Origin: Polytrichum commune
Taxonomy: Eukaryota > Streptophyta > Polytrichopsida > Polytrichales > Polytrichaceae
DNA length: 64,000 nt
Direction of reading: 5' to 3'
Assembly: GCA_950295325.1 (NCBI GenBank)
Contig: OX485806.1
Location: 18,354,001-18,418,000 of the forward strand
Positions 1 through 64,000 of the stretch are shown piece by piece (position 1 is the stretch's first letter; each line of letters starts with the position of its first letter). The notes below the pieces were generated by a model. The model searched no databases and had not been told where the DNA came from. It worked only from the letters and a program-made list of their open reading frames with translations. The position numbers were made by a program, and so were the translations under genes.

Positions 1-1001
1 TATTGGTCATAACCAACCTGATCGTGGATGTATGCTACGGGTTATGGATCAGATGTTGTCTCGCGAACACGTACACATGAGAATTGTTGGAAGTGCCCTT
101 CACTTGGACAAGCGACCAATTATAGGGGCAAAACTAGTATGGTCATGGACATAAACCGGGGGACCCGAGTGGGAGCTCCCGTCTTATTAACACATATGAC
201 CGGGTGGAATAGGTGGAAATCAATTGGATCTTTGAACATATGATAACATATAATCAGTACATCATATGCATATCATAAGTGTAAAATGATAATGTATTAT
301 GAAACATTTTTTTGCATAATTTTTTTTGAATGTATTAGAACTTAGTATTATTATGTAACAAGTTGTCAAAAATGACTAGGTTATCCCTTTCTTATGACAT
401 GTATCATAAGTTTTCATATTCTAGACTTATGATTTCTTACAAAGCATGTCTAATTGCATGTTTTGCAAAAAAATAATTAAATACGGATGAAAACATTGTA
501 AAATCGCCTCTTTAAACATGTAAATCTATATCTAAATTTATTTTTGCATAATTGCACATGCACGTTGTATACAAAATTATTTCAATGAAGAAATTAAAAG
601 AATATTTTGAAAACCCCAATGATACATACTTTGAGGAAAAAATGTTCCCTCTAGATGTATATTTAATTATAAAAAACACAATGTGCATGCAACTAATAGA
701 TGCCACAACATGCAATACAATTCATTATGTTGTTGTCATTTAAGTCATGTTCGAAATTCATGCGTAAAATCTAGACTTGCTTTAAACATAGTTACATTTG
801 TGTGTTTTTCAGAGTACTCGCATCGTACGAGATCTCCCTTTCACATTAATATTATGGAGTTATACGCTACCCAACAGTTGGCATCCTTCATCACCTATTG
901 GCCTTTGGCTCTGGGTTCGATGTTGGTTGTTTCGGCCTTTATATAGTACTCGCAAGTTGAGCACTCTTCACACTGTGGAAGTCTAGCTAACTTATTATTT
1001 A
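1..1001. other. intergenic, no gene recognised
   Basis: The first 245 bases are noticeably GC-richer than what follows and keep a 71-codon open frame (28-243, + strand) that I cannot assign to a family. The rest is AT-rich with only short chance frames. I see no RNA gene or repeat boundary until the MITE at 1002. The GC-rich start may be the tail of a feature lying outside the window. Confidence 0.4.
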
Positions 1002-1485
1002 GGGCCACTTCACACACAAGACTGAGGGCACTCTTATTGGTGGAAAAGGGGGAGGCCAATCCAAGTTCACTTCACACTACGCTTGAGGGACCAATGGAGT
1101 ACGTGAATGCACGATGGATGTAAAGTCTACATGGATTCCTACATGGCATCGAATGGATCATGTTTCATGGTCACTTGGACTATTTTCCGAGACCACCTCT
1201 TGGAGGCAGGCTTAACACAAAACCAGGAGACCATGGCATTCTGAACACTCACAACCCGTTGATTTATTCTATTTTATCATGTGTGAGAACCAACACTCAC
1301 ATGAATAGAAATTCATTGAAATAGCATTTGGTTGAGAGCCGGTCACATTTGACTTCACACTACACTTGAGGGCCCGTGACCACACTACATGATTTTGGAA
1401 GTGTGGTGGGACGGCCTTTGGACGCTTTCTTTTGGGCTCTCACACTTTCATGGTCACGGCTCTTGGCTCGTGTGTGAAGTGGCCC
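1002..1485. mobile_element. PIF/Harbinger-type MITE, copy 1
   Basis: The termini are inverted repeats beginning GGGCCACTTCACACACAAG and ending in the complement of GGGCCACTTCACACACGAG. The direct trinucleotide TTA flanks both ends (999-1001 and 1486-1488). GGGCC-type ends with a 3-bp T-N-A duplication fit PIF/Harbinger (Tourist-like) elements. The interior is non-coding, so the element would depend on a transposase encoded elsewhere. A homologous copy lies at 42563-43027 in the same orientation with its own TCA duplication, which confirms both boundaries. Family assignment rests on ends and target-site size only. Confidence 0.82.
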
Positions 1486-1816
1486 TTACTTCCCTCCATG
1501 ATGAGATGCGGAAGTAGCAATGTCCTTGACCCATGGGCCGTAACAAATCTTCTCAAAGGACAAACCACAGGCGGTAAGCTTAATGAATAACAATTTTTGG
1601 TATCTGGATAAATAGTTGTGCATTTGTACTCACATCGTGCTAGAGCCCTGTTCACACTATGGACTAGACGCCGTGCTATGACACTTTACTTAGCATGTAA
1701 GTTTGGGGTAAGCCGTTTGTGTCCTAAATTGTAACCTATTTGACCTTTGTTGGATAAAAAGAGAACTATAACAAGAAGTTATAGCATCGCGTAATTCCTT
1801 GGGTGGGAGGGGGGGA

Positions 1817-2077
1817 TTGGCAAAAACGTAGGAACTGTGTGCAATAGAATGTTGCGTCTAATATATTGGTTGTGAATTAAATTTGTAGAATAATTACATG
1901 TAATATAGGGTGCTCTAGGTGTGTCAAACATTGTTATATGTAATATAGCATTTGACATAACAATGTTTCACACACCTAGAGCACCCTATATTACATGTAA
2001 TTATTCTACAAATTTAATTCACAACCAATATATTAAACCCTACATTCTATTGCACACAGTTCCTGCGTTTTTGCCAA
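1817..2077. repeat. fold-back inverted repeat (about 120-bp arms)
   Basis: Left arm 1817-1937 and right arm 1957-2077 are near-perfect reverse complements, with a loop of about 20 bp. The transcript of either strand would form a long hairpin. A 24-bp motif (AATATAGCATTTGACATAAC and following bases) starts near 1947 in the loop and recurs immediately after the right arm at 2077, which suggests how the second arm was copied. A G-rich tract lies just upstream (1801-1816). It could be a fold-back transposon or a recent inverted duplication; no coding sequence is present. Confidence 0.75.
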
Positions 2078-3445
2078 TATAGCATTTGACATAACAATGA
2101 ACATCATTAAATTCCTAAGTGGTTCATATAATATACCATGGAAATAAGGCTCTAGATATGAAAAATAACATACCTTAGGTTTCAAATATGAAGAATGTTG
2201 ATTTTTTGTGAAAAAATGAGGGATGGATGACATCACTTGTGAAATCATCACTCTTAATGGCCACCAGTTCAGGGTTTCATTATTCTTTATCTTTCATAAG
2301 AGCTTCAACACCAATGAATGGGGCTTATAGTTCATGATACACTTTGGAGAATTGGAGATTTTGTTAATAATATAAGATTTACAGGGTACCATTGAACAAA
2401 TTATTTAACAATCTAGAATTACTTGTAGGGTGCTAATAGTCACAACAATTTACCATTGTTTAGAAAATTAGCATGCCTTGTAATCCATTCTAGTAGGTAA
2501 ATAGCCCCCTCCCCCTCCAATTAAATACCACATTATCACAATTGTAAACTTATTCCAAGAGGATATGCCCCCTTCAGTTGTACTTGTACTTTCCAGATAG
2601 TGAGTGATAATAAATATCATAAATGGTTTAATTGCCCGTAAAAGAGAGTTTATGACAAGTTGCATAAGTACTAACCTATTCAAAATGTTTATGGGATATA
2701 TCGGTGTGCTCATGGACAAGAATTGGAGGTTATTGAAAATGTACTTCATGCTCTCTAAAAATGTTGTTTGTGCTTTCACTTGAAAAGTCCTTGCATTCTA
2801 AGAGTCTAGTCGCACAACCCGTTTAAGGCCATGGCTAGAGTCGGTAACCACTCAAATTAGTTTATATTGTGCCCACACTGCTTGGTTAAGATAATTAGCT
2901 AACTTATGAGGTAGCTAACCTATATGAGGGCTAACCTATCTCACGGTTGCACCCACCTAGTTAAAATCAAAATAAAAGTTATCAATCTAGAAGTTAGTTG
3001 ACTTTCAGGACCTTGCTTTTGTGAAGAATCTTAACTCATCCATACCCCTAATGCTAACTACCTTTTACAAATGAGTAGCCTAAGTTTTTTCCTCAATACC
3101 CACCTTTCATTTTCCCCATATCTTCTTCATTCCGCTACAAGGTGGACCACACTATTTTTTACATTGTCCCAAATTAGCATATGATTTCAAATAATAACAT
3201 ATAATTTTAATGATAAAGAACACAATGTTGACATTTAGATAAATATTACTATTCTATAATGATTATTCTATTCTATTCTATTTTATGCATAATGAAAACA
3301 CAAATGATGCATGCCACAAAATTAAAATGTATCATAATTAGTGTCATGTTCATTATGGATTCTCTAATCTAACATAGTCCATTTTCTCAATATGTAGCTT
3401 CTAAAGCTTAAACATAAACTTATCCAAATTTGGCATGGTCCCGGG
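2078..3445. other. intergenic with a dispersed 110-bp repeat
   Basis: No gene is recognised. A stretch at about 2650-2765 (GACAAGTTGCATAAGTACT and onwards) recurs in diverged form at about 4770-4885 and in part at 4945-5000, all in the same orientation. The 103-codon frame on the minus strand at 2468-2779 overlaps this repeat and has no recognisable domain. Confidence 0.35.
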
Positions 3446-4140
3446 GGTGCACTCTTTATTCAAACCAAGAATCATGTGCATTTGCAACATACCCTAAAAC
3501 CCCCCTATAAACATGTATTTTTTTGTAAGATCAAGTAATAAACATACAATTTCAATGGTAGAGATACAAGTGACAATGTGTATATGTTAAAAGAATACAT
3601 TCCTATATAGTAGTTAACATAAGTATATAAATATACTTTTGACTAATATTGAACCCTTATCATATGTATAATGTAAAAGTCTAGCATCTATTAATAAATC
3701 CATTGAAGACTTTTTCATCCCTCAAATGTAACTTATAAGCATCTAAGTCTCTACTATATGTCATAGAAGTTAATGCATTTTTTTATTTTTTATTTTTTTT
3801 ATCTACCATCAAGTGATCCGTAAGATTGTAAGTCTACTTATTCATGGTTCCTTTTTGATATCAACATAAATCATTCTCCATGCTTGATCCTAGAACTTGC
3901 AACCCTTAGAACTTGCATTAAATGCAATCCTATGCTTGGTCCAAATTGTTGCACATGTCGGAGGTTTGCTAATGATATAATATGATTGAGACGCTTGGGC
4001 ATCAACACATGTGCAATTTCAATGCCGCTTGTGATCTAATGAAGGCATCAACTACCCACAACAACCACAAAGAAGCGGCATCAAAGAAGTGCCAACCATT
4101 CTCCTTGCAACCCTAAGCCTAAAAATATTGCGGGCATTAT
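3446..4140 (+). repeat. dispersed repeat R3, copy A
   Basis: About 690 bp that match 41685-42290 along most of their length and in the same orientation. Shared landmarks include the start GTGCACTCTTTATTCAAA, the block around TATCATATGTATAATGTAAA and the end CTTGCAACCCTAA. Both copies carry many indels and neither has an open frame of note. No terminal inverted repeat was found, so the class is unknown. Confidence 0.6.
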
Positions 4141-5075
4141 AGATGTACAACATTGCAAGTATTGCCAGGTACTAAGTGATTGTCAATTAAATTTCAGTCA
4201 TCCATGACAATATTTCATCATGGACTTGTTAAGATGAAAATTAAATGTACAATTCACTAAAAATTGACACCCAGACTTTGCCATTTCATAAATCAAATGT
4301 AAACGATACAACTATGGCATTTAGTGTATCCTCTCACTCTCCCTAGTCACTTCCTCACCCTCAAGCATTCAAAGCACTAAAAAACACTTAGAAACACCCT
4401 CAAAACATACAATTTTCAACTCAACAATTTTCCATTGATAATCCTCATACACTTTATATAATATTCCAACACCTTCATCTTAAGTATCATTCCCCCTTAG
4501 TCCATCTTGGCCTATAGTAAGTTTCAAGGGTTAGGGTTAGGGTTCAATTGCCATAATTGTTCCTCTAACTTACCCTTCTCTTACTTCCTATTGGCAATAG
4601 CAAGCCTTGAAGATTAGGGCTAGGGTACGCCCCCATCACCACAACCATTGTTGCTCTAACCTGCTTTTTTTATCAAGTATAAATTTCTCACATATGGGGG
4701 ATTATATTCATAGTCACCCATGCATGTCATTAGAGTTCTAATGAGAAGCAAAAGGAGTGGAACATGTGGACGACGAGTTGCAAAAGTAGTGACCTACTCC
4801 AATTGTTTATGGGGTTTAATTGGTTTACTCATGGACAAAAACTAAAGGTTATGGATAACATGCTCCATGCTTTGGTTTGTGCTTCATACTCCATCATACA
4901 AGACCTCCCTTTCAAGCTACGGACTAGTTAACCAATGAGAGGAGAGTAGATGACAAGTTGAGGTAGTAGAAACCTAATTGAGTTGTTTAGGGGCGCAATT
5001 GTGTTATGATACATGTTCTAACTCTACAAGCTTCTAGTTGTACAATCACATTTTTCATAACAAGTGCCGACCTTC
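4141..5075. other. intergenic, no gene recognised
   Basis: The stretch holds two diverged copies of the 110-bp repeat also seen at 2650 and a short telomere-like run (GGGTTAGGGTTAGGGTT at about 4529). No coding or RNA gene can be supported. Confidence 0.35.
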
Positions 5076-6482
5076 TTTGATGCCCCAGGCGAGATCACAT
5101 CTTCATTCAGCTGGGCCCCACCCCTCCCACACCTCTTTCACTGCCCAGTCTTCCTGCCTGCACATGTGTGGGAACTCCTCCTCCTGGGGAACCAATGTGA
5201 CAATACCCGGTCCAAATTACAAATATTCAAGTTGACATCACTTTCATTTTTCCCGAGTCATTTGATGGAGTTCCTTCACATGCCACAGGAGCTTAATGGA
5301 CCGGGCGCTTGATGGCTTAAGTGACCATGTGTTGTCACATTGGTTCCCAAAGAGGAGGAGTTCCCACGCAAGTGCGGATAGGAAGACCGGGTAGTGGAGG
5401 AGGCGTGGGAGGGGGTGAGGCCCAACCGAATGAAGATGTGATCTAGCCCGGGGCTTCTTTGATGAGCTTCCGAATCGGACTTAACTCGTTCAGGCGATTT
5501 TGGTGCGATTGTGGTTCGGCCTTCGGGGGGTTAACTTATAAGTTGCGGTAGTGGTGACAACAATAATAACTCCACACCTGATAGTGCATTTTACCTTTTA
5601 TTTTGCAAAGTGCTTAAATGACCAGGTATTGTCACATTGGTTCCCAACGAGGAGGAGTTCCCACGCAAATGCGGGCAGGATAACCGGGTAGTGGAGGAGG
5701 TGTCGGAGGGGGTGAGGCCCAACCGAATGAAGATGTGATCTAGCCCGGGGCTTCTTTGCTGAGCTTCCAAATCGGACTGAAGTGTTTTAGGCAATTTTGG
5801 TGTGATTGTGGTTCGTCCTTTGGGGGGTTAACTTATAAGTTGCGGTAGTGGTGACAACAATAATAACTCCACACCTGAGAATGCATTTTACTTTTTTTCT
5901 ACAAAATACTTAAGTGACCAGGTATTATCACATTGATTCCCAACGAGAAGGAGTTCTCATGCAGATGCAGGCAAGAAGACTGGGTAGTGGAGGAGGCGTG
6001 GGATGGGGGCGGGGCCCATCCGGTGGCTTCTTTTATGAGCTTCCGAATCAGGCTGAACTATTTGAGGCGAATTTGGTGCGATTGTGGTTCGGCCTTTGGG
6101 GGCTTAACTTCTAAGTTGCGGTAGTGGTGACAACAATAATAACTCCACACCTGAGAGTGCATTTTACCTTTTTTCTTCTCTTTCACAAAGTGCTTAAATG
6201 ACCGGATATTATCACATTGGTTCCCAACGAGGAGGAGTTCCCAAGCAAATGCGAGCAGGAAGACCGAGTAGTGGAGGAGGTGTGGGAGGGGGTGAGGCCC
6301 AACTGAATGAAGATGTGATCTAGCCCGGGGCTTCTTTGATGAGCTTCCGAATCGGACTGAACTGTTTGAGGCGATTTTGGTGCGATTGTGGTTCAGCCTT
6401 TGGGGGCTTAACTTCCAAGGTTCGGTAGTAATGACAGCAGTAATAACTCCACACCCGAGAGTGCATTTTACCTTTTTGCCTG
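5076..6482 (+). repeat. tandem array of about 290-bp GC-rich units with one inverted copy
   Basis: Four direct units start near 5318, 5614, 5910 and 6194. The landmark CACATTGG or CACATTGA ends at 5344, 5640, 5936 and 6220, giving periods of 296, 296 and 284 bp. Unit 3 has lost the block holding GAAGATGTGATCTAGCCCGG. A partial unit in reverse orientation (5076-5215) lies ahead of the array, separated by about 100 bp, so the first unit and the inverted copy can pair. The array is richer in GC than its surroundings. Open frames within it (for example 5914-6114) are not conserved between units and are not called as genes. Confidence 0.88.
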
Positions 6483-6851
6483 CAAAGGAGTCCCTGTTGA
6501 ATGATTTACGATGACGGGGATTTTTATCTGGTTTGAGTTGTCATATTTAATTCAGCTGCCCCGAGCCTGCCTACATGGCTTTTCGGGTATGCAGTGCTTG
6601 CATTAATTAACCCCCGCATAAGGCTTCTTGGCCCTTGGGTGCATGTGTGATCCACTTTTGTACCTACTGCAGTAAATTAGACTTAAGCATCACTCAAGGA
6701 AGGCTTTTCGCTCGACCGAAAGTCCGTCCATCCAACTAACCATTCAAGGCCCCAACTCTATGTTCTATGGTGTATGCAATAGTTCATACAAGTTCCCGAC
6801 AATTATCTATTTCATTCTATGTCAATTTTTGTTCTACGTCTTGCGGTGTGT

Positions 6852-6996
6852 TAACATTATTCAGATTCATAACAATGTTATGTGGGACTAACGATATTTC
6901 ATGGAATATTCCTCACATTCAATCTGAATATGGGAGAATGTTCTATGGAATATTGTCAGTCCCACAGAATAGTGTTATGGATCTGAATAATGTTAT
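6852..6996. mobile_element. palindromic MITE, copy 1
   Basis: Arms of about 60 bp (6852-6911 and about 6930-6996) are inverted repeats starting TAACATTATTCAGATTCATA. The middle carries CACATTCAATCTGAATAT. A second copy with the same ends, arms and centre is at 34206-34363. A 94-codon open frame spans the element only by chance. Target-site duplications are not clear, so the superfamily is unassigned. Confidence 0.78.
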
Positions 6997-9900
6997 GGTG
7001 ATCAAGGCGAGTGAAATGGGAATGATTAAGTCATCCATACTTAGTCTATGATACTTAATCTATGTTTAGCATCACACGTACCACAACATGGAAACGAAAA
7101 TACAATTTTATGTAGTAATGGTGTAAGATACATTGTGGCATGTTTTTGAATCTAGATCGTTTATAAAAACCAAACTTTTACAAGTATGTACTTTTTTTAC
7201 ATGTATGAATATTCCAATTGGAAGAATAATGTAATTGATAATGAGTTCATTTTGAGAGGGCCCGTCACTTTGAACGGTAACTGAGGATTTAACAATGAAT
7301 ATCCTCAAACAGTTGACAGTTTGAGGCCCATAATGAACCACTTGGACTTGTACAGGTTAATAGATATATTGTGATTGGAGTAGACTTCACACCCAAAATT
7401 ATATCTCCCCTTCGAAATTAAGTAATTTACACATAATCAAAATGCCTTAACAATGTGGCAAAGAGGTCTTCCAACGTGAAACTATTTATTTCTTTATTGT
7501 GAGCATCAATTTTCTTACAAAGAAAATATTAATAAATAAAGTGCCTGAAATAATGTAGGAAAAAATAGAGAAGAAGACGAGTGTAAATTCTTACATTGTT
7601 GTGAAAGAAAGTTGTCAACAACCAATGTAGACTCTAGAATATGTGCTCTTGAGTGTGGTTGGGAATGCACCTATTGCCTGGTTCTCAATATGTGAACCTC
7701 ATAATAAAATTAATTAACTTGACATGATAATGGCCAAGGGCACTTTGGTATTTTTAATAATCTCATGTTAATTAAATCCTTTTAATTCAACTTGAAAAGG
7801 CAGTGTAGTCATCCTTCTAGGATCATCAATTTTCCTTTATTAATTGTTGTTTAGTTGCAATGTCCGAAGATAGTCTTTTACCTAGTCTACCCTACATTTG
7901 TTTGCACATCATTTTAAAAAAAATTGTCTAGTGATGCCTAGGTGAATTCCACAAGGTTTGGTTGAAAGGGCAATGTATTGTTTGGTGAGATGTCATGAAA
8001 CAAGGAATGTCTCTAAAATGAAACGAGGACGATACTGTGGATTGTTCTAGTCATTGTATACCATAAAGCATATAAGTGTGCTCATAATTTGGAATTGTAT
8101 TTTTGGGTTTTTAATTCTCACTTTTAATTCAATAACCCACAATCAACAAACATGATTTTGTGTGAGCAATTTGTATGTGTCGGTTCTATGTATGGTTCAA
8201 TTTTGATGTTGTCTACATTTAGAGTGGATATGTATTGAAAATTTTCAAAGTGTTGGGATTGGTTTGGGGATAGTGAACTAACAAATATATTCATTATTAT
8301 GCTCTAACAACGAATTGTTTGAAGGACTCCAATGTCATATAACCCTAAATCATTTTGATAGTATGTATGTCAAGATACCGCCGCTATAAGATACTAGAAA
8401 GTGTGTTTCCACATATTTTCCCTCTTCCATAACTCACAAGTTATCGTTCACTGTTCATGGCTCATATAATAGCATTCCCTTGTGGGGCATTAGCAGTCCC
8501 AACTTTTGAAAAATGTTGGTCAAGGTTCAAGAAAGCAATATGGCTAGCTGTAACAAAATCAATTTATTCCCAACATGTTCCAACAACTCCACTCACCCAC
8601 ATGCAACTTAATATGTAAGGTAGACGAGGCTAATTTGGTTAGCTTCCTTAATCAAAGACTTATTTTTGGCTCTTAATCAGGAGTACGGTTGCTTTAATTT
8701 GGTGGGTGAATAATACATAATGATTTTGGCACTGCATTGATGATATTTGGGTTAGTCACCTTCGCAAAAATCAAACTACACCCATCATCCTCCATAATGA
8801 GGAGTGCTATCACCGAGCTATGACACACTTGATTTTTGTGCCCAAGGTGGGCAAATCAAGAGGCAACAACTTGGGAAGATTAGGAGTCAACATGTGAATG
8901 TGAAGTGCCAAACAACTTGTCTTGTGGGTATTCTATATTGAAAAAACAATTCGGGAACATTATCTTACATGTGACCACTTTAGAGACATGGCACAACCAA
9001 TATTGGCATTCAACTTGGTTCTCATTGGCAAATGACCCATGTAGAATTTGCTAACAATGTCGTCCACTTACACAACAATGAACCATAAAAAAAAATCTCC
9101 CTACAATAACACATTGGGAAGTAGAGAATCCTTGATTGTGGAGCCTAGATCAACATCTTCCTCAACTCCGATTTCAATGATTCCAATTTTTTTGGTCTTG
9201 ATTCGCAATTGCTAACAACTCAAGCTTCACATGCTCAAATCCATCAGCTGGATGATTCCACAAAGCTGGAGATGTCCACATTAGGTTCATTCACCTTTAT
9301 GCAGATGAGAATGACACACGCTTTTCTTGTTGTACTGATCCACACTCTCCGCACTAACATGTATAACTTAATACATTTGTGCATGAATTAGCCTCCACCC
9401 CTCAGATCTCACTCAAAGACTTGGCAAGATGCCTCACTCTTATTCAAGCACAAATTATTCATGATGAAGGTCCACAAATTTTATCACAACTTGGGCTCCA
9501 CCTTGCATTTGTGGCTTAGCATTCGTAACCCTTAAAGGTCATGGTTGTTTCTCGAATGTGAGATAGCTAAAGACGATCGATATTTCATGCTCAAATGTTG
9601 TTCACACCAAAACAAAATTTGCTACAAAGTATCCAAAGAGTACATCCATATGGTGGAGATCTAAATATTACATCTTGACATGGTGAGTGTCTATGTATAA
9701 ATATGTGCAAATTCAATAAACAATTCACATCAAGATATTTTTATATTGCATTTATCTCCTCGGGCTCAAACTAACCTAATGAAAAATTAGTTGGGAGGAT
9801 TCAAAGAAATTTAATCATTTGTAATTTAACGGAGGCTTAATATGTCATAATTACATAGAATTGCATGCTATATTACATTCTTTATTTTATTTTATTTTCA

Positions 9901-12900
9901 TCCTATTAGGCTATTTTGAATGTATATTTTACTCTAAGAAGCGCACTAGAAGGATAAAAATATTTTCAATAAGAGCGATCGTTTAAAAAATCGACTAAAA
10001 CTCATCTTTCTCAACAAGAAAGTTTGATTTTTCTTGTCTTCAAAGCCCCATCGGAGCCTCGGTGACCTTTGAGGTGAAGTTGTGTAGTGGGTATTCATCT
10101 TACATAACCATCTTGGAGAAGATGCACTCAAAGACTTTTTTGGCAAGATACGCATTGAATATGGGTAGATCTAGTAGATAGAAGAAATCTTTGTCTTAAA
10201 AGACATAAGAATAAAGTGTCCACCAACTTTTTTTTCCAGTCATTTTTCTATGGTGAAGTGAATTGATTTACACGCACATGTTAAAAATATTGGGCTTTTT
10301 TCTTCTAAGGTGCCACCTCCACTCTTTGTGGGTAAGAGGGGGCGCCAACTAGCTTCGCATGGGTGGAGTAAAGTTGTCAAAAAAATTGGTCAAACAATTA
10401 AGCTCCATTTGTGGTAGTAGCCAACAAGCTCCAATGTGAGCCATGGATGGAGCCCATCCTTCCACACGAGGGCTCAAGTTGCCTAGGGTTTAGTTGGGTG
10501 GGATGAGTGGTGTCACCACTTTCTCCTCCATTCTCCACCTCTATAGTCACCACCCTCTTGGTCTCTTAACTTATACCTTGCAACCTCTTTACCTATATAC
10601 TCGGGGGGGGGGGGGGCAGTGTGTTAAAAAGTTAAGGATATAAGTGCGAACAACCACTATTTTATAGGGGGGTATTACTTTCAATTCTCTTCTTTTTTTC
10701 ACATGCTATCATTATGTAAATTTCTACTTTGGGTTAATAGAAAAATGGCTTCCATTACTTACAATTCCAAATTACCTATTATTCCATACCCTATAGTACT
10801 TTAAAGATGTCCAGTGCCATTTTTGATACCCTATATTACTCTTAAGTCCATTTATAATTTTTAGCCCCCATGTTTTTAAAATACCCTATCATTTGTTCGC
10901 ACGTATATTGCCACTCCAACCAATGACTACCCCCCCCCCCGAGCCTATGTAGTGGCGATTGGTGGTGCCACCTTTTGGTTGTAGTGGAGTTCATGAATTT
11001 TGGGTACCAAATTCTAAGCTTCTTATTAGGACGCACTGGTGGTCACCACTATATTGCCACCCAAATTGACACATAGGTTCTATGCATTCATCAAATACTC
11101 GCTTTGATTCATCTAAATGTGAGCCACCCTAAACTCTACAAAAATTCACATGCTCGCCATCTTGATTGCTCCTAAACTCACATGTAACCAAACCTACTAC
11201 TTTATAAAATTTGAAAATTTGAAAAAAACAAAAACAAAACAAAAGAAGAAGAAGAAGAAGAATTGGTGTCCACTAATGAGAGCTTGCCACCTAACCATGG
11301 TTGGCATTCATGCATGTAAAAATAAAATCGATTCTTGGTTCTTGGATTTATTATTGAAGCCTAATATAGAAACAATTGTCCTTACTTTACTTAGGAATGT
11401 TATGGCTTATGAAGCATCCCCATAACAATTTTGGACCACATTTAATACACCATTTGTAAACATACAAGAATTTTGTCTTTAATAACGTCCCAAAATTCCG
11501 TTTTATTTCCTTTGCAAGCTACGAACACAACCACCATGTTGGCTGAAGGTCATACGCCATAGGATGCTTCATCGCTCATTTCAAATAGTGAAGGCTGACA
11601 TGGAATAGAGTGGTTTCAAAAAAAATTAAAAAAATTAAAAAATCCGACCACTTCAATTTTCAACTGCATGAGGACTAGAATGTAGCATATACTATAAAAA
11701 TGCCATCTCAACAAAACTATGGAGAAAGGGTTCTTTGACATCAAATTCATCTTGAAAACTATTGTGATCACTAATTATTATAAAAAAAGAAAAGAAAAGG
11801 AAAAGAATAAAAAAATCATAACTCCTTTATGAGAGTTGTCATACATGAATTCCCCGCCCCCCGGCCCCACGCCAATAAATTTTATTGTCTAGATCATAAA
11901 GTTTGTATGAGCTTTTACGGGTTGAAATTTGTTACATGCAACTCTTGTACGATCATAAATACAATCATAAATATAGGCTTCTTAAGGTCACATGAGACAA
12001 TGTTACCTCGTTGCCAAGGTGCATTGGTACAACCATGTAACTTAAAGCCTCTTTACACCATCCGAGAGTGACCTTCCCACTCCCGACCAAGTCATGGTCA
12101 CCTTCATGGCTCTTATGTTGGACACATGAAACGAAGCCTTGAAATTTGCCACGTGGAGCTTCCGGCAGAAGAATTGGCCGTGTAATTCTCCAAGCCTAGT
12201 ACCCACTTGAGAGAGGGAATTGCCGTATACAAGTGTACCTCTCATCATTCATCCAACATAAATGTCCTTGAAATAGTATGCAACCCGGAGGTTACTTTTT
12301 GAGTTGATTTCACACCAGGATTATTTTTAGAGATTTTGAATTATTGAATTTGAGAGCATTTGAAATGAATTGATAACAAAATTATATGGGGTTAAGTTTT
12401 AATGTTGGATGGATGAGAGGTTCGTTTGAATACAATGATTCTCTCTCTCTCTGGCTTGGGGTTTGTAGTGTATGTGTAAACTCTTACATCGTGGATGCAA
12501 GGGCTTTAGTAAAAACAAGTCCCCTACAAGGTTGAGGGTTGATTCGTTCCAATTGGAATCCAATTCACTAAGTCAAGGAAATTTATACCGTTTTTGAAGT
12601 CAATTTTCTTCGAATAGTTGATTTCATACTATAAAATAGCTCGATGCATTTTCACCATGCTAATGGATGAGTTTATGTAGACACCACGAAATTGTACCCT
12701 CTCTCCATATACACCTACTTATTGTTCATGAAGGTGATATGGTTACCGCTCTAAGCTCATGAGCCTTATGTGGTCACTCTTATGAACACCTATATGCACG
12801 CCTGTACTGAATGGTAAATGGCAAGGATTGTTTTCAAGAATGGACATAAAAAAGACATATGTCACAATAAAATTGATGTATAAGTTTAAAAAATTATTAA

Positions 12901-12921
12901 TTATTTTAGGTTCAGTAATTA
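6997..12921. other. long AT-rich intergenic stretch, no gene recognised
   Basis: No open frame here shows a recognisable domain, coding bias or splice pattern. Visible low-complexity features are a G-run at about 10604-10617, a C-run at about 10931 and an AAG run near 11250. The sequence AAGGTAGACGAGGCTAATTTGG at 8619-8640 matches the end of a dispersed repeat also present near 35385 in inverse orientation, so this region contains eroded repeats. Confidence 0.4.
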
Positions 12922-13691
12922 TTGTTCTCCCTCTTTAGTATGAAACGTTTGGGAAGCACACAAAAAGTCGTATTATCGAGATGTCGTCTTCTCATTAATA
13001 TTACAAATGGCGTAAAGTTGTCGTATTATCGAGGGTATACAAAAACACAAGTAGTATGAGCTTAAACATATATACGACAAGTTTAAGCAATATAGATGGT
13101 ATGAAATGATAATTCGTAACTCCAAACAAATACAAATATTCTCATGAACTCTTGAAATAGGAGTCCAAAGATCTCTGGTGTTGCCTACCCAAGTTAGCAA
13201 CTGTCATCTTATCTAAATTCCCTACTAAATTTTGAAAGCTAGTAATTTCATTAACACCAAATTATAAAGAGTTCTTCAATAAGAAACTACACAACAATGA
13301 TGCATGAGATTTAGCATCAAGATATTGATGATATTATATCACCTGTGTACAAGGCAACATGCTAGGCAAAATGCCACTTTAACCCTAACCATGTCCATTC
13401 TACACTAGTAACCCTAATTATCATTAAGTTCCCAATGATAAGTGAAGTTCCCAAATAGTTCCCAAGTGAAAATGAATGTATTTTAGATGTACATGTATAA
13501 CATAGATGAAAGGAATCTTAGCATTAACTACCTCTATAATATGACAAAACATAGATTCTAAATGTTGTGTTATCCAGTGTCATAATTGTATAAAAGAGGG
13601 AATTTTGAACTAAAAAGTTTGGTCTTGTTAAAATGTGTTGTCATATCGAGGTTGTTGTATAAACAAGTGTCGTATTAACGAGGCTAGACTG
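12922..13691. mobile_element. pogo/Tigger-like non-autonomous DNA element, copy 1
   Basis: The element is flanked by TA (12920-12921 and 13692-13693). One end, read inward, is CAGTCTAGCCTCGTTAATAC and the other TTGTTCTCCCTCTTTAGTAT; they align as an imperfect inverted repeat of about 25 bp. A TA duplication and a CAGT..CCTCG end fit pogo/Tigger members of the Tc1/mariner superfamily. Short motifs of the type CGTATTATCGAG recur inside (12971, 13021, and as CGTATTAACGAG near 13671), perhaps subterminal repeats. No transposase is present. An inverted paralogue lies at 38860-40275. Confidence 0.75.
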
Positions 13692-15209
13692 TAACATAAT
13701 TGGGAGGGTCTATGTAATTATTGTAAGATGAAGAAAATATTCACTTTCATTTCCTTATTTTTTTGCACTTTGATTTTGTTTATTATGCAACTTAAAATGA
13801 TTGTATGCATGATTTGCAATAAATAATTGGATGAGACAATTCAAGCTTCGAAGTAACGGTCCACACTATATGCAATGTTGAAAGTTCCCATGGTAGGGCC
13901 ACAACCCTTATTTGTTAACTCCTTCCCACAGTTTACATGAAGACTAGCAAGCAAAGAACAAACCAAAAACAAAAACAAAAACAAAAAAAATGGTAAAAAA
14001 GATTGTCTATTGTGGCACTACTTCAAATGCAAATTATTGTTATCATGGAGCTTTGAAAACAATTCCAAGTATCTATTTATCTACCTTAAGTCTATCTATC
14101 TCTTGGTCTATCATATTTACTTTCCCATTCCATTTTGTACGTGATAGACTATATGTAAGGTTATTTTATCTATTCTTTAGCAGTTTGACTAGTTTGGGTA
14201 CTTAAATTGATGTGATTTCCAAACAAACCAACTTGGGAAAGTTTATGGGTGTTTAGTTTGGGAAGTTGGTTTGACGGGAAATTAGTGAAGGTGATATTGA
14301 ATTTCTTTACGCTATGAAATTAACACCTCCAGAAGATCTAGGAAGCATTATTCATCCCGACAATGTTCTTTAAAATACTATTCATGCCAACACTACTCAC
14401 TGAAAGTACTAGCACCGTTCATCTTTGCATCATGTTTTGAAAGTACTTTCCATAACAACAATGTGTATTAAAGTATCGGCACTATTCACAATATTCGTAC
14501 TATTCCTACCAACATCAACTTCTTCCTATTGTCCAATCATCTTCCCATAAAGGCAAGACGGTTGAAGCCCCTGTTAGATGCTAAATACAGAAACTGAACT
14601 CAACCACGGGGTTGAGTAATACTATGCTCACAATCATGTGTTTGCATATAAAAAAATGATCACTCTACAAATTCCTTAGAAGTTAGAGTGCGCATTAATT
14701 ATCCTGACATGTATGGTATATGAGCATGCAGTCATGAATTTAGTATCACTTAATATAAAATATAACCCTCACTAATTTTGAGACTTGGCAAAATACTGCA
14801 TGTTTCGGGAATTAGTACCACACGCATTAAATGTATGTAACTATGTAGTATAAATGAAAAAGTTCTATGGTGTTGACAAAATGGTATGGTGTTCCTAGTT
14901 ATTCACATGCACATATAATCCACTAGGGGATTATGTCCTCCGACCAAAGTTCCTTAGAGAAACCACACATTCAAATTGCACATACACATCATTTGCGAAA
15001 TGTTAAACAATCCGACAAATTGTTTACAAAGTTCTTAATGATGTGCACAATCTCTCCCCAATGAGCAATAAGTAGTTTATACTTGAGGCATGCCAAAAAA
15101 CGTAGCTAGCAATGGCAATCAATCCCATGTTGGCCACCCGTACCATGCACTTCTTTCTTGTACATGTAAGGTTGGCTCACCCATGGAAGTCCACATCCAC
15201 TAGATTGTA
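13692..15209. other. intergenic, no gene recognised
   Basis: AT-rich sequence with no frame that I can support as coding. A (CAAAAA)n-like run sits near 13966-13988. Nothing else stands out. Confidence 0.35.
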
Positions 15210-15434
15210 CACTTGGAGAAAACTTGTCCATTCCAACCACTTGTTGCAACTGGTCCACTGGGACTCATTGTGAGAAAATGCATAAATAAATAATTCCAGT
15301 TGTCAAGCATAGGTATTTGGTTGCCAACTCTCCCAATTTTGCAACCAATAGCATTTTTTTATGCATTTTTTTGCCATGAGTCACAATGGACTAGTTACAA
15401 TGGGTGGTTGGAATGGACAAGTCTTCTCCTAGTG
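15210..15434. mobile_element. short CACTA-ended inverted-repeat element, copy 1
   Basis: The element starts CACTTGGAGAAAACTTGTCC and ends with the complement of CACTAGGAGAAGACTTGTCC. The inverted similarity continues inward for about 75 bp through ATGCATAAA. A related element with the same ends is at 20457-20648. CACTA...TAGTG ends resemble the EnSpm superfamily, but I find no 3-bp duplication, so the assignment is tentative. Confidence 0.6.
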
Positions 15435-18400
15435 GCAAGGGTCTTATGTGGTCACTCTTTTTAATTGAATATCTATTTTTGAGTACCCAATATAGTTGAG
15501 TTTGTTGACTCCCGCATCGAACCTTGATTCATTAGTATCAATACCCTTCTCCCATGATAAAATTGTTTAGTAAAAGGGGAGAAAAACAAGCCTAGATTCA
15601 TGTTATGACAAAAGTGGAGTTGCACTTGGCCACATGGCTCAGAGGCAAACTTGTGAGTGTAAAGCATAATTCCTCATGGAGACGGTTGCTTTCTAATAAA
15701 TGTGCAAAAATGCCTTCCATTTCTCAAGCATCTATGCGTTTGTGGTCTCACATTAGGACTCCATGTGGCAAGGCTTTTAGTTTCATAAGGCAATAATGTT
15801 ACCAAGCACCTACAATGACATGTGTTATGATGGGGATTGAGTTATGTGCACAAAATGTATTAAACATTTTATCTTCAGCAGTGAACATAGTTGGACATGT
15901 CTATGCGATCGTTAAAGTGAAAGACAATCCTCACTAAAGAATCTTCTAATTTTTCACTTCTACTCCAATTCTAAAGATTTGTGAATACAACCAAATGAAA
16001 CAATTTCCAAACCAATATCCAACAATCCTAAATGTTTGTGGAGTTAAAAGTCCTTGACAAAAGAAAATAATCACATAATCACACAAGTACCCAGAAGCAC
16101 ATGCAATCCTTTATGTGTTACTTTTATTCGTGGAGTTGAAAGTGCCTATAATAGAGCCATGTAACTTCCAAGAAAAAAAATTCAAGTCACTATTTGTATT
16201 TGCCAATGAGGCTCGACATATAGTGATTGTTTTCCAAAGCCTTATGCCACATGTCATGCTCACATGGGATCCTCGCAAATTTCTACAATTGTCGTTCAAA
16301 ATCTTACTCACTTTGGCAAGAGTTGCCTAGATGACCTCATAGGCACTTATGGTACTAGAAATTGTATTCCCTCATGACAAGCTTCAAAATGATAAAAGTC
16401 ATTGTGTTTGTGAAGCAAAGACCACTTATGGGAACGATGTGAGAAATTTTGGCCCCACAACACAAAACGGGATCTTTGCAATATGACCTCAATTGCTATT
16501 GTCATTTGTGCCCATGTTGTGAGGGACCATGTATTCTAAGGTATGTGAGGCTATTGTGGGTACTCACAAAAGTTCACATGGTTGCACGAGACAATCAACC
16601 ACTAACTCTAATAGTGTTGATTGTTAGCAAATCCTCGAGGGAACCAATGCAATTGAATACATGGATTTGGACATCATGATTTAGATACAAATTTTGAGAG
16701 TCAAGAAGCTCGATGTGAGCCATTGGACAAGTGCATTGTAGTCTCGTTTGTGGCAATCCTCATAAGATATTTGACAATATATTTTTATAGCACATCTTAG
16801 AATGTGTAACGCCCCCTATACCCCCTCGTCTTTAAAGGATTCAATGTTGATGGATTCATACTCACACATATTTAAAACATATCATCTAAATATGTACCAA
16901 AATGCAACCAATCCAAAAGTTCACTCATTTATGAAATTTGACATACTCTTGCTTAGCTTATCAATGAGTGAACTTGTGATTGGTTTGTTGATTGCTTTAT
17001 GGTCGGACTTGCGCTTAAGACTTTGCCCTTCACACTATGGCACCCCAAGTCCCCTAAAATGCATTTTCCCTCATTTATTTATTCTCTTCTAGTGTCCATG
17101 AACTCATGACTTTCGCCTCTAAGTGGGACTTTGGAAAGTGGGGCTTGTGGGATGTAGTGTAAAGTGCCCCTTAATTTCTATAGCAGACCCAACAAACATC
17201 CAATGTGAAGGTTTTGTTTTGCAATACCTACCATCGGATGTGCAATAAAAAACTGCCCCCTATAGACTTATGGGTGATCCATACTAGATTCGACTAAGTT
17301 GACTAAGTTGGGGTTTGTGAAAGTTTGATCCATGTATTATTTGTCCTAAATTAGTCGTCACCAGGCTCAACATAGGAATTGTCACTTTCACCCATCCCAA
17401 TGGTAGGTGTGTGAACATATACTCCTGAAGTGAGGTCAATTTCTACTTTGTTGACGGGCAACATAATATACTTAAGTAGTGATAGATTTCTACATCAAGC
17501 AACTTACTAATTCATCCAAGAGCATAAGCATTATCCATAGTTGCAATTCTTCATCCATGGAGGCATGATTTCATCCATTGCTATCATATTTTGTCCATTC
17601 TCCTCTCGTTGGTTATTTAAGTAGTCCATAACAACTCTCCCTATTTTTGATAAATTGTTATGCTTGCACTTGAGATCTAACATCTTTCCACAAAATCACT
17701 ATATTCCAAGTAAATCTACTTTTGGTCTAGGTATAAGGTAGATGGGTTGTAATGGTTACCTTTTCAACTAGCCCACTTCTCCTACAATATGGAACACATG
17801 ATTAATGCAAGAAGGTTAGCATTATTTCAAGACCGTAGCCACTTTCCTCATAATTTTCCAAGCTCATATTAATATGTGGTTCATTATCAAAACAAGATTC
17901 TCGCACTCATTCAATGGTCATATTGGTCATATAAGTCCCTTGATTATATTGACCATTGAATGGTTATGCCATTTTGAGCATGCAACGCAGTTTCCTTTAA
18001 ACACACATGTCTTTTTGGTATTTGTTCTTGGAGCCACACCAAACCGCATACCACTCTAATATAGGTGTCTGATAAAGACAAGTAACTGAATTGGGCACGT
18101 GTACCTTTTCATTAAGCATTTTTTGATATTCAAACTAGTGTCTGAAGGTTTTTGGGCATAGTCGGTCAAGATCCTAGTGATTCTAAATCCAGATGGTTAC
18201 ATGTTGACATCTTCTAGTTTTGCTTTACTCATTTGAGGTATATTCCATAGATTCCTCTAGAATGATCGGTAATTTTCCTGAATTAACTGGTTATTTTTCA
18301 AACTCAATTGGTTCATCTGCAACTGACCGCCGGTTCTCCCCGAACATAGGTTTCAAACATCATTCATGTTTGATTGATTATGCTGAGTTATCTTTATCAC

Positions 18401-18805
18401 CTACCACTAGAAGTAGTTATGGCACGTGATCAGTATAAGGCCAACGGGCTCATATTCAGGGCGGTATTTATGTACGAGTGTTCATTTTTCTTCTTTTCTT
18501 TAGTTAATATGGCACCCCTCAATGCCACTGCTGTTATATATGACGAACTTCTACATTCTATTTGCATACTAAAGTCAGGTGTTCTGATCCTTTGTCGGGG
18601 TTGGGTGGTGTCTTTGGATGTAACGCCGGTCGTCTGACATTAGTGAGGTAGTTTATTTGGATCAACTTGTGTGTTGGATTAATTTGAGCTTGAATTGGCT
18701 ATGGATTCGTTTTGTCTACATAAACTCATCCATTGTGGAAGGTGAAAACGCAGCGATCTTATATTATAACCTTTAAACGAGTATTTTTAGACTATTGGTT
18801 GTAGT
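15435..18805. other. intergenic with eroded dispersed repeats
   Basis: No gene recognised. The 96-codon frame at 16802-17092 and the smaller ones around it have no recognisable domain. Around 17995-18110 there is a diverged copy of a dispersed sequence also seen near 36905-37020, 34780-34900 and 50560-50630 (it carries ACATGTCTTTTTGGT and CATACCACTCTAATATAG). Confidence 0.35.
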
Positions 18806-19190
18806 ACACTAAATATGATATCTAGTGTTTGATTATATTTAATGTTGTTTCCATCTTACCTTGCTCAACACTAATTTTAAATTCCTTGACAATTAGTGCT
18901 ACACATAAATGTGTTATTGCCTTCCCTACTACCACCTCCCTTCTTGTGAAGCATGAATTTCATTGGACTTGCGATTTTAGGTGTGGCACCCCACCTTTTT
19001 GCTCGCTGATCTCCCGTCTGCCGAAGTCAACAACATTTTTTTCATATCCTTACTAATATTAAATTCAAACATGTAACTTCTACATATTACCATGGTTGAT
19101 AATTAGTGTTTGAGTTTACATTTAATGTTACTTACTTTCATAGGGTTATTGACATTTAGTGTATCAAACACTAAATATCCTTTTTAGTGT
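18806..19190. mobile_element. short TTTAGTGT-family inverted-repeat element
   Basis: Terminal inverted repeats of 28 bp lie at 18806-18833 and 19163-19190; 23 of 28 positions agree, and the ends contain CACTA/TAGTG. The motif TTTAGTGT or its complement recurs at the ends and inside. Similar termini occur at 23131-23855 and around 61490-62520. No target duplication was seen and the interior is non-coding. Confidence 0.55.
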
Positions 19191-20132
19191 GGTGTCGAAT
19201 TGGCATAAATCAACCCTCAAACTTGTAGGGGAGGGTTTTTATTGGAGCTCCTTCATCCATAGTGGATGAGTTTATGTAGATGTCACAAATCCCACCTATC
19301 TGTCGTATTGATGGCTATTAGATTCGACATGTACAAGTATATCTAAGGTATGTGGCCCTATTGTGGGCACTTCCAACTCCATAAACATTTGGGCTATTAG
19401 ATTGGTTTGTGATTGTCTTCAGTCTTAGCGATTGCAAATCATGAGAATTGTTGTTTTGGCAAGTTTCAAAATTAGGGCATGGATACATTTCAATTGCGGT
19501 AGTATTTGATTTTCTTATATAAAATGTTCACATAGGCCCCCTCAAACTAGAATGGTGTTTATATTTTGAGCGCATAATTTGATCTCATTGTTTTTTTGGT
19601 GTATGTCCTTAACTACAAGCCTTGCCACGTACCACTCAAATATAGCTCTCAAATGAAGGAGAGTGATTAGATGAGGTCCATGTGCATTAACTTATCTCAC
19701 TACAGGAATCAAGAGTTCATATAGTTAGTAATACAAAATTCTTATTTTTACTCTTGTAATGGATTCAAAAGCATAACCTTTAGAGATCCATCACACAAAT
19801 ACCATTGTTTTGATAAGAACTTGCTAAGATTGGTTTGAAGCACATATATTATAGATTGGTGGAAAGTTGCAAGCATACAATCATCTTATCTTGATTTGAT
19901 CAAATTGTCAACATATATCTTTTGATGTGAGCACTTCATGAGTTATAGAGGATAACCATGCACATAGTCTCACGATTGAGCTTTTAAATATGATAGATAA
20001 TTTCAATAGCTACATCTAGGGGAAACAAAAAATCTCAATTTATTTTTTTATTTCAAAACGTTTTTGGGGCAAGATTTGGTCATTTAAAATTCAAAACCCT
20101 ATTTTGAAACATATAAGGCATTATAGTAATCG
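19191..20132. other. intergenic, no gene recognised
   Basis: AT-rich; carries CACTACAGGAATC at 19700-19712, which resembles the end of plant CACTA elements, but without a matching partner. Nothing else can be supported. Confidence 0.3.
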
Positions 20133-20265
20133 GGATTTAAGTATAATTTGAATTTATGCATGAAAATTCCAACCACCAACATGACGTACATTGGATCTCA
20201 AATCTACACAAATACAATGGTTGGTGAACATAAACTACAAACATTTAAAGTTGTGGTTGTTGCTT
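20133..20265 (+). repeat. dispersed repeat R1, copy 1
   Basis: About 130 bp from GGATTTAAGTATAATTTGAA to AAAGTTGTGGTTGTT. Related copies are at 36541-36690 (same strand) and about 25715-25856 (opposite strand). Boundaries are set by where the three copies stop resembling each other. Class unknown. Confidence 0.6.
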
Positions 20266-20456
20266 TTGTTGTTGTGGTTTGATGTCTTTGTCCTCACAAG
20301 TGCACATCTCTTATTATTTTTGGACAAGTGGTTTGTCCAACTAAACTTATATGCCAGTTTAGGCTAAAATAGACATGTTTTGAACTTGAAGAAATGAGCA
20401 TTATCAATGTAGGGGGACCCTCCTACTTGTGCATGTCCACTCAATCCCACTTCATA

Positions 20457-20648
20457 CACTAGGACAAAATGTGTCCATTCCAACTATCCATTGCAACTCA
20501 TGGCAAGACAAATGCATAAAGCATTTTTTTTTGTTGTTAATTAGAGGTTTTGGAGGATTGGCAACCAAAAACCTTTAGTTGACAACATAAATGATATATC
20601 CATGCATCTTTTCACCACGAGTTGCAGTGGACAAGTTCTCTTCTAGTG
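20457..20648. mobile_element. short CACTA-ended inverted-repeat element, copy 2
   Basis: Starts CACTAGGACAAAATGTGTCC and ends with the complement of CACTAGAAGAGAACTTGTCC. It shares inner sequence (TCCATTCCAACTATCC, then ATGCATAAA) with the copy at 15210-15434. No clear target-site duplication and no coding sequence. Confidence 0.6.
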
Positions 20649-21906
20649 AGTCTTTGAGTTTAAAGGAGTTTAAAACTTGAGAGCTTCACATTGGTGCACA
20701 ACAAAGCACGACCGTAGAACAAAATGCTTGTTGATGAATGTTCCACGTTAGACGATTGTAGAGCACACATAATACTAGCTCAATAACATGCCAAAAAGCC
20801 ATTCTAAATAACAATAATGTGAAGTACATGTAACTATTGTGTGTGGGTGAATTCTTTGAAGCGTGTTGACAGGTGAGTGAGAGGTGCTCTCCAAGAGTTG
20901 TTGAGGGAGTTGTTGAGGTACGAACTCGATGCAGCTCGTACGAGACCATGTGGTGTTGTAAGGGTAATTAAAGTGAATTTGGCTTACAAAGCATACATAT
21001 GAGAGGGGTATTGTTTCACCTAGTTTCTACAAATACATATAGTATATGATTTTTTTTGGGGAAGGTAAGTGTATCCTATATCCCCCTAAGATTTCCACAA
21101 GGAGAGTTGATTTCATTCTCATTTCATCAAGATACATCTTATACCCCCTAGAAGTTCATAAGAGTTGAGCCATGAAGTAGTAATTGCCACCCCCATGTCA
21201 TACTCCAATAACTTTACCATAACAAAATGATTTATGAACAAACATCCAACAAATGTCAATTTTATTCCAATCCCTTGTATCTTGTACACATGGTTGAGGC
21301 AACTTAGTCTACATGTTTAGAATTTTCATATACAAACATGGGACTACTGTGTAGTCTAGGATTTGTATGTATAGTCCATTTTTTGGTCACAACACTTTGT
21401 GTATAGAGGGTTTATGAGGGGCCATGTATGGATGTGGCTTTGACTCTCATTATAATACCATTGTATTCGTAAAAACATCACAGTCACATGTGATGTTTAT
21501 TTTCAAGGCCGACTCTAGTTTCCAATCTTGTGAAATGCACTTGAACTTTGGAGAAAGTTGTAGTTGGCAAAAACTTGTGTAGTTAGCAAAAGTTGTTTCT
21601 AAAGACCAATTCAAGTCGGCCTTTTTTGTATTTGAGAAACCGGCATATGTGACATTTTTATGTGTTAGGTAACGTTTTCACAAATATCATGTTGTCATAC
21701 AAGAGTTTCCCCCCAACCCCCTCCGGTGATTGTTAAATTATTCTAATATACGTCTAAAATCATAATGATCATTTTTGCTTTACATTGTGTATGTTGTTGT
21801 CTTGTTATTATGTTGGAGTTTTTTTGCAATGCAACATACCATTACTTAGGTGTAGGTTGATGCACAATGGGACTAGACTTTTTTTAGGCATTATGCCTTT
21901 TTAATT
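20649..21906. other. intergenic, no gene recognised
   Basis: The 87-codon minus-strand frame at 20686-20949 has no recognisable motif. The stretch is otherwise AT-rich and lies downstream of the retrotransposon relic that ends at 21907. I see no LTR or polypurine tract that would extend that relic into this stretch. Confidence 0.35.
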
Positions 21907-22415
21907 TTAGGCTTCCATCACCAAATGAATAATACTTACTTTAGTCCCATGCAATTTGAATAGTGTAGTCCAAAATTCACTCACAAACTTGTAATCTCTA
22001 TCACTTATAATCTCTCGTGGAAGTCCATGGTGTCTAAAAATTTGTCTCATAAATAACTCAGTTACTTCATAAGCACTTATAGTGATAACTGTAAGAATAA
22101 AATGAGCTATCTTAGTCAATCTATCCACACATGCCATGATATTGTCGACGTTACTTTGAGTCTTAGGCAATCCAACAATAAAATCCATACTAAATGATTC
22201 GAATTTAAAGTTAGGTACATCAAGTGGTTGTAATAAGCTAGGGCTCTTTATTTGTTTTGATTTAGAGACTTGGCATTTGAAACATCTCTCAACATATTCC
22301 TTAATATTTTTTTTCATTCCTGGCCAATAACAATGGCGTCTTGACTGCCATATAAGTCTTTTGAAAACTTGGATGGCCTGTTATTGGAATGTCGTGAAGT
22401 ATTGTTCAATAATAT
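21907..22415 (-). pseudogene. Ty3/Gypsy retrotransposon integrase relic
   Basis: On the minus strand a 136-codon frame, extended upstream to RHCYWPGMKKN, reads as a Ty3/Gypsy integrase. It has the zinc-binding part with the C..C pair in ERCFKCQ, then the catalytic core with SMDFIVGLP (first Asp) and ISDRDYKF (second Asp). A further upstream piece in another frame (HDIPITGHPSFQKTY, about 22405-22345) supplies the preceding His region, so a frameshift separates the two. The frame ends soon after the second Asp, before the expected catalytic Glu. No reverse transcriptase, gag or LTR is recognisable nearby. This is a dead fragment. Confidence 0.85.
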
Positions 22416-23130
22416 GTCATTGATGATTGGCAGCTAGTTAAACCTTGGTGGAGGCTACCATAACTATAATCAATAATATTCAAATATCTATATAAACATG
22501 TTTGCTTGCATGTTGTTCAACTAGTGAAGGGTCCATGTGGAACCAAATTTTCCTCATCACTTGCTTGCCAAGTCTACCAACATATTAAAACTATACTTGC
22601 CCCCAAAATATATTGCAATCTATTAGCCTCTCACTTTCCAATTCCCTTTTAGAAAGGCAGCATGAGCGAGAGGTTGAGTAATGTTATGATTCACTTATAT
22701 GCTACTATGTTGTCATACAACTTCACAATTGTCATGCATCTACAATGCTAAAAATCAAGCCAAAACTACGAGTCTTTGTGTAAAATAACAATTCTAAAGC
22801 ATCTCAATCAATATGGAGAATTGTTTTATATTGCACTGTGGTCGGCATTGCACTACTTCCATTTGCTGACCCCTTGCATGTTGTCTAGCAACACATTTAA
22901 TAGTCTTGCATCATGTGTGAAGGATACATTGTGGTTGCCAGTTAGTGTCTTAAACACTAAGGAACCCATCTTCGCATTTCAAATACTGCATTCAAACCAT
23001 CAAAGCAAAGAGGAAAAGAAGAAGACGTCATGTTATTAAGAGTTGTGGAACATTGGCAATGTGGGGGTTTATCCAGAACAATGAACAAACCGCTCGTTAC
23101 AAATGAACTGGTTGAGTTTGAGAATTAATT
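22416..23130. other. intergenic, no gene recognised
   Basis: No supported coding sequence; the 87-codon frame at 22776-23039 has no recognisable features. Confidence 0.3.
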
Positions 23131-23855
23131 ACACCATTTTTGGTATTTAGTGTCACATGCATAATAGTGTCACTTACTCTATTTTGAGGTGTATGCTAGG
23201 TTGCACTTATGATGAACAACTTCATCAAAAGTGTCACCTCATGACACTTGGTATTCGAGTGTGCTTGTAAATATCTTGGCATGTATTATTACAAGTTGAC
23301 TAAAGTGTACACTTTAGTCAAACTTTAGTCATTTGTGCACACTTTAGTCAAACTTGGCATTTATTATTACTTCATTTTATTTCATATATTTTTACAAACA
23401 AGATCCCACCCACCACAAGGTAGGTAGTAAACCCCACTTCACACCAAGGAGATTCTTGAGCATGGTAGGGCCAACGGACTCAAAGTCATGTCGGATTACC
23501 CGACGTTGGTTTTTTTTCTTTTTTCTTTTTGGTCTACAAGTTTATTAAAGTGTACACAAATGACACTTGCCATTAGTATGCTCAAGAATATCTTCCTCTT
23601 GCATACTAAATGTTACCACATGACACTTGCCATCAAAACTCTCAAAAATACCTTCCTCTTGCATACTTAAACGCTAGATTATCATCTAAAGTATCCCAAT
23701 ATGCTACTCTCAATCTCATAATGTGAATAACTGTTACTTACGTTGACAAATGAAATCATATTGACAATTAACGGGCATGACATTTTGAAACTTCTAGGCA
23801 TCTAGTTTAAGCCTTCGCAAATAGTGTACATGACACTAAACACCATAAATGGTGT
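23131..23855. mobile_element. TTTAGTGT-family inverted-repeat element, about 725 bp
   Basis: Terminal inverted repeats of 31 bp (23131-23161 and 23825-23855) begin ACACCATTTTTGGTATTTAG and agree at about 26 positions. Inside is a 60-bp direct duplication (ACACTTGCCAT at about 23562 and 23622) and several ACTTTAGTCA motifs. Related termini occur at 18806 and near 61490. No transposase and no clear target duplication; superfamily uncertain, possibly CACTA or Mutator-derived. Confidence 0.55.
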
Positions 23856-24299
23856 GGTTGAAGTCTTCATAAGACTTCATGAAACTTACCGACCAATTTA
23901 GAGGAATCTATATAATATACCTCAAATTATTAAAAGAAAACCAAAAGATCACAACATGTAATCAGTTCAGTTGGACTTGGAAGCACAAGGATCTTGAGTG
24001 CCTATGCTCAGAAATCTCCCCAGACACTGCTGCAGAATCCCATCTTCTCGGCTCTTCCATGTGGAACTGATTGTGATGTGAAGACTTCCAACTGCCCATA
24101 TAATTAATTAATAAATGTGGCCATTCGACTGGATAAAAAAATCATCTCATCTGGTCGGCGATCGCAAATCAAGTAAGTGTAATTTAGCAATACGATTTTC
24201 AGCGTGTCAGTAGTGGAGGTGTAGAATTTATAGCTACAAGTCAGTGAAAGTGATGATTGTTCTTTCCTTTTTAAAAGGCCGCCTATTCCCTCCAATTAT

Positions 24300-25560
24300 G
24301 TTGATCAGTGAACGTAGAATCTGTGTGGATTCTGAGCGCGATTTTGTTGATAAAAATCAAGGTTCATATTTTATTGTTTCAACATGTCATGTGGAGTCAT
24401 TTTCTGCAAATGCATGAATTTTTTACGCTTCACATTCAATGTCAGTTTGTTGACGTTTTGCTGAAACGTCTCCAACGTTTATCGTTGTTCATCATAAATA
24501 CGTTCGATAGCTTCCGTTTGAATATCGGAGCAAAGCGATCGGTCGTCGATGTCGAGGATAGCGTTGTGTAGAGCTTCAAAGCCTTTGAAGTTATTAGCAC
24601 TTTCAGTGCCAACAAATGTCTCGATAAGGTCTCTCGCAACAAACGTTTCGTTGCAATCTGTTTTCCCGATTGTCCCAGACTTTCCGGATGGCGCCTTCAC
24701 TGCCTTCATACTCCGGCCCCAACGCCCACTCGCTCGGCGCAGTCGGCTTGCTCAACTTTACAATGACTTCACATCATTGGGCTTCAGTCAAGCGGGTCGC
24801 CTTAGGTTTCATATGTTTTTCATTGCAATTCATCAAATCAGAGGGTCTAGAAAACGATATGAGTGAAGTGCACACCTATATACCAACTAAGTGTGCAACA
24901 AAGGCTCTGGTGCGTACTTAAGTGGAAAATTACTGTACTTTGAAATATTCATCATGACCCGGGATCACTTTCTCCCAGAGTCCTTGGGGCTCAACTTTTG
25001 CGGTTCAAAGCCGATCATCAGAGCGATCTTCTTCAAGAATTTCAACATTTGCCAGGAAGCATTCTCCGACTCTGTTGCATCTGGTCCAGTCAATTCTCGA
25101 AACTATTGTAACGATAGGGCCCCCTCGACAGCGGATTGAAGATGAGAACTTGAAGAAAAGGAGCCTCCGCATTGCTGGAAATTGGACAGTTACACAAGCT
25201 TGGTTCTCTCATGTTCACTTTACAGTTGAGCTTTCTGATTTGAGTAGCTTGGGAGCGTAGTAATTGGATATGACAAGCTTCATATGATGCTCAAACTAGC
25301 TCAAACTATTGAAGATTGAGAGCTTAAAGGAAGGAACTTTTTGGTCGGCGGAAAGGAGCTTTCTAAACTCATGTTTGCTTTACACTCGAGCTTTCAACTC
25401 GAGAGCCATCTTTACACTAGAGCTCGAGTTGAGAGCGCAACTTCGACGAGTTTGATGCTTGGATTGACAAGCTTTCCTCCAAAGCTTAGACCAATCCCCA
25501 ATGCATGCCAAACCTTAAAGTTTGACCTTCGACCAATCCTCAAAGTTTCCATCATGTAAC
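24300..25560. other. GC-richer island with unidentified coding-like sequence
   Basis: Base composition rises relative to both flanks and open frames overlap on both strands (plus 24549-24866; minus 24479-24709 and 24442-24642). The minus strand also reads GFEALHNAILDIDDRSLCSD near 24550 and NASWQMLKFLKKIALMIGFE near 25040, which look protein-like but match no family I can name. Frames are broken between these pieces, and I could not join them with convincing splice sites. It may be a decayed gene or part of a transposon. No function is proposed. Confidence 0.3.
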
Positions 25561-25714
25561 AAGCTTAATTAGTTTGAGCGAGTGGAGGGTGGCCACGATC
25601 GAAGTGGGTTATGAAGAAACTAACACTTTTAAGCATATATGTACAAACCACTTGTATAGAAAAATAACGGATGTGCACTTGTGGGGAGAAAATAGTATCA
25701 AATCCCAAGAACAA

Positions 25715-25856
25715 AAGCAACAACATAACAACCACAACTTTGAATGTTTGTATTCTATGTTCACCAACCACCATATTTGTGTAATTTTGGGGTAGTTTTG
25801 TGATCTAGTGTAGGTCATATGGATGGTTGGAATTGTTCAAAATTCATGCATAGTTT
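25715..25856 (-). repeat. dispersed repeat R1, inverted copy
   Basis: Reverse complement of the sequence at 20133-20265 and 36541-36690. Shared blocks include AACCACAACTTTGAATGTTT and TTTTGGGGTAGTTTTGTGAT. It overlaps small open frames on both strands (25574-25795 and 25565-25818) that therefore should not be read as genes. Confidence 0.6.
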
Positions 25857-27780
25857 AGAGCAAAATAGTTTCAAACAAAGGGGAATTCAAGATAATCCAA
25901 AGAATGTCATAAAGCCTATTGGTGTGGGGCCATAAAATGAAGCTCGAGCCTTGGTACAATCATTCTACATGGGATCCATCAAGGTGCCATCGAGATCTCC
26001 ACAACTTGCTTTGAGGATACTACATTTCCCAACTCAATAATGTACTCAAAACGGACATTTCTACTTGAGGGAAGAGCAACCAACTTTGAAACCAAACTCT
26101 CAAAGGTTAGGCACATCTCAAGGCCAATTTTTTCTTACATTGATTCATTGATCTATGTTCCAAAACGTTTGTGACCTCCTGCCCCCATCAATCATCTAAG
26201 TGTTATGGTGATTACCTTAACCTACTCAGTAAACGCCTCCCATTCTCAAGCATCTAGGTGTTGTGGTGTCCACCCTAAGTGGGAATGATTTCCCTACTTG
26301 CTAAGGGGCAAATATATCCACATGTTGGTCCACAGTCACCTACAAGTGAGACTTCCTCCCATCAGTTCACAAGGTTAAATGAATAGACATATAATAAAAG
26401 TAATGTTCATTCCTTCATTTCTAGTGCCCCCAATTTGCAGATAAATACCCATCTCACACTAATCTCACATTAGTAATTGAATTGTCCTCAAAACATACCA
26501 ATGAGCTCACTTAACTTGTCCAAAGCCTACTATTGGTCAACGGTCTCCCATTAGGGCACACTAACCTGCGATGCCCTATCGACACAAATTAGTGAAATTC
26601 CTCCATTCCACATGAGAGTGTGCATATTTCTTGCCTTGAAAATGACAATTGGCAATTGGCTTAATTCTAGGGGGAAGTTGAAATTTGAGGAGGGCGAGTT
26701 GATTGCCTCTTTATTTTAAAACTAGAAATTAACTTTGATTTGACCATAATTTTGAGACACGCCTCATCATGTCGGTATGGATCCATTTTTTTGGGTATTT
26801 TATGTTGATTTTTTTTCCGTGATGGCATGTTCTTATTTTCTCCAACCTTGCAAATTCTTTTCAAAAATATTTTCAAAAAGAATTATATTCTAGAATGTCA
26901 AGAACGAGTTCTTGAGTAAATTCACTTATACAACTTTCAAACTTGTGTAGATGTGACGGTGTCGACATTTGAACTTGCATGTTTAACAATAGGGCAAATC
27001 TACTCTTCCCTATGTTTGCCCCCTTACTCCACATTGAAGTGCTTGGCCAACAAGATGCTTGGATATAGGGTCAACTTGGCTTGAATGGTCAAATTTTGAT
27101 GTTTTCCATGGTATCACTATATTCGTTAATTTGAGACTTTCTCTTGTCTCAAATTAATACATGGACCACAACAACATGGTATAATGTTTGGGTCGTCCTA
27201 CCTAAACCATCTTGATATGAGTTCTTAATTGGGTTCTTGATATGAACACCCGCTTCAAAGTATTTGCATCTTACAACATTCTCCAATATATGTGTGATTT
27301 TATCCATGTTCTTATATTTGTAACTGTCTCAAAATGTCGAAAAAGTCCCAAATTAACGAATATAGTGATTGGTTCTCCACCGGGATTTTTAAAGTTGCAA
27401 ATTTTATTGGGTCTAGGAATGTGACATGAGATTTCTAGTGACAATCTATGGAATTTTTTTATCTCTCATGTTGCTGCAGTGTTGTTGTTTCCCAATTTTT
27501 CAAAGTCAAAAGTGTCGGAGCCATCAAACAACTAAGGTGGATGTGCCTAATTCGAACAATGGCCTTAAATGGACACAAACTCGAGCACAATTTCTGTTGA
27601 TCATGCTGCTTGCTCACGATTTCTAGGTTGACCCATGCTGAAATTGGAAGGAGTCGTTGCCACTACAAGAGAGATTAGGAACCCGTTTAAGGATTATAAG
27701 TGATCAAAAAACATTGATTCGGAGAATTCAATCAAGCACCCACAACAAGTGAACATCCAGCAGCGGTTAAGTCAGTTGCC
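25857..27780. other. intergenic, no gene recognised
   Basis: No frame with a recognisable domain. CCACTACAAGAGAG near 27659 resembles the end of plant CACTA elements, but no partner end was found. Confidence 0.3.
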
Positions 27781-27789
27781 TCTTCAATT

Positions 27790-28560
27790 CCAAGTGTGAT
27801 GAATGTTGAGTTCAGAGAGTTGCAGTTGTGGCGATTTTTGCCGAACAATCTTGAGGTCCAAGATCTCAGTGAGAGCAACTCAGATGGCGATGGCGGAGAG
27901 CACCTAATCGAGCAGACTGAGTTTCCCAAGGGTTGGGACATCAGTAGTGGCTCGGAGGATGACTCTTTCGACCAAGGCCGGGGTTAAGGTCAGCATAGCT
28001 TGCTTCGGAGCTAGATAACATTGTCAACAATATGCAGTTGCCTCTAAAGAAGACTGCAACTTCGTAGGCAGGTGGGCATGCAAGCACACAACGACGGCAA
28101 CCTGCAACTATAGCTGCGCTGGGAGCAAAGTCGAGAAAGAGGCGAGTTGGGTTGGACACTGCGGGCAACTCGCATAGGATTTGGCCTTCGAATCCAGGTA
28201 ACAATTTGACCTGCTTCCTTGCTTGTTGTTGGACCACTTGCATTGATATTTGGATTTGGTATGGGCACTCATTGTGTGGAGCAGGCAGTCTGGGATGTGC
28301 AATTGAGATACGGGAGGAGATTGAGTGCTTGAAATCCATGTTGGTTTGTGAGGCGGGTAGGGTCCAGGTCTTTGTGCATGAGATTAATATCAGTGTCCAT
28401 GTGAGTGCGAAAGCTACAAACATAGAATCAGCCGATATTCGGAGGAACCAGAGATCCACTCCACTTAATGCACAAGCAATGGGTGCAATGCTCTACTCCA
28501 CATCTGTAATTGTGCACGCCCTCATCTCCCACCATCCAATTTGAGGTTCATGATCAGTTC
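27790..28560 (+). pseudogene. possible broken gene, product not recognised
   Basis: A GC-richer stretch with coding-like pieces in different plus-strand frames. An acidic segment lies at 27796-27987 (with DLSESNSDGDGGEHLIEQ). A basic segment read across one stop at about 28015-28197 contains LDNIVNNMQLPLKK and ALGAKSRKRRVGLD. A third lies at about 28287-28544 (IEIREEIECLKSMLVCEAG). A GTAACA donor after 28197 and a GGAGCAG acceptor before 28287 could join the last two. In-frame stops and frame changes elsewhere suggest decay. The long antisense frame (27941-28459) has no recognisable features either. No function can be assigned. Confidence 0.3.
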
Positions 28561-29600
28561 TCAAAGCAAGCTCTACAAGGATGGACACCCCGTGTTTCCA
28601 TCCAAGAAACAAGTGGAGGAGAAGCACAAGACTTCAATTAAGGAAAAGAAATGGCAATTGGAGTGATGAGCGACTCAAGCATCCATTGCGGATCGATGGT
28701 GGGTCTCAAGGGAATTCTGTGTAAAAACGATGTGTGAGAAAACGTAGGGTGGAATACATTCGTAAGACATGAATTTGAATTTTGATTAGATCTAAATTAG
28801 GCTCTATTTAATGTCCATAATTAATTTACATAACATATGGTATTCTAAATTTTGTTAATTTAATTCTTCTTTTTGTGAAATAGCCTAACAGAGTTTAGAA
28901 TGACCGTTTTTTTGGGAAAATGAGTATGTTTAGAGGGTAAATTAAGTTATGGTAAAGAAATAGCAAGGTTTTGTTGGAAACATGAATGGAGTTTCAATCA
29001 TTGTGGATGGGATTCAATTCACAATGGATGAAATTTGTCTTGGTGAGGATGAACTTTGGTTCAATGTGGATGAAACAAGAAAGAAACTTTTTGGGGTTAG
29101 AAGCACATTGAGCTACTTTCCTCTTTCCATTATCATTTTGCACAACTCTGTCAACCGCATAATCACGTCATCTTCCGATTGTTACGAAATTTTGTCATTT
29201 TCCTATGTTTCTTATGTGATAGACATCAACAAACAAGGAAGTCCACTCCAATAACATGAGGAAAAAAAATTGAACCCCTACTTTTTATAAATAAAATAGG
29301 GTGTAATTTATTGCAAAGTTGTGGAGGAAAATGATGATAAGTAGGATTTGTTTATGATTTTAAGGTCCAAAAAAATTCAAACACTAATATGCCAATTCAA
29401 AGATTTGTGTGCCAATTTTTTTATAGAAGTGCCTTCCCCATGCGAGTTTCATGGGAGTGTACGTGTGCTTGCCTCTCGTGGTGTGAGCCAAATGCATTTC
29501 ATAACTATTGATAAGCGTTGTCGTGATGTAAATACGTACACTATATAGATGTGTACGTATTTAATATTGCATTGTGATTCTTGGTCTTGGAGAAAAATAA
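28561..29600. other. intergenic, no gene recognised
   Basis: AT-rich. The 90-codon frame at 28982-29254 is unassigned and has no recognised motif. Confidence 0.3.
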
Positions 29601-29604
29601 TAAA

Positions 29605-29835
29605 GAATAGAAGTAGATTACTTTTTTTATTTACTCATAGTTTGTTTTAGTTATCACTACCTAAGGATAGAAGTGGATAGAAGTTGCTTACCTTTATGTT
29701 TACTCATAGTTACTCTTAGTTACCTTTACCAAAGGATAGAAGTTGCTTACCTTTATGTTTATTCATAGTTACTCTTAGTTACCTTTACCAAATGATAGAA
29801 ATAGATTACCTTTTTATTTACTCATAGTTTATTTT
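29605..29835 (+). repeat. minisatellite of about 59-bp units
   Basis: Roughly four imperfect units, each with GATAGAAGTTGCTTACCTTT followed by ATTTACTCATAGTT. Starts are near 29607, 29676, 29735 and 29793. The middle units are almost identical and the outer ones are diverged. Non-coding. Confidence 0.75.
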
Positions 29836-31752
29836 TGTCTTTTAGTTATCTTGAGTTACTTTGGACCAATGGGTGATTAGAAGCCATGTGATGAGGATAA
29901 GAGAAAACTTTGTCTCTCGCATGGATAGGGAGAGGTGGTGAAGGAAAGATGTTATGTGATTATTGTGGGAGAGAAGTTGTTGAGAGAGAGAAGTGGATTC
30001 GAAGCTCACGGTGTGAGTTGTTTTGAGAAGAATATGAAATAAAATACGAGGGATTTGTGATTCATGAGAGATCTCACTTGTTGTTTTGGAAGTTAGCAAT
30101 CAAGATTTGTGCTTGTTTGAATGGAGGGAAGTCTGTTGGTTCTTAAAAGAAGAGCTGAGACTTCGACCGACCATAGAAGACGGACAGATTAAAGAATTGA
30201 AGGCTTCAAGACTCGAATGTGTGGTTGCTTGTGGCACGTTGTCTTTTTCTTGTGTGTGTGATTCCAAGCCGGTTTTGGAGGCTAGTTGCATTTCATTTCT
30301 GCATCGTAATTTGTTTCCTGTGTGACAACGAAGTGGGATTAATCACCCACAAGGTTGTTTTCTGTCGTTCCCACTGGTGAGGCGCGATTGCTGGTCACCG
30401 TGGGTTTGAAAGTTTAGGAGCCAATCTTTCGGACGTCAGCTCGTGTTCTGACGTCCCGTTTTACCCGTCCGAAGCCCGTGGTTTCTTATCACACTACCCT
30501 TACCCTTTATCCATATAGAGCCGCAACAGGATAGGTCGACGGGAAAGAGGTTGAAGATTTGAAGAAATTGAAGACTAGAAGACCGGAAGATTCGATTGAA
30601 GACCAGAAGATTCGACGGGTCCGATAAAATCTAGTTGCAGCCAGAAGCCCAGCGCTTTCCCAAGGCGGAACCCTCTCTACCCGACAGCGTGAGCACCTTT
30701 TGGTACTAAGTTGTATGAATATTGCCAGTGAATACTAGCCTGGGTAGTTGAAGTCATTAAAGATGTAGATGATCATGTGTGGCAATGGTGCATTCCAAAT
30801 AGCAAAACCAAAGAGAGCCGAAGAGCACATGCAGAGCCTCCATGTTGGAGAAACCTAGAACACAAAAACAAATCCCAACATGAGTGGATTGGGTAGTCAT
30901 TGGGGATGGTCATCAATAAATCACGAGATGAAAACATTGGTAATTGGGTGAACTAGTACATCTAATATCATTTTTTTTCCTTCTAAGCCTTAGGATTCCA
31001 CTTTGTACATCTACCTCCACTTTAATGTTTCCAATAATCTTTTTCTTTGTACACACTAGAGAAAAACAATACCTCCCACTTATCTACATACAACGGAAGA
31101 GGTGGTAGTGAGCCCATTGCACCACCATTCCCCACTTGTTCTTGCTTAAAAAACACAAAACACAAAACACAAAACCAAAAAACCCCAAAGAGAAAGAGCC
31201 ACATCTCAAAGTATCCCTCCCAAAACAAGCACGTGACAAACGAAAGAGGATGCAAATGGGGGAAGGTGGGGGGACTATATGTGTAGAAGTTGGGACGGCT
31301 CATGGGCATGGGCATACCTCCATAGGCGGATACACATGGGCTTGGGGGCATATGGTTGCATGGGCTTAGGGTGGACTAGGCTATTGGTTCATATGCATGG
31401 GTGCAACGGGCCAAGACGACACATGTTCAAGCTAGGATATATTATGTACAGTGATGCCTCAAATGATATCATTTTCTACACTCACATTAGTCTGTACATG
31501 GTAATGAAGAGTCCACCCCCCAAGTGTACACCGTTGCTAGCCTCGAATTAGAGCTCCAATGGAAGTACTACTTTGTTGGCCCAAACCTTTCATCTCCATG
31601 ATGAAGAAAAAGTTAAACAAGAAATGAAAATGGAAATGACCAATGACACTTTCTTTGTTGCCCTTTGCTTTGGCTAAAGCAAAAGCTTCTATTTGATTTT
31701 ATGGAAACAAAAGTTAAATACATGTGTGTAAATAGGCTACACACATCCAATA
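29836..31752. other. intergenic, GC-richer middle part unexplained
   Basis: Between about 30100 and 30720 the sequence becomes GC-richer and includes purine-rich runs such as TTGAAGAAATTGAAGACTAG. A short frame (30086-30325) is present but not recognisable. It could be an LTR or 5' region of a lost retroelement, but I could not find a matching second copy. The rest, including an (ACACAAA)n-like run at about 31150-31175, holds nothing I can support. Confidence 0.3.
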
Positions 31753-31858
31753 CTTGTCTATTTCATCGTTTGTCTAAATCACAAGTTTGTTCAAATTCCA
31801 AGTTTGTCGAAATCCGATTCTTGTCTAAATCATAATTTTGTTTAAATCAAATGTTTGG
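31753..31858 (+). repeat. 17-bp minisatellite upstream of the glycine-rich gene
   Basis: About six degenerate units of the type TTGTCTAAATCACAAG, TTTGTTCAAATTCCAAG, TTTGTCGAAATCCGATTC. The array ends about 32 bp before the ATG at 31890, so it lies in the promoter or 5' UTR of the glycine-rich protein gene. A regulatory role is possible but not shown. Confidence 0.65.
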
Positions 31859-31889
31859 CAATACTTTGGAGCATTAACGTATCTTCATC

Positions 31890-32321
31890 ATGGCAAACAC
31901 CGTAGGATTCTTGCTTAAGATGTCTTGGTTCATAGTTTTAATGTTGGTCATTGTCAATCTCATATCAATTGTCGAAGGTAATAGATTTGGCCCCTTCCCA
32001 ATGGGCCGAGGAGGACCTTTCGGTGCTGGTGGTCTCAGAGGACTCGAACCCTTCAGCGGCGGCGGTTTTGGAGGACTCGGACCTTTTGGAGGTGGAGGTC
32101 TCGGAGGCACTGGACCTTTGGGAGGCGGTGGTCTTGGAGGTCTAGGACCTTTTGGAGGCGGCGGTTTTGGGGGAGTAGGACCCTTTGGAGGAGTAGGACC
32201 TTTTGGAGGCAGCGGTTTGGGTTTCCCAATCAACTCAACCTTCCCGGGCTTAAACATCACCTTGCCTGCAATCAATGGTTCCTTCCCTAGGTTCCTCTTC
32301 CCCGGGTTCCCATTCCCTTAG
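31890..32321 (+). CDS. secreted glycine-rich protein, 143 aa
   Basis: A single uninterrupted exon. Residues 1-30 have a short polar start followed by a strongly hydrophobic run (FIVLMLVIVNLISIVEG), as in a signal peptide, so the product is expected in the secretory pathway, cell wall or apoplast. Residues about 38-111 are a glycine-rich repeat domain built on units such as GGFGGLGPFGG and GGLGGTGPLGG. The last 32 residues change to a Pro/Phe-rich tail with three N-glycosylation sequons (NST, NIT, NGS) and the end FPGFPFP. This is the general layout of plant structural glycine-rich proteins; no enzymatic motif is present. The start is the first ATG of the frame. The antisense proline-rich frame (31874-32275) is a shadow of the GGN codons. 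Expression is not shown. Confidence 0.72.
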   Translation: MANTVGFLLKMSWFIVLMLVIVNLISIVEGNRFGPFPMGRGGPFGAGGLRGLEPFSGGGFGGLGPFGGGGLGGTGPLGGGGLGGLGPFGGGGFGGVGPFGGVGPFGGSGLGFPINSTFPGLNITLPAINGSFPRFLFPGFPFP

Positions 32322-32904
32322 TCACCGAATCAACCGCACCTACAACATGTTGGCGGTCAAGGCTCTGCACCAGCTATTTTCATTTTGTAGGCATCTTCCA
32401 TAGCTTCATAGAGTTAGACATCGGCTTGTAGTGTGGAGTGCTGATGGTTGGGTTCGGAGGATGTTTGGACGTGCTTCTTTTTTAGAGTGATTCATCAGAG
32501 GTTCTTAGAGGAGCCGACTCAAATCAAACTCCCTTCTTTCCCCCCCCCCCCCCCCCCCAAGAGTATGAAGTGTGATGTGCTTGATCAATCATGTGTGTGA
32601 ATTGGTTGGTGTGTCTTGAATGTTTAAGTGATCATAATTCTTCAAGAGGGAGAGGGGAGTGCACTCTTTGTTGGGATTGAAAATGACATGCATGTGTGGC
32701 GTTGAGTTTAAGAACCCTGTGCACAAAGAATTTTGCAACAAAAACAACACCACATTCATGTGTGCAGAGATCACACATAAACTTGTATATTCAAACATGT
32801 CCAATCTTCTTTTGGTGAGATTTACACCTCGCATACTTATACGATAGAAATAGGGTGCACAAAAATGTGGTTATAACCCCATTCATGTTATTTCAGTTGA
32901 TATT
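32322..32904. other. 3' flank of the glycine-rich gene
   Basis: It probably includes the gene's 3' UTR. A C-run of about 17-18 bases lies at 32541-32558. The small frames at 32589-32847 have no recognisable features. Confidence 0.35.
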
Positions 32905-33242
32905 AGAGTTATCCTTTAACTCAACCGGAGTTTTAGTAGGGAGTTGGTTGTTTCGCATGCATAACTTTCTATGTTCGGTAAGTTGTGGGTGCATGCTTGG
33001 AGTCAATGTGGAGGTTTGAACGAAGGACCTTCCATATTAGTTCATTGGGTACCAAACTCATTTTGGCATGCCAAGAGACGCCAAAATGAGTTTGATACCC
33101 AATGAACCAATATGAAATGTCCTTCGTTCAAACCTCCACATTGACTCCAAGCATGCACCCACAACTTACCGAACATAGAAAGTTATGCATGCGAAACAAC
33201 CAACTCCCTACTAAAACTCCAGTTGAGTTAAAGGATAACTCT
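32905..33242. repeat. long fold-back element, nearly perfect 160-bp arms
   Basis: Left arm from 32905 (AGAGTTATCCTTTAACTCAA) and right arm ending at 33242 (TTAAAGGATAACTCT) are reverse complements over about 160 bp with few mismatches, separated by a loop of roughly 10-20 bp near 33070-33085. Transcription of either strand would give a long double-stranded hairpin, and the high arm identity suggests recent formation. A degraded relative with the same order of motifs (GTGGGTGCATGC, GAGGTTTGAACGAA, CAAACTCATTTTGGC) lies in intron 1 of the SERINC gene. No open frame; it looks like a fold-back or MITE family. Confidence 0.85.
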
Positions 33243-33387
33243 ATTGCCTCAACATACGTGATTTGTTTCACAGTTTGTTCTCGCTCATCCACGAAGATGG
33301 TTAAAAGAGGCCATGATCAGAACATGCCATTTGTACCTGTTAGAATTACTTAATTGTCGGTTTACTCAAGACAAGTGTGTCGAATAA

Positions 33388-33826
33388 CCCAGAATGGCTC
33401 ATGGAATATACATGCTCACAAACCAGTTGCCAATGCCAAGCTAGACTAAGACCAGATATCCTATGTATAATCGGAGTCCCAAACCACACTCCAACACCGT
33501 TACTACCCTCACCCAATAGAATTCATTGAATTCACATACTGCCATGACAGATTCCCCGAACAAGCCCTCACACAAAAACATGCAAAATACGACCCACTAA
33601 TTAACACTATACAAACAAAGGCTGGAAAACGAACCCCCTTATCACTATTACAGCTGGAGTAAGAGGATCTATACACGAACAATCTATCAACCAACTAGCC
33701 AACCTCAAAATCCCAAAGACTAGCATCAAAACTCTCATGAAAAATATACATCAAAATGCCATTAAATACCTAACCTACCTCATACTCAACAAAAGGAAAC
33801 TTGAAAATAAACAAACTACCATCTAA
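33388..33826 (+). pseudogene. non-LTR retrotransposon restriction-like endonuclease end, broken copy
   Basis: Homologous to the last part of the frame at 37367-38584. Reading three plus-strand frames in turn gives PEWLMEYTCSQTSCQCQARL then RPDILCIIGVP, next IEFIEFTYCHDRF with KHAKYDPLI, then GWKTNPLITITAGVRGSIH and a C-terminal tail ending before a stop at 33826. The order and the key residues match the restriction-like endonuclease (RPD, E of the IEF, K..KY). Two frame changes (near 33505 and 33625) show it is dead. The 5' boundary is unclear; a fold-back element ends 145 bp upstream. Confidence 0.8.
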
Positions 33827-34205
33827 CCTCCCTAAAATGGGACTAGATTTTATTTTATTTACTTACTAATAGAGCCCACCTCCCAAAAGAGGCATAACTC
33901 CCCATGCTACAACATGGTCCGCCGTGTTAAGCATTTGGATAACGGGCTCGCATTCATGCCAATACAATGTGCGGGCGTAATTTTTCTTTTTCTTTTCTTT
34001 TCTTGTGCCGAATAATGGTACAATTTCTACAACTAAGTTTCACTAGATTCAAAGTTTCTTCAAATTTCAAAACGTAGCCTAATGTAATTAGAGTTCTGAG
34101 AACATTTCATAAATCTCCGGATCTTCTAAAAATACCATAGTAAACATCAGTGTCGAACTGGCCTAGGTGGCACATAACTCTATTGGGTAGATGCTAAATC
34201 TAGGC
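33827..34205. other. possible retrotransposon 3' UTR and flank
   Basis: Follows the broken endonuclease copy. It contains CCCACCTCCCAAAAGAGG and a pyrimidine-rich run (TTTTTCTTTTTCTTTTCTTT near 33980-34000) that could mark the element's 3' end. The equivalent sequence after 38584 does not resemble it clearly, so the boundary is unresolved. Confidence 0.3.
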
Positions 34206-34363
34206 ATAACATTATTCAAACCCATAATAGTGTTATGTGGGACTGACAATATTTCACATAATATTCTCAAATATTTCCCACATTCAATCTGAATATCCGG
34301 GAATATTATGTGGAATATTGTCAGTCCCACATAACGTTGTTATGATCTGAATAATGTTATGGG
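34206..34363. mobile_element. palindromic MITE, copy 2
   Basis: Ends CATAACATTATTCA and TGAATAATGTTATG, with inner arm sequence TTATGTGGGACTGACAATAT on one side and its complement on the other. The centre is CACATTCAATCTGAATAT, as in the copy at 6852-6996. It is slightly longer and better paired than that copy. Superfamily unassigned. Confidence 0.8.
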
Positions 34364-34429
34364 ATGGGAGGATCACACAAAAGTGATAACCGTCAACTTA
34401 TATCCATTATAAGCTACATGCACATATAA

Positions 34430-35480
34430 CAGAGCCTGATTCAACTACTTTTGTTAATTGGACATGTATATTGGAGTGGTGAGTAAGGTAGGTGCATAGT
34501 TCAGAAAGGACATTAGAATGACATGTCTCTTAATAGAGATTGGAGTTCATGCTCAAAATGTGTTCTAGGATTAATAGTGAACATAAAAATTTTAAAAAAT
34601 AAAAATAAAAATCTGGGGGGGGGGTCCTACGTGGCCTTTTTTTGGATCACTAAAATTGGACCATGCAAATCCATAATATTTTCGGACTAGCTCCACAACT
34701 TTTTGAGATTAATATTTGCTTCTTCATATAAAGTGGACGTACCTAATTCCAACATTGCAATAATTTGGACACCTTTATGGAGTGGTATGTGGTTAGGTGT
34801 AGATCCAAGAATAGACATCACAAAGACACATGTTTGAAAGAAATTGGACTATGTGCTCAAAATATGCTAACTAATTGGGGGGACCTATATGACCACTTAA
34901 GGAGCACCAAAATCTCCATTTTGATAAATGAATAAGATATTCATACGAGCTCCAAGAATTATGAAGCAAATCGCTACATACATGATTTGGATTTGCTAAT
35001 CATCTCGCACTAATTGCGTATTTCATGTCTTACTAGAAATGAGTGCAAAGAGAAAAGTGACCGAGTTAGGCACGTGTACGTGAACTTCTCATTTGTGAAC
35101 GCAAAGAAATTTCAGCCTTGAGTTTCCAAGTAGTATATCATATCCAATTTAAAAAAGAAAAAGGTAATTAAATGAGGCCCATCTACCTTACTTTCTTATA
35201 ATCACAAGCAATTTTGAAACACCAAAAGGTGCAGAGTTTAAAAGTATATTTTGAGTGGCCTTACGGGCCTAGCCAAAGTACCGCCGTTTGAGTGTCAAAT
35301 GCTAGAGAGGAAAGATTAGATTCCCCATACTCCATTGTCAACCTGTCATAGATTTGATATTGAGGATGTTGACCAAATTAGCCTCATCTACCTTAATTAT
35401 GAGATGATCGACAAATCCAAATCATGATGGCAATTAATTATCGTATGTCTTTTTAAAGCTCATATGAATATCTCATTCAT
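34430..35480. repeat. dispersed repeat R2 cluster
   Basis: About 34785-35060 matches 50510-51010 (in the last SERINC intron) through blocks such as AAGATATTCATACGAGCTCC and GATTTGGATTTGCTAATCAT. Part of the same sequence recurs inverted at about 35385-35480 (TAGCCTCATCTACCTTAATT onward), so the region may be an element with long inverted ends. A partial copy also lies at about 34430-34565. No coding sequence. Confidence 0.5.
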
Positions 35481-35532
35481 TGTCAAAGTGCAGATTCTCA
35501 AGGTCATGAAATAATCACGTAGTTCTCATGAT

Positions 35533-36301
35533 CAATGGTCGGGGAAAACTGACGGCTAGTTCATTATCAGCTGATGGATTTCCCCTCATGGCCGGTCCAA
35601 ATTTCCAACCATCGGATGGCAATCCGACTGTAATTTCAATCCTCCGGCAATTAGCCGATGGACCAGAAAATGTCCCGGAAATGTAGCCGATTCTTCTTGT
35701 GAGATACTGGAAGTATTTGAATACTTCTTCCAGCTAGTTCCGGCCCAGAGAATGATTTTGATTACATTCTAACAAGTGCTCTAGATCTTTGGAAGGATGC
35801 TGCTAAGTTTCGCTATTTGTATAGCAATCCATAGCGCTATTTGTCTGGGGCATTTGATGATGCACTTGAGGAAGTACCCTAAACCTTTAACTTTTTGAAT
35901 TAAGCAACCTTTCCATGACCAAATCCAATTGCTTCTATGAAGAATTGGGGGACCCTTGGCCTTCAAGCGGTGAAGGCATTGCTAGGTTCAATTCCTGCCA
36001 AGGATATTAACTCTTCAAATTTAAAGTTTTGAACATGCCTTTCTTTTCACTTATTCAAGATTTTGTACTAACAAATGATTTCTAATAACTTTTCATACAT
36101 TTTAAAAATAATTAGTGCCGATATGAATTCCATTTAATCGGATATTGGCCAATGAAAATATGAAAATATGAAAATATAGGCAATTGGCCGATTGATTTTA
36201 CAAAAGACCGGCTCTTGCCGATGTAAATTGGAAAAAATGTGACCCTTCGTAGCAACTACCGGCAATTAGCCACTAAGGCTTCAAAAACTTCCCGAACTCT
36301 G
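35533..36301. mobile_element. hAT-like non-autonomous element, copy 1
   Basis: Flanked by a perfect 8-bp duplication CTCATGAT (35525-35532 and 36302-36309). The right end, read inward, is CAGAGTTCGGGAA; the left end carries GGTCGGGGAAAACTG, the diverged equivalent. 8-bp duplications and CAG-type ends fit the hAT superfamily. No transposase frame is present. An inverted copy at 40317-40976 shares almost the whole length but lacks about 110 bp near 35705-35825. Inside is a tRNA-like stretch (35956-35995). Confidence 0.85.
35956..35995 (+). other. tRNA-like remnant inside the hAT-like element
   Basis: TTGGCCTTCAAGCGGTGAAG resembles the D-arm (A box) of class II tRNAs such as tRNA-Ser, and GGTTCAATTCC at 35985-35995 fits the B box/T-loop. 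The anticodon arm between them is missing, so this is not a working tRNA. It is kept in both copies of the element (minus strand at about 40610-40650). Confidence 0.35.
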
Positions 36302-36540
36302 CTCATGATAATGTTGAGTATTATGTCTAGAATACTTAACAATTTTTTGGCTCATAGTGTCATATACCTTGATTAAGAGCTTTATTGGTTCATTCTGCAA
36401 GAATGTTGACTTATTATACTTTGTTGTACTTAGCATGTGAGCAAAATGTGTTTGGAGTCAGACAACTTCAAAGAAGGAAATGAGTCAGGCAACCCATGAA
36501 TGGTGCGCGAGGGCTAGACAACCCATAAAGGGCTTAACTG

Positions 36541-36690
36541 GGATTTAAGTATATTTGGATTTATGCATGAATTTTGAATAATCCAATTGCCCATATGACA
36601 CACACTAGATCACAAAACTACCCCAAAATTGAACAAATATGGTGGTTGGCAAACATGGAGTACAAACATTTGAAGTTGTGGTTGTTTGTT
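36541..36690 (+). repeat. dispersed repeat R1, copy 3
   Basis: Same orientation as 20133-20265; begins GGATTTAAGTATATTTGGAT and ends with AAGTTGTGGTTG. The opposite-strand copy is at 25715-25856. The open frame at 36574-36819 starts within the repeat and is not called. Confidence 0.6.
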
Positions 36691-37366
36691 GGCAAAAATA
36701 GAAGTTCAAGGGAGGAGATAGGATCTTTTGTCCCACTCATGTGGTTGGATGGTTCGAGCTCATATGCAATCACAATATTGTTGTTAAGTTGTAAGACTTT
36801 TCTAATGTATAAAGTTTGAAAGTTCATGATATTGATGTCTCATGTACGCATGTGATTGTATTATTTTTGTGTAAAGGAAGAACATGATACATAGTCTAGC
36901 CTCTTCTAAACACATGTCTTTTTGGTGTCCGTTCTTAGATCACACCTAACCACATACCACTGAAAATATAGATATCCGATTAAATGAACTAAATGAGTAA
37001 GGTCCACATACCTTAGGCAAAGTTTATAGTGCTTCATTGGAATGTCCAACACACGGGTCCACAGAAGTCCACCCTTTATATAGTCCACCCTCGATATATG
37101 TTAACACTTCAAAGCAAGGAAACTCGTAACAGTTTTTCGGTGTTAACACTTTAACACTTATTGGAAATTGGGGGTGGCATAGACACTTTGTAACACTTAC
37201 ATGAATAACATTTATGCGACTTTGGAGTTAAAAACAATAACACTTATATAAATAAAGGATGAAATTACACAAGGCATGAATGTCATCATACATCTTAGCA
37301 TAATGGGAGAATGAATCTAAAGTAATTTGATGAGATTCTTGTGCATGCCAAAATCTTATTTTCTTT
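36691..37366. other. intergenic with a diverged dispersed repeat
   Basis: About 36905-37020 matches the sequence near 17995-18090 (ACATGTCTTTTTGGT, CCACATACCACTGAAAATAT). Nothing coding is recognised. Confidence 0.35.
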
Positions 37367-38584
37367 TTGAAGCATCCGATTGCTCCGGATGGGAGGTGTA
37401 ACATCAATAGGCATTTGTTCCAAAAATCATTCAAGGTCACCAATGCACACTCAACATCCTTCAATCCTACAATAGCCACCCTGACAAAGTCACACTTGCC
37501 TCCATGGTACAATTGCTCCAAAACCGCTCCCAACCAATTACATTATATAAAGTTATGGGCACATGTCAACATAGACGGCAACGAACAAGCAGATAAACTA
37601 GCAAAAGAAGGACTAGACCTTACCCATAGAAGTGCCACACACCCATATGAACACGACCATGCCACACCTTATTACTACCAAAAAGACGAATGGCCATCAA
37701 TGATAGACACACCAGACAAAGGCCCTGTTAGATTCCTAGAAAAACAAATCAAAAAATATGACAGAATAAACAACTTAGAAACTATGGCCATACAAACCCC
37801 CAATATCTGTAAATGGACCGGCAATGAAGACATTGACAAAGAACTTTCCAATGAATTTTGGAATAACCCTACTATTACAGACAAGCAAAAATCATGCCTT
37901 ATCAAATTTTGCACCGGAACCTACATGGGCCAAGCTAGAAAACAAATAATTTTTGGAAGACAAAGATTCCCCACCATCACCTGCCCCATGTGTAATTCAT
38001 ACGAATATGATACATGGCTACATGTACTACTCACATGTAGGCAACAACATATACACTCACTACACGTCCAAAGGCATAATAAAGCAATATGGGAAATCAT
38101 GAAACTACTAATTTCTTCCGAAAAATCCCGATGCTACACTCTCATGAACGCCGGTACCTTCAATGACAACCCCCAAGAAAACACCGTCCCTAACTGGCTA
38201 TTACCTTGCACATGTGGGACCCAAAGATGCCACTGTAACTCTCGATTTAGACCCGACATTCTTTGTGTTAAAGGGCTACCATATCAAAATGCACCCCCCA
38301 CAAATATAGACCAAGCACTTACCATACAATTCATTGAATTCACATACTGTAATGACAGATTTTCACCAGAAACACTAGAAGTGAAAACTAACAAATACAA
38401 ACCACTGATAGAAAACATTGCTGCCCTGGGCTGGAAGATTGATCCGCTCATTGTTATTACAGCAGGCGCCAGAGCCGCAACACACATTCCATCAATGAAA
38501 CTACTTGAGGACAAATTTAAATTACCTATGCCATCCATCCGAAACACCTTCAAAAACATCAATACCATTGCCATACAATACTAG
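37367..38584 (+). pseudogene. non-LTR retrotransposon 3' part: RNase H, CCHC knuckle and restriction-like endonuclease
   Basis: A 405-codon frame truncated at its 5' end. Residues 61-82 (WAHVNIDGNEQADKLAKEG) are the C-terminal RNase H motif, with His66 and Asp76. The preceding RNase H strand continues in another frame (SHPDKVTLASMVQLLQNRSQ, about 37465-37525), so a frameshift lies near 37550. Residues 206-224 form CPMC-x9-H-x4-C. Residues 281-297 hold a C-T-C..C-H-C cluster followed by RPD. Glu324 in FIEFTY and K340-x2-K343-Tyr344 complete a PD-(D/E)xK-like pattern of the R2-type restriction-like endonuclease. The tail ends IAIQY then stop. No reverse transcriptase lies upstream. L1 and RTE, the usual plant LINEs, lack this end; Dualen/RandI-like is one possibility. 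Confidence 0.78.
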
Positions 38585-38859
38585 ATCAAATTCCAATTCA
38601 AGATTGATGAACTCATGTGCATTCATAGTGTGTCTAGTTTCACTCTTTGTAGAAGTCAAATACATAATTGACCTAATCCACTTCATCCAAGCTAAGATAT
38701 TTTGTAACCTCACTTTCATCCAAATTAACGCTTATCAAGGTGAATTCATTGAAGAGGGGACCATAGTTTTCATAAATTCTCTTTAGAATCAAAAAATTAC
38801 CACTTACTAACGTATTTTTTGCAATTTTTTGAGGGAGCACAATGTACCTTAACAAGGTA
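38585..38859. other. flank between retrotransposon end and pogo-like element
   Basis: It probably includes the retroelement's 3' UTR, but no tail repeat is evident. A short perfect hairpin (GTACCTTAACAAGGTAC) sits at about 38844-38860. Confidence 0.3.
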
Positions 38860-40275
38860 CATTCTTACCTCGTTAATACGACACTCGTTTATGCAACACC
38901 TTCGATATTACAACAGATTTTTCCGAGACCAAAAAATTTAGTTCGAAAGTCCCTCTTTTATACAACTACGACACTCGATAATATGACATTTAGAATCTCC
39001 GTTTTGTCATATTAAAGAGGAATTTAATGCTAAGATACCTTTCATCTCTGTTATGTACATCTAAAATACATCCATTTTCATTTGGGAACTACTTGGGAAC
39101 TTCACTAATCATTGGGAACTTAATGATAATTAGGGTTACTAGTGTAAAATGCACATGGTTAGGGATAGAGTGGCCTCTTGCCTCGTATGTTTCCTTGTAC
39201 ACGGGTGATATAATGTCACCAATATCTTGATGCTTAACGCCATGCATCATTGTTGTTTAGTTTCTTTTCAGAAAACTCTTTATATTTTGGTGTTCATGAA
39301 ATTATTAGTTTCCAAAAGTAAGTTGGGAATTTCGATAAGATGACAGTTGCTAACTTGGCTAGGCAACACCATAGACCTTTGGACTCCTATTTCAAGAGTT
39401 TTTGAGAATATTTGTATTTGTTTGGAGTTAACAATTATTATTTCATACCATCTATAGTGCTTAATCTCGTTGTATATATATATATATTTGAAGCTCATAT
39501 TACTTATGTTTTCGTATTCCCTCCATAATACGACAACTTTACGCCATTTAATGAGGTCTCATCTTTCCAAACGTGTCATACTAAGGGCCAAGTTCCATGT
39601 ACCGGTCCGGTCCGTTCTTTTGGATGGGTGAGAAACGGGTGACATCATCCAAAAAATGGGTGATGTCACCCGTTTTTTGGAAGGGTACTTCTATGTGGGG
39701 TGCCGGTTTATTGGGATTTCCTACTTTCTAACTAAATTTGGTGATACGTAAGACATGACACTTTATGAAGGTGACCGGCAATGGAGGTCATCCTCATTGA
39801 ACTTTTCATATTTGATTTGCACATCAATTTCCATACCCCTAATTGATAATTTAGTTACCAATATAACTACTACATAAAATGAAATAATTATGTGTTTATT
39901 TTAAGGGAATTTAACTGTAACACCTAAATGATACCAAAATGATATTTTAAATAATAATATTTATATAAATAATAATACTTAGATAATATAATACTTAGAT
40001 AATAATAATATTTAAACCCTAGGTGACCGGCCGATCCGGTCACCATAGCTCTCTAACCGGCACATGTCCTTCACGTTACCGTTAGGACCGCCGGTCCTTT
40101 GGCACCCGTTCTTCCACAACACAAAACGTGGGACACCCATCCATGGGGGGTACCGGTCCTTGGGTGAGAGGGATGGGCACATGGCACCACCCTCTTTTCA
40201 CCGGCCCACCCATTTATTTTGAAAAAAACGGACCCGGACCGGCACATGGAACTTGGCCCTAAAGAGGGAGAACAG
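38860..40275. mobile_element. pogo/Tigger-like element, copy 2, split by a nested MITE
   Basis: Inverted paralogue of 12922-13691. It is flanked by TA (38858-38859 and 40276-40277), begins CATTCTTACCTCGTTAATAC and ends with the complement of CTGTTCTCCCTCTTTAGTAT. Without the nested 675-bp MITE it would be about 738 bp. Internal blocks such as ATAATGACAAATTAGGG-like and TTCCAAACGTGTCATACTAA match copy 1 in reverse. Non-coding; mobilisation would need a transposase from elsewhere. Confidence 0.78.
39585..40259. mobile_element. PIF/Harbinger-type MITE nested in the pogo-like element
   Basis: Inverted termini of about 37 bp start GGGCCAAGTTCCATGTACCG and end with the complement of GGGCCAAGTTCCATGTGCCG. 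TAA flanks both sides (39582-39584 and 40260-40262). The paralogous pogo-like copy keeps the unoccupied site (12930-12945, minus strand CATACTAAAGAGGGAG), which proves the boundaries and the 3-bp duplication. The interior is rich in CCGGTCC-type motifs and GGTGACATCA/TGATGTCACC pairs. No open frame encodes a transposase. Confidence 0.9.
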
Positions 40276-40316
40276 TAGGCTATTTTAACACTTATGGGGG
40301 CAACACATATCTAGGG

Positions 40317-40976
40317 CAGAGTTCGGGAAGTTTTTGAAGCCTTAGTGGCTAATTGCCGGTAGTTGCTATGAAGGGTCACATTTTTTCTAATTTACATCGG
40401 CAAGAGTTGGTCTTTTGTAAAATCAATCGGTCAATTGCCTATATTTTCATATTTTCATTGGTCAATATCCGATTAAATGGAATTCATATCGGCACTAATT
40501 GTTTTAAAAATGTATGAATAGTTATTAGAAATCATTTGTTAGTACAAAATCTTGAATAAGTGAAAAGAAAGGCATGTTCAAAACTTTAAATTTGAAGAGT
40601 TAATATCCTTGGCAGGAATTGAACCTAGCAATGCCTTCACCGCTTGAAGGCCAAGGGTCCCCCAATTCTTCATAGAAGCAATTGGATTTGGTCATGGAAA
40701 GGTTGCATAATTCAAAAAGTTTAAGGTTTAGGGTACTTCCTCAAGTGCATCATCAGATGCCCCAGACAAATAGCGCTCTGGATGCTTCTGGCTGAAATCC
40801 AGTAACTCACAAGAAGAATCGGCTACATTTCCGGGACATTTTCTGGTCCATCGGCTAATTGCCGGAGGATTGAAATTACAGTCGGATTGCCATCCGATGG
40901 TTGGAAATTTGGACCGGCCATGAGGGGAAATCCATCAGCTGATAATGAACTAGCCGTCGGTTTTCCCCGAACATAG
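40317..40976. mobile_element. hAT-like non-autonomous element, copy 2 (inverted)
   Basis: Flanked by the 8-bp duplication ATCTAGGG (40309-40316 and 40977-40984). It begins CAGAGTTCGGGAAG and ends TTTTCCCCGAACATAG. Sequence is the reverse complement of 35533-36301 over nearly its whole length, with about 110 bp less. The two copies sit about 4 kb apart in inverted orientation and could pair or recombine. Non-coding. Confidence 0.86.
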
Positions 40977-40984
40977 ATCTAGGG

Positions 40985-41684
40985 TGCACCATAGTATCTT
41001 AGCCCCTTCATGGATTGGGTTAATTTATTTTAAGTTGACTGAATTTAGTGTTAAGTATTAGTGGGAAGCTGGGGGCCAGACTCAGTGAAGTCAGGTCCAA
41101 GCAATTATTGGGTTAACATGCCTGACTCTTCCTGGCTGCCAAGGGCCTTTACCTCATTCAATTCTCCAGTTGTAGTAGCTAGGCCGAACTTCAGAAGATT
41201 GATGAAGTTACTGCCGAGGCCACGCTATTCCATCTTTCCTAGGGCCCGCATCGATTCCATGTGGGATTCAATGGGTCTCACCCGTGGAGGATTGACAAGT
41301 GGCAAAACTTGAGGGGGAAATAACCTAATAATCTTCTGTTGAAATAAAGAGCCCTCTAAGGTATGAGCATCTTAACCTGAGAAGGTATTTGGCATGCATG
41401 TGTTAGTTGTATGAACCGGAAAAATAAAAATTCTAGGGAGGTAAAAGGGACTATGTGTACTGCAAGACCTCCCCCCCCCCCCCCAAATATTGACATAAAG
41501 ACAAATTTTTGAAGTGAAAATTGTGTTGGCACCCAAAACTGTCAGGTGGGTTGATGGTCACATGGTCTACATTCTCAAATGAACATGTGTTTATCATGCA
41601 AGATTTTGAGGGTGTTGGTTTTGGGGGTTGTCTTGGTTCAAGGTGCTCCTACTTTATGATACTTTCATCACACTAGTCTCCCAA
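40985..41684. other. intergenic, no gene recognised
   Basis: An 83-codon frame (41061-41312) lies in a locally GC-richer patch, and its product is not recognised. A C-run is at about 41470-41483. Nothing else is supported. Confidence 0.3.
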
Positions 41685-42290
41685 GGGGTGCACCTTTCAT
41701 TCAAAACCAAGAACACGTGCGTTCGCAACATACTCTAAAAACCCCCTATATACATTTAAAAAAATAATAATTCTAACAATATACATACAATTTCAATGAT
41801 CAAATTACAAGTGACAATATGTATATGTAAAAAAAATTACATTCATATATAGTCATTAACCTAAGTAAAAAAAATCTACTTTTGAATCATAATGAATTCC
41901 TATCATATGTATAATGTAAAAGCCTAGCATTTATTATTAAAGTCATTGAAGATTTCCACCCTCGGATGTAACTCACTAAGCATCTAAGTCTATAATATAT
42001 GTTATAGAAGCTAATGCAATTTTTGCTTTTAAATCTAGCATCAAATGATCCATAAGATCGTAAGTTCACTTATTGTTGGTTCCTTTTTTATATCAACATA
42101 AACCAATCTCCATGCTTGATCCTAGAACTTATAATAATTGCGATCCTCAATGCTTGATTTAAATTGTTGCACACATTGGAGGTTTACTAAAGACATGAAA
42201 ACATGCGGCCCACGATATGGCAAAGGCATCAACCACCCGCATCAACCACAAAGAAGTGTTGGCTATTCCTCTTGCAACCCTAACCAAGAA
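41685..42290 (+). repeat. dispersed repeat R3, copy B
   Basis: Same orientation as 3446-4140, starting GTGCACCTTTCATTCAAA and ending CTCTTGCAACCCTAA. Several deletions relative to copy A. No terminal repeats identified. Confidence 0.6.
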
Positions 42291-42562
42291 GAGGCCTTGT
42301 TTTTAGCTCGACCACTCCTTCCAAAACCCTAATACTGCCTCTTCCAGACATACATGGATGAGATAAGGAAATGAGAAAATTATTCATCATAATTTCATTC
42401 AATATTAAATACTACCCTACCATACAAGACTTACAAATGTTATATATTTTCTAAAATCCTCCATACATGTACATAACTATGAGTTATAATTTGTGTAGGA
42501 ATGTATACGTAATACATAAAAAGTTCAAAGTAATGCCCCTTTTGTGCGCTCATGTATACTCA

Positions 42563-43027
42563 GGGCCACTTCACACACGAGACTTAGAGTCACTATTACA
42601 CTTTAAGTAGTCTCATTAGTGGAAAAGTCGGAGCCAACCCAAGTTCGCTTCACACTGCGCTTGAGGGACCAACTGAGTATGTGAATGCAAGATGGATGTA
42701 AAGTCATCATGGACTCCTACATGACATCGAATGGATCATGTTTCATGGTCACTTGGATTATTTTCAAAAACCACCTCTTGTAGGTAGGCCTAACACAAAA
42801 CGGGAAGACCATGCAGTACTCCAAACGCTCACAACCATTGCATGAATAGAAATTCATTGAAATAGCATTTGGTTGAGGGCCCGGTCACATATGATTTCCC
42901 ACTACACTTGAGGGTCCGTGACCACACTACATGATTATGGAGTTGTCTTGGGACGGCCTTTGGACACTTTCTTTTGGGCTCTCACAATTTCATGGTCACG
43001 GCTCTTGGCTCGTGTGTGAAGTGACCC
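42563..43027. mobile_element. PIF/Harbinger-type MITE, copy 2
   Basis: Same orientation and ends as 1002-1485: it begins GGGCCACTTCACACACGAG and ends GCTCGTGTGTGAAGTGACCC. It is flanked by TCA on both sides (42560-42562 and 43028-43030). Internal deletions distinguish it from copy 1. Non-coding. Confidence 0.82.
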
Positions 43028-45012
43028 TCATATGTGTTATGAAAGGTGGAACCGGGGACTAGTCTATATAATTATATATAAACCACATCCCCACTCTTCC
43101 AAGCCGCAGCTGAACATAACTCATGAGCTTTCCATGTTTGATACTCTATGTATATACACACACACAACTTGAAGCCCAGGTATTTTAAATGGACTACTGT
43201 CCAATAACAAACTTATTATTATTATTATTATTATTGGGATTGGACAGTTCACTGACTACTGCACCAATGTCTGAGTCTCAGATCAATCACATGTGCTGCA
43301 TGCGCTCGCAAACTGAATAATTTCATATTGCCATCAATTTCCTACACAATGTCCTGAAATGCTTGAAGTGTCTACAAAAGGCACATTCACCTCAGTGCAA
43401 TATCTACAAGTTGGATTACGTTTTCTTGCAAAAAATGTAAAACCAAGTGATCGCAAGGTTGCGACATGTTCTTGAGGGGTTGTGTGATGTATATCTACAC
43501 TTGAGAGCATGCCCCGGGAAACTCATACGCATTCACACAATGCAACAGTCACATACTGATTTTGTAATCACGCCAGACTTTGTATCAACTTTGCGGTATT
43601 AATGGCACTTATCCGCCCACCCAATCACTCGAGTTTTTGATCCAAAATCGAAAAGTGTTGCGGGCGCACTTGAATACCGCCCAGTTGGTCATTCGTTCAG
43701 TCTTAACAACATCACTGTTGGGGAATTGGACAGAATCAATGGTCCTCTGAAACTGTCAGGGACAGTTTAAAGGATCTAGATACCCAAGTACTGCAAAATT
43801 TAAAATGCAGTTTGCAGCTTGCATTCTCCAGAGCCTGATCAATATAGCTTTCTTCTTCACACGGATTCAATACATGTGCATCATTTCGTTCAAATGCAAA
43901 TCTAGACGCCTAGTACTAACATCATCTGAATTGGCTCTCAGACAGAAGGGAAAGAGTTAAGTGCACTGGCAAGACATAAACCTGTGGCACAGCTTGAAAG
44001 CAAGGTATGATGAGTGTGTATCATTCCCGAAATCATTGTTAAGCATCATCAGCCAATTGGTGAAAAGTGCATGAACCACCGATACTGCCATGCATTTTTG
44101 AAGAGCTTTCCCAAATTAGGGCTAGGTACATCTAAACATCGAGTTTGCAGTGAGCAGTGACATCATGATGAATATCTCTTGTATGGATGTCTTGATGCTG
44201 CTTTTTGCAGTGAGCAATGTGATTCTACTCCTCCACAGTGTTCTTGGTTTCAGAGATGAGTAGAGTTTTTCACAATTTCATCATGTGTATTAGTTCATTC
44301 AAAACACCTGTGTATGTCCATCATCTGAAGCTCTAGTCAGAGAGAAGGAAAAGAAAGTGCACTGGCAGGACATGTATCGACAATGTGGCAGAGCTTGAAG
44401 ACAAGGTAACATAGTATTGTGTAGTTTGTTAAGCATCATCCGGCAATTGGTCACAAAGTGCAGCCACCGGTAGTCTCATGCATTTGAAGAACTTGGCTTA
44501 TATAGGTACTCTTAGTCCAAAAGCCATACCTAGGACAAAAACAGGACAAGAACTGGAAGGAGTAAGAGAATTACTCATTAATATAAAATCCCAAAATAGG
44601 GTTAGGTACATCTACATCAAGATAGATCCGCAACATTCCGGTGAGAAGCTCACAGTGGTGAACTGGATTGCGTCATAAGTTAGATAGGTGAATATTGAAG
44701 GGCGGGTCCATTCTCTGTAATGCCATATTCTCTACAGTAAACTACGACGAAGGTGTAGTGAGAAATCAATGTTATTTATTCCAAGCACTTGACATTCATT
44801 CAGTTGGACGAGTCCTGGACAGACCTTCAATTACTAGTAAAACATGCAAAGTTCTTGCCCTTCAAACGGGTCCTGTTCTCATTCATCCGTGGGGTTAAGT
44901 GCTCTCTCTTTCACAGTTTCTTGTTCTCCTCGTTTGACAATGGTAGGCAGGATCAATGCCGCTTCACTGATTGGGTTCACGGCGTAGTAGGAGTGACATT
45001 GTTTCTCCGGCT
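43028..45012. other. upstream region of SERINC with a local duplication
   Basis: About 43870-44115 and 44280-44620 are diverged direct copies. Shared blocks include GTGCACTGGCAAGACAT, the AGCTTGAAAGCAAGGTA type, TTAAGCATCATCAGCCAATT, and a closing TAGGGCTAGGTACATCTA. A (TTA)n run lies at 43213-43235. Small frames at 44478-45118 do not conserve between the copies. The region may include the SERINC promoter and 5' UTR, but no core promoter motif can be fixed. Confidence 0.45.
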
Positions 45013-45133
45013 ATGTCTTCACATCATCATCATCATCATCCAGCCGGTGATCTGGGGTCGGAGAAGGAGATGGTATCCCTTCGCCAGACTTTTCTTCTGT
45101 CCAATATGCCAACCCTAAGTTGTGGAGTTTCAC
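45013..45133 (+). other. candidate alternative first coding exon of SERINC
   Basis: An ATG at 45013 opens a 40-codon frame starting MSSHHHHHH and continuing PAGDLGSEKEMVSLRQTF. It stops at a good donor (CAC, then GTAAGA at 45134). Its phase fits an acceptor after GTCTGACAG at 45740, which would give a 423-residue SERINC beginning differently from the 387-residue core model. Many plant SERINCs have variable N termini, so similarity cannot decide. The exon may also be untranslated sequence. Confidence 0.35.
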
Positions 45134-45727
45134 GTAAGACTCGGACCAAGACCGGACCAGCTCTGGTGCAAAACAACATGTCTTCCTACAATTCTTAAAG
45201 AGGTACCTGTGAATTAACACCTCTCAACATGTGATGCATTCCGCCACTTATGGATATGAGTGCACGTCATGTGCAATATACATATTAACAGAAAGAAGGA
45301 TGAGATCAAGCGTTGCAAATTGTAAGGCTAAAGAATCCTGGAAACCATAAGTTGACATACTGAGTCCCCTACCTTTCAAATGGTGTCAAACCATGATGAT
45401 CGACCTGAAACTCCCGAGAAGTTTGTGTACTGCTCATGACATTTACATGTATCTCCATGCTTAATGTTGCCAATGTATCTGTTGATGCACCTGTCTTTCA
45501 CTTTGACTTCTCAAAGTCACATGGAGACCCTTGCGACCAACAATTCAGGATAAACATGTGCTGAGCATTTCTGTCTCATCTGTGCTCACCACATCCTTGG
45601 CTGCTGAAATTTAGCTCACTGTAATTGCTCGTGGAAATGCAATTGCAGATGGAGAGTGTGGTGCAGTGAAGCACATTCCGAGAAAAAGGGAGTTGTGTGG
45701 ACCAGTTCTTGCACAAGTGCCTTGAAG

Positions 45728-48700
45728 ATGTGTCTGACAGAGTGTTTGGCTGCAACATGCATCTGCCAGTCATGTGTGGGCCGAAACCGGATGACCGCAC
45801 GGTACGTGTATGGCATCTTCTTCCTTCTCACCAACGTCCTGGCGTGGATGGTGCGCGATTACAGCCATAAGGGATCCACTCCCTTTCATTGTAAGTGATC
45901 TGCTCTTTCCCCCACATTATGAATTGAACAGTTGTTGCATAAAGTCGACACAATTATAGGGTTATCTGCTAACTCAACAAGACTTCTGATCGGGAGTGGG
46001 TTGTTCAAATACACCACCTTCCATGTTTGGTAAGTTTTGGGTGCATGCGTGAAGGTGGTGTTGAGGTTTGAACGAAAGAGATTCTATATCGGTTCATTTA
46101 GTGTCAAACTCATTTTGGCATTCCAAATGGTGTTATTTAATAATTTTGGCCCTCAATGAACCGAAATAGGTTGCTCTTCATTCCAATTCAAACACTACCT
46201 CCGAGCATGCACCACAAGTGGAATGAAATGATTGATTTTGTATGCAACACAACCAATGGAAAACCATCGGGAACCAACTCCTGACAAAAAAAAGTCATTG
46301 TGTTAAGGTGCGTGAGTTAAACTAGTGTCTGTTAATGGTTGTCTCTGTATTCTTTGTTTTCATGGTTGTCTCGAATTCTGAAAGTCTTGGCCATTTAGCA
46401 CAGCACGTATCATTTCCCCACTCTTATGCTAAATTGAGGAGACACTGTGTGTCCATGTCAATTTGTGCAGATCTGAAGGCTTGTAGAGGCGGTATGGAGT
46501 GCTTAGGATCTGATGGTGTCCTTCGCCTTAGCTTCGGCTGTTTTGTATCCTAAGCAGTTATGGAAGTTGACATTACAAGTGAAGTTGGTTGAACCACGGT
46601 TCACTGATGGTGATTCGCCCTATGCTTTCATGTGAGAATGTGCATTCGAGTATCACGAGGGTCATGAGATAATGAGATGATGATATGACCACGTTGCAGC
46701 TGTCCTTGGGATGTCCTTAACAGCCTTGCAGATGTTTTTTTTCTTAATGTTTCTCACAACTGTTGGGACTTCAAGTACGAGGGACATCAGAGATGCTTGG
46801 CATGCAGGGTGGTGGCCGGTCAAAACCATATTATGGATTACCCTTATAGCGGCGCCCTTTCTCATACCCCCCCAATACATTGAAATCTATGGTGTGTTCC
46901 CTTCTCTCACCTTCATGCATAAACTTCGCCGCACATGCTCTATCTGCAGGTTTAAAAAAACATCTAAAGACATTGATAGAAAATATAGAGATTGTTTAAT
47001 TCCTTCTGCACTGAGTATGTTTTCTTGTGAACGATGGCAGATTCTGATGACACTTGCTTTGTATGTTGTGCAGGGGAGGTTGCAAGATATGGAGCTGGGT
47101 ATTTTCCCAAACAACTGCAATAGTGGGCTTCAAGGACATGGCTTACCAAAGTCCATGTGATAATCAAAAGAGCACAGTTTGTTATTGATGTTTCAGTAAC
47201 CTAATTAACAAGACTTGTTAATCCACGTAATTAATTGTGCAAGTTTCTTCGATGAGGTGGCCCTTCACCTACTAATGGGTTAATGTCAGTGGATTCTAAT
47301 ATTAATCCTACTCCTCAAGCTCCTATGATTACTCAGTCGGCTTAAAATTTGAACTATCTTCGACCAGAAGAAAATGTGAACGTGGTCTGAAAGAACTTAG
47401 TGGTATTTGCTAATCTAGAGGTGTGCTGGTGGTAACGGAGGCCAGAATTTTCCTAGTGATTCAATTGGTGGGTGTCATCAACTTCATATATTTCTGGAAT
47501 GAGGATTGGCTGACAGAGAAAAACGAGCGGCACTGGTACTCTTATCTACCCTAAAGTCCTCTCTGTCTGTTACAATTCCCCTAGGATATTGATATCCAAT
47601 TCTTAGATGATTGATTGTGTAGAGGAAAATTTGGTTCATTTTATGTGAAGAACACATGAATATATTGCCATGACCTAAAATGTACATTGCTGACCCCATC
47701 ATTGTTAGAAATACCCCTGCCAATTGGAATAATGCACTGCCAGGGTCACACTTGAGACAGACTGAAACGGATGGACGTTTGACTACAAGTGAGAATATTC
47801 ATAGCACTGTTCCACACCTTATAAATTGAGACAATTTTGTAAGGTTTCTGTTGTCATGACTGTGGTTGCAGCCGCATACCTATGGTGCTGATATCTGCTC
47901 TCTCATTCATTGCCTCGCTCTTTATTGTCGTCGTAATGTTTATGTGGTTTGCCCCACATAAAGATTGCAAGCTCAACATTTTCTTCATCAGCTTTACCGT
48001 CGTCCTCATCGTGTCCATGACCACCGTCTCTTTGAATTCTAAGGTACTTTCTGCACTTTAAATAACCCAATTAAGTTCCTCACAACACAAGTAGCATGTT
48101 TTCAGAAGGTATATCCCATGTGAGTTATTTCTATTGCACCATTCAATAAGTTGTTTTTCTCTTGGTAGCCATTGTTTTAAGAACTGGACAGTATTCATTT
48201 GTAGCCTGGTGGCTTCCAATTGGGAGGTTTGTGAATGTGATGGAGAGTGGAACTAGAGCTTTGTTTCTGCCTTAACACCGCAATTTAGAGTCCAAAAATA
48301 ACTTTGCAGACCCATGATTGTTGTACTGCTCTACAATATTAATTAAAGTGCCTCAAATTGTTCCCAACTTCTTCTGCGCAGGTGAATGCAGGTCTTTTGA
48401 CATCTGCCCTTATGGCCATTTACACCGTGTATCTCTGCTGGTCCGCCATCACAAGGCACAGTCTTCACCTTGACAGACATCATGTCATAAACGATATTGT
48501 GAAGCTCTTGATATCTGTCTAAAAGTCTTAAGGTCGCAAATAACTCTGTTGCAACCAACCACCAAACGGTACTTACATGGTTCGAGAGATCACCTTTTCC
48601 AATGTCAAAAGAATATTCATTCTGTTAAGAGTTGTGGTTAATTTATTTTTAATGATTTTCACATACAATCTCCATAGCATCACAACAGTACACGTCAGCT

Positions 48701-51187
48701 GGTAAAATTTGTAATTGTTAGCTTCTGATTTGATGTGGTGTACACAAGCTGATAAAAGGGGAGGTTGTGGTGGGAGCAGTGAGCCACTTTCAGCAAATTG
48801 CAATTCACGTCCACGCCTGCAGACTGGTGGCAAAACAGACTGGCTCACCATTCTGGTAAGGACACCTGTACCTTCTGCAGTGTTATCACATTGAGTTACC
48901 TTTGGATGGAATACAGTGACCAGAACACAAGCATCATGTCTAGCAACTGTGGTGGTCAGGCCTAGCAATCTTGCTGCCATTTCAATTATAATTGGATACA
49001 AGAAGGCACATTAGCACCCGTAATTGATGATGTTTCTTCTTGTTTTCGGCCCACGGTGACCATCTTGAAATGGTCAAGATTAACCCAAATCAAGAAGAGA
49101 CACACATTGATTATGTTTCGGTCACCATATCAAGTTGGCAAGCCCGCCTGTGTGAGTGGTGTATCAGAGCACCACACTTGCTGTCAGTCACCCAAAATTT
49201 GCTACCCAATTGTCTCACTGTTTACATGTTGGCAGTATTAAACGAGTATTTGCAAGTGACATGTAGGAGAGCTTTCACTGAGGGCGTTTGTTTGTCCTTT
49301 CCTGTCAAATCAGAAGTACTTTGGGAAATTTATAAACTGGACGAATTCTGGACGTAGCTGATTCTGTGCACTTAAAGAGTGCAGGAATTTGTGATTGGTT
49401 TCTGTGCCATTGTGTTGGCAACATTCACGACTGGAATAGATTCGAAATCATTTTCTGTAAGCCATCTCACCCATGACTAATCTTAGCATCATAATCCTAT
49501 GCTCAGTTGTGGCAGATGTAATCGTACCTTAGTGAGTAAATGTCCACTAGTCATAGTGCTACTTTTATTTCTACTTTAAATCTTCTATCTTTGGTCCTTC
49601 TAAAATCTTTTTTTATCTTATGTTTCAATTGTAATCTTTCAGTGAGGAAAATCTAATTTCAATATAGTTTATCCATTTGTTGAGAGTTGTCTAACTCCAA
49701 CACAAAGATCTTCCATTGGGAGCAATCTAACTCGTGCACAATTTATTCATGGGTTGTCTAACCCTTGCGAACATTTTCTTCCTCTGGAGTTGTCCAACTC
49801 ACATACTAAGTATAGCAAAGTATGGTTAGACATCATCATCATCAATCAATCAACCATTTAAATAAATCAAGATACCAGAATTGCTTTCCGGATACCTGAC
49901 ATTGCTTTCTTGTCTTAAAGATACCACGAAAGGATGGGAGTGGCACAGACAACAAGGCCCCATATAGTTATGGTTATTTCCATTTTGTATTTGCTACAGG
50001 AGCGATGTACTTTGCCATGCTGTTTATTGGCTGGAATCCACACCGAACAATGCACAAGTATGGAAGTTCCCACAAATTTGAAAGGACTTTGTTATTGGAT
50101 ATAACAATCACTTCTATGATGCACCCAATATTTCTGTCTCTACCATTAACATGAATATGTTTCATACGATATTCAGGTGGAGTATTGATGTTGGTTGGAC
50201 GAGTGTGTGGGTGAAAATTGTAAATGAGTGGCTAGCAGTGGGCCTCTACGGTGAGTACACAAAACGTGACCCTTGAAAACTCTGCCATTAATCTCAAGGA
50301 AACAGGAACTCTTGGATTAGTCCGCATCCTTCCTTCTTGTCAATCAAAGTTTGTAGTAAATAAGGAGCGAAGGAACTGACGCCCTGTGAAAGATTATGAT
50401 TGACAACCTTCAATATGGGAAAATGCAATCCTGGATAAAAAGGCAGGACACATGGGCTGTCCATCCCTCATAAGAGACCAGGGAGAGGGAAATAAGGTAA
50501 GCGGGCCTAATTTGGTTACTTATCTTAATCAGATGCTTACATTTGATTGGTGTGTCGTTAGCTGTGGATCTAAGAACGGACAAAAAGGCATGTGTCTAAA
50601 AGAGATTGGACTACGTGCTCAAAATTTGTTAGGTATTCCACACTTATTTGCGCAATTAGCTTGCCTTGGCAAACAGGATGCCTCTTTACCCATGTAAATT
50701 ACTTTGGGTCAAAATGAGATTACATTATCTTATAAAATCCATATAGAAACCACAATCATGTATTTTGTTACTGTGGTAATAAATATTAAAAATAGAGTGG
50801 AATGTCAATATAGGAGTGTGGGGCAACCTAATTGCACATATCGGTATAGGTACTAATTATATGATCATTTGACATTTAAAAAGAAAGATTATCCTTACTT
50901 CGATAATCATTAAGATATTCATATGAACCCCAAAAATTATGAGGAAAGTGGCTATGGCTTCAAGTTGGATTCATTAATCATCTTGTACTAATCATGTGTT
51001 ATTTTCTTAGGAGAAGTGTCCGATTTAGGGCCATTTACCTTAGTCTAGAAAAGACTTCAAGTCAATCAAAAATTGGCTGGGAGTACAGATGTCATCCAGC
51101 AACTCACATGTCTTCACAGCCTTGGGTTGTCGGTGTGCAGTGTGGTCGATGGTTGGACCTCTAATACTTGAAGACAGGGAATTTTGA
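45728..51187 (+). CDS. SERINC/TMS1-like multipass membrane protein, 12 exons
   Basis: Exons: 45728-45890, 46471-46544, 46732-46891, 47074-47098, 47446-47535, 47872-48043, 48382-48455, 48780-48855, 49385-49456, 49921-50057, 50177-50250, 51141-51187; all phases close and give 387 residues ending EDREF. The family carries about ten membrane spans and is linked to serine and phosphatidylserine/sphingolipid handling or lipid scrambling in endomembranes. Diagnostic stretches are RYVYGIFFLLTNVLAWMVRD, SYGYFHFVFATGAMYFAMLF, WSIDVGWTSVWVKIVNEW and a C-terminal WSMVGPLILEDREF. Intron 7 uses a GC-AG donor (48456) and exon 4 is only 25 nt. The first exon is the weakest part: ATG 45728 opens a Cys-rich start (CLAATCICQSC), but the upstream exon at 45013 is an alternative. 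No stops or frameshifts; the gene appears intact. Confidence 0.9.
45955..46305. repeat. degraded fold-back element in SERINC intron 1
   Basis: Imperfect inverted repeat related to 32905-33242: GGTTATCTGCTAACTCAA, GGGTGCATGCGTGAAGG, GAGGTTTGAACGAAAGAG and CAAACTCATTTTGGC appear in the same order, with a diverged complementary half from about 46160. It lies wholly within the intron 45891-46470 and occupies most of it. Confidence 0.7.
50500..51050 (+). repeat. dispersed repeat R2 in the last SERINC intron
   Basis: Matches about 34785-35060 (blocks AGAGATTGGACTACGTGCTC, AAGATATTCATATGAACCCC, CTTGTACTAATCATGTGTTA). It makes the last intron (50251-51140) the longest of the gene. The 81-codon frame at 50452-50697 starts just ahead of the repeat and is mostly inside it; it is not a gene. 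Confidence 0.6.
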
Positions 51188-54100
51188 GGATCACCTGCTC
51201 AACTTGCAAGAACAATGTCCATGGCAAATCAAAGGAGATGGCATTCTTTAACAAGTAATTAAAATGTCAGAGGACCCAAATACTCCCACAAAATCCTCAA
51301 CACTCTGGGCGAAAAAAATACCAACATCCCAAGTAGGTACCCAATTTCATCACACTACTCCAGCAAAAAAAACACGTCAAGGTCAATTGCCAATTCGTAG
51401 AATAGAAAGGATGATTCCAAATCCAATGTCCGAGTGTAGACAGCTTAGGAAAATCTTATGCAAAGTGGTTCACGAGTTTTTGCTCATCTTTTATTCAGTT
51501 AGCTGGTATCAATCTAGAACATTTAAAACGTTATTGTCATAAAGTGATTTTGCTGAATAGCTTAATTTATGCTCTGAAATATGAAAGGGCTACAGTGCAC
51601 AAAGTTCCCATTAAAAACCCATTCGGCCCTTTTGAAGATATGCACATAGTATTTACTTGTTCTTATGCAACTGGCAGTTCTTACAACAGGCATACAGAGG
51701 AATAGGTTACCTGGAGGTATGTGTGGTTCAAATGGACAATCAAGCAACAATTTACTTCCATGAGATAGAGGGTGCTAATCCCGTTCCTGTCCCAGAAGCA
51801 CACTCATGTGCACACCTCCTATACCCGTAACAGGAGGACACCTAGAATTGTCCTTAAAGTCTACGGCACATAACAGGGGGCACATTTGGGGCATCTGAAT
51901 CCATCACAAATTGATCTACATTGTTATGAATGAAAAGCATCATCCCATTCAATGCAAGTCTCCGAGAATTTCATCGACCAATGCAGGGCTTTAAGGTTTA
52001 AGCCTTACCACTACATTTCGGTAGGGTTTGCACCACCTAGTATCTTTTGCTAACATTGATGGTATTAGTTTGCTTCTCACCAAACCATGATGGTAACTGA
52101 CATTATGCAAACTTAATAACGTAGTGGTAAGTAACGGCTTGTCATTGGTACATTTTTTCAATTGAAAATCCTTCTTTTATGTTGGTAAGTTAGGACATGG
52201 GGAAGAGAGGATTTAGTTGCCACTAGAGGGATGGTATTCAGGGAGTGGATGAGATGGCTCAAGGAGACGTGACATGTGGCACAACAACCCCTCATGTTAA
52301 CATATATGATAGCATTGATGTGAAGTGTTACAACATATCATTAGAGGTAAGTGTATCTTACCGTGTAGTGCACACATAAAACCATGTTGGTAACTTACCG
52401 ATGGTAAAGTAATTATTCAGAATGATAACTTACCATGTAAAAGTTAATTTACTGGGTGGTACAAATCATGCCTTAGATATGCATCTCCAGGTACATAACA
52501 TTATTCAATTGAGTGATGAGCTTCCACTAGAAAAATATGACCAATTTGGAGTGACTCGTTAGAAGGGATGAAAAAGGAAAAACTTGGGCGTGCGATTTAT
52601 GTTGGACTATGGTCTCAACCCAATGAGTTGGGACATCATGATACGATTGGCATGGGGCTAGTGCATTTGGGCTCACCATGATGCCTACGTTAGCAGTCTA
52701 ATCTAGTGGCGTAATTTGAGCAGGCTAACGCATCTACAGTAAGGCTAGCATAAACCATGATGTTGGCAAGTGGCTATCAAGACTGGGCAGTACCAGGATC
52801 CACACTCATTGCCAAATACATGACGAAGGTGGGCCAGAACTAATACACACTAAACCCAACCACTGGCCAAACCCAGTTTGAAAGTGGGTTTCAACACGTG
52901 GAGAGACAACTCTTGCTAGGGCTAGGAACTCTTGCATGTGTAATTCCAAACTGAATTTCGTTTTCAAGATTATATTGTGCCTTGTTTGACATCACTGTAG
53001 GTGATGATATTACATCACAACATCTCGTAACCGAAATTTCTGAAAACATTAGAAAAGTCTTTGGGTTCTAGTTCTTCTGAAGTTTCTCCAATCAATATTT
53101 GGTTGGAGTCATGAAAATGTTGCAATTTAAGTTTGATAAATGTCATCATGTGAGTCCTATCATGTTTGACCACCAACTAAGCTCTCATCACTGCATTCCT
53201 TGATCGTGCACCTTAGGTAGTCGAATACATGTAATCTTTTTCTTCAAGACACAAGGGAAACCATTTGCAAATTATTGGAACGAAAACACGTCCAACGTGA
53301 TCTCAAATAATTGGAACAAAAACGTGTCCAACATGACCTTTTATACATAGTTTCAATTTATCCTGGAGGGGTGACTCACAAAATGTATGTTGTAAATATG
53401 ATTTGGTCTCTTGGTACTATCTCATAGTGGTTAAGGTTTCTCAAAACTTAAGAAATACAAATTCTACATTTCAGGTTGGAATATTTTTTCCATTTGACTG
53501 TCATGTTTATGCCTTTGTAGCTTTTGCCAGTCCAAGTGGATACCTTTGCTCTCTATGTAGTGTCGCTAGTTCCAATGAATATACCTTTGCTCGTCACTTT
53601 GCCATTGTTATGTTAAATTTTATGACTCCTGGTAATATTTTGTAGTTGGGGTTAGACTTGTGCTCCCTAGCATTTATAAGTAATGTAGCATGCTGGAAAA
53701 AACAAAGGCCCCCTTTAATAAGTAATAAAAGGGCACATAAAATTGGACCAAAGTGCAATTATTTACGATTGAAGGGTTTCCAAATTTCCTAGAATCCAAC
53801 ATAATAACCCCCATAACAATACCAGGTGAACGCACATGGACACAAAACATAACAGAGGGTGCCTAGAACATTGCTGGATCTACATACTGAAGAAATCCAA
53901 TTGAAATCTGAAAGAGTCTACAGCACATTTTGATTCATTTTAGAATGCAACGCTAGCTTCTTGCTGTGAAGAAGCTATTTACATGCTTCCCCGTGTCGTG
54001 TCCCATGACTTGGAAGCAACACCTTTCTAGAAACAATAGAAAGTCTCCCCAATTATTCTCTTCCACAGAAGAGTAGGCAAACAACTCGCAAATGCATAGC

Positions 54101-54560
54101 TGCATTAATTTCCACCTACTTCACAAGCTACAAACATGAGCGAGTGTAGGGAGACAATCACCCATCTGTACATCATGCCTTACTCCAACCCAATTGCATA
54201 TTGCCACCGTTCCCCTCGGCGCTTCTGTGAATGAAGGTTCCACTGCTGAGAAAGGTGGCTACCACAACCCACGATGAATACAGAAAGAACACGAACCATC
54301 TGCTGTTCTTCCCAATTGTAAAGCTTCACCTTGCCACAATGGGTTCTTTGTATGATGAGCTGCACCTGCTGTACTTAAAGTCACCGACTCGAGAGATGGC
54401 TTGAGGGCATTTGGAAGTCTCTTGGCCGGTTCTAATGAGCACCATGTGGCAACCTTCAACAAAGAACCTTCAACTCAGATGTTTGGACGTCACTGTTAGC
54501 TCAATCACCCTCCACCACTAGCATTGGCTGTCATCCAGTATCACAACAGACAAGACAAGT
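51188..54560. other. convergent intergenic region between SERINC and PTEN2
   Basis: It must hold the 3' UTRs of both genes. Frames such as 51264-51542 and 53403-53645 have no recognisable domain. No repeat with clear ends was found. Cleavage sites cannot be fixed by eye. Confidence 0.4.
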
Positions 54561-57314
54561 TTATTGCTGATCCTCATCACTGTCATAGTCATCATCGTCG
54601 CCAAATGTGAAGACCGATGCATCTGCAGCACTCGCAGCAGCAATTGCCTTGAAGTCACTGGGTGCAACAGCTGCATTTTTTGGACTCTCGTCATGTCTGA
54701 ATGACACGTCTGAAACAACTTTAGCGTTGCTTTGAGGCCCCACCGCAGTTTTCACATTGGTATCTTCAACTTTCTCTGCTACTGTGGCCCTGTCATCCTT
54801 CACAGCATCTCTCACCAAATCACTGGTATTCTGATATGATGCACCGTCAGTCATCTCAACAGGTACAGCTGGCACATGAGGATCCTCTCCTACGTGGCCA
54901 GAACTTGAATTTCCTGCATGCCCAGTCACGTCCTTAGTGAGGCTTCTCTTCCTACGCATCTTCACTTTGTTGCCATCTTCATCCTCTCCCTCACTATCTG
55001 TAATCCCAAAAGATTCCTCAGCCGTGACAATTCAAAAATCCTAAAGATAAACTATAGTGGATATGAGCTTTGTTGTGAGACCTTAACACTTCTCAGATCT
55101 CTAAACATGTGCATCTCTAAATTATGTTCATAAACTAAAGAACAAGATACTATATAACCATTCAGAAGCCACTGCAATAGAACTTGCACATTGCCATAGG
55201 AGCTATACCTGTGAATATATCCTCTTCACCATCTTTACGATCAGCTGGTATATCATTTCCAGGTGATGATGATGTAGTATCCTGTGTAATTGCCTCATTT
55301 GACATGGAAGTTGTAGGCAGTTCAGTTCCAGTAGCTGCAGACTGGGTAACTGCTGATTCAGCAGTCTTCTTCTTTGGAATGGGTGCATCATGGTCTAGAA
55401 TGACAACCTCAACTTGAAAGCCTGGAGATGGGAGTCTCCTCTGATAGTCCAAACCCAGATCGTTGTCAGGGACTTCTTAAAACAGGAGGTTCAGGCATAA
55501 ACTATATGACATAATTCACGATATCACCACAAAATTGAAAAACCTCAAACACCAATCTACATAGAATGTGCGTACCTTCTCAAACCCATCCAGCTCAGTG
55601 GTAGGGAGGATTTGCCTTGTTTCCATCATGTTTGTGTTCAACCAACTGCAGAGACATAAACATTATCAATGTCAAGACATCAGAATATTAAAAAGGAAAC
55701 TTTCAAACCACAATTTTTATCATCAATACAGATAACATAATGGTAGCGAGCACTTCAGCAAAACTTGGTGTCACCAGTGTTCTTGATCATTGTTTAGAAT
55801 CCACCCTCAATTTGTACGTGAAACTCTAGAGACAAGAAGGAAACATCAAGGATGTGAGATATTCATATTGAATGGAGGAACAGGTTACAAGACCAACCAA
55901 TAAAAGTCTCCATGTCGGTCATTGAAGTGAACTTTGAAGTCCCCATTTAGATCTGCCACGCATCGCTCACCAGGAAGCGCAAAGACAACTACACCTTTCC
56001 TGGGTGCACTAAACCATATATCCTCTGACTGTACACAAAAGGACCACAGGGATGGTCAACCTCAAACCAAGTCCCACAGATCAGAATCTAGAACCCCAAC
56101 TGTTCACATCTTCAAAAAGCACAAAGTAATTTGCACTAGAGCTAACCACCACAAATGATGTATCTATGAATTATCGGATGGGCTTTTGAATAACTAAAAG
56201 TTGCAAACTATTTGTTACATCTCTTAACATCCCAATGTCTTGGCAACATACCAATAGGTCTTTTGTTCGGGGATGCTTCTTGCTTGAAAACAAGACACCT
56301 GGACAAAAAGGAATTTGAAAGATCAGTTTTAGTCATCCTCCTGGCTTCACGGCCAACACTAAAGCAACTCTCCTCTTCTGTTAGGAAGTGTTTGGACTGA
56401 TGTGCAAAAAAGATAGAAATATAATGTAAAGGCAGGTGTGTTTGCACCATTGTGATCAGAGATCGTGATAGCAGGTCGAATCCAGTATGGACATTTGTGT
56501 AACCGGATACCCCTCAGTATGCACCTGCGGTTACAGAATACACAAATGCAAGTGAGTAAGCATGTGCATGTGTTCTTTCAGTATGTCATTAAGTATCTCT
56601 TCATAGTAGGAGGCCTGATGCCACAAGATGCAAGAACAGTTGCTCAACACTATTGCTCAATACTTTCTTCAAAAAGAAGAAACCAAACACAAGGAGGACA
56701 TGGGTAGCACGCAGGCCTCACTTTCTGCCTTGAGGAGTTTCTCCATTGAAGTCCTTCAACACTCGCTCAAAGTATTTCACATAGCGCTGCAAATCATAAC
56801 AACGATGAGTGATCACATTGCAGAATGGCTTATTTAGCCAATTTCATGGAAGATGGGGTGGACATCACCCACTTGCTGCACAAGCCACAGTAGGCAATAA
56901 TTGCATGGCTAACAATCATATAAAAATAGTTTCCTAGATTGGTAAAGTTTCAATACATACACGAGATGACAAATTCTAGAAACTAATTAACACTCACAAG
57001 CTGGCTTGGGAGAACAAGGCCCTTGCCATCCACACAACGCTTTTGATTGTAGTAGTTTATGGACTCCTCTGCAGTTGGAAAAAACTGCAGCCAAACAAAA
57101 GATTTAGCTCTTTGAACATAATAGCAAAGATCATATCAATCAGACGCCCCATCCTGCAGTATCTGAAATTCGTTGAAATCAATTCTAGGTAACAATCTAT
57201 TCTGAAGACAAAAAGACTGCCTAGATTTTCGAATAGAAATTGTCCATGTACGCAGCTGTACATAATAATATAAATTTTGCAATATTGCTTCAAAATTGCG
57301 TATGGGTGTGTGTG

Positions 57315-57347
<33 letters not shown>

Positions 57348-59722
57348 TCATAAAATTATAGATTTAAATCTAAATTAACTTGAAAAGAAAGGTACCTTGA
57401 GGTACAGGAGAAGGCATGTGATCATAAGACCAGTACGTGCCATGCCAGCCTTGCAGTGAACTACAACAACATTCTCCAAGTCACCTTTCAGCCATGAGTA
57501 TGCACTCTGGCAGAAGGCAGCCATCAATTGCAGAGGAGGACAATTGTGATCGTCAAAGGGAAAACAGGCAACCTGCCATGATCACAAAGCAAAGCTTAAA
57601 AACTGCAACACTCATAGTTCCATTCTCTTTTCTAGTATGGCTCAAATGCAAATACAATACAACCCGTCATCCAGACTGGAGATGGACCAGCTGGAAACAC
57701 TACATCTAGAATTGTTGGTGAAAGGAACCACACTCCAATCCCAATAGTCTCAAGTAATTTTCTGCTGACTTGCAATCCACAATAATATCATCCTAAAGGG
57801 CACAGGTCAAGAGAAGTTCCGTCACCTACCTTTCCCTCAAAAAGGGAAGCATCATAAAGCCTCTCGGAGCAAAGATTGTAGACTTTGTACTTGCCCTGCA
57901 CAAATGTCACGTAGAATGGTGTCAAATAAAACTAAAGATGCAAATTGCAAGTGACCTTCATAGACATGATCGCCAGTACATGCTCACTTGATGTGCTGAA
58001 AGGGATACTCAATTTTACACAAGCATGAAGTACTTTGGTCCTCTTGATTGAAACATCAGAAAGTGGTGAGCTATTGGGCTACAAATAGCCAAAACAAACC
58101 ACTCTAGAATGATAAAGAAAAAATCCTATGAAACCAAAAAGAGGCAGTAAAATGTAGATGATACCTTATGGTTAGTTTCAAAAAACTTCATAACCTCCTC
58201 CATGTGATTGCGATAAAATCCCTGAAGTCAGCCAAACAAACCATGAGAGATATGATGCACAGAACCTTTGTAATGATGTCACTAGTATTGGTTGAAAAAA
58301 GTAGAAGGTAATGATTCAAGAGAATTAAAGAAAGAAAACACAACAATAGAGCCTGCAGCTGATCAATAACTACACAAGACATTATTCACACCAATAATTC
58401 TGGTCAATGGCAGCTTTTAATCCAAGTTGAATTTAGACTGAAACTTTGAGGAATACACACTAAGGTTCTGTACAATTGCAGGACAAACCTCACAATGCCT
58501 ATGGCTAATGATTTGAGAAGCAAGGCTAATCACCACTTTTGAATACTATTTTCACCAGCAGGTCGAGCTTCACTAAATCAACTTGCCTCGGTAATTGCGC
58601 ACGTTTGAAGAGATCGTTGTGATCTTCAAGAAGGTCTGCAAACAGCTACATGCCGTATTTGCAAAGTGCACTACAAAGAAAGCCATGACAAGGAGTGTTC
58701 ACATTAGAAGAGTACCTCTACATAACCAAGAAGACCGGAACTCATGTCACCCGCAGGGAAGCCCATAGCAATGATGTTCTCAGTAATGTATGCCATGTCG
58801 AGATCAAATCCTCCTTCCTGTCAAAGACCAGTGTTCCAACACTTCAGGTGTAGTGGAGGCTCAAAACTTGCAACAGATCCCATCAAAGTTTCATCAGCCT
58901 CTGCTCTTTTAAACCCAAAGACATCCATGTCTGGTACGACACTTAGAACATGCAACAGCAGAATCTGTCAAGTCAACTATGAGTAACACACAGCAAACCT
59001 AAACAGAAAGATATCCAAAGCCAGCAATTGCACATGTAATAAGGTATGGAACGAATCAGGCTATTGCAAACAAGGTTCTTCACAGGGCTATCAAAGTTGG
59101 GGAGCCTTGTTGTGGCTGGGTCACACCTTATAGTAAGACTAGAGAGAACTGTAACAAGATAGTGTTGTCTTCTCAAGACAAGAAAAAGAGCTACACTCTT
59201 AGGCTTGGAAGATTAGGTTACCTGATACCTTCGCTTGTTTTGTGAGACTAGATGGCGTGCCTTCAGCTGGACATTTCTGACAGCATTGCGCGAGGAATCT
59301 AGAAAGCCTTTGGTAAAGGTGCCAAACGCATTGGCCTCCTGCACGGGAACAGCTGTTGAAGTGCCCTCATTTGGGGTATCCACAACAGGTGACTTGGCCG
59401 GAACACGTTTACCAAATCCACTGGTAAGCAAACTGAATGGTGACATCTTAGCACCCTCACTACCTGAAGCTGATTCTGAGGATGTCGGTAACTTGAACCC
59501 TCTTGCCCATTGAGAGAAACCAGATGCCGGACTGGCTTTCCCAGGCACCTCCTCAGGTGTCCTCACGCCAGTAGTGTGAGAAAAGGAGGCAGATCGCTGG
59601 TTTGGGACACGTGAAGTGTTTTGATCTGGTGCAGATATATCAGAAGATGATCGGCCAATAGAAGAGGAGTTACTCTCCTTAGTGACCTCCACAGAAGGGT
59701 CAGTCTCCACTGCCTCTGCCAT
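54561..59722 (-). CDS. PTEN2: PTEN2-type phosphatidylinositol 3-phosphatase, 682 aa, 13 coding exons
   Basis: Exons on the minus strand: 59722-59222, 58817-58716, 58221-58165, 57895-57830, 57572-57396, 57084-56998, 56786-56722, 56524-56448, 56298-56252, 56028-55898, 55645-55576, 55440-55209, 54997-54561; phases close with no stop. Residues 1-167 are a Ser/Thr-rich N-terminal extension. The dual-specificity phosphatase domain follows (about 170-345) with P-loop HCKAGMARTG at 281-290 (Cys282 nucleophile, Arg288) and PFDDH upstream. A C2 domain (about 350-470; CPYWIRPAITISDHN, EDIWFSAPRKG, LPSPGFQVEVV) and a long acidic Ser-rich tail ending DDDDYDSDEDQQ complete it. The family removes the 3-phosphate of phosphoinositides and, in plants, binds phosphatidic acid. 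Length slightly exceeds the roughly 610 residues usual in Arabidopsis, mainly by the tails. The acceptor of exon 12 is weak but restores the expected sequence. Confidence 0.94.
57320..57347. repeat. (TA)n microsatellite in PTEN2 intron
   Basis: About 13 TA units preceded by a GTGTGT run, inside the intron between exons 5 and 6. Exposed to length polymorphism but outside coding sequence. Confidence 0.9.
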
Positions 59723-61380
59723 GTTGGAACAATAAAAACTACAAAACACCCTGATGGAACCACAGAAAAAAGACAATGACAACAAAAAGTCAGCAACAAA
59801 CAAGTCTCTTGAAAAACTTTCATGAGTGCAAAAAGTAAGGGTAGGTGAACATCTCTACAGAAGACGAAATTTACAATGAGAAGAAACATTTCTAAACATT
59901 GTCATGTTTGTACACCAAATTTCTGCCAGTTCTGCTTTGCTGGTGAACAAGAACCAGAAATAGGAAGCAACTTGCAGAGAGAATCACGACACTCAAAACA
60001 TTTGCAATCAAAAAGAAAGTGGCAGAGTCTAGGTCACAACTGAAGTTTCCCAAAAGCATGTAAAGTTTTCATGCACGGCAACGTCAAGTAAACACCCACA
60101 CAAGCTTACATACTGAATTCGGATTTTTCGGAGGCAAAATTGTCAGCCTTACCAGATGGTCTAATAGAACATTTATTATGGGTTCTCAACTTGCTCAAGC
60201 ATGAACTCGTCATGCCAGCTTATTACATTGCTCTCCTAGGAGCCAAAAGTCTTCAAAGACGATGGGGCCAAAATAACTATGTGATACATAAACACATTGA
60301 TCCATTCATTTAGGGCTTTCGTTGTGGTAGTTTCCACAAAAACATCATTACAAGAATGCGATTGCACATTTTTTCTTGAGAATTTGGTTGCAGCTTCCTA
60401 CTATCTGAATAGATGAATCTACGTAACCGGATAAGCCGGCATGGTAGCAGGATCTGCACATAATTTGCTCGAATTATGCTCTCCACACAAGCTCCTAAGA
60501 ATTTGTATCCCTTCTCTACCTCTTATCTCACCCTCAAATTACGATATGGAAGTTTCCGAGCAGAACAACGTCCATCAAATAACGAAGTGTAGAGCCGTCA
60601 CCAGACACTGTACCAATTAATTCACTTACAAAAAGGTGACTCGGATTGATGTCCGCAGAGGTATGATCACATGCTGGCTTTATGAACTTCATTTTTCCTC
60701 ATTCAAACAGCACAATGCAGACTGTTGACGACAGGCTTCCATTTTAAGCTAACTTCTGATTAGCTTAATCTAACACCTGGGCCAACTATCCCACTTACAT
60801 TTTGAAGTGGCTCTAGGGTATATCACAATCATATATCGCAGAACGAGGATGGTAACAAGAACTGCAGGAAGAAGGAGGCAATCGATAGCATCAGTGAACG
60901 CACGGAGAGCTACCAAGACTTCGTGCAAGATGGAACGATCGAATCAACAAAAACGGTACTCGCTATCTATTTGAAGCTAATAAAAAAAAAATACCTCCGA
61001 AGAAAAAAATCGATCCGCAATCTGCTCTACCCGCAATACAGATCCCACCTACGGTCGAGAAACAACGAACGCAGAACTCAGCATTGCTCCATAGCTTCTT
61101 CGTCAACCAGCTACGAGGGTTTCACACAACAAATGCAGCTATTTCTACCTCAATTATCAACCAAACTGCAACAGAAAGAGATCAATCGGTCGGGAATTAG
61201 ATCGCGGAGACAGAAAATTCAGGCAGAGCACGAAACAAATTGATGGCGCATGTGTAGAGATGGGAATTCGACGCACCAGAGGAGCTGAGTCCGCAGAGCG
61301 GGAGGGGAACAGAGAGCTCAAGTTAGGGCAGAAAGTCTCTTCCTCTCCATAATCATTAACTGCAGTTCCAAGGTGGTCAG
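59723..61380 (-). other. 5' UTR and long 5' UTR intron of PTEN2
   Basis: Upstream of the ATG on the minus strand is an acceptor (GGTTCCATCAG, ending at 59751). A donor GTGCGT starts at 61276 after an untranslated exon of about 100 nt. The 1.5-kb intron in between holds no recognised gene; the small frame at 60923-61243 is not supported. The transcription start, near 61380, is inferred from the change in composition only. Confidence 0.5.
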
Positions 61381-61439
61381 AAACTAACCCTAGGTTAGCT
61401 TGTGGGCCCCCTGGCCCTGGTGAATTTACACCTCAGCAT

Positions 61440-62530
61440 TCAAAGCTCTTTTCGCCCTAAATATCATGAGAACCCGGTCACTGGTAACTCCACTGTTTAT
61501 GGTATTTAGCGTCACTTACTATTTGGAGTTACTCCTAACTCTAACATTCTACTATGAATGAAATACAATAGTAAATAGGCACACTAAAGGTCTACTTTAG
61601 TGCAGCCCACACTATTCATCGTCGACCCACATTGATTGTTTTGGAACATGATAGTAAATAGGTCCACTAAATGTTTCATTTAATGCAGCCCACACTATTC
61701 ATCGTCGATAGACATTGAATGTCTTTGGAATAATTACAAAGAATGGTACAAAGAAAAGTTTGACAAAAGTTTCTTGTTCTTCATAAGAGGGACAGGTGAA
61801 GTGAAACATGTTGTGTCCAATCTTCGAGGATGTTTGTTAATCCGTAGATTTTTTTTTGGGAGCACGATTTGGACCTCTTATACTTACAGTATTTTGAAAT
61901 TGTACAATGTGAATTCAGATTATGATGTGACTTTTTGGTACATAACAATAGCGTGTTGTCACGCAAGGTTATCTTTATTGACACCCACGATATTAATTCA
62001 AAATGAGTTTGATGAAAATCTCATTTCATCCAATATAAAGAGAGAATGCGCAACTAGTATGAACATGCTATTATTGTTTAGGGGTTAAGGCGAGGTTTGC
62101 TGCAATGTGCTTAGCGTCACTTCGTTCCATTGGTTGTGTAGAAGTAGTATGTTACACTAAATATGACATTTAGTGTCACATGGTATTTTATGTCACATGG
62201 TAACTTTCCGGATGACACTTCTTATGAATAAGTGAACAAATAGTGTCATGGATGATGGATGAGTTCATCCCTTGGCCAAACCCCTACCTACTCTTGTGAG
62301 CAACTTGTGATGAAACATTGTCATGGATGATTGAAATTTGGATGAAACATCACTTGGTAGGTGACTGTAATTGCAACACTGTAAATCATTTTAAAAAATT
62401 AGAAGGAATGACAAATCATGTTGGGTTAACATTTAGTGTTGGTGACACTACATTGCATTAGTATTGAGCATGACAATTAGAATTGGTGACAGTAAATATC
62501 AAATTTAGAGTAGTAGGTTCCTCTATCCAT
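61440..62530. repeat. TTTAGTGT-rich repeat region with 83-bp duplication
   Basis: The start (about 61490, TTTATGGTATTTAGCGTCAC) resembles the terminal repeat at 23131, and a possible inverted partner lies near 62488-62515. An 83-bp direct duplication carries CAGCCCACACTATTCATCGT at 61602 and 61685. Several TTTAGTGT and ACACTAAA motifs follow at 62150-62470. The 104-codon frame at 61774-62088 has no recognisable domain. Confidence 0.4.
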
Positions 62531-63270
62531 GTTTAGGGTTACTCGGTTCTCTCTCTCCCCCAATATGTGTTTGCTAGGCAAAGCTAGGGTCACAAATGTG
62601 GCATTTGGTTGCATTCTTATCCTCTTGCATTGGAATCATTTTGTTGTGTCAAAAAGAAGAAGAAAAAGTTGTCTTGCAATCATTTAATGACAATTACAGA
62701 GGGTGTCATATGACATTTGATGCTATATCACATCTCATGAAGACCACTTCAAGTAACATGACACACCAAACCTAATGCCACACAAAATCAAATGTTTAGT
62801 GTAGTTTGGACTAGTGTTGTGTGAATACAACTTTTACATGTATGTATGTATGTGTGTATGTGTGTACTAGTGGATGAGGGTATTGAAAGAATTCTTAAAA
62901 TCCAATGCATGACAATCATGGTATTAGAAATATTCAAAAACGAGGGTCTAAAGACATATAGGTGATAGCATGGAATCTTGCAATGGTATGTGTGCAAATA
63001 TCAAGTGGGAACAAATATTGATATTCAAGAATGTGAAACCCTTGGGTCAAGTGATTTGTACCCATACATGTACCCTTATTGAGACCCGGATAGAACATGG
63101 ATGATTGCACGACATTAGTTTGAACACAATATTCATTAAAATGGGAGTTTTCCAGTGAATTGAGAGTTCATAAAGCAAATTATTAATCCAATAATGAAAT
63201 GAAAACCACTGGAAAGTTGTAGAGTACAAGTAAAAAAATAACATTTGATTTTCCGCCGTAAATTCCGCTA
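62531..63270. other. intergenic, no gene recognised
   Basis: A (TATG)n-like run lies at about 62838-62863. Small frames on the minus strand (62788-62997, 63047-63280) have no recognisable features. Confidence 0.35.
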
Positions 63271-63508
63271 TAGTTTCCATTAAAATGAGAGTATGTTAAG
63301 CTGGGAAATCGACTCATTTAGGTCGACTCAACCTAAATTGACTAACATAATTGTCCTCATTTAGGTCGACTCAACCTAAATTGACAACATAATGTCCTCA
63401 TTTAGGTCGACTCAACCCAAATTGACAAAATATTGTCCTCATTTAGGTTGACTCAACCTAAATGAGTCGATTTCCCAACTTAACATACTCTCATTTTAAT
63501 GGAAACTA
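63271..63508. repeat. composite palindrome with 41-43-bp tandem repeats
   Basis: Outer arms (63271-63324 and about 63457-63508) are inverted repeats starting TAGTTTCCATTAAAATGAGA. Between them are three units of 41-43 bp from CTCATTTAGGTCGACTCAAC, at 63313, 63356 and 63397, plus a partial fourth. Each unit contains its own small palindrome (ATTTAGGTCGACTCAACC with TAAAT). The whole can fold into a large branched hairpin. Non-coding. Confidence 0.82.
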
Positions 63509-64000
63509 CACGTCTGAAGTATAATCTAGTATTTATCAACCTAACATGACTTTTAGGTGTCCAAATGACCACTATTATTTTGAGAGGATCCCACTATCTC
63601 AAAATATTGAATATCGTGTTTTTGGACATTAAGGAACTTCAAACTTTCTTTGGTAATCTATTGTAGTCCGAGTTAAAAGGTATAGCAATGGGTGCAAGCA
63701 TGGTAAAGTGGACCAAAAAAATGCTCCGGTATACTAAAACCATCATTTTTTTGGTCAAAGGCCTAAAAGTAATGGCAAAGCATTGTTTAAATTGGACTTC
63801 TTTTCATGATGACCTTTGTTATTGTGTTGAATACTCAAATGTAGAAAATCAAGTTAAGATCTTCAATACTTATCATTAAAAGTGATGCTCGAAAGAAAAT
63901 GATTGAGTTTGGTTTTGGTTTTGGATGTAGATTTCATGACCTTAACTGTTTTGAAGTTGGAATTTTCTTTCATATTCCTTGAACTCATTATCTACTTGAG
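63509..64000. other. window end, no gene recognised
   Basis: A 63-codon frame (63688-63879) has no recognisable motif. Nothing else is supported before the window ends. Confidence 0.3.

Follow-up and report, generated by a model that had tools for sequence, protein, structure and literature searches.

Does a land plant carry a retrotransposon that joins an RNase H to a restriction-like endonuclease (RLE)? The question is raised by one open frame in the window, by which we mean the whole stretch of 64,000 nucleotides of Polytrichum commune DNA analysed here. A first-pass annotation had placed such an element at positions 37367-38584. The frame is real (37334-38584, 416 codons in the translation of the window) and holds every motif listed for it, but homology to the element is confined to 37468-38581; of the annotated range, roughly the first 34 codons are non-element DNA, and roughly 27 codons after them come from the element but are translated out of frame. 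The window thus contains a fragment of a LINE second open reading frame (ORF2) truncated on both sides, cut within the RNase H and stopping within the RLE. Its parts, compared with the ORF2 of a full-length copy from the genome (L003), and a second relic in the window are as follows.

37468-37560, plus strand: ORF2 residues 2231-2261, part of the RNase H upstream of its last motif, in a frame that differs from the remainder; 65% identity (tblastn with the L003 ORF2).
37550-38581, plus strand: ORF2 residues 2258-2601, comprising the RNase H end, a linker, the zinc clusters and the RLE; 79% identity over 344 residues (tblastn).
37577-37612, plus strand: last RNase H motif, GNEQADKLAKEG, read from the translation; the RNase H is complete in full-length copies (PF00075, E 7.3e-13 in L003).
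37982-38038, plus strand: CCHC zinc knuckle, C-x2-C-x9-H-x4-C, read from the translation; none of its four residues varies among the 17 aligned rows.
38207-38236, plus strand: second cysteine cluster, CTC...CHC, read from the translation; all 17 rows share its four cysteines.
38096-38581, plus strand: predicted RLE domain lacking its final residues, from the AlphaFold model of the equivalent L003 region, for which the top six Foldseek matches in the PDB are R2 proteins.
38249-38257, 38336-38338 and 38384-38398, plus strand: the RLE motifs RPD, E and K-x2-K-Y, respectively, read from the translation.
33389-33814, plus strand: second, older RLE relic, from the diverged family D and with stop codons; 41% identity, E 6e-22 (tblastn).

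The window copy is dead, with both ends absent and a frameshift, and it is a fossil because both ends are missing; its DNA is 77% identical to a full copy over 37469-38580. Rfam and tRNA scans of the window returned nothing. Several other features of the window were noted in passing. A 147-codon frame at 31878-32321 (plus strand) is glycine-rich, with a hydrophobic N-terminal stretch and repeats of the GGLGPFGGG type, and is possibly a gene for a small secreted protein; a 33-bp tandem repeat lies within it at 32012-32191. A 297-bp unit is repeated in tandem, in about four copies, at 5315-6476. Short matches occur at 62153-62387 (68%) to DNA upstream of the full-length copy C5, and at 1446-1487 (93%) and 42987-43028 (90%), both on the minus strand, to the 5' region of copy C1; the window therefore also holds other repeats or 5' pieces.

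Our reading, to which we assign a probability of roughly 0.87, is that the fragment is a remnant of a large, recently active family of dual-endonuclease (Dualen-like) non-LTR retrotransposons in a land plant, a moss. The genome searched is a 408-Mb assembly of 64 contigs, seven of which, of 42 to 78 Mb, sum to 406 Mb; a set of seven chromosomes might suit Polytrichaceae. RbcS has 19 matches in the assembly, and 9pvb is its best counterpart. The PsaD of the assembly, with two exons joined, scores highest with 7ksq, 6l35 and 8htu, photosystem I structures of Physcomitrium (300-302 bits, the next reaching 276); the composite chain 9vfj had a higher total score but was set aside, as none of its stretches passed. 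These proteins point to a moss as the likely host. With the window protein as the query, all 103 places scored matched at E <= 1.7e-191, the window copy included; these were scored among 5,535 first-look candidates, so that 103 is a lower bound and the candidate number is rough. Because every scored place matches and none of the 17 aligned rows departs from the RLE residues P-D, E, K and K-Y, the window match is no chance product. A genome search with PF12237, the profile of a domain found in the full-length copies, matched at 150 of 150 scored places (among 698 candidates, again a lower bound with a rough candidate number), and each of the 24 of these loci that were read contains the ORF2 of this element. 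The relic at 33389-33814, used in the same way, matched at 150/150 scored places, itself included, at E <= 4.3e-48 (among 5,296 candidates, with the same reservations about the two numbers), and therefore led to family D. The ORF2 of this family (L036, L037 and L038) is 41-44% identical to that of L003 along its length and keeps the domain order; L036 lacks the part of the reverse transcriptase (RT) that follows YADD. The four families read, A-D, share one common architecture.

Full-length copies with the same C terminus were sought in the genome and found, several of them flanked by target-site duplications (TSDs). Copies L003, L004 and L005 measure 12.0-12.7 kb as delimited by their TSDs, and L011 and L013 about 13.3-13.5 kb. 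The ORF2 frame is uninterrupted in L003, L004 and L005 (2,625 codons), L011 (2,919), L012 (2,924) and L013 (2,663). An ORF1 frame of 747 codons precedes it and overlaps it by 25 nt; no frameshift signal was seen by eye in this overlap, and the 539 amino acids of ORF1 from its likely start have no Pfam match. ORF2 then runs from a leader through a 2A (StopGo) motif, an APE endonuclease, the RT, a chromodomain-like fold, a PCIF1/CAPAM-like region and the RNase H to two cysteine clusters and the RLE; the 2A, PCIF1-like and chromodomain-like regions of the full copies fall outside the window fragment. TSDs of 10-14 bp were found in five of the six copies examined (TTGAATTAGG, CATTCTTAAC, GGCCCCATAGG, TATGTAGATGAAGG and TGACTCCCACT), and none was found for L012 in the stretch examined. 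In copy C2 (L004), and in that copy only, the TSD adjoins an independently seen end of homology, the remaining TSDs being defined by the repeat itself. The full copies are products of retrotransposition, recent for L003, L004 and L005, which are near-identical (98.7-99.2% in protein and 99.3-99.6% in DNA). Sequence-specific targeting was considered and set aside, as the five TSDs lie at unrelated sequences and no fixed target is visible.

The 3' end carries a hairpin of the form ACGCCGG...CCGGAGTT, followed by (TATC)n. The hairpin pattern matches 7 of 10 copies (L003, L004, L005, L011, L012, L013 and L036), and L014 has a variant by eye. Its stems vary between families with pairing kept, and L003 and L011 differ by at least one change on both sides, by inspection; such a 3' end fits its stringent recognition by the RT. 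Tails are (TATC)n in families A and B and (TTC)n in family C, in L014. Two of the three family D copies end in TTTTTC (L036) or TTTTC (L038) repeats; the tail of L037 was not identified.

The identity of the C-terminal domain comes from its predicted fold, as neither phmmer and hmmsearch against PDB sequences nor a Pfam search gave an RLE match for this region. An alignment of 17 rows was built from the 15 loci, among 26 tested, that have the region in one open frame, together with L003 and the window; the motif residues invariant in it recur in family D. The AlphaFold model of this alignment has a pLDDT of 61.6 overall and mostly 70-90 across the endonuclease. In Foldseek, R2 retrotransposon proteins take the first six places among the PDB matches, and three of these fall below E 0.001 (chains 9nl2, 6.7e-5; 8gh6, 2.0e-4; 8iby, 2.6e-4); the TM-scores are low, at 0.34-0.37, and the rmsd is large. 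With the C-terminal ends of R2, VIA-align returned Z 9.1-10.1 and rmsd 5.7-9.0 over 159-170 residues; bunyavirus cap-snatching endonucleases, another PD-(D/E)xK fold, gave Z 9.2 with rmsd near 4.3 and so tie with R2 by Z at a lower rmsd. The model thus supports an R2-type RLE at the C terminus, as the first-pass annotation had proposed from the motifs.

That annotation had also set the element apart from LINEs that use an APE endonuclease; the RLE is present, but an APE is encoded as well, upstream of the fragment. In Pfam searches of ORF2, L003 matched RVT_1 (1.1e-29), RNase_H (7.3e-13) and PCIF1_WW (3.6e-10). The APE profile PF03372 (Exo_endo_phos) scores above its cut-off in L011 (1.3e-5) and in the family D copies L036, L037 and L038 (9.3e-8 to 2.2e-6); in family A it is below the cut-off in L004 (E 8.8e-4) and absent from L003, L005, L012 and L013. 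Against solved structures, the APE region matched exonuclease III alone, at E 0.006. A motif table covering seven elements in ten frames of families A-D records the APE motifs N, E, Y, D-x-N, D and SDH, all six of them in families A, B and D, together with RT YADD, RNase H D-E-D-H-D, and RLE P-D, E and K-Y. A few patterns were unmatched. The SDH pattern failed in L012 and L013 through an I in place of V, although L012 does contain SDH; the broken copy L014 gave no match for SDH, APE Y and one RNase H Asp; and CCHC was unmatched in L037 as well as in L038, which also had no match for the second cluster. For the RNase H, PF00075 matched the ORF2s at E 3.6e-12 to 2e-16, and the D-E-D-H-D motifs are present.

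Upstream of the APE part, L003 carries the 2A sequence LLKCGDIEPNPGP. The 2A ends at frame residue 285 in L003 and 586 in L011; L037 and L038 have the motif outside the main ORF2, in another frame. A D(V/I)ExNPGP core with E is found in six of the ten copies read (L003, L004, L005, L011, L036 and L038), and K or H replaces E in the other four (L012, L013, L014 and L037). Given this lysine or histidine at the key glutamate of the StopGo core, some subfamilies may have lost skipping. A degenerate codon pattern for GDIExNPGP has 255 matches in the genome, the first 100 of which, as listed, include L004, L005 and L011, and the pattern read backwards has none. 2A-like sequences in non-LTR elements are known from the available text of one source (PMC4981915), and the accessible part of a 2026 PNAS paper reports no evidence for natural use of StopGo by plant viruses (PMC12846837).

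Substitution rates indicate which parts of ORF2 have been maintained. Between L003 and L012, both of family A, dN/dS is 0.06 for the APE, 0.07 for the RT, 0.04 for the chromodomain-like part, 0.09 for the PCIF1-like part, 0.05 for the RNase H, 0.08 for the linker and 0.10 for the RLE, compared with 0.52 for the leader before the 2A. For the pair L003-L011 the ratios range from 0.06 to 0.15, with the chromodomain-like part (0.43) and the leader (0.62) as exceptions, at dS of 1.1-3.4, which is mostly saturated. The low ratios therefore argue that both endonucleases and the PCIF1-like domain have been kept by selection; for the chromodomain-like part the evidence of selection is mixed.

The two additional regions between the RT and the RNase H were compared with known folds. 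PF12237 (PCIF1_WW) scores above its cut-off in copies of families A and B, and below it in family D (2.3e-6 to 1.1e-5). A second alignment contains 22 rows, five of which cover all 511 residues, L004 having been omitted as nearly identical to L003. The model of the PCIF1 region is of low confidence (pLDDT 44.4); with it, Foldseek places CAPAM/PCIF1 first (6irv, E 0.016), with no match passing 0.001, and the first six VIA rows are CAPAM/PCIF1 at Z 6.1-6.4. A profile HMM of the alignment searched against the PDB found CAPAM weakly, at E 0.011 and 0.042. Such Z values by themselves lie in the range that the tool calls common, and the weight lies in their agreement with Pfam and sequence. Chromodomains follow CAPAM in the VIA results (HP1, MPP8, CBX, SUV39H1, Chd1 and others), with Z 4-5.6 and rmsd 1.6-3.7 A over about 50-69 residues, at model residues of about 103-187; the Pfam match to Chromo is weak (E 0.05 in one of three sequences).

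Several other explanations must be weighed against this reading. As the window frame holds no more of the RNase H than its last motif, with the change of frame adjoining it, that motif could have come from an unrelated neighbouring element; this is scarcely conceivable, as nine copies (L003, L004, L005, L011, L012, L013, L036, L037 and L038) encode both RNase H and RLE within a single unbroken ORF2. These copies refute a neighbouring origin and bear out the first-pass claim that both domains belong to one retrotransposon. Alternatively, the element might be a plant L1 whose degenerate C terminus merely resembles an RLE. The host does have many elements with zf-RVT, a plant L1 domain (for example, L042, L043 and L044), and 141 of 150 scored candidates match, so two LINE types coexist in the genome; an RNase H is possible in plant L1, and the RLE was not found by sequence or Pfam alone. 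An L1 origin is nevertheless very improbable. Compared with solved proteins, the RT of L003 reaches 106 bits for R2 and 60 for human L1, whereas a moss L1 RT from the same genome, used as a control, reverses the order (L1 171 bits, R2 75). Mean RT identities are low and close (26% from A-D to R2, 24% to moss L1). In an unrooted tree of 12 RT sequences, a single clade unites families A-D (UFBoot 100), moss L1 stands apart (100), and R2 is split from A-D and moss L1 together (96); this tree is silent on rooting. Its references were R2 and moss L1. An RNase H that retains the H of D-E-D-H-D, a tail that is not poly(A), and the R2 fold match of the RLE with its invariant P-D, E, K and K-Y residues also speak against L1, and this origin was rejected on the RT scores and the RT tree. 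When viral contigs were scanned for relatives of the RT, 0 of 87 pattern matches were confirmed.

Two further alternatives concern the activity of one domain and the ancestry of the whole. The PCIF1-like domain could be enzymatically active, marking the RNA of its own element as a cap or RNA adenine methyltransferase, and both its fold and sequence similarity to CAPAM and its purifying selection (dN/dS 0.09 and 0.07) would suit such a role. However, the catalytic motif of the PCIF1/CAPAM methyltransferase is NPPF, and this position reads HP[HPNY] in 22 of 22 aligned rows and FPT in all three family D copies. Since NPPF is replaced, classical methyltransferase activity is not expected from the sequence, and we regard an active enzyme as improbable. 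As to ancestry, the element might represent a separate clade that gained its RLE (or its APE) independently of algal Dualen, so that the dual-endonuclease design arose twice. Dualen has a cysteine protease domain, and Pfam found no protease family in ORF1 or ORF2 of the moss element, long parts of which have no annotation; the PCIF1-like, chromodomain-like and 2A parts have no Dualen report among the literature matches listed; and the two elements were compared by description rather than by sequence. Against a double origin stand the same domain set, the simple-repeat tail that is not poly(A), as in RandI of green algae, a host in the same plant lineage as green algae, and the single architecture of families A-D. 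We consider independent gain unlikely.

How such an element would multiply can be sketched from its parts. It presumably copies itself by target-primed reverse transcription, in which the RT would recognize the 3' hairpin and the repeat tail, one endonuclease would nick the first strand, the other may cut the second, and the RNase H would clear the RNA. At the 2A, the ribosome would separate the enzyme part from a leader whose length varies. Tethering to chromatin may be the task of the chromodomain-like part, and the methyltransferase-like domain, which lacks NPPF, may grip the RNA by its capped 5' end instead of methylating it. Tentatively, and at somewhat below even odds, we suggest that a living branch of dual-endonuclease LINEs exists in land plants, in which one ORF has added StopGo, a chromatin-reading chromodomain, and a captured mRNA-cap methyltransferase fold that now serves to bind the cap or RNA. 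If true, one giant protein would link the 5' cap, the chromatin target and both strand cuts in target-primed reverse transcription. Being abundant, diversified and apparently active until recently, the family provides a second dual-endonuclease lineage, in a land plant and accessible to experiment, beside that of green algae. With both endonucleases under strong selection, the division of labour between APE and RLE is open to testing. The element also supplies StopGo sequences that occur naturally in a plant, and a relative of the m6Am cap methyltransferase that is carried by a retrotransposon.

The details of the Dualen design (APE, RLE, RT and RNase H) are reportedly given by Kojima and Fujiwara in 2005. 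In the accessible text of PMC4640811, Dualen is the group that encodes both APE and RLE, an RNase H is given for Dualen/RandI, and the position of Dualen is used to argue that APE LINEs arose through replacement of the RLE. Dualen is recorded from relatives of Chlamydomonas (PMC8226300, in part), and the available portion of PMC3747384 places RandI, with non-poly(A) tails, under green algae and assigns only L1 and RTE to flowering plants; the table there has no row for mosses. Plant LINEs are likewise L1 and RTE in the excerpted text of a 2022 review (PMC9033089), and for Physcomitrium the part available of PMC7466625 names two LINEs and mentions neither RandI nor an endonuclease. Among the literature matches listed, with Repbase and most subscription papers outside their scope, there was no RLE LINE from land plants and no PCIF1 domain in a retrotransposon.

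Among known systems, Dualen/RandI is the closest in architecture, as the first-pass annotation had suggested. The moss element shares with it APE and RLE together with RT and RNase H in one element (PMC4640811, as excerpted) and a 3' tail of simple repeats rather than poly(A) (PMC3747384, likewise), and this comparison of architectures supports calling it Dualen-like. It differs in its land-plant host, in the 2A before the APE, in its chromodomain-like and PCIF1-like regions, and in having no cysteine protease by Pfam. R2 and the other RLE LINEs (R4, NeSL, HERO, CRE and Utopia) share the C-terminal CCHC and RLE with the R2 fold, and among solved structures the RT scores best with R2; unlike them, the moss element has an APE as well, its RNase H sits between RT and RLE, and its five TSDs reveal no fixed target. 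With plant L1 LINEs it has in common ORF1 and ORF2, APE, RT and, often, RNase H, whereas the RLE end, the R2-leaning RT and the simple-repeat tail in place of poly(A) set it apart. Animal APE LINEs with a 2A have the D(V/I)ExNPGP motif ahead of the endonuclease part, and such 2A-bearing LINEs are said to be the subject of Odon 2013; the moss element differs from them in its plant host and in its RLE and extra domains. SymbioLINE-Dnmt and KnitGypsy-Dnmt3 resemble it as retrotransposons with an acquired domain of a methyltransferase family, but theirs are cytosine DNA methyltransferases, whereas the moss domain is PCIF1-like and has lost the motif (PMC5890265, in the text available). Beyond the set of the algal Dualen/RandI elements, the moss family has thus made further additions, a 2A motif and PCIF1-like and chromodomain-like regions, with putative roles in releasing the leader, holding the RNA and tethering to chromatin.
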